A stretch of 32,504 nucleotides of DNA from Nautiliaceae bacterium (GCA_027011225.1 JALVAK010000043.1:1-32504), one strand, 5' to 3'; positions 1-32,504 are shown, counted from the stretch's first letter. Program-made: numbers and translations. The notes: generated by a model from the sequence alone, not told the origin.

Positions 1-780
1 GATATTAATGTAATTATTGATTCTAGATATAAAATAAAAAGCTTCTTGCAGTTTGTGAGACTTTCATTTAATAAGTTAGAAATTAAAGATAATGTGTATA
101 AAATATTTTTTGATAAAGAAAATGTAAAAAATCATAAATTATTAATAAGAGCAATTGCTAATATGGTAAAAAAATATAAAAAAGATGAAAATTTATATAA
201 AAAGTTATTGCTAAATTATAAAAAAGATGTAGTTTTAAAAATAAAAAAACATCAAATCACTTTTGATGAAAATAGTATTTATATAACCATTAAAAAAATA
301 TCAAGTAAAGAATTTGAGATAGTTTTTTCAAATCCTAAAAAACAAGTATTTAATTATATTAAGGGGCTTTTTTTATTAAATTTGTTGGATTTAGATAATG
401 AAAAATTAATAGTTAATTTTAATGAAGAGACAAAAAAAATAGTAAATGCTTTAATTTCAAAAAGTACTATTATGGGATATAAAGTATTTTTTAAATTTGA
501 TGAGAGTGAATTTAATTACAATAAGCGTTTTAGCGTTGAGGGCTCTTTAAAAGAGTATTTAGCAAAAATAAGAAATGCATTAGAATTATTTGGTGCGAGT
601 GATATAAGCGAATTTGATAAAATAAAAAAAGAGTATAGACGTTTGGCGAAAAAATATCACCCAGATATTCATAGAAATAAACCGGAGCTTATTCAAAAAA
701 TATATCATAAAAAGTTTTTAAGAGTTAAAGAGAGTTTTGAATTATTAAAAGAATATAAAAATTCAAGGTATGATAAATGA
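1..780 (+). CDS. DnaJ (J-domain) protein, N-terminus truncated by window edge
   Basis: C-terminal J domain with HPD motif (EYRRLAKKYHPDIHRNKPELIQKIYHKKFLRVKESFELL). The frame is open to base 1 (DINVIIDSRYKIKSFLQF...), so the listed TTG start at 46 is probably not the real start. Confidence 0.8.
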   Translation, partial: DINVIIDSRYKIKSFLQFVRLSFNKLEIKDNVYKIFFDKENVKNHKLLIRAIANMVKKYKKDENLYKKLLLNYKKDVVLKIKKHQITFDENSIYITIKKISSKEFEIVFSNPKKQVFNYIKGLFLLNLLDLDNEKLIVNFNEETKKIVNALISKSTIMGYKVFFKFDESEFNYNKRFSVEGSLKEYLAKIRNALELFGASDISEFDKIKKEYRRLAKKYHPDIHRNKPELIQKIYHKKFLRVKESFELLKEYKNSRYDK

Positions 781-2261
781 AAAAATCACTTTTGAGCAAT
801 TATTATAAAAAAAGAAGATTTTTTATTATTTTATTAGTGGGTATGATTTTTTTAATATTTATTTTTGCTTTTTTTTCTTATAAATTAGTCTCGAATGAAT
901 TTGATAATTTTATAAACTCTAAATTAAAATCTGCTGCTTTAAATACCGCATTTGTTTTAGGAGATGATTTTTTTGATAGAGCTTCAAGAGGAGAAGTATA
1001 TACAGATGAAGATGTTGATAATACTTTAAAACTAACTAAACTTGCACAAAATGAAGGTGTAGATTATGTTTATACGATGACCGAGATAAACAAAAAGATA
1101 TATTTTACATCTTCATCTGCTACAAAAGGGGAGATTGCAAGTAATAAAATTTTTAATTATATGCAGGAATATCCAGAAGCTAGCGAGAAGCTTAAGAATA
1201 TTTTTAAATTTAATAAGCCATTTTATGAAGTAACTTCGGATAGATGGGGTACTTTTAAGAGTATTTTAATTCCTATGAAGACTCATGAAGGTGTTAGATA
1301 TATTGTCGGTGCTGATATAAAAATAGATAGAATTCTTGCTAAGAAAGAAGAGTTTTTAAAATATATTTTAATTTTTTCATTTTTAATACTTTTTGTTGTT
1401 TTAATTTTTGCTTATAAGCTTAGAAAAATATTAAAAGAAGAAATGATAGTAATTAACAAAATTCAAGATAAATTAGAAGAAGAAATCGCTCAAAAAACAA
1501 AAGAGCTTAGAGAATTAAATGCTCATTTAGAGGAGAGAGTAAAAGAAGAAGTTGAGAAAAATAGACAAAAAGATAAACAATTATTAGCAAAATCTCGTTT
1601 AGCGCAAATGGGAGAAGCAATTTCTCTTATTGCACATCAATGGAGACAGCCTCTAAGCAGTATTAATTTATTAGTTACGCAAGCAAAAATTATGTCTGAG
1701 AGGAACAAATTAAATGAAGATAACCTTAAAGAATGCTCAATTCAAGTAAAAAATAGTGTGTATTATTTAAATGATACTATAGAGCTTTTTAGAAAATTTT
1801 TTAAGATAGATTCTAAGAAGCAGTTACATGATATAAATGAGATAGTTGAAAATGTTTTAAATCTTCAAAAAATTATTTTACAAAGTAAGAATATAAAGCT
1901 TGATGTTGAGCTTAAGAGCAATAAGAAAGTATATATATTTATGAATGAAGTTATGCAAGCTATTATGGATATTATTAAAAACTCAATAGATGAGATTGAA
2001 AAAAGGAATATAAAAAACCCTGTAATAAAAATTAAAACTGAGGAGAATAAAATTATAATTTGTGATAATGCTGGCGGAATTGATGAAAAGATAATTGATA
2101 AGATTTTTGAGCCTTATTTTTCAACTAAAAATGATGGAACTGGGCTTGGGCTTTATATTAGTAAAGTTATTATTGAAGAGCATCACAATGGTAAAATTGA
2201 AGTTAAAAATACGCAAAATGGGGCTTGTTTTATTATCACTCTTCCTACATCCACTCAATAA
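777..2261 (+). CDS. Membrane sensor histidine kinase
   Basis: Two TM segments flanking an extracytoplasmic domain, coiled coil, H-box GEAISLIAHQWRQPLSSI, N box DIIKNSIDEI, G boxes DNAGGID and GTGLGLYISK. Start overlaps upstream stop (ATGA). Confidence 0.9.
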   Translation: MKKSLLSNYYKKRRFFIILLVGMIFLIFIFAFFSYKLVSNEFDNFINSKLKSAALNTAFVLGDDFFDRASRGEVYTDEDVDNTLKLTKLAQNEGVDYVYTMTEINKKIYFTSSSATKGEIASNKIFNYMQEYPEASEKLKNIFKFNKPFYEVTSDRWGTFKSILIPMKTHEGVRYIVGADIKIDRILAKKEEFLKYILIFSFLILFVVLIFAYKLRKILKEEMIVINKIQDKLEEEIAQKTKELRELNAHLEERVKEEVEKNRQKDKQLLAKSRLAQMGEAISLIAHQWRQPLSSINLLVTQAKIMSERNKLNEDNLKECSIQVKNSVYYLNDTIELFRKFFKIDSKKQLHDINEIVENVLNLQKIILQSKNIKLDVELKSNKKVYIFMNEVMQAIMDIIKNSIDEIEKRNIKNPVIKIKTEENKIIICDNAGGIDEKIIDKIFEPYFSTKNDGTGLGLYISKVIIEEHHNGKIEVKNTQNGACFIITLPTSTQ

Positions 2262-3546
2262 GTTTTTCTACTTCTTTTACTTCATAACACTTAATTGGCT
2301 CTTGAAGAGGTTTGCTTGGAACAATTGCTTTTTTAAATCCTAAATTTGCAGCTTCTTTAATTCTAATATCAAGCCCTGGTACTTCTCTTATATCTCCTAC
2401 TAAACTAACTTCTCCTATAAATACGCTCTCTTTGCTTATTGGTCTATTTTTAAATGAGCTTATAATTGCTGCAATTATTGCTAAATCTGCAGCAGTTTCA
2501 TTTATTTTTATTCCGCCTGTTACATTTACAAATACATCATATTGATTAAGAGGTATATTTAATTTTTTTTCTAAAAGAGCTAAAATCATATTAAGTCTTG
2601 CTAAATCAAATCCAGTTGAGCTTCTTTTAGGAATTGAATAACTCTCACTCACAAGCGCTTGAACTTCAAGTACAATAGGGCGAGTGCCTTCTAAAATTAC
2701 ACTTATTGCACTTCCAGGAATAGATTTTTTGCTAAAGAAAGATTTGTTTTTTGCGCTTACTAATCCTTCTTTTGTCATTTCAAATATACCAATCTCACTA
2801 GTTGAGCCAAATCTATTTTTAAAGGCTCTTAGAATTCTTAATTCTTTACTTGCGTCTCCTTCAAAATAAAGCACTGTATCTACCATATGCTCTAATACTC
2901 TTGGTCCTGCAATTGAGCCTTCTTTTGTGATGTGACCTATTATAAAAATTGGAGTTTTAGTAGTTTTTGCTATACGCATAAGCTCAAATGTGGCTTCTCT
3001 AACTTGACTTACACTTCCTGGAGCTGAGGTTATATTTTGAGAATATATTGTTTGAATTGAATCAATAATTACTAAATCATACCCTTTTTTTATCTCTTCA
3101 ATTATATTCTCAACTACAATTTCTGGCATAAGATAAAGCTCTTTATTTTTAATACCAAGTCTCTCAGCTCTAATTTTAATTTGCCCTGGAGATTCTTCTC
3201 CTGCTACGTATAATACTTTTTTATCAAGATTTCCAGCTAACTTTAGCATTAGAGTAGATTTTCCAACACCAGGGCTTCCTCCAATTAATACAAGACTGCC
3301 TGGAACTATTCCTCCTCCTAATACTAAATCAAGCTCGCTATCTTTAGATGAGAATCTTTCAATTTCTTCTTTTTCTATTTCATCAAATTTTAATATTTTG
3401 GATGGTTTTGAAGAAGTGTTAGTAGATTTTTCTTCGCTCACTTCCACAAAACTCTCCCAACTTCCACATGCTGGACATTTTCCCATCCATTTTGCGCTTT
3501 TATATCCACATTCTATACATTCATATACGCTTTTTTTCTTAGCCAT
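2245..3546 (-). CDS. radA: DNA repair protein RadA
   Basis: N-terminal C4 zinc finger (CIECGYKSAKWMGKCPACGSW), Walker A GGSPGVGKST, KNRFGS motif, Lon-like C-terminal domain. Confidence 0.95.
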   Translation of the reverse strand: MAKKKSVYECIECGYKSAKWMGKCPACGSWESFVEVSEEKSTNTSSKPSKILKFDEIEKEEIERFSSKDSELDLVLGGGIVPGSLVLIGGSPGVGKSTLMLKLAGNLDKKVLYVAGEESPGQIKIRAERLGIKNKELYLMPEIVVENIIEEIKKGYDLVIIDSIQTIYSQNITSAPGSVSQVREATFELMRIAKTTKTPIFIIGHITKEGSIAGPRVLEHMVDTVLYFEGDASKELRILRAFKNRFGSTSEIGIFEMTKEGLVSAKNKSFFSKKSIPGSAISVILEGTRPIVLEVQALVSESYSIPKRSSTGFDLARLNMILALLEKKLNIPLNQYDVFVNVTGGIKINETAADLAIIAAIISSFKNRPISKESVFIGEVSLVGDIREVPGLDIRIKEAANLGFKKAIVPSKPLQEPIKCYEVKEVEKLIEWM

Positions 3547-3784
3547 TTTCTACTCTTTTTATTAGTTGATGATATTCAATAACTGAAGATAAATTTTCTT
3601 GAATAATTAAATATATAATTCTCCATACAACTATTGCTAATACAAGTAAAATAATATATAAGAAAATAATCCATTTATGCTCACCTAAATTAATCTCTTC
3701 ATAATCTTTAAATTCTACATAAGTAAAATATACAAAAAGCGAAATAATTAAAATATTTCCAAAGATATATAAAACATTATTCAC
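3539..3784 (-). CDS. Small membrane protein of unknown function
   Basis: 81 aa, two predicted hydrophobic helices; overlaps both radA start and ftsY stop in the same operon. Confidence 0.7.
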   Translation of the reverse strand: MNNVLYIFGNILIISLFVYFTYVEFKDYEEINLGEHKWIIFLYIILLVLAIVVWRIIYLIIQENLSSVIEYHQLIKRVENG

Positions 3785-4649
3785 TATATAATCCCTCTAA
3801 AATACCTTCAATAAATTCGTCTTTATTAAATTCAACTAAATCTTCAGGTTTTTCACCAACTCCTACATAATAAATAGGAAGTTTAAGCTCATTTACTATG
3901 CTAAATAAACTTCCACCTTTGCTGGTTCCATCTAATTTTGTGATAATTATTCCATCAACTCCAATTATTTCATTAAATACTTTTGCTTGATTTATAGCAC
4001 TACTTCCTTGTGTTCCATCAATTATTAATAAAATTTTATGAGGGGCATTTTCATAAGCTTTTTTTGCAACATTTACTATTTTTTTAAGCTCATTTTGAAG
4101 GTTTATTTTATTATGAAGTCTTCCTGCTGTATCAATTAAAGCTACATCAATTCCTTTTGCTTTAGCGCTTGCAATAGTATCATATGTAACTGCAGCTGGG
4201 TCATGACCTTGTTTTGTTTTTACAATTGGCACATCAAGGATTTCTGCCCATTTACTAAGTTGCTCAATTGCAGCTGCTCTAAATGTATCTGCTGCTCCTA
4301 AAATAACTGATTTTCCTTCATTTTTTAGTTTATATGCTAATTTTGCAATAGTTGTAGTTTTACCTGCACCATTTACTCCAATAATTAGCATTGTATATGG
4401 TTTATCATTAATCTCTAGCTTAGCTTCAGGGACGTTAAAAATTTTTTCAAGCTCTTTTTTTAGTTTTTCTTTACTTACTTCATTTGGTAATTTTTCTACT
4501 ATTTTTTCAACCAAATCGTAATCAATATCAGCTTCAATTAAAGCTTCTTCTAATAATTCTTTTGGTAATTTTTCTTTTTTTTCAATACCTACTACACTTT
4601 TTATAGCTTCTTTTGTTTTATTAAGACTTTTTTTTATAAACCCAAACAT
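3777..4649 (-). CDS. ftsY: Signal recognition particle receptor FtsY
   Basis: NG domain: GVNGAGKTTTIAKLA, DTFRAAAIEQL, DTAGRL, TKLDGTSKGG. Confidence 0.96.
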   Translation of the reverse strand: MFGFIKKSLNKTKEAIKSVVGIEKKEKLPKELLEEALIEADIDYDLVEKIVEKLPNEVSKEKLKKELEKIFNVPEAKLEINDKPYTMLIIGVNGAGKTTTIAKLAYKLKNEGKSVILGAADTFRAAAIEQLSKWAEILDVPIVKTKQGHDPAAVTYDTIASAKAKGIDVALIDTAGRLHNKINLQNELKKIVNVAKKAYENAPHKILLIIDGTQGSSAINQAKVFNEIIGVDGIIITKLDGTSKGGSLFSIVNELKLPIYYVGVGEKPEDLVEFNKDEFIEGILEGLYSE

Positions 4650-5053
4650 TTAAAATCCTTTAATATTTCATATGGAGTAAAATTTTCAAATTTTATAGTT
4701 TTATTTTTATCTAAAATAACTATAGTTGGATAATATTCAATTTTAAAATATTTTTTTAAAAATTCATTATTAGTTTTGTAAAATTTAACATTTAATTTAC
4801 GTAAAACTTTAATCTCTTCTTTAGAATAAAAATTATTGTCATAAAAAAGAAGAATTATCTTTTTGTTAGGGTATACTAATTTATTGTTTTTAAAAGTTAT
4901 GTTAAAATCTTTCTCTTGTATAATAAAATTTTTTGCAGTTTTATTTACATTTTTTGTTATATTAGAGATATTTTTTTCTTTATTATAAGTTTTTTTTGTT
5001 TTTTGCTCACATCCGATAAAAAATATAGCGATTATTAAAATTAGGTATTTCAT
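4634..5053 (-). CDS. Lipoprotein with thioredoxin-like C-terminal domain lacking CxxC
   Basis: Lipobox-like MKYLILIIAIFFIGC; C-terminal region ILLFYDNNFYSKEEIKVL...YYPTIVILDKN resembles a Trx fold with a cis-Pro-like YPTIV segment but no CxxC. Confidence 0.65.
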   Translation of the reverse strand: MKYLILIIAIFFIGCEQKTKKTYNKEKNISNITKNVNKTAKNFIIQEKDFNITFKNNKLVYPNKKIILLFYDNNFYSKEEIKVLRKLNVKFYKTNNEFLKKYFKIEYYPTIVILDKNKTIKFENFTPYEILKDFKCLGL

Positions 5054-5096
5054 TTTTCTCCTTTGATAATTGCAATTTTAACAAAAGGTATAAAAA

Positions 5097-5693
5097 ATGA
5101 AAAATGAGTTTAGAAAAATTTGTTTAAGTAATAAAAAAATTAATAGATATTTAATCTCTAAAAAGCTAGGATTAGAGATTTATAAATTAGCTAAAAAGTA
5201 TAAAAGAATTCTCATTTTTATTCCCCTAAAAAATGAGCCAGATATAAGATGGGTTATAAACAAATTAAGAAGAGAAAAAAAAGAAATTTTTGTTCCATTT
5301 ATGCAAGATTTAAGCTTTAAAATGGTAAAATATACTTTACCTTTAAAGAAAAAAAAATTTTCAATTCTTGAGCCTCTCAATAAAAATAAAACCCTTGCTA
5401 AAATTGATTTAGCAATTGTTCCTATAGTTGGAATGGATTCTTCTTTTAGAAGAGTAGGATTTGGCAAGGGTATGTATGATAGATTTTTTGCGAATTTGAA
5501 ATATAAGCCTAAAATAGTGTTTGTACAGCTTGTGCCTTGTATTTCAAAAGATATTGTAACTGATGAATTTGATATAAAAGCTGATGAGTATTTAAGTTTT
5601 AAACTAAGGAGTAAAAATGGTGATAATAGAATTAATTCTCGCTATTATTATCTCGCTAGCGGTGGGATTTTTTATAGCAAAGAGAATAGATAA
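5097..5693 (+). CDS. 5-formyltetrahydrofolate cyclo-ligase family protein
   Basis: KNEPDIRWVINKLRREKKEIFVP, PIVGMDSSFRRVGFGKGMYDRF motif. Confidence 0.88.
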   Translation: MKNEFRKICLSNKKINRYLISKKLGLEIYKLAKKYKRILIFIPLKNEPDIRWVINKLRREKKEIFVPFMQDLSFKMVKYTLPLKKKKFSILEPLNKNKTLAKIDLAIVPIVGMDSSFRRVGFGKGMYDRFFANLKYKPKIVFVQLVPCISKDIVTDEFDIKADEYLSFKLRSKNGDNRINSRYYYLASGGIFYSKENR

Positions 5694-7179
5694 GACTAAA
5701 TATGAAATTTATATAGCAAATGCAAAAGCTAAAGCAAAAGCAATTGAGCATGAAGCTGAAAAGCTTTTAGAAAAGTCTAAATCTAAAGCAAAAGAATTAG
5801 AATTTGAAGCAAAAAACTCGTATGAGCTTCAAAAATTAGAGCTTGAGAGAGAATATGAAAATAAACTTAATGAAATTTTGAAAAAAGAAGAAGAGATTGA
5901 AAATATTATTAAATCACACCTTCAAAAAGAAAAAGAAATAGAAGAAAAACTAAAAGCTCTTCAAAAAGAAGAAATTTTGCTTCAAAAGCAAAAAGAAACT
6001 TATAATAATAAACTAAAAGAGCTTCAAAACTTGCTTGAGAATATATCAGGTTTAACACAAGAAGAGGCAAGACAAATTTTGCTTGAAAAAACAAAAGAGA
6101 GTTTAAAAGAAGATATTGCACATTTAACAAGGAAAATGATAAAAGAAGCTGAAGAAAATGCAAAAGAAAAAGCAAATTATATAATTGCTCAAGCTACTAC
6201 AAGATATGCAGGAGAATTTGCTGGTGAGAGACTTATAAATGTAGTTCCTATTGGCGATGATGAAATGAAAGGTAGAATTATTGGAAAAGAAGGTAAAAAT
6301 ATAAAAGCTCTTGAGATGATTACAGGGTGTGATATTATTATTGATGAAACACCAGGGATTATAACTGTTAGTAGCTTTAATATTTATAGAAGACAAATAG
6401 CAGTTGAGACTATAAAAAGACTTATAGAAGATGGAAGGATTCATCCAGCAAGAATTGAAGAAGTTTATAAAAAAGTAGAAGCTGAGTTTGAAGAGAAAGT
6501 AAGTAAAGAAGGTGAAAATATTTTAGTTGATTTAGGTCTTGTAGGAGTTGGAATTCATCCAGAAATCGTAAAACTTATAGGAAGATTAAAATATAGAGCA
6601 AGTTATGGGCAAAATGCTTTAGCTCATTCACTTGAAGTAGCTCACTTAGCGGGTATTATGGCAGCTGAGATGGGAGGGGATGAACTGCTGGCTAAAAGAG
6701 CAGGATTGCTTCATGATATAGGAAAAGCCCTAACTCATGAGATTGGTGGAGACCATGTAAGTATTGGATATGATATATGCAAAAGATATGGAGAGCCTGA
6801 AGTTGTGCTTAATGCTATAAAAGCTCATCATGGATATGAAGAGGCAAAAAGCGTTGAAGCTGCAGCTGTATGTAGTGCAGATACTTTATCTGCTGCAAGA
6901 CCAGGGGCTAGAAGAGAAGTATTAGAAGCTTTCTTAAAAAGGGTAAAAGCTTTAGAAGAGATTGCAACTTCATTTGAAGGAGTTATAAAAGCATATGCTC
7001 TTAATGCTGGAAGAGAAATTAGAGTAATAGTAGAAGCTGATTTAGTAAGTGATGATGAAGCTTATCTTTTAGCAAATGAGATTTCAAAAAGAATTTCAAA
7101 AGAGGTAAGTTTTCCAGGAGAGATTAAAGTAAATGTAATTAGAGAAAAAAGAGCAATAACTTTTGCAAAGGCTAGTTAA
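5617..7179 (+). CDS. rny: Ribonuclease Y
   Basis: N-terminal TM + long coiled coil, KH domain (GRIIGKEGKNIKALE), HD domain (HSLEVAHLAGIMA...LLHDIGKAL). SD AAGGAG upstream of ATG 5617. Confidence 0.96.
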   Translation: MVIIELILAIIISLAVGFFIAKRIDKTKYEIYIANAKAKAKAIEHEAEKLLEKSKSKAKELEFEAKNSYELQKLELEREYENKLNEILKKEEEIENIIKSHLQKEKEIEEKLKALQKEEILLQKQKETYNNKLKELQNLLENISGLTQEEARQILLEKTKESLKEDIAHLTRKMIKEAEENAKEKANYIIAQATTRYAGEFAGERLINVVPIGDDEMKGRIIGKEGKNIKALEMITGCDIIIDETPGIITVSSFNIYRRQIAVETIKRLIEDGRIHPARIEEVYKKVEAEFEEKVSKEGENILVDLGLVGVGIHPEIVKLIGRLKYRASYGQNALAHSLEVAHLAGIMAAEMGGDELLAKRAGLLHDIGKALTHEIGGDHVSIGYDICKRYGEPEVVLNAIKAHHGYEEAKSVEAAAVCSADTLSAARPGARREVLEAFLKRVKALEEIATSFEGVIKAYALNAGREIRVIVEADLVSDDEAYLLANEISKRISKEVSFPGEIKVNVIREKRAITFAKAS

Positions 7180-7760
7180 TGGAGATTTTAGTTAAACCTT
7201 GTGGGGAATTTTATACAAATTGTTATATTGTAGATAGAAAAATTATAATTGACCCAGGTATTGGGGCATTTGACTTTGTTAAAGAGCATGTAAAAAATCC
7301 AATTGCAATAATTAATACACATGGGCATTTTGACCATGTATGGGATAATCAAAAGATTAAAGATTATTACAATATTCCAATTTATATCCATAAAGATGAT
7401 GCATTTTTTTTAGAAAATGACCCATTTGGATATAATCCTCCAAAGAGTAAACCAGATGTATTGCTTGAAGAGGGAGATTATAAAATAGGGGATTATGATA
7501 TTAAAATTAGACATTTTCCTGGACATACACCAGGAAGTATAACGGTAGAGATTGGGGATGAAATGTTTAGCGGGGATTTTATTTTTGATGGAAGTATTGG
7601 AAGGGTTGATTTTCCATATTCTAACCCACAAAAAATGAAAGAATCAATAAAAAAATTTTTAAAAATTCCTTATGATAAGAGAGTTTTACCAGGACATGGA
7701 GCAACTACAACTATAAAAAAAGCTCAAAAATTTTTGCCAATGTGGCTTAATTATTTATAG
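7179..7760 (+). CDS. MBL-fold metallo-hydrolase (glyoxalase II-like)
   Basis: NTHGHFDHVWD, HFPGHTPGS, SGDFIF, LPGHGATTT motifs. Confidence 0.9.
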   Translation: MEILVKPCGEFYTNCYIVDRKIIIDPGIGAFDFVKEHVKNPIAIINTHGHFDHVWDNQKIKDYYNIPIYIHKDDAFFLENDPFGYNPPKSKPDVLLEEGDYKIGDYDIKIRHFPGHTPGSITVEIGDEMFSGDFIFDGSIGRVDFPYSNPQKMKESIKKFLKIPYDKRVLPGHGATTTIKKAQKFLPMWLNYL

Positions 7761-8696
7761 TTTTATTCCAGCTTTTTTTAAAGCTTTATGAATATGGCTC
7801 ATTTGAAGCGATTTATCCTTACACCACTCAGGTGCCAAAAGGTTTGTAGTACCTGCTGTCATTCTTTGAATTGATATATTTTGTGGTAGCATTTTTATAG
7901 CTTTTATTAGTGTATCAATATAATCTTCTTCACTAATAGGAGTAAACTCTCCTTTTTTATATTCAATTGCAAGCAAAGTATTATCAGTTACATATAAGGG
8001 ATGAAATTTGATAGAATCAATCCCTAAAGCAATAGAATCTTCTACGCTTTTTAGCATATCTTTTTGATTTTCTCCTGGAAGACCAAAAATTAAATGCCCG
8101 CATACATTAAGTCCAAGCTCTTTTGTTTTTTTAATAGTTTCCCTTACATTTTTAAAATCATGACCTCTATTTATTTTTTTAAGAGTCTCATCATTTGAGC
8201 TTTGAATACCATATTCAACCCATATTTCATAATCTTTACTAAGCTCTTTTAAATAGTTTAGTGTATCATCTGTAATACTATCTGTTCTTGTACCAATGCT
8301 AAGACCAATTACATCTGGAAAAGATAAAGCAGTTTCATATAATGTTTTTAGTGTATCAAATGGAGCGTAAGTATTTGTAAAACTTTGGAAATATACTATA
8401 AACTTTTCGCTTTTGTATAATTTTTTATATAGTTTTATTGTATTGAAAAATTGGAATTTTAAAGCCTCTATTTGTTTTTGTAAAAGAGGATTATCTTTTG
8501 AATTTAAGTTTAGGGTAATTCTTTCCTTTTGAAAATTTGGAGAAAAACTTTCATTTTCACAAAATATACACCCACCTCTTGCTACTGTGCCATCAATATT
8601 TGGACATGTAAAACCTGGAATTGAAATTGGAACTTTTTTTATTTTTTTATTAAATTTTTTCTTTAAATACTTTCCAAAAGTATATAATCTATCCAT
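7755..8696 (-). CDS. TIGR01212/YhcC-type radical SAM protein
   Basis: GFTCPNIDGTVARGGCIFCENESFSP, YFQSFTNTYAP, HLIFGLPGE. Confidence 0.88.
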   Translation of the reverse strand: MDRLYTFGKYLKKKFNKKIKKVPISIPGFTCPNIDGTVARGGCIFCENESFSPNFQKERITLNLNSKDNPLLQKQIEALKFQFFNTIKLYKKLYKSEKFIVYFQSFTNTYAPFDTLKTLYETALSFPDVIGLSIGTRTDSITDDTLNYLKELSKDYEIWVEYGIQSSNDETLKKINRGHDFKNVRETIKKTKELGLNVCGHLIFGLPGENQKDMLKSVEDSIALGIDSIKFHPLYVTDNTLLAIEYKKGEFTPISEEDYIDTLIKAIKMLPQNISIQRMTAGTTNLLAPEWCKDKSLQMSHIHKALKKAGIKL

Positions 8697-8746
8697 TGCA
8701 CCTCTTTTTGCCTTGTTTATAACAAAAAAGAGGGAAAAAGTCTAGT

Positions 8747-10084
8747 TTAAAGAATTGGGTAATTTCCATCAAAACATGCAAAGCAGTAGTTTTCTTTTTT
8801 ATCTTTTATAGCTTTTATAAGTCTTTCAATTGAAAGGTAAGCTAGACTATCAGCTTCTATATATTTTCTTATTTCATCCACACTCATTTTAGAAGCTATT
8901 AATTCTTCTTTAGTTGGTGTATCTACTCCATAATAGCATGGTCCAGTTGTAGCAGGAGACGCTATTCTCATATGCACTTCTTTAGCACCTGCATCTCTAA
9001 GCATTCTAACTATTCTTTTTGAAGTAGTACCCCTTACTATGCTATCATCAATTACAATTAATCTTTTTCCTTCAATTTTATGTTTTATTGGAGAGAGTTT
9101 CATTTTAACTTTTAAATCTCTTATTTCTTGAGTAGGCTCAATAAATGTTCTTCCAACATAATGATTTCTCATAATAGCCATCTCAAAAGGAATTCCACTC
9201 TCTTGAGCATATCCAAGAGCAGCTGCTACTCCACTATCTGGTACTGGTACTACCATATCAGCATCAACTGGCATCTCTTTTGCAAGCTCTCTTCCCATCT
9301 GTTTTCTAACAGAATATACGTTTTTGCCAAAAACATTGCTATCTGGTCTTGCAAAATAGATGTATTCAAATACACATTGTTTAGGAGTAGGCTCAAAAAT
9401 CATTTCACTTTTAATTTCACCATCTTCAAAAATTAGCATCTCACCAGGCTCAACATCTCTTATAAATTCAGCTCCCACAAGCTCAAATGCACATGTCTCA
9501 CTTGCTACTATATATCCACCACTTTTAAGTTTTCCTAGACTCAAAGGTCTAAATCCAAAAGGGTCACGAATTGCAAACATTTTAGAGCGGCTAAGAATAA
9601 TTAGCGAAAAAGCGCCTTTAATTTTTTTAACAGCATTTATAATTCTTTGTTTAAGAGTAGGGGTAGTATAGTCTTTTGCAATCAAATGGATAATATTTTC
9701 TGTATCCATATTTGTTTGAAAAATTGCTCCTTTTTTTGTCAGCTCTTCTCTAATTTCTTGAGCATTTACTAAGTTTCCATTATGTACTACTGAAATTTCT
9801 CCTAGCCCATATTTTGCAAATACTGGCTGAGCATCAAGAATTGAGTCATCTCCTGCAGTTGAGTATCTTGTATGACCTATTGCCATATCACCTTTTAATA
9901 TTTTAAAATGCTCTTCTTTAAATATTTGAGTAACAAGCCCTCTATCTTTTACTGTTTTTATTTTACCTTCAAAGCTACTGCTAATTCCTGCTGCTTCTTG
10001 ACCGCGATGTTGCATAGCAAAAAGCGCATAATACGCTAATTTACTTGCATTTTCATTTCCATAAATTCCTACTACTGAGCACAT
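8747..10084 (-). CDS. purF: Amidophosphoribosyltransferase
   Basis: MCSVVGIYG N-terminal Cys nucleophile, HRGQEAAGI, GHTRYST, VIDDSIVRGTTSKRIV PRPP-binding motif. Confidence 0.97.
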   Translation of the reverse strand: MCSVVGIYGNENASKLAYYALFAMQHRGQEAAGISSSFEGKIKTVKDRGLVTQIFKEEHFKILKGDMAIGHTRYSTAGDDSILDAQPVFAKYGLGEISVVHNGNLVNAQEIREELTKKGAIFQTNMDTENIIHLIAKDYTTPTLKQRIINAVKKIKGAFSLIILSRSKMFAIRDPFGFRPLSLGKLKSGGYIVASETCAFELVGAEFIRDVEPGEMLIFEDGEIKSEMIFEPTPKQCVFEYIYFARPDSNVFGKNVYSVRKQMGRELAKEMPVDADMVVPVPDSGVAAALGYAQESGIPFEMAIMRNHYVGRTFIEPTQEIRDLKVKMKLSPIKHKIEGKRLIVIDDSIVRGTTSKRIVRMLRDAGAKEVHMRIASPATTGPCYYGVDTPTKEELIASKMSVDEIRKYIEADSLAYLSIERLIKAIKDKKENYCFACFDGNYPIL

Positions 10085-10093
10085 TTTTTTCCT

Positions 10094-10855
10094 TTATAAA
10101 CCTAATGCGTCATTTATTGAATAAAGTCCAGGTTTTTGATTTATAAGCCATTTTGCAACTTTAATAGCACCTCTTGCAAATGTTTCTCTGCTTGTAGCGG
10201 TATGATTTAGCTCTAAAAATTCTCCATCATTATAAAATCCAACTGTATGTCTTCCTACTACATCACCGCCTCTAACAGCAAATACACCAATTTCATCTTT
10301 ACTTCTAGCTCCTACATGTCCGCTTCTGCCTGTAACCATTACATCTTTTAAATTAAGCCCTCTAGCTTTTGCGCAACTCTCAGCCAAAGTTAACGCAGTT
10401 CCACTTGGTGCATCAACTTTATATCTATGATGCTGTTCTACTATTTCTATATCAAAATCTCTTAATTTTTCACTAACCATTGATACAAGTTTATTAAGTA
10501 TAGCTACTCCTAAACTCATATTTGTTGCATAAAGAATAGGAGCTTTTTTACTTGCTTCAATCATTAAATTTTTTTGATGCTCATTTAGCCCTGTTGTAGC
10601 AATTACAAGTGGTTTTGGGTTTTCTAGTGCTGCTTCAAGTAGTTTTTGAGTTGCTATTGGAGCTGAGAAATCTATTACAATATCTGAATTTTCAAGTAGT
10701 GTTTTAGCATCATTGGTAATAATTGTATCTTCATCAAATTCAATAGTTTGAGGACCTTCAAACATTACTGCACCAATTTTTGCATTTTCTTCTTTTAAAA
10801 TTTTAACTAAAAGCTGTCCAACTCTACCAGTAGCACCTACAATTCCATATTTCAT
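10094..10855 (-). CDS. dapB: 4-hydroxy-tetrahydrodipicolinate reductase
   Basis: [29 protein letters not shown]. Confidence 0.96.
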
Positions 10856-11752
10856 TTATTCTCCTTCTATATATTTTGTAGCATTTATTGCTGCAACTGC
10901 TCCATCGCCTGCTGCTGCAACGACTTGTTTTACGCTATTTTCTCTTATATCACCTGCTGCATAAAGTCCTTTTCTTGAAGTTTCCATATTTAGATTAACT
11001 TTAACTTCTCCCCATTCGTTAAGCTCTACTAAATCTTTTACTAATTCATTATTTACTTTCATACCAACAAATACAAATACTCCATCAACTCTAAGCTCTT
11101 TTCCTGAAGATAGAATTATACCTTCTACAAACTCTTTTCCAAATACTTTTTTTACTGTTTCATTAAAAATTATCTCAATATTTGGAGTGTTGAAAACTTT
11201 TTTTTGAGTGTGAGGAGCTGCACGAAATTTATCACGTCTATGAATTAAATAAACTTTTTTGGCGATTTTACTTAAATATAAAGCTTCTTCAAGTGCGGTA
11301 TCACCACCTCCTACTACTGCTACTATTTTATCTTTATAGAAAAATCCATCACATACCGCACAATAACTTACACCTCTTCCTATAAATTCTTCTTCACCCT
11401 CAAAGCCCGCTCTTTTAGGGGTTGCACCTGTAGCAACAATAATAGCTTTAGCTTCATATTCATTATTATGAGTTTTTATCTTATATTTCTTTTCATTAGG
11501 AATTATTTTTGTTACTTCTTCACTTTTTATTTCTGCTCCAAATCTTTTAGCTTGCTCTGGCCAGCATGCCATGAATTCAATTCCGCTTTTTGGCTCGCAA
11601 ACTCCAGGATAATTTTCAATTTCACTACTAAGAGTAATTTGTCCTCCTGGATTTAATTTCTCTAAAATTAAAGTTTTTGCACCAAGTCTGCTTGCATATA
11701 TTCCGCTACTAAGTCCAGCAGGACCTGCACCTACTATGATAATGTCATACAT
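10856..11752 (-). CDS. trxB: Thioredoxin reductase
   Basis: GAGPAGLSSGIYASR, CAVCDG active site, GGGDTALEEA, AAGDIR. Confidence 0.95.
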   Translation of the reverse strand: MYDIIIVGAGPAGLSSGIYASRLGAKTLILEKLNPGGQITLSSEIENYPGVCEPKSGIEFMACWPEQAKRFGAEIKSEEVTKIIPNEKKYKIKTHNNEYEAKAIIVATGATPKRAGFEGEEEFIGRGVSYCAVCDGFFYKDKIVAVVGGGDTALEEALYLSKIAKKVYLIHRRDKFRAAPHTQKKVFNTPNIEIIFNETVKKVFGKEFVEGIILSSGKELRVDGVFVFVGMKVNNELVKDLVELNEWGEVKVNLNMETSRKGLYAAGDIRENSVKQVVAAAGDGAVAAINATKYIEGE

Positions 11753-11797
11753 TTTTTTTCCTTTAAAGTAAAATATAAAAATCTAAATTTTCATATC

Positions 11798-12178
11798 TTA
11801 CTTTAAAACTTCAAGTGGGCTATCTTGTTTATATACATTTTTGTGATATTTTTTAATTTTTAATACTACTGGCACCTCATAAATATTTAGATATTGTATT
11901 AGTTTAATTATAGTATTTATTCCTGCTGTTGTATATATAACATTTTTGTAATTTTTTCTTTTTTGATAGATATCTACTGCAATTATTGGATAATCTTTTG
12001 GGATTTTTTTTATTAAGTCATCTAGATTTGACATATGAGAGCTAAATATTAAAAGATAATACTCTTTTTTTTGAGGTTTAAAAATGTCATTTTTAGTATA
12101 AAAGATTAATTTATCAAAATCAATAAATTTGTATTGATGAAATTTATAATTGTAATAGAAGAAAAATGCAGCTACCAT
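11798..12178 (-). CDS. Hypothetical protein, possible CxxC-less thioredoxin-fold domain
   Basis: Hydrophobic N-terminus, then YYLLIFSSHMSNLDDLIKKIP...PIIAVDIYQ...TTAGINTIIKLIQYLNIYEVPVVLKIK; located between trxA and trxB. Confidence 0.55.
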   Translation of the reverse strand: MVAAFFFYYNYKFHQYKFIDFDKLIFYTKNDIFKPQKKEYYLLIFSSHMSNLDDLIKKIPKDYPIIAVDIYQKRKNYKNVIYTTAGINTIIKLIQYLNIYEVPVVLKIKKYHKNVYKQDSPLEVLK

Positions 12179-12228
12179 TAATGCTCCAAAAAAGGAGCTA
12201 AAGGTATAAAAAAATTTAGATTTTATCC

Positions 12229-12552
12229 TTATTCTCCAAGAAGTGCGTTAATTTTTTCTTCATACATAGCTTTTGGAGCAGCTCCAATCATGCTATCTAC
12301 TAATTCTCCATTTTTGAAAAATAATACAGTTGGAATACTTCTAATTCCAAATTGCATTGCAAGCTCTTGCTCTTCATCAGTGTTTACTTTTCCAACAACT
12401 ACACCTTTGTCTTTGTATTCTTCGCTTAACTCTTCAATAATTGGAGCTACCATTCTACAAGGACCACACCATGGTGCCCAAAAATCCACTACTGCAACTT
12501 TTGCATTTTTAATTGTATCTACGAAATTATCTTTTGTTAATTCTATTGCCAT
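12229..12552 (-). CDS. trxA: Thioredoxin
   Basis: VDFWAPWCGPCRM active site, RSIPTVLFFKNG. Confidence 0.97.
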   Translation of the reverse strand: MAIELTKDNFVDTIKNAKVAVVDFWAPWCGPCRMVAPIIEELSEEYKDKGVVVGKVNTDEEQELAMQFGIRSIPTVLFFKNGELVDSMIGAAPKAMYEEKINALLGE

Positions 12553-12573
12553 AAAGACTCCTTTTTTTTCTTA

Positions 12574-12579
12574 ATTATA
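12574..12579 (-). promoter_or_regulatory. Putative -10 (TATAAT) for trxA
   Basis: Minus-strand TATAAT about 22 nt upstream of the trxA ATG. Confidence 0.5.
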
Positions 12580-12596
12580 CATAAATTTTTGCTATT

Positions 12597-12785
12597 TTAT
12601 TCATTAACAGCTGCTGTTTTTTTGAATTTAAGTGATAAAACTATAAATCTTATGGCTTGCCAGATTATACATCTTCTTTTCCATCTCTCAAATGGAGTAG
12701 GATACATTCCAAATTTAGTCTCATCATATGCTCTTAATTCCCATTCTTTTATTTTTAATCCAATTTGTGGACTTTTAATTGCCAT
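12597..12785 (-). CDS. Small conserved-looking protein downstream of sqr-like gene
   Basis: 62 aa ORF 13 bp after the SQR-like gene, preceded by an SD-like AAAGGAG; basic and partly hydrophobic (RCIIWQAIRFIVLSLKF). Confidence 0.6.
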   Translation of the reverse strand: MAIKSPQIGLKIKEWELRAYDETKFGMYPTPFERWKRRCIIWQAIRFIVLSLKFKKTAAVNE

Positions 12786-12798
12786 TATATCTCCTTTT

Positions 12799-14268
12799 TT
12801 AATCTGGAATTAGATACCAAAATGGTTTTGCTTTTGCTTTCCATAAAAATACATGATGCATTAACCATTTAAACCAGTGCCCAGCACTACCAACTTCACC
12901 AATTGTATATTTTACATCTCTACCAAAGTCTGGATATTTTTTAAAGTCTGGGATTGTAGGATAAACTGACATACTTCCAGCAATTCCTCTAAATCCATAA
13001 CTAATAGATACGACACAAATACTTGCAATCTCACCCATGCTCGCTTTATGTCTAAATGATGGTTTCCCCTCAAGTATCCACTCAGCAATATTTAAAGCTG
13101 TTGCGTGCGCCATAACTGCACTTGGCATTCCCGTTCTTGGAGGTGCTGGTGTTAGTGGTCTACCTGATTTTGTAGTATGAGGCATTGATATTGGATGAGG
13201 AGGTGCAAATGCAATACCTACTGCAAAAATATTTGGATATGTTGGATTTTGTAATTTTTTAGGCCAATCTTCTGCGCCCCATTCATGATAAGGTTTTTTT
13301 GCACTCTCATAATCTGCATCTACTATCATTAATCCATTTGGTTTGAATAATTTATCAGTATAATCTTCTCCATTTGGACCAACTGCTTTAATCCCAACTC
13401 CAGAAAATGGAGGAATTAGCATTGCAAAATCATATTCAACTTCTTTTTCTTCACCTTCATATGTTTCATAATATACTTTTCCAGGCTCTACTTTGTAAAC
13501 ACTAGCTTTTGTAATCCAATCAACCCCATATTCACTAAACATTGAGCGGATTACATTATTAGTATGCGAGATATATCCATTATTTTTTACATAAGCACCA
13601 CCAAGACCCAAATCACCTAAGAACATTTCATTTGTAATATAAGTTACATCAATATAGTCTAAAAGGTCTAAATCATATACTAAAGAGGCAACATTCATTG
13701 TATATTCAACTGCTGCTCCTTGGCAGGTACATCCTCCATGTCCAAGACCTATTAAAACTTTTTGTTTTTGACCTTTTTTTGCTTTTTCAATTACTTTGCT
13801 AAGCTCATTCCATGCATGAGCTGCATGGTCATAGCTACAAACTGAGACTGTATTACCTGTATCTGGTCCAAGCCCAGGAGTAGCTGAGAAATTTAATTTT
13901 GGTCCTGTTGCATTTATTAAAAAGTCATAATATACTTTTTCTTTTTGACCTTTTTTATTCCCACTTACATATTCTATTGTAACATAAGGTTTATTCTCAC
14001 CTGCATCACCTTCTGGATGAATTGTAAGTGCTTTTGCTTGTTTAAAATCAATTCCAAGTTTTTCGTATACTGGTGCAAGCTCAAAGTATACATCTTCTGG
14101 TTTCATATATCCAGTACCAACCCAGATATTTGATGGAACCCATTGATAGTTTTTATTTGGAGAAACTACAATAATTTCTGCGTTATTTTTAAGTTTATGT
14201 TTTAGATTTAAAGCCGCTGTATGACCAGAAATTCCAGCTCCTAATACTAATACTTTTGGTTTTGCCAT
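12799..14268 (-). CDS. sqr: SQR/FCSD-family FAD-dependent oxidoreductase (sulfide:quinone oxidoreductase-like)
   Basis: GAGISGHTAALNLK dinucleotide-binding motif, Cys-containing segments VCSYDH, GHGGCTCQGAA and SICVV, C-terminal aromatic/basic amphipathic region. Confidence 0.8.
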   Translation of the reverse strand: MAKPKVLVLGAGISGHTAALNLKHKLKNNAEIIVVSPNKNYQWVPSNIWVGTGYMKPEDVYFELAPVYEKLGIDFKQAKALTIHPEGDAGENKPYVTIEYVSGNKKGQKEKVYYDFLINATGPKLNFSATPGLGPDTGNTVSVCSYDHAAHAWNELSKVIEKAKKGQKQKVLIGLGHGGCTCQGAAVEYTMNVASLVYDLDLLDYIDVTYITNEMFLGDLGLGGAYVKNNGYISHTNNVIRSMFSEYGVDWITKASVYKVEPGKVYYETYEGEEKEVEYDFAMLIPPFSGVGIKAVGPNGEDYTDKLFKPNGLMIVDADYESAKKPYHEWGAEDWPKKLQNPTYPNIFAVGIAFAPPHPISMPHTTKSGRPLTPAPPRTGMPSAVMAHATALNIAEWILEGKPSFRHKASMGEIASICVVSISYGFRGIAGSMSVYPTIPDFKKYPDFGRDVKYTIGEVGSAGHWFKWLMHHVFLWKAKAKPFWYLIPD

Positions 14269-14299
14269 TTGCTACCTTTCAAAAATTAATATGTAATTA

Positions 14300-14305
14300 A
14301 TTATA
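14300..14305 (-). promoter_or_regulatory. Putative extended -10 for the sqr-like gene
   Basis: Minus strand TGCTATAAT about 31 nt upstream of the ATG, downstream of the psrC hairpin. Confidence 0.45.
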
Positions 14306-14388
14306 GCATATAGCTTTAAAAAAGATTAATATTATCTTAATTTATTAAAAAAATTATAGGGAAGTTAAGAAAAAATTATAAAGGAAGA

Positions 14389-14409
14389 ACGCAGATTAAT
14401 GCTCTGCGT
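14389..14409 (-). terminator. Stem-loop at the end of the psrC-like gene, probable terminator
   Basis: Perfect 7-bp stem ACGCAGA-GCATTAA-TCTGCGT on the minus strand; the loop contains the TAA stop codon; weak U-rich tail. Confidence 0.5.
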
Positions 14410-15700
14410 TGTCGTTGATGTTTCTTACATCAAGAAGAGAATCTAAGATAGAGTAGATTGCAATTCCAAGACCTACACACCCAATGATAATTAAAATTTC
14501 CATTGTGTGAGGCGGTACGTATGCATATGGAGGTACATATTCAAGTTGATATGAGCTTGTTGCTTCTGGTCCTAATCCAAATCTATTTGTCATAGGATAA
14601 ATATTTCCACCATAAATAAATGCTAATCTCATTAAGAAAGTACCAATTAAAGCTGAAATTGCTCCAAGTAATGCCGCTGCTGGTTTTTGAGTTAACCAAA
14701 GGATTAAAGGTACTGCAATACCAAGTACTATCCATCCCCAATACATCCAGCTAATAGGGCTTCCATGCATAATTAAATTCATCCATCTAGGGTCAACACT
14801 CATAAAATTAATTATTTCATAAAGTGCTGCTAAGATAGTAAGTACTACTCCCATTTTTGAAGCAGTTTTTATCATATCTTCAAAATATGGTTTATTTCTA
14901 AGCCCTAGGAATGCAAAAAGTATTGCTCCAGCAACACCAGTTAATGCACCACTGATTAAGAAATAAATCCAAAGTTGTGGAATATCAGTCCAAAGATGTC
15001 TTGGTACGTTTAGATTAAATAAGATACCTTGGATATAAAATTCTGCTAAGTCAATTAAGATACCCAATATAACTAAAATTAATGCAAATTTTTTAGCTAA
15101 ATCTTTTTTGTATGTTAAAAGGAAATAAATTTCAATCAATGTAAATGGAATATAGATACTATAAAGCGGTAACATCATCCACATACCACTTTGTGGTTGA
15201 GGATTAAGAATCATCCAATAAATATTAAGTGGATTTCCCCAGTCGCTAGCGATTGATGTCATACCACCAAGAACCATTGCTAAACCAAAAGTCATAAGAG
15301 CTGCTGCTACTTTTGGCGCAATTTTTACATGGAAAAGCTCAGCCAATGCTACTAAGAAAATAAGTGCACTACCACCATAGAGAAGATAAGTATATTGCGA
15401 TACAAAAATACCCCAAGGGTCTGCTTTTTTTACTTCTTCTATTTCATTTAGATTAAAAATTTGCTCTTTTAGTGCTTCTGCTAGCATTTTTGCATGGTCA
15501 CTTGCTGCACCGCCTGCTTCAATAATTTCTCTATTGTTTACAAAATCATGGAAAAATCTTAGATGGTATATTTCATACCATCCAATAAGACCAATTGCAA
15601 GTAAAATATAAGCTACAATCATAGTTTTGTTAAAAAGTAACTCTTTTAAACTTACCTTTTTTATATTTAAACCGCAACATTTTGTATATTCAGCTGCCAT
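14396..15700 (-). CDS. NrfD/PsrC-family integral membrane subunit
   Basis: Multiple TM helices, NrfD/PsrC-like; directly downstream of PsrB-like and PsrA-like genes. Confidence 0.87.
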   Translation of the reverse strand: MAAEYTKCCGLNIKKVSLKELLFNKTMIVAYILLAIGLIGWYEIYHLRFFHDFVNNREIIEAGGAASDHAKMLAEALKEQIFNLNEIEEVKKADPWGIFVSQYTYLLYGGSALIFLVALAELFHVKIAPKVAAALMTFGLAMVLGGMTSIASDWGNPLNIYWMILNPQPQSGMWMMLPLYSIYIPFTLIEIYFLLTYKKDLAKKFALILVILGILIDLAEFYIQGILFNLNVPRHLWTDIPQLWIYFLISGALTGVAGAILFAFLGLRNKPYFEDMIKTASKMGVVLTILAALYEIINFMSVDPRWMNLIMHGSPISWMYWGWIVLGIAVPLILWLTQKPAAALLGAISALIGTFLMRLAFIYGGNIYPMTNRFGLGPEATSSYQLEYVPPYAYVPPHTMEILIIIGCVGLGIAIYSILDSLLDVRNINDNAEH

Positions 15701-15709
15701 GTTAGCTCC

Positions 15710-16381
15710 TTACGCTTTTTTCCACTCAGGTTTTTTAGCCTGAGCAGCTGCATCATAAAGTGGTTTAATTTCATCCCATGTATGAAATTTTATTCCTTCA
15801 CCAAGTGTTCTTTTTGCAAATTCTTCATCTTGTGGCACAAGATAGAATAGTTTTGGAAGTGTTCCTTCATCTTCTTTTAAGAAGAAGAATTTTCTTTGTT
15901 TTAAAAGATTTACAATATCAGAATTTTCATCTTCTAAATCACCAAATGTTCTAACTTTTGTAGGACATGTTGCACTACAAGCAGTTGTACCATATTCTTG
16001 AACTCTTCCATCACAGAATGTACATTTATCAACTGCATGTCTTGTTTCATCTACAAATCTTGCATCATACGGACATGCTTCCATACAACCTTTACAAATG
16101 ATACACATACTATAATCAACTTTTACTATTCCACCTTCTGCAAAGTGGCTTGCACCTGTTGGACAAACTGTTACACATGGTGCATCAATACAATGGTTAC
16201 ATTGACTTGGATAGAAGTTTACGAATAAATCGCTTAGTGTTTGTCCACCTTCTACTAAACCTACCCAAATTCTTTGTTTATCTGCACCAATCATAACTCC
16301 ATTTTCATCTTTACAAGCCACTTCACAAGCTCTACAATCGATACAATTTTGATATTCAAGTGCTATTGCATAGTTTGCCAT
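15710..16381 (-). CDS. 4Fe-4S ferredoxin-type electron-transfer subunit (PsrB/PhsB-like)
   Basis: Four cysteine clusters: CIDCRACEVACK, CNHCIDAPCVTVCP, CIICKGCMEACPYDAR, CTFCDG...CSATCPTK. Confidence 0.92.
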   Translation of the reverse strand: MANYAIALEYQNCIDCRACEVACKDENGVMIGADKQRIWVGLVEGGQTLSDLFVNFYPSQCNHCIDAPCVTVCPTGASHFAEGGIVKVDYSMCIICKGCMEACPYDARFVDETRHAVDKCTFCDGRVQEYGTTACSATCPTKVRTFGDLEDENSDIVNLLKQRKFFFLKEDEGTLPKLFYLVPQDEEFAKRTLGEGIKFHTWDEIKPLYDAAAQAKKPEWKKA

Positions 16382-16384
16382 GGC

Positions 16385-19096
16385 TTACACCTTTCTTATT
16401 TTTACTATAGTTTCATGCATACTTGCTGAACCAATAATAGGGTCTATTGAATTTGAGCAAATTATTGCTTGAGATACTCCGTTTTTATATCCTAGAGTTG
16501 CTGCTGGGTTTTGGTTACCAAATCCAGTTGCTATAAACATAGTATCTTTTCTAATTCTTTTTGTAGGATATACTCTAGCTCTTTCTGTTGCTTTAGTTTC
16601 TGGGTTATAAAGCTCAACTTCATCTTTGTATTTTAATCCAAGCTCTTTTGCTAATTCGTCATTAATCCATACATAGTTATAATTCATTAAGTCTAATAGT
16701 AGATAGTTATTAAAGTGCATACTTTGAGTAAAATATGCATGTCTTCCAAATACTATTCTTGCTTCACCTTTACTTGTATCAGGCTCTCTATAAAGTGAAT
16801 CTCTCCAAATTGGGAATTTTTTTAGTTTATCAAATTGATTAGTAAGTGGGTTTTTGAATGTTTTTCCATCAATATTGTGAAGTGCTACTTTTATATATTT
16901 TCCTTTTTTAGGAACAATGTGATAATCTTTTGGAAGTGCATAGTATTTGTCTAATACTTCATAAACTAATTCATGTTTGTTTGGCACATCTTTTTTAAAT
17001 GATTTATATTTTTCATCAAAAAGTCCAGATTTTACTGCTTTTTCAATTCCAGGCCAATATACTCCCCACTCATCTGCTACTTTTGCAGCTTCTTCTCCAT
17101 AAGTCTCTTCCATTGCTTTGTAGTTAAACTCATGTATTGGTTTGAAAGTTTTTGAAATCCAGAAAGTTTGAATATCTAAATCATCTTCGCTTGCATGCTC
17201 AAGAATTGCTTTTACAAGTTTAGGGTCTTTGATATCTTGTTTTAATTTTTCTACATTAATTGTAAAGTCATCATTTAAATATTTTGCTAAATCAAAATCT
17301 TTTGGAAGCTCAACGCCTAACTCATCAGCATCCCAAGTATATTTAAATGTAATTGCTGCAAGAGGTTTTTCAACTTTTTTTGCAAGAGTTTTACAAATAT
17401 CATACATATGTTTTCCACCTATTGCTTTTTCTTTTGCCTGATGTCTCCAAGCGATAAATGGATGTTTTATAGCAAATTGTTTAATAAGTGATTCTCTTTC
17501 TAGATATACCTTATCAGGTAAAATTACATCAGCATAAAGCAATGTATCAGTTGGTGCAATATCAATTGCTACAACTAAATCCATAGTTTTATACATTTCA
17601 GCTGTTTTTTCATATTCTGGTACTGATTGCATTGGATTTTGTTTATACTCAAACATTACTCTTATTGGATATTCACCTGGTTTTAGACCTTTATAGTTAC
17701 CGTTTTCATCAGGTCTTGGTCTTCCTGCTGCTATCCATCTTTTATTAATATCTAATACTACATCTCTAAAGATTGGCCAAGAACCTTTTGTTGGGTTTGC
17801 AAGTGGATATTCGCCTTTTGGAATAGTTGAAATATCAATTCTTGGTTTTGCGTTATCATAAATTGGGAAATCTTCATATTCATAACTTTCAGGTTTTTTA
17901 GGAAGACCACGTCCTAATAATACTCCACCAGGTCTATTTACACATCCATGAATTGAATTGAAAATTGCTTGAGCACGTCTGAATTCAAAATCTTGGAAAT
18001 ACCAAGTAGATTTTCTACTTCTATAGCAGTTTGCTGCACCTTTGTATTTTTCAGCAGCATCGCTAAATTCTTTTGTAATTCTTCTAATAGTGCTTGCTGG
18101 AATTTCAGTAATTTTTTCAGCCCACTCAGGCGTATATTTGCTACCTTCTCCAGTTGTAAAGAACTCTTCAAGCTCTTCAATTCCATCTACATATTTGTTT
18201 ATATAATCTTGTTTATATGGAGTTTTGTGATAGCCTTTATTTATTGTTTCATGAATCATAGCAAGCATTAGCGCTAAATCAGTTCCTGGTTTAATTGGGA
18301 TAAATTCATCTGCATGAGATGCAGTTTTTGTATATCTTACATCAATATATACAAATTTTTCAATTCCTCTTCCATGAGTGAATTTAAACATATCAAGTGT
18401 ATCAGGAGTAACAATACTCTCCGCTCTGTTTCCTCCAAGGTTTAAAATATATTTACATTCAGTAAAATCTGCTTGTCCCCAGCTACCAAAAGTTAGTTTG
18501 TTTGCAAGAAATGATGGTGCAAAACATGTTGTAAAGTGGTCAACAAAGTTTGGAGAACCAATACCATTCATTAAATTCATAAAAATAGGCTCTTCAAAAG
18601 TACCAGATGTAGCCCCAGCACCATATGCTACAGTTGAGCGGTTGTCTCTTTCTTCATCAATAATTTGTACAAGTTTTTTTGCAATATAATCAAATGCCTC
18701 TTCCCAAGTAGCTTCTCTAAACTTACCTTCGCCTTTTTCACCAACTCTGATTAAAGGTTTAGTAATTCTATCTGGGTCATATTCGCTAGCAATTCCAGCA
18801 TTACCTCTTGCACACATAAAGTTTCTGCTTTTTGGATAAAGTGGATGTGGCTCAATTTTTGTGATTTTGTCATCTACATTTCTTGGAACAATACCACACA
18901 TATTAACACACATTGCACAAACAGAAGGTATGTATTTTGCGTTTTTAATTTCTTCTTCTTTTTTGTTTTTTTCTTCTATTGCATCTTCATAAGGGCTAAA
19001 TGCAAATCCTAAAGAAGTTGCCATAGATGCCCCAGCTGCTGTTGCAGCAGATGTTTTTAGAAAATTTCTTCTTTTTAAGTCTACTATTTTAGACAT
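16385..19096 (-). CDS. Molybdopterin oxidoreductase catalytic subunit (polysulfide/thiosulfate reductase PsrA/PhsA-like)
   Basis: Tat signal RRNFLKTSAATAAG, N-terminal 4Fe-4S motif CAMCVNMCG...FMCARG, Mo-ligand-type Cys in HFTTCFAPS, C-terminal molydopterin dinucleotide-binding domain. Confidence 0.9.
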   Translation of the reverse strand: MSKIVDLKRRNFLKTSAATAAGASMATSLGFAFSPYEDAIEEKNKKEEEIKNAKYIPSVCAMCVNMCGIVPRNVDDKITKIEPHPLYPKSRNFMCARGNAGIASEYDPDRITKPLIRVGEKGEGKFREATWEEAFDYIAKKLVQIIDEERDNRSTVAYGAGATSGTFEEPIFMNLMNGIGSPNFVDHFTTCFAPSFLANKLTFGSWGQADFTECKYILNLGGNRAESIVTPDTLDMFKFTHGRGIEKFVYIDVRYTKTASHADEFIPIKPGTDLALMLAMIHETINKGYHKTPYKQDYINKYVDGIEELEEFFTTGEGSKYTPEWAEKITEIPASTIRRITKEFSDAAEKYKGAANCYRSRKSTWYFQDFEFRRAQAIFNSIHGCVNRPGGVLLGRGLPKKPESYEYEDFPIYDNAKPRIDISTIPKGEYPLANPTKGSWPIFRDVVLDINKRWIAAGRPRPDENGNYKGLKPGEYPIRVMFEYKQNPMQSVPEYEKTAEMYKTMDLVVAIDIAPTDTLLYADVILPDKVYLERESLIKQFAIKHPFIAWRHQAKEKAIGGKHMYDICKTLAKKVEKPLAAITFKYTWDADELGVELPKDFDLAKYLNDDFTINVEKLKQDIKDPKLVKAILEHASEDDLDIQTFWISKTFKPIHEFNYKAMEETYGEEAAKVADEWGVYWPGIEKAVKSGLFDEKYKSFKKDVPNKHELVYEVLDKYYALPKDYHIVPKKGKYIKVALHNIDGKTFKNPLTNQFDKLKKFPIWRDSLYREPDTSKGEARIVFGRHAYFTQSMHFNNYLLLDLMNYNYVWINDELAKELGLKYKDEVELYNPETKATERARVYPTKRIRKDTMFIATGFGNQNPAATLGYKNGVSQAIICSNSIDPIIGSASMHETIVKIRKV

Positions 19097-19142
19097 CTAA
19101 ACTCCTTTTTTAATTTTACATTCATATATTCTTTAAAAATAG

Positions 19143-19158
19143 TGCTTAAAAAGTGCCA
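19143..19158 (-). promoter_or_regulatory. Candidate sigma-54 (-24/-12) element upstream of the psrA-like gene
   Basis: Minus strand TGGCAC-TTTTT-AAGCA: exact GG-N10-GC spacing, predicted TSS about 36 nt before the ATG. Confidence 0.35.
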
Positions 19159-19169
19159 AAAAGGCACTT
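19151..19169 (-). terminator. Rho-independent terminator-like hairpin after the porin gene
   Basis: Minus strand AAGTGCC-TTTTT-GGCACTT followed by TTT; 7-bp perfect stem 14 nt after the porin stop. Confidence 0.6.
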
Positions 19170-19183
19170 ATAAGAAAAACTTA

Positions 19184-20581
19184 TTAAAAGCTGTATCTAA
19201 TATAAGCTCTTATATCCATAGCGTCTTTAACTACTGGTTGAGGAGTAGGTTTATCTACATCTAAAGGAGCTCCATAATCTCCAAAAAATCCATCACTTCC
19301 AGAGTAGTTATATTTAATATAAGTTGCTCTAATACCAGTTGTTAAATTATCAAGTAAATAGTGATGATAATATACTTCATAAGCATTACCTCTTGTAGCT
19401 GCAATACTTCCAATTAATGTATCTTCTCCCCAAGTCATAGCTCTATAGTATTTGCTTCCATGAACAAAGTTAAAGCCCCATCTATCATTACTATCTTCAC
19501 TTGCTGGGAAGTTTCCTCCAATCCAAATAGACCATCCAGATTTAGAATCATAGCTTCCAAGCATTCTTTTATTAGATTTTGGGTCAGTTTTTGTATAAGC
19601 CCAAGAGATAAATGCTTTTGAATCATCTAAGAAATCACTTATACCATCGCCAATTCCATCAGCTTTAAAGATAATATTTGTTCCCATAAATGAGCCTAAG
19701 TCATCTAATGGCTCGTTTGTATCTTGATTATATCCTTTTACATTCCAAGCCCAAATTTGCTCCCACCATACTGAATATTGACCATCATTGTATGGAACAA
19801 GTAAAAATCCGCCAAAGTCAGTAATTTTATGCCCATCTTTAGCATAAGGTGTTCCAGCTTGATTGAATTTACCAATTGAGCTTGAATATCCTCTACCAAA
19901 ACAGAATTTAAGGTTAGTTCCCCAGTCGCTAAATTTATCACTTAAGTCTGAGAAGAATTCATTTTTAATCCAAAAACTAATTCCATCAAATTCCATATTT
20001 ACAAGATGAGCAATTGGGCTCTCAGCTCTAACATTATCTCTTAAATTTGCTGGATATCCTTCAGTTGAAGGTCTTCTACCAGTTGATAGCATAAATTTGC
20101 CATCTCCAAAATACCAGTTAAAATATGCTTCTTGAACTCTTAAAATTGTATCATCTGGAGTCTCACTAGCAGTCCAGTTTGAGTTATCATAAGCGGGATT
20201 TTCTTGACCTATATTCATTCCATAGATATTATAAGCTACAAGTCTTAAATTACCTTTTAAATTATCATTTGGCTTTGCTACAGCTTCTAGCGCAACTTTG
20301 TTTGAGAGAATATTATTTGTTTTCTTATCTCCATCATTTAGCTTATATTTGATAAAGTCAAAATTTGTTTGAATAGAATAAGACCAATATAAATGGTCAT
20401 TTGCAGCAAATGGAGATGCTTTTTTATCAGCAGTTAGTGCTAATTTTTTATTTTCTTTAACCTGTTTTTCAAGTTTTGCTATTTTTGCTTTTAGCGCTTC
20501 AATCTCTTTTTGGAGCTCATTATTTGAATTAGCTGCAAAAAGTGAAGCTATTGCAAGAGTTGAAACTAACAACTTTTTCAT
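19184..20581 (-). CDS. Coiled-coil outer-membrane porin (DUF3373-like, Campylobacterota type)
   Basis: Signal peptide, coiled coil NELQKEIEALKAKIAKLEKQVKENKK, beta-barrel-like repeats, terminal aromatic YIRYSF. Confidence 0.8.
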   Translation of the reverse strand: MKKLLVSTLAIASLFAANSNNELQKEIEALKAKIAKLEKQVKENKKLALTADKKASPFAANDHLYWSYSIQTNFDFIKYKLNDGDKKTNNILSNKVALEAVAKPNDNLKGNLRLVAYNIYGMNIGQENPAYDNSNWTASETPDDTILRVQEAYFNWYFGDGKFMLSTGRRPSTEGYPANLRDNVRAESPIAHLVNMEFDGISFWIKNEFFSDLSDKFSDWGTNLKFCFGRGYSSSIGKFNQAGTPYAKDGHKITDFGGFLLVPYNDGQYSVWWEQIWAWNVKGYNQDTNEPLDDLGSFMGTNIIFKADGIGDGISDFLDDSKAFISWAYTKTDPKSNKRMLGSYDSKSGWSIWIGGNFPASEDSNDRWGFNFVHGSKYYRAMTWGEDTLIGSIAATRGNAYEVYYHHYLLDNLTTGIRATYIKYNYSGSDGFFGDYGAPLDVDKPTPQPVVKDAMDIRAYIRYSF

Positions 20582-20623
20582 TTTTTACTCCTTGAATGTT
20601 TTTAAGAAGAGGGGGAAGTGGTA

Positions 20624-20977
20624 TCAACCACATCCTGCAGGGATTTTTCCGTTCATTACGCCAACTAAGAAATCTTCTAAATCTTTTAGTTTTCCTTTTT
20701 TAGCAAGTTTTTCTACTGCTGCTGCAGCTTTATCTTTTCCTGCTGCTTTTAATTTTTCAATTAAAGGTTTTCCATTGTCTTTAAATAAAGCTTTTAGCTC
20801 ATCTGGAGTTTGAACACCTAAAACTTTAATAAACTCAGGTGCTTTAATGTGAGCTTTTCTTTTGATGTATTTTGAATAGTATTTATAACCTTTGTTGTAA
20901 TCTGCAAGCGCTGCTGTTGCTGTAAAAGATAGAGCAATTGCACCTGCTACAAAAAGTCTTGATAACTTCATTTTCAC
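20624..20977 (-). CDS. Small exported protein with a single C-terminal Cys
   Basis: Signal peptide ending ATAALA, GYKYYSKYIKRKAHIKAPEFIKVLGV...DFLVGVMNGKIPAGCG; SD AAAGGAG and upstream TATAAT. Confidence 0.75.
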   Translation of the reverse strand: MKMKLSRLFVAGAIALSFTATAALADYNKGYKYYSKYIKRKAHIKAPEFIKVLGVQTPDELKALFKDNGKPLIEKLKAAGKDKAAAAVEKLAKKGKLKDLEDFLVGVMNGKIPAGCG

Positions 20978-21001
20978 TCCTTTAAATTTTGTTGACTACA
21001 A

Positions 21002-21007
21002 ATTATA
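21002..21007 (-). promoter_or_regulatory. Putative -10 (TATAAT) for the small exported protein/porin transcript
   Basis: Minus strand GCAATATAATTTG about 25 nt upstream of the ATG. Confidence 0.5.
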
Positions 21008-21090
21008 TTGCTTTAAACTTAAACTTTTCTTAAATTAAGATTCAAAATCTCTGAATTTGATAAAAAAAGTTAAATTTATATTAATTTTGA

Positions 21091-22461
21091 TTAAAACTTA
21101 TATCTGATATAAGCTCTAATATCATATGCTTTATTAACATAATCAGGTTGATTAGGCTCAGAGCTTATACCAAAGAAACCTTCACTTCCCGAATTATTAT
21201 AATTTAGATAAGTTACTCTAAGACCTGTTGTTAAGTGAGGGATAATTTCTTTATTGTAATATAAATCATAAGCATTACCTCTAACAGCGGCGATACTTCC
21301 TACCAGAGTATCTTCACCGTAAGTCATAGCTCTAAAATATTTAGTTCCGTGGACGTAATTGAATCCCCAAGTGTCATTATTGCTAATTCCTGGCATTTGA
21401 GCGCCAATCCATATTGAAGCTCCTATTTTGCTTTTTTTTGAGCCTTGCATTTGTTTATTAGAATAAGGCATAGTTTTAGTAAAAGCAAAATCAATAAATG
21501 CAGTAGTGCTATCAAGAAAATCGCTTATACCATCACCAATGCCTCTGGCTCTAAAGTTGATATCTTCACCAAAATAATCACCCAAATCACTCATTTTATT
21601 TATTAAATAATCTGCGTAAGTATTATAACCTTTCATATTCCAAGCCCAGACGGTTTCTGTCCATAAAGCATATTGTCCATCATCATATGGTACCAATACA
21701 AATCCTACAAAATCAGTAATTCCTAAATTATCTTTTGAATAAGGATATTTACTGAATTTCCCTGTTGAGCTTGAGTAACCCCGTCCAGCACAAAATTTAA
21801 GCCATGTTCCAAATTCTGCGAATTTATTATTTAAATTGCTAAAAAAATCGTTTGAAATTTCAAAGCTAAATCCGTCAAATTCTATATTAATTAAGTGAGC
21901 TAGAGGAGAGCTTGCATTATCATTATAGATTAAATTTTCAGGAAAACCCTCAGTAGCAGGTCTTCTTCCTGCACTAAACATAAGGGCGTTATCAGCTCCG
22001 AAATGATAATTGAAAAATGCTTGTTTAACTCTTAAAATAGTATCATCAGGTGTTTCATTTGCAACCCATGATATATTTTGATAAGGTGAATATTGCTCTT
22101 GTGAATTCATACCAAAAATGTTGTTTGCCTCAATTACAAGCGTTGCTTTTAAATTATCAGCAGGTCTTGCTACTCCTGTTAATATAACTCTGTTTGAGAG
22201 AATGTTATTTACATATTTTTTGTGTGATTTTGTTTTGTAATGTATGTAATCGAGTGCAGTTCTTAAATCATAAGAGCAATATAAATGATTATTTGCGTAA
22301 AGCGGATTTACTTTTTTATTGGCATCCTCTGCTAATTGTTTGTTAATTTTTACCTGTTTTTCTAAATTAGTAATTTTAGCTTTTAAATTTTCAATTTCAG
22401 TTTGTAGATTTTGTGAAAAGAGAAGAGAAAATGCAAATGAGCTCATTAGTAGCTTTTTCAT
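21091..22461 (-). CDS. Second coiled-coil outer-membrane porin, paralog of 19184-20581
   Basis: Same architecture and shared blocks (ILSN+VAL/ETPDDTILRV/EFDG/GRGYSSS/DDGQY/GEDTLVGSIAAVRGNAY/DIRAYIRYKF). Confidence 0.8.
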   Translation of the reverse strand: MKKLLMSSFAFSLLFSQNLQTEIENLKAKITNLEKQVKINKQLAEDANKKVNPLYANNHLYCSYDLRTALDYIHYKTKSHKKYVNNILSNRVILTGVARPADNLKATLVIEANNIFGMNSQEQYSPYQNISWVANETPDDTILRVKQAFFNYHFGADNALMFSAGRRPATEGFPENLIYNDNASSPLAHLINIEFDGFSFEISNDFFSNLNNKFAEFGTWLKFCAGRGYSSSTGKFSKYPYSKDNLGITDFVGFVLVPYDDGQYALWTETVWAWNMKGYNTYADYLINKMSDLGDYFGEDINFRARGIGDGISDFLDSTTAFIDFAFTKTMPYSNKQMQGSKKSKIGASIWIGAQMPGISNNDTWGFNYVHGTKYFRAMTYGEDTLVGSIAAVRGNAYDLYYNKEIIPHLTTGLRVTYLNYNNSGSEGFFGISSEPNQPDYVNKAYDIRAYIRYKF

Positions 22462-22482
22462 GTTTGCTCCTTAGATAAATTG

Positions 22483-22506
22483 ATGAATGAATAAAAATTC
22501 ATTCAT
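22483..22506. promoter_or_regulatory. Perfect inverted repeat ATGAATGAAT-aaaa-ATTCATTCAT in porin 2 leader
   Basis: 10-bp perfect arms, 4-nt loop. Confidence 0.6.
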
Positions 22507-22507
22507 T

Positions 22508-22527
22508 AAATGAATTATAATTCATTT
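22508..22527. promoter_or_regulatory. 20-bp perfect palindrome AAATGAATTATAATTCATTT containing TATAAT on both strands
   Basis: Lies between divergent porin 2 and rluA-family genes; candidate operator overlapping the porin 2 -10. Confidence 0.6.
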
Positions 22528-22577
22528 TTGCTTAAGTTTCGCTTAAAAATTAACCTAAGTATTGTTTAAAGATTTGG

Positions 22578-22583
22578 TATAAT
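22578..22583 (+). promoter_or_regulatory. Putative -10 (TATAAT) for the pseudouridine synthase gene
   Basis: TTGGTATAATTTT about 18 nt upstream of the ATG at 22602. Confidence 0.5.
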
Positions 22584-22601
22584 TTTAAAAAAAGGAAATT
22601 A

Positions 22602-23393
22602 ATGAAAAAAGAAAAAGCTTATGTTCTTCTTGCAAAACAAGAAGGGATTTCAAATAGAGCCGCAAAAGAGCTTATTGATAGAGGATTGGTTTATGCTCAT
22701 GATAAAAAAATAAAAATAGCTAGAGGGTTGTTACCGGTTAATACTAGATTTAAAGTAGAAAAAATTCCTGATATTAAAAAGATTTTTGAAGATGATAATA
22801 TATTAGTAGTAGATAAACCTGCTTATATTACAAGTGAAGAAATTTCTAAAAAGTTTAAATTGCCTTTGCTTCATAGACTTGATAAGGAAACAAGCGGGAT
22901 TTTAGTGCTTACAAAAAATGAAGATTTTAGAAAAAAAGCAATTGATGAATTTAAAAATAAAAATGTATATAAAGAATATTTAGCATGGGTTAGCGGTATT
23001 GTTGCAGAGCCAGAGAAAATAAATTTACCTATAAAAGTAATTAAAACAAAATCAGGAGCATATGCTAAAGTTAGTGCTGATGGAGAAGAAGCTGTAACTG
23101 AAATTGAGCCAATTTTGGCATTTAGGAAAAAATCAAAAATAAAAGCGATAATCCACACAGGAAAAACTCATCAAATAAGAGCACATCTAAAAGCAATAGA
23201 GCATCCAATTATTGGGGATGAAAAATATGGAGGAGAGCCTTATAAAAGAGTAATGCTTCATCATCATAAATTTAAAATATTTGATTATGAGTTTACTTCG
23301 CCTGAGCCAAGTGATTTTAGAATGAGAGAGCAAAACGATTTTCCAAGAAAAAAGAAAAATAAGTATAATTCTAAAAAACCTAAAAGGAAATAA
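22602..23393 (+). CDS. RluA-family pseudouridine synthase
   Basis: LLHRLDKETSGILVLTKN, GKTHQIRAHL, HPIIGDEKYGG; basic C-terminal tail. Confidence 0.92.
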   Translation: MKKEKAYVLLAKQEGISNRAAKELIDRGLVYAHDKKIKIARGLLPVNTRFKVEKIPDIKKIFEDDNILVVDKPAYITSEEISKKFKLPLLHRLDKETSGILVLTKNEDFRKKAIDEFKNKNVYKEYLAWVSGIVAEPEKINLPIKVIKTKSGAYAKVSADGEEAVTEIEPILAFRKKSKIKAIIHTGKTHQIRAHLKAIEHPIIGDEKYGGEPYKRVMLHHHKFKIFDYEFTSPEPSDFRMREQNDFPRKKKNKYNSKKPKRK

Positions 23394-24743
23394 ATGTTTG
23401 ATAGAATTAGTGAAGGTTTTAAAAGCGCAATTAATAAAATTCGAATGAAAGATGATGAAAAAGCTCTAAAAAAAGCTTTAGATGAGCTTAAAAAGAATCT
23501 TTTAAAAGCAGATGTTCACTTTAAGGTTGTAAAAGAATTACTAAAAGAAGTAGAGCTTGAGACTAAAAAAAGAGGAATAGGTAGAGCAAATTTTTTAAAA
23601 GCTTTTGAAAAAGCCCTAACTGATATCCTAACAGCTCCTGGAAATTATGGATTTGTATTTTCTCCTAAACCTCCAACTGTTGTAATGATGAGTGGTCTTC
23701 AAGGTAGCGGTAAAACTACTACTACTGCAAAATTAGCAAATTATCTTAAAACTTTTAAAAAGAAAAAAGTTTTAATGGTAGCAGCAGATTTACAAAGACT
23801 TGCTGCTATAGAGCAATTAAAACAATTAGCAGAGGCAAACGAGCTTGATATTTATTATGATGAAAATGCAAAAGACGCTATTGAAGTTGCAAAAAAAGGC
23901 GTAGAATTTGCAAAAGAGAAATATTATGATGTTGTTTTAATAGATACAGCAGGTCGTCTTGCTATTGATGAAGAGCTTATGAATGAGCTAGTAGAGATGA
24001 AAAAAGCTATAAGTCCAGATGAAATTTTTTATGTGGCTGATTCGCTTACCGGTAAAGATGCTATAAATACTGCAAAACAATTTGATGAAAAATTAGATAT
24101 TACAGGAGTTATTTTAACTAAGTTTGATGGTGATTCTAAGGGTGGGGTAGCGCTAAGTATTGCTCATCAGGTAGGAAAACCTCTTAGATTTATAGGTACA
24201 GGTGAGAAAATAGCAGATTTAGAAGTTTTTGTGCCTGATAGAATTGTTAGTAGAATTATGGGAGCAGGGGATATTGAATCTTTAGTTGAAAAAACATCTG
24301 CAGTAATTGATGAAAAAGAAGCTAAAAAACTTACTAAAAAGCTTAAAAAAGGGCAATTTAATTATAATGATTTTTTAAATCAGCTTGAGCAGATGAAAAA
24401 ACTTGGTAGTATGAAAAACCTACTTGGAATGATTCCTGGTATGAGTGGGATGTTAAAACAGCTTGGCGATATTGATTTAGAAAATTCAAGTGAGATTAAA
24501 AAAATAAAAGCAATGATTAATTCTATGACTAAGAAAGAAAGAGAAAATCCTCATTTAATAAAAGAATCTGCAAGCAGAAGAAGAAGGATTGCAAAAGGTG
24601 CAGGGCTTAGTGTGCAAGAAGTTAATAGAATTAATAAACAATTTCAAAATGCCGCTAAAATGGCTAAAAAATTCGCTGGTAAAAAAATTCCTGATATAAA
24701 AGAGCTTATGAATATGACAAAGGGCTTGAATTTTCCAAAATAA
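23394..24743 (+). CDS. ffh: Signal recognition particle protein Ffh
   Basis: GLQGSGKTTTTAKLA, DTAGRL, TKFDGDSKGG, Met-rich M domain with SRRRRIAKGAG. Confidence 0.97.
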   Translation: MFDRISEGFKSAINKIRMKDDEKALKKALDELKKNLLKADVHFKVVKELLKEVELETKKRGIGRANFLKAFEKALTDILTAPGNYGFVFSPKPPTVVMMSGLQGSGKTTTTAKLANYLKTFKKKKVLMVAADLQRLAAIEQLKQLAEANELDIYYDENAKDAIEVAKKGVEFAKEKYYDVVLIDTAGRLAIDEELMNELVEMKKAISPDEIFYVADSLTGKDAINTAKQFDEKLDITGVILTKFDGDSKGGVALSIAHQVGKPLRFIGTGEKIADLEVFVPDRIVSRIMGAGDIESLVEKTSAVIDEKEAKKLTKKLKKGQFNYNDFLNQLEQMKKLGSMKNLLGMIPGMSGMLKQLGDIDLENSSEIKKIKAMINSMTKKERENPHLIKESASRRRRIAKGAGLSVQEVNRINKQFQNAAKMAKKFAGKKIPDIKELMNMTKGLNFPK

Positions 24744-24815
24744 TTGATTAAAATTTCAAATTATTTTAAATAGGGCTGGTTAGGTCGGAATAGAAAAAAA
24801 CAAAAGGAGTAAAGC

Positions 24816-25067
24816 GTGGTAAAAATTAGACTCGCAAGATTTGGTAGAAAAAAAAGACCTTTTTATAGAATAGTTGTAACAGATTCTAGAAAAAGAAGAG
24901 ATAGTGGTTGGATTGAAAGTATTGGATATTATAATCCATTAACAAATCCTAAAGAGATTAAAATTGATATGGATAGACTTAACTATTGGTTAGGTGTTGG
25001 TGCTCAAATGAGCGATAGAGTATCTAAACTTAAAAAAATTTATGAAGAGAGAATGGCTAACGCTTAA
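24816..25067 (+). CDS. rpsP: 30S ribosomal protein S16
   Basis: [44 protein letters not shown] start. Confidence 0.97.
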
Positions 25068-25300
25068 TGGTTGTAGACTTTGTAACTGAGTTTGCTAAAC
25101 TTTTAAGTTTTGAGCCTATAAAAAGTGAAGTTGTAAGTCATGAAGATTTTGATGAAATAATTATTTATGCAAAAAAAGCAGATGCGGGAAGAATTATAGG
25201 CAAAGAAGGCTCTATGGTAAGGGCTATAAAAGCAGTAATAGATGGATGTAAAGTAAAAGAAAACAAAAACTATAAAATCACGGTAAAGATTGAGCAATGA
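25067..25300 (+). CDS. khpA: KH-domain RNA-binding protein KhpA
   Basis: KKADAGRIIGKEGSMVRAIKAV KH motif; canonical position between rpsP and rimM. Confidence 0.9.
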   Translation: MVVDFVTEFAKLLSFEPIKSEVVSHEDFDEIIIYAKKADAGRIIGKEGSMVRAIKAVIDGCKVKENKNYKITVKIEQ

Positions 25301-25815
25301 AAAAAATTCCTATTGCTAAACTTGGAAAATCGCATGGTCTTAAAGGTTGGCAAAAAATACATTTTTTAACAGATTTCCCCGAGCAGTTTAAACCGGGGAG
25401 TACTTTTGCTTCTGATAAATCAGAGCTTATTATAGAAAAAGTTGATTTAAAAAAAGGTCTTGTGAAATTTAAAGGAGTAGATACTCCAGAAGATGCTAAA
25501 AAGCTTACAAACAGAATGCTTTATACTACTGAAGAGAAATCAAGAGAAGATATTAAACTAAAAAAAGATGAATATTTTTGGTTTGATATTATAGGGTGTG
25601 ATGTCTATGAAAATGGAAAAAAGTTAGGAAAAGTAGAAGATATTGAAAGAGCAGATGTTGATTATCTTATCATTAATACTGATGAAGAGCTTATAAAAGA
25701 AGGTTATCCTAAAAGGTTTTTGATTGATTTTAAAAGACATGTAAAAGATGTAGATGTAGAAAATAAAAAAATTCAAAGCCAGGGCGCATTAGAAATTTTA
25801 GAATCTCTCAAATGA
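25297..25815 (+). CDS. rimM: Ribosome maturation factor RimM
   Basis: AKLGKSHGLKGWQKI, position between khpA and trmD. Confidence 0.93.
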   Translation: MKKIPIAKLGKSHGLKGWQKIHFLTDFPEQFKPGSTFASDKSELIIEKVDLKKGLVKFKGVDTPEDAKKLTNRMLYTTEEKSREDIKLKKDEYFWFDIIGCDVYENGKKLGKVEDIERADVDYLIINTDEELIKEGYPKRFLIDFKRHVKDVDVENKKIQSQGALEILESLK

Positions 25816-26471
25816 AAATAGTTTTTGTCTCTCTTTTTCCTAATTTAATTTCTCCTTATTTTGAAGATTCTATCTTAAAAAGAGCATTAGAAAAAAATCT
25901 TTTTGAAATAGAATTTGTTAATTTTCGAGATTTTGCTAGTGATAAACACAAAAAAGTGGATACTGAGATTGTTGGTGGGGGAGCTGGAATGATAATAGAT
26001 AATCTAGCTCTTAGAAATGCTTTAAATTTTTTAAAAAAGAAGTATCCTCAGTCTAAAATTATATTTTTAACTCCTGTTGGTAAAAAATATAATCAAAAAG
26101 ATGCTGTGCGTTTATCTAAAGAAGAGGTATTAATTTTGGTAAGTGGCAGATATGAAGGATTTGATGAGAGGCTTATAGAAGATTTTGCAAATGAAGTTAT
26201 AAGTATTGGGGATTTTATATTAACTGGGGGTGAGCTTGCGTCTTTGGTAATAGCTGATAGTGTATTAAGAAATATTAATGGAGTTTTAGGAAATAGTGAA
26301 TCGTTAAATGAAGAGAGCTTTAATAAAAATATGCTTGAAGCGCCTTCTTTTTCTAAAATAGGAAATGCTCCTCAAATTTTAAAAAGCGGAAATCACAAAA
26401 GAGTTAAGGAATGGAGAGAAAAAACATCACTTTTAAAAACAAAATTTCACAGACCGGATTTATTGTATTAA
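25812..26471 (+). CDS. trmD: tRNA (guanine-N1)-methyltransferase TrmD
   Basis: VGGGAGMIID, LVSGRYEGFDERLIE, SIGDFILTGGELA, C-terminal HRPDLL. Confidence 0.96.
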   Translation: MKIVFVSLFPNLISPYFEDSILKRALEKNLFEIEFVNFRDFASDKHKKVDTEIVGGGAGMIIDNLALRNALNFLKKKYPQSKIIFLTPVGKKYNQKDAVRLSKEEVLILVSGRYEGFDERLIEDFANEVISIGDFILTGGELASLVIADSVLRNINGVLGNSESLNEESFNKNMLEAPSFSKIGNAPQILKSGNHKRVKEWREKTSLLKTKFHRPDLLY

Positions 26472-27463
26472 TTTTGCTCTCTTTTATTTATGCTCATCCT
26501 GTTAATCTTACAAAAATTACATGGGATTTAAATGAGCTTAAAGTAAGATTTGTGTCTTATAATCTAAACAAACCATTTAATGAAGAAGTTGATGCCGAGA
26601 ATTTTAATAAACAAAAAGTTTTTGATTATACCCTTAAGCATCTTAGTATACAAGGTTGTAAATTAATTCCTGATAAAATAAAAATTTCAAAAGAAATTGT
26701 AGTTGATGAATATTTTAAAACAAAATGCCAGCCAAATAGCAAATATAAAATACATTTTGATATGTTTTTTGATTTTGATAAAACTCAAAAAGGGGTGTTA
26801 AAAGTAATAGATAAAAATGAATCTATCTATACATTTTTACCTTCAAAAGAGGATGTGATTGTAAAAGTTAATAGCAATGAAGTGTCTTTTATAGAATTTA
26901 TAAAAATTGGTATAGAGCATATCTTAACAGGATATGACCATTTAACTTTTTTATTGATGCTGATGCTTCCATTAATATTTTTTACAGATAAATTTATTAA
27001 AAGTTTTATTTATACCATTGAAGTAGCTACTGCCTTTACAATATCTCACTCTATTACTTTATCACTAAGTGTTTTTAATATAATTACCCCTCCTGAGAAT
27101 TTAATAGAAATTTTAATTGCTTTTACAATTTTTTTAACTGCAATTAATAACATATATCATTTTGTTGATTATAAAAAGGAGTGGTTTTTGGCATTTATTT
27201 TTGGATTTGTTCATGGATTTGGATTTGCAAATGCGCTAAAAGAGCTGAATTTGCAAATAGATGATTTTGTAAAACTTGTATTAGGGTTTAATTTAGGAGT
27301 AGAAATAGGGCAGTTTTTAGTTGCTTTAATTTCACTTCCAATATTATATATTTTGATTAAGAAGTTTAAAAAATTATACATTATTTTAAGTGTAGTTGGA
27401 GGAATTTTTGGGTTTTTATGGATGATTGATAGAATAACAGGAATTGGTTTTATGCCTTTTTGA
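26411..27463 (+). CDS. HupE/UreJ-family membrane protein (putative metal permease)
   Basis: Signal peptide, periplasmic domain, then GIEHILTGYDHLTFLLMLMLPL, ISHSITLSLS, FGFVHGFGFANAL. Confidence 0.82.
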   Translation: MERKNITFKNKISQTGFIVLILLSFIYAHPVNLTKITWDLNELKVRFVSYNLNKPFNEEVDAENFNKQKVFDYTLKHLSIQGCKLIPDKIKISKEIVVDEYFKTKCQPNSKYKIHFDMFFDFDKTQKGVLKVIDKNESIYTFLPSKEDVIVKVNSNEVSFIEFIKIGIEHILTGYDHLTFLLMLMLPLIFFTDKFIKSFIYTIEVATAFTISHSITLSLSVFNIITPPENLIEILIAFTIFLTAINNIYHFVDYKKEWFLAFIFGFVHGFGFANALKELNLQIDDFVKLVLGFNLGVEIGQFLVALISLPILYILIKKFKKLYIILSVVGGIFGFLWMIDRITGIGFMPF

Positions 27464-27491
27464 TTGAATTTAATTATTTTTTTGATATAAT
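27464..27491 (+). promoter_or_regulatory. Putative sigma-70 promoter for rplS
   Basis: TTGAAT (27464-27469), 16-bp spacer, TATAAT (27486-27491). Confidence 0.55.
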
Positions 27492-27548
27492 TTCAATTCA
27501 AAATAAAGTGTGAATGCCCGAAGTGGCCAATGGCACAAAGGAGAGATA

Positions 27549-27905
27549 ATGAGAAATAGACTTATTGAAGCATTTGAAGCTAAACAATTAGAAGGTAAAG
27601 AAATACCAGAATTTAGACCAGGGGATACTGTAAGAGTAGCAGTGAAAATTAAAGAAGGTAACAAAGAGAGAATTCAAAATTTTGAAGGTGTAGTTATCGC
27701 AATTAAAGGGACAGGTGCTGGTAAAACTTTTACTGTTAGAAAAATTGGTGCAAATAATATTGGAGTAGAGAGAATTTTCCCACTTTATAGCGAAAGTATT
27801 GCAGGAATTGAAGTAGTAAGAAAAGGTAAAGTAAGAAGAGCAAAACTTTATTATTTAAGAGGAAAAACAGGTAAAAAAGCAAGAATTAAAGAAAGAAGAG
27901 ATTAA
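27549..27905 (+). CDS. rplS: 50S ribosomal protein L19
   Basis: [59 protein letters not shown] before ATG 27549, so the listed GTG start at 27510 is rejected. Confidence 0.95.
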
Positions 27906-28073
27906 TTTCCTCTTTTTTATTTTTATCAAATAAATGCCTCTGACACTAAAATCTTATACTTTTTATTTGGAGTTGGCTTAATAATTACAAGTTTTAGTTA
28001 AAAAAGTTTTGTTTTAAAAATTTGTATTTTTGCTTGGGTTAAATTTGCTATAATTATTAAAAAAGGATTAATT

Positions 28074-28361
28074 ATGGCTGAGATTAAAGAGCAAGTTTTA
28101 AGTTTTGGGGAAATTCAGCAAGAACATGAATGTTTAACAATAGCTTATGCTGGAGTTAGAGTAGAGAGCGAGAAATTATATGATGGAGTGCTTCCGACAG
28201 AAGCTTATCAGCAGTGCATTATTTATCTTCAAGAGCAAGCTCAAGAAATGGGAGCAGATGGAGTAAAAAATATAGATATCAAAATGAATACTTCTCATGA
28301 TAAAAACAATAAAGAGGTTATTGATTTTATAGCTCAAGGAACTTTGATTAAACTTAAATAA
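28074..28361 (+). CDS. YbjQ-like small protein of unknown function
   Basis: 95 aa ORF with SD AAAGGA and its own terminator; LYDGVLPTEAYQQCI...MGADGVKNIDI resembles YbjQ-type domains. Confidence 0.6.
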   Translation: MAEIKEQVLSFGEIQQEHECLTIAYAGVRVESEKLYDGVLPTEAYQQCIIYLQEQAQEMGADGVKNIDIKMNTSHDKNNKEVIDFIAQGTLIKLK

Positions 28362-28366
28362 TTTTT

Positions 28367-28395
28367 GTACAGAGTAATACTCTGTGCTTTTTTCT
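28367..28395 (+). terminator. Rho-independent terminator
   Basis: GTACAGAGT-AAT-ACTCTGTGC stem-loop followed by TTTTTTCTT. Confidence 0.85.
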
Positions 28396-28488
28396 TAATT
28401 GATGTAACTTTAAGGTAATTAAGTTTGATGTGTAGAGTTATTGCATTTAGGTGTAATAAGTGTCAGAGGATATATTTTAGCAGTTAGA

Positions 28489-28564
28489 TGGTGCCTCGGG
28501 ACGGAATCGAACCGCCGACACAGGGATTTTCAGTCCCTTGCTCTACCGACTGAGCTACCGAGGC
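28489..28564 (-). tRNA. tRNA-Phe (GAA)
   Basis: Minus strand GCCTCGGTAGCTCAGTCGGTAGAGCAAGGGACTGAAAATCCCTGTGTCGGCGGTTCGATTCCGTCCCGAGGCACCA; anticodon loop CTGAAAA; CCA encoded. Confidence 0.97.
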
Positions 28565-28566
28565 AG

Positions 28567-28643
28567 TGGTGGGCTCGGCAGGACTCGAACCTGCGACCAA
28601 CCGGTTATGAGCCGGTTGCTCTAACCAACTGAGCTACGAGCCC
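28567..28643 (-). tRNA. tRNA-Met (CAT anticodon; elongator Met or Ile2 not distinguished)
   Basis: Minus strand GGGCTCGTAGCTCAGTTGGTTAGAGCAACCGGCTCATAACCGGTTGGTCGCAGGTTCGAGTCCTGCCGAGCCCACCA; loop CTCATAA; CCA encoded. Confidence 0.95.
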
Positions 28644-28653
28644 AACGAGTGAA

Positions 28654-28682
28654 ATTATAGCTATTTTTATTTTTAATTTCAA
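28654..28682 (-). promoter_or_regulatory. Sigma-70 promoter for the tRNA pair
   Basis: Minus strand TTGAAA - 17 bp - TATAAT, 10 nt upstream of tRNA-Met. Confidence 0.75.
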
Positions 28683-28688
28683 GTCTTT

Positions 28689-29378
28689 TTAAGTTATTTC
28701 AAATAAAGGTTTAGCATATTGTTTTTTAGCGTTTACTTGAATTATTTCATATTCAAATGGTTTTATAGTATTTTTTATAACTATTGCTGTTAGTTTGTTG
28801 CCATATACACATGCTGTATCAATTCCTGCAGAAAATTTATTTTTTTTAACCTCTTTAAAAGGGCTGTGACCATATACTACAAATCCTTCATGCCCATCAT
28901 ATACATCAGCCCAAAATTTTGCATTAGGATTATTATGATTAAGAGGTAAAAATTTTCCATTTTCGTCTACATCTCTTAAAAATAAAAGTAAAGTCATTAT
29001 ATTTAAAGGAGGATTATTAAGTCTTATCCAATTTGTAATACCTGCATGCACTATTGTTAGATGGTTTAATTTTAAAAAAAATGGCATACTCTCGATAAAT
29101 TCAAAATCTTCTTGTTTTAACTGAGGATAGACTCTTTGTTGGTCCTCATCAAGCACTACATTTCTACCCCAATATTTTCTAATGTGTTTATATTCGTGAT
29201 TTCCCATAATTGTAAAAATTTTATTTTTTTTAGCGTAACGCAAGGCTTCTACAGGATATGGACCTTTGTCTAAAATATCTCCAACACTTATTTCAAAAGA
29301 GTTTTTTGGAATAAGTTTTCTTAGCTCTTCCCACTCTTCTAAACATCCATGAACATCACCATAAATTACGTAAGTCAT
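28689..29378 (-). CDS. Calcineurin-like metallophosphoesterase
   Basis: YGDVHGCLEEW, SVGDILDKGPYP, IMGNHEYKH, VHAGI, VYGHSPF. Confidence 0.92.
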   Translation of the reverse strand: MTYVIYGDVHGCLEEWEELRKLIPKNSFEISVGDILDKGPYPVEALRYAKKNKIFTIMGNHEYKHIRKYWGRNVVLDEDQQRVYPQLKQEDFEFIESMPFFLKLNHLTIVHAGITNWIRLNNPPLNIMTLLLFLRDVDENGKFLPLNHNNPNAKFWADVYDGHEGFVVYGHSPFKEVKKNKFSAGIDTACVYGNKLTAIVIKNTIKPFEYEIIQVNAKKQYAKPLFEIT

Positions 29379-30294
29379 TTTCTACCTTTATGTATCCTCT
29401 AACTTTTGGAGGTATTTTATTTTTTCTCATTTTTTCTTTAAATTCTTTATCTAGTTTTGTTTTAATAAAAGGTGCTATAAAAATTTTGTCTTTATTACTA
29501 TCAATTGCTAACTTTCCTTGAATTACACAAGAGAAGTTTGTTTTTATTATTTCATCTCTTTGAGCTTTTGTAAGTAAAATTCCAAGTTTTTTAGCAATTA
29601 TATCAACTTTTTTAATATCAATTTGTGGGTTTGATTTAGGGAAAAAATATAATTTTTTAATATTTTGCCAATCTTCTTTAAATAATAGTTTTTTATCTTT
29701 TTCAAGATACTCAAAACTTCTTTTTACTCCATTTTTAAATAGTTTTATAAATTCATTGCTAAAATGTTTTCTAAAAAAATTTCTTTTATATTTTTCATCA
29801 AAGTTACTCTCATCGATAAAATATTTTATTTTGTTTTTGTGTAAATATTCTAATATCTCATCTCTTGAGATGTTATAAAAAGGTCGCCAGATTGTATAAA
29901 AATCTCTTTTTTCAAATTCTTCCATAGCTATAAGCTCTTTTAGCCCAGCGCCTTTGCTAAACTGCATCAAAAACCATTCAAATCTATCATTTAATTGATG
30001 AGCAAGTATTAAAGTGTTATACCTTTCTTTTTTTATAATTTCTTCAAAAAATTTATATCTGCAATTTCTTGCTTCTTTTTCTGAAAATTTATCTAAAAAA
30101 CAATCTTTAATATAAATTTTTTTATTGTATTTTTTAGCTAAACTTTTAGCATATTCAACTTCTTCATCACTTGTAGCTCTTGTGTGGTAATTTACTATTG
30201 CTATATCAAAAGGAATATTTTTCTCAAGTAGATAAAAAAATAAAGCAGTAGAATCAACTCCTGCTGAGAATGCTAATAGATTTTTAGTATGCAT
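29356..30294 (-). CDS. tilS: tRNA(Ile)-lysidine synthase
   Basis: LLAFSAGVDSTALFFYL (SGGxDS-type PP loop), HQLNDRFEWFLMQFSKGAGLKEL, RPFYNISRDEI. Confidence 0.92.
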   Translation of the reverse strand: MHTKNLLAFSAGVDSTALFFYLLEKNIPFDIAIVNYHTRATSDEEVEYAKSLAKKYNKKIYIKDCFLDKFSEKEARNCRYKFFEEIIKKERYNTLILAHQLNDRFEWFLMQFSKGAGLKELIAMEEFEKRDFYTIWRPFYNISRDEILEYLHKNKIKYFIDESNFDEKYKRNFFRKHFSNEFIKLFKNGVKRSFEYLEKDKKLLFKEDWQNIKKLYFFPKSNPQIDIKKVDIIAKKLGILLTKAQRDEIIKTNFSCVIQGKLAIDSNKDKIFIAPFIKTKLDKEFKEKMRKNKIPPKVRGYIKVENDLRNLW

Positions 30295-30526
30295 CTTTTC
30301 TATGGATTATTTTAAAAATTATTATAGTGTCATTTTCAATATCAAATAATACCCTATAATCATTAATTCTATATCTAAAAGGAGGGTAGAAGTTTTTAAG
30401 TTTTTTTATATTATTAACTATTGGATAGTTTTTTAAGTTTTCAATCTTTTTTAAAATAAATTTTGCGACTTGTTTATCTAACTTTTTTAAGTCTTTTAAA
30501 GCTTCTTCGTTAAAGATAATTTTCAT
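30284..30526 (-). CDS. RelE/ParE-superfamily toxin
   Basis: ALKDLKKLDKQVAKFILKKIENLK...YRINDYRVLFDIENDTIIIFKIIHRKDAY, typical RelE end. Confidence 0.88.
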   Translation of the reverse strand: MKIIFNEEALKDLKKLDKQVAKFILKKIENLKNYPIVNNIKKLKNFYPPFRYRINDYRVLFDIENDTIIIFKIIHRKDAY

Positions 30527-30708
30527 TCAAATATCTTTTTTACATCTTCAAGTGAATAAAATTTGTCGTTTTTATTTTTTTTGTATTCAGTGTAATATTT
30601 GTAATCTTCATCATTTTTATCGATAGGTTCTATATTTAAAGTGTCAATAATTTTTACATTTTTTAAATTTTTGAGCTCTTTTTCGTCTATTTCAATAATA
30701 GCAAACAT
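30523..30708 (-). CDS. Antitoxin partner of the RelE-type toxin
   Basis: 61 aa ORF overlapping the toxin start by 4 nt; acidic, ends SLEDVKKIFE. Confidence 0.7.
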   Translation of the reverse strand: MFAIIEIDEKELKNLKNVKIIDTLNIEPIDKNDEDYKYYTEYKKNKNDKFYSLEDVKKIFE

Positions 30709-30727
30709 TATTTCCCCTTTTTATTTA

Positions 30728-32038
30728 TTATACCACAATTTTTCCAATTAATTCATCTCCTGCAAGCTCATTAATTTTTACATCAACTAAGTCTCCAATT
30801 TTTAAATCTTCTTTTTCGCTTTCATTTACCAGCACATCTCCATCAATCTCAGGTGCCCAGAGTTTTGGTCTAACACTATAAAATAATCCATCTTCTGTAA
30901 GTCCATCAAAAAAACATTTGCAAGTTTTACCTATGTATTTTTTTAGACTCTCTATTGTAGTTTCTTTTACAATCTCACTTATAATTTCTACTCTTTTTTC
31001 AATTATTTCTTGTGGCAGTTTATCTTTTCTTTTATAAGCACTTGTACCTTCTTCGTCTGAATAGGCAAATACATTTACTCTATCAAATTTATATTCTTTT
31101 AAAAACTCACATAACTCTTTAAAATCTTCCTCACTCTCCCCTGGATGTCCTACAATTACAGAAGTTCTAACAAAGCTAAATTCTTCTCTCATTAAATATA
31201 AAAGCTCTTTTAGTTTTTTAACACTACCAGGACGCTTCATAATTTTTAGCATTCTTTCACTAATATGTTGAATTGGCATATCAAAATAATTTACTACATT
31301 TTTTGAAGAAAAAATTTTTTTAATTAGTCTTTTTGTGGTTGTAGCAGGATATAGATATAAAATTCTTACATTAATCCCTTCAATTTTATCAATTTCATCA
31401 ATAAGTCTCTCTAGCCCATCTCTTATGCCAAAGTCTCTAAGGTATGAGCTGCTATCTTGACTTACTAATGAAAAGTCTTTATATCCAAGTGATTTTAGAT
31501 ATTTTATCTCTTCAATTACTTCTTCAATAGGACGAGACTGTAGTTTTCCTTTAAAATTTGGTATAGCACAAAAAGCACATTTTTGATTACACCCTTCAGA
31601 TAGTTTAATATAAGCATGATAATTGCTTCCTGTAATTACTCTTTTTTCTTTGTGGATTAAAAATACTTTTGGTGAGAATTTTATAACTTTTTTTTTCTTT
31701 TCAGCTTCTTTTATGAGTTTATCAATCTTATCAAAATCCCCAACACCGCTCCACACATTTACTTCTGGTATCTCTTTTATTAAATCTTCTTTATACCTCT
31801 GAGATAAACATCCTGTAACTGCTAAGATGGCATCATCTTTTTTTTCATTAGCAAGCTCAAGTATTGTTTCAATTGACTCTTCTTTTGCTGAGTTTATAAA
31901 TCCGCAGGTATTAACTAATAAAACGTCTGCTTCTTTAGGATTTTGTGTAATTTCATAATTCTTTAGTTTATAAAGCATTACTTCGCTATCTACTAAATTT
32001 TTAACACATCCAAGTGATGCTAAATATAACTTTTTCAA
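30728..32038 (-). CDS. rimO: Ribosomal protein S12 methylthiotransferase RimO
   Basis: LGCVKNLVDSEVM, LVNTCGFI, SEGCNQKCAFCAIP radical SAM motif, C-terminal TRAM domain. Confidence 0.95.
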   Translation of the reverse strand: MKKLYLASLGCVKNLVDSEVMLYKLKNYEITQNPKEADVLLVNTCGFINSAKEESIETILELANEKKDDAILAVTGCLSQRYKEDLIKEIPEVNVWSGVGDFDKIDKLIKEAEKKKKVIKFSPKVFLIHKEKRVITGSNYHAYIKLSEGCNQKCAFCAIPNFKGKLQSRPIEEVIEEIKYLKSLGYKDFSLVSQDSSSYLRDFGIRDGLERLIDEIDKIEGINVRILYLYPATTTKRLIKKIFSSKNVVNYFDMPIQHISERMLKIMKRPGSVKKLKELLYLMREEFSFVRTSVIVGHPGESEEDFKELCEFLKEYKFDRVNVFAYSDEEGTSAYKRKDKLPQEIIEKRVEIISEIVKETTIESLKKYIGKTCKCFFDGLTEDGLFYSVRPKLWAPEIDGDVLVNESEKEDLKIGDLVDVKINELAGDELIGKIVV

Positions 32039-32073
32039 ATTTTTCCTTTTTTAGTCGATTTTATCAAAAATGG

Positions 32074-32079
32074 TATAAT
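32074..32079 (+). promoter_or_regulatory. Putative -10 (TATAAT) for the MNT gene
   Basis: AATGGTATAATTATGC about 17 nt upstream of the ATG. Confidence 0.5.
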
Positions 32080-32096
32080 TATGCAAAAAGGTTTAA

Positions 32097-32387
32097 ATGA
32101 GACTTAGGCAAGAGGAAATAAACCTTATAAAAGAAGAGATAAAAAAATTAATTGATGGAGATATTTATATTTTTGGAAGTAGAGTCGATGATAGCAAATT
32201 AGGTGGAGATATAGATATTTTTATAATTCCTAAAAAGAGACTATCTGTTAAAGAGAGAGTAAAAATTGCTAATGAAATTAAAATTAGGTTAGAATATGAA
32301 TTATTTGTTCCTATAGATGTGATTATTTCAAAAAATTTGAATAGACCTATAGAAAAAGAAGCACTTAAAGGTATAAAAATTGGATAA
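32097..32387 (+). CDS. MNT-type nucleotidyltransferase (HEPT/MNT module antitoxin-like)
   Basis: IYIFGSRVDDSKLGGDIDIFII: GSx(8)DxD signature. Confidence 0.85.
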   Translation: MRLRQEEINLIKEEIKKLIDGDIYIFGSRVDDSKLGGDIDIFIIPKKRLSVKERVKIANEIKIRLEYELFVPIDVIISKNLNRPIEKEALKGIKIG

Positions 32388-32504
32388 ATTAAAGATTCAT
32401 TTAAATAGTTTAGAGAAATGGCTAGCAAATTTAGAAGATTATAAAAGTGAGCTTAATATGCTTTATGGGTTGCCCCTAAATGAAAAAGATGTAGAAAATA
32501 TTGA
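32380..32504 (+). CDS. Possible HEPT-domain partner, truncated by window edge
   Basis: TTG-start ORF MDKLKIHLNSLEKWLANLEDYKSELNMLYGLPLNEKDVENI overlapping the MNT stop by 8 nt, open to the window end. Confidence 0.55.
   Translation, partial: MDKLKIHLNSLEKWLANLEDYKSELNMLYGLPLNEKDVENI

Follow-up and report, generated by a model that had tools for sequence, protein, structure and literature searches.

A Psr-type respiratory locus of a Nautiliaceae bacterium with DUF3373 porins and a small exported protein of a candidate C-terminal Cys/Sec family

Described Psr systems and the layout of the locus

PsrABC of Wolinella succinogenes combines a Tat-exported molybdenum enzyme, an iron-sulfur subunit, and an NrfD subunit, all of which are shared by the locus in the window (i.e., the whole stretch of 32,504 nucleotides that was analysed). 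The same three-subunit make-up is found in Nautilia profundicola (GAmH_1483-1485; PMC2628731) and in Nautilia PV-1 (C3L23_RS07870-80), where an SQR gene (RS07885) is located next to PsrC as in the window (PMC10092268). A neighbouring porin or a small Cys/Sec protein is not discussed in these published accounts (PMC2628731, PMC10092268). The periplasmic psrA1B1CDE system of Sulfurimonas (cited in PMC10045233) appears to be the same as an operon type encountered in our survey (L110-type; PsrA, PsrB, PsrC, PsrA’, PsrB’), matched by layout and not by accession. In this type, a DUF3373 porin comes before the operon and a small gene after it, and PsrA belongs to a subtype (~800 aa) that is only ~34% identical to the PsrA of the window. 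For the passage of sulfur across the outer membrane during sulfur respiration, the true S0 transport proteins are described as lacking experimental confirmation (PMC10045233). OprD/MOMP-like porins of Sulfurovum indicum, which are induced on S0, have likewise been proposed as an outer-membrane S0 route (PMC10045233), but belong to PF05538, whereas the porins of the window are DUF3373 proteins. The latter family is listed as a pore-former in TCDB (1.B.62, putative bacterial OMPP), in an entry made by family, and the part of the source that covers it states no sulfur role (PMC4827864).

The window is one of the contigs of a Nautiliaceae (Campylobacterota) genome of 1.64 Mb and 91% completeness, with Nautiliaceae MAGs as the closest relatives that bear a name. 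Its minus strand, to which all coordinates below refer, carries porin 2, a small exported protein, porin 1, PsrA, PsrB, PsrC, and an SQR-like flavoprotein in this order. The initial annotation had claimed the same order, which was borne out for every gene; the range it covered begins at 14396, so that the SQR gene (12799..14268) falls just outside. As the order recurs in relatives, it is not due to chance. The locus is read here, at slightly less than even confidence for the whole explanation including the relay mechanism given below, as genes for sulfur/polysulfide respiration joined to an envelope sulfur-handling module.

In the PsrA-like molybdoenzyme (16385..19096), the Tat signal RRNFLK is combined with a [4Fe4S] domain containing Fe-S cysteines and with Mo-bisMGD domains; TAT_signal, Molybdop_Fe4S4, Molybdopterin, and Molydop_binding all scored above the cut-offs. 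Its closest solved structure in the PDB comparison was 2vpw (E 6.5e-87); Cys191 aligns with a cysteine of 2vpw and is, by homology, a putative Mo ligand. The genes for the PsrB-like iron-sulfur subunit (15710..16381; Fer4_11 and related domains) and the PsrC-like NrfD-type membrane quinol subunit (14396..15700; PF03916/PF14589 above cut-off) share the operon with psrA. Against the thiosulfate reductase PhsA equivalog NF012032, PsrA reached 380 bits, i.e., less than the curated 694 bits, and was therefore named Psr/Phs-like. No second Psr-type enzyme was found in the window genome, and in N. profundicola S0/polysulfide, unlike sulfate and thiosulfate, serves as electron acceptor (PMC2628731), so that polysulfide/S0 is the likely substrate of PsrABC. 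The SQR-like flavoprotein (489 aa; Pyr_redox_2) is homologous to solved sulfide-quinone reductases of the PDB (E 1e-36), and none of the NCBIfam SQR models matched it at cut-off. Its gene is missing from several psr-bearing genomes (G014-G019) and unlinked elsewhere; SQR was thus rejected as a defining member of the locus and is, judged from gene content, an optional one.

DUF3373 porins and their linkage to psr genes

Both porins were assigned to DUF3373 (PF11853, cut-off 26.1 bits), porin 1 (19184..20581) with 278 bits and porin 2 (21091..22461) with 248 bits. The predicted model of porin 1 (pLDDT 78) is a porin-type barrel that matched the general porins PorB, OmpM1, and OmpF in a PDB fold search (E near 1e-13). 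Cys227 of porin 1 (codon 19901-19903, motif K-x-C-x-G), to which Cys224 of porin 2 corresponds, is invariant in a 50-row alignment and near-invariant in the family, being replaced by Val in two divergent DUF3373 members that both still have a small-protein partner. The residue is situated in strand 223-231. Within L224-K225-F226-C227-F228, K225 and C227 point to one face and the hydrophobic residues to the other, and based on this alternation, not on coordinates, the side chain of Cys227 probably faces the pore lumen. A separate MOMP-type porin is also encoded in the window genome, by which DUF3373 was rejected as the sole pore of this genome.

Linkage was surveyed in three sets, i.e., 60 relatives together with the regions around their genes, 80 named DUF3373 loci, and an even sample of 150 genomes across the phylum. 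A DUF3373 gene is located directly 5’ of psrA in every Nautiliaceae genome with a contig over this spot except G010, and also in G032 of a sister family. The Nautiliaceae block runs on with Trx, a 126-aa protein, TrxR, dapB, and purF, and with RluD and ffh on the opposite side; since the flanking housekeeping genes are syntenic too, the conserved gene order may partly reflect slow rearrangement. Porin 2 turned up in no genome besides that of the window and G002, the closest relative, and it was rejected as a conserved part of the locus, being a local lineage-specific or genus-level duplicate. In the 80 loci, outside Nautiliales (Sulfurimonas and others), the porin is positioned directly 5’ of the L110-type psr operon in L110, L120, L132, L141, and L174, within the psr operon in L143, divergent from PsrA/PsrB in L116, L127, and L149, and between an SQR gene and psrA in L115. 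The label “psr-linked” requires at least five changes on the porin tree; linkage to psr was therefore gained or lost repeatedly. Other neighbours of DUF3373 genes encode FCSD/SQR-like flavoproteins as well as rhodanese and type II molybdoenzymes, partners that point to sulfur chemistry, short of proof.

In the even sample, DUF3373 was present in 16/17 psr genomes compared to 34/133 genomes without psr (Fisher p 5e-8, with no correction for phylogeny), and it thus occurs also where psr is missing. The porin directly adjoins psrA in one of the ten non-Nautiliaceae psr genomes (G161) and is 11-32 kb away in four further ones. Hence, the co-occurrence of DUF3373 and psrA that the initial annotation had put forward for a survey is pronounced at the level of genomes, but direct adjacency is rare outside Nautiliaceae. 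The porin route tied to psrA that it had proposed is partly supported: it gains from the near-universal adjacency in Nautiliaceae and from psr-linked porins of several clades, and loses by the single adjacent case among the ten genomes, by DUF3373 without psr, and by the local nature of porin 2.

The gap between porin 1 and psrA holds a terminator-like hairpin read from the sequence (AAGTGCC-TTTTT-GGCACTT, 19151..19169), which is short-tailed in the window; its equivalents in nine related loci (L065-L074) are T-tailed. A direct repeat, TTAAG-N6-TTAAG, precedes a TATAAT-like box by ~10 nt. The window holds two of these TTAAG boxes in all, TTAAGAAAAGTTTAAG (21018..21033) upstream of the small gene and TTAAGCGAAACTTAAG (22531..22546) upstream of porin 2. 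In the Nautiliaceae psr loci, each complete small gene has the TTAAG box in front of it, as does porin 2, whereas porin 1, psrA, and SQR are never preceded by one. It also precedes several selC-linked copies, and the upstream regions of 47 small genes from outside Nautiliales yielded no box. Overall, 20 occurrences were counted in 528 kb of strand. A generic sigma-70 promoter scan was uninformative (60 found vs 53 expected). A single operon from porin 2 to SQR is improbable and was rejected based on the conserved hairpins and the separate promoter boxes, and the porin and the small protein are probably controlled apart from psrABC via the TTAAG boxes. The 11-bp period of the repeat suggests an OmpR-type regulator acting at this site.

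The small exported protein and its C-terminal codon

The small exported protein is encoded at 20624..20971. Its open reading frame extends to 20977, and the ATG at 20971 (115-aa product) was favoured because of the position of the Shine-Dalgarno sequence. No Pfam or NCBIfam model matched the protein. Its model shows a helical bundle predicted with confidence and, at the C-terminus, a tail of low confidence bearing Cys114 (codon TGT, 20630-20632); a PDB fold search with this model returned no match. Cys114 is invariant in a 42-row alignment. With a profile, the family was detected in 46/150 genomes of the even sample; 38 genomes had both DUF3373 and the small protein, 12 only DUF3373, and 8 only the small protein (Fisher p 2e-17, uncorrected for phylogeny), and most of the 12 hold only divergent DUF3373. 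Both also turn up away from psr, where they neighbour FCSD/SQR-like flavoproteins, type II molybdoenzymes, or no related gene. Of the ten psr genomes from outside Nautiliaceae in the even sample, six have the small gene within ~8 kb of psrA, compared to one with an adjacent porin, so that the small protein is the steadier partner of psr. It lies in or adjoining psr operons in G029, G044, G047, G055, G143, G156, and G161, in G029 and G047 inside the operon. As judged from sequence and model, the family consists of exported (predicted) helical proteins with a C-terminal Cys that occur across the phylum with DUF3373 porins and psr. The initial annotation had cast the small protein in an accessory role, but among the parts of the locus it is the more informative one.

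Reading the C-terminal residue as an invariant Cys agreed with the porin-linked set and was changed rather than refuted by a wider set, in which apparently Cys-less copies turned out to carry an in-frame TGA at this position. Over all copies, the C-terminal codon is Cys in 90 and TGA in 13. Eight of the TGA copies are in or near selC loci (G003, G005, G006, G009, G011, G013, G014, G016), two are porin-linked (G009, G013), further copies are in G006 and G011, and one belongs to another family outside Nautiliaceae (G044), where the genes are arranged as SQR, PsrA, PsrB region, PsrC, small gene (TGA), and tRNA-Sec. At 13-15 nt past the TGA, 11/13 TGA copies have a hairpin with a 6-bp stem and a GG loop (background in shuffled sequences 0.04%), and compensatory changes were observed in all six pairs of this SECIS-like hairpin. 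The hairpin also follows the Cys codon in one copy each of G055 and G156; both copies are beside psr and look like former Sec genes. tRNA-Sec was detected in every TGA-bearing genome (within Nautiliaceae in 8/8, compared to 2/12 others; Fisher p 0.0007), at a distance of up to ~0.6 kb from the selC-linked copies. The window copy, with its TGT codon, is the Cys form and not Sec, and no tRNA-Sec above 60 bits was found in the window genome (G000).

The hairpin of the TGA copies agrees with the epsilonproteobacterial SECIS as given in the relevant part of PMC4607533, i.e., a 5/6-bp stem with an invariant loop G. The same part describes DUF466 (KCU-star) of Epsilonproteobacteria, which likewise ends in Sec, with a stop codon directly behind the UGA, and has such a SECIS; it is another family with a Cys-Sec tail, and no export is described for it there. 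Alternatively, the TGA could be a plain stop and the hairpin a terminator, with no selenocysteine involved, as the T-rich sequence after some hairpins might indicate. This is very improbable given that all 13 deviating codons are TGA and none is TAA or TAG, despite TAA accounting for 67/90 stops in small-gene loci, and that the hairpin is nearly missing after Cys copies (2/90). A terminator was rejected as well by the fixed position, covariation, and loop of the hairpin, its likeness to the described SECIS, and its correlation with tRNA-Sec, to which TGA copies are confined; no long T run follows it in G044 and in one G011 copy. In Rfam, the hairpin after the small gene is not listed, though tRNA-Sec is listed in the same loci. 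The family is absent from the inspected portion of the 2026 selenoprotein inventory table (PMC13188914), from the relevant part of PMC4607533, and from NCBIfam and Pfam. The small protein is thus a candidate new C-terminal-Sec family with predicted Sec insertion, of which the window copy is the Cys homologue.

Proposed sulfur relay and alternative readings

In Sud, SoxY, and DsrC, a Cys carries sulfane sulfur; in SoxY and DsrC, this Cys is placed on a C-terminal arm. The small protein has no sequence match to these proteins, and its helical fold is without a PDB match. For Sud, Pfam revealed no PF00581 rhodanese domain in the small protein and the model is all-helical; for SoxY, neither a Pfam or NCBIfam match nor a PDB fold match was obtained. 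That Sec and Cys replace each other at the end of a flexible exported tail speaks for the chemistry of a reactive thiol or selenol, and in combination with the linkage to Psr, delivery of sulfane sulfur to PsrA is the simplest reading. Polysulfide or solubilised S0 would enter through the DUF3373 pore, with the probably lumen-facing Cys taking part in the relay. Sulfane sulfur would then be taken up or cleaved by the small protein with its Cys/Sec tail and handed to PsrA, in the manner of Sud or a SoxY-type swinging-arm carrier, although the protein is neither. PsrA would reduce the sulfur to sulfide, for which PsrC and PsrB would pass on electrons drawn from quinol. A Psr locus with a porin and a Cys/Sec tail relaying sulfane sulfur to PsrA is plausible, if somewhat short of an even chance, and its carrier step, direction, and porin substrate are what we infer. 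The stricter version, i.e., a dedicated relay of sulfane sulfur from the outer membrane to the periplasm (from lumen-thiol porin to C-terminal Cys/Sec swinging tail to PsrA, with Sec beside selC in some lineages), is rather doubtful.

Instead, DUF3373 proteins could be general-diffusion porins that are merely stable neighbours of psr, with the small protein an unrelated envelope protein. The fold matches of porin 1 to general porins, the likewise syntenic housekeeping genes around the Nautiliaceae psr locus, and the rarity of porin-psrA adjacency outside Nautiliales in the even sample would fit, but psr-linked porins come from several clades, the window genome has a separate MOMP porin, the DUF3373 Cys is near-invariant, and co-occurrence with the small protein is strong, for which reasons we consider this unlikely, though a serious rival. 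A thiol reductase or peroxidase would be just as compatible with the Cys/Sec tail, and rather than carry sulfur, the small protein might serve in periplasmic redox reactions or detoxification through its thiol/selenol (disulfide/peroxide reduction, metal/selenium handling), in which case it would be linked to Psr as protection from reactive sulfur. Exchange between Sec and Cys is a general hallmark of redox catalysis, the small gene is beside selC and not psr in many TGA-bearing genomes, and many loci of the small protein and DUF3373 are without psr; its position in or adjoining the psr operons of the seven genomes named above runs counter to such a role, which we hold to be unlikely, though likewise a serious rival.

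For Campylobacterota, which predominate at vents, the preferred reading of a sulfane-sulfur relay provides two concrete candidates, each with one mutable residue (porin Cys227 and small-protein Cys114). In TGA-bearing genomes, routine gene calling stops the small protein one residue early, and the active residue is therefore overlooked. While the Psr enzyme of this deep-sea vent bacterium is already known, the small-protein family with its Cys/Sec end, here beside a porin with a near-invariant Cys, is a candidate new one, and the two together suggest that sulfur is passed to the Psr enzyme in a manner not yet described.

Genes downstream of the psr block

In the window, the PsrA/PsrB/PsrC-like genes (psr block) are followed by genes for a thioredoxin, a 126-aa membrane-anchored protein and a thioredoxin reductase (10856-12552), a set located after the block in nearly all Nautiliales examined. 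The 126-aa protein, encoded between the other two, could not be assigned to a family. Directly after the SQR-like gene lies a 62-aa ORF (12597-12785) with a good Shine-Dalgarno sequence, for which none of the tools applied to the window returned an annotation.

Enzyme and selenium-related genes near DUF3373

A Tat-exported FCSD/SQR-like flavoprotein gene was observed with a gene of the DUF3373 porin-type barrel family directly 5' and the small gene (exported helical protein, C-terminal Cys) adjoining the pair (L137, L139, L140, L168, L170). At other loci, a type II DMSO-reductase-family enzyme was encoded a few genes from DUF3373 (L124, L130, L138, L144, L152, L156, L157, L164), accompanied in most by a double-rhodanese protein and in several by an ethylbenzene-dehydrogenase-type cytochrome. 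A selU/mnmH-like gene was located close to DUF3373 genes in L087, L091 and L097; in genome G029, tRNA-Sec was additionally found ~1.5 kb away.

Variants of the small gene

In a distant family member (L059, G057), a CxxCH heme motif and the C-terminal sequence ...SGKVPSCG suggest a relationship to c-type cytochromes. SECIS-like GGT-loop hairpins were also detected 3' of small-gene copies encoding Cys (TGT) in L217 (G055) and L218 (G156), and are perhaps remnants of an earlier Sec codon. Outside Campylobacterota, the small gene and DUF3373 were paired in Neiella litorisoli (L134) and a Desulfobulbaceae MAG (L172), which probably acquired the pair by transfer.
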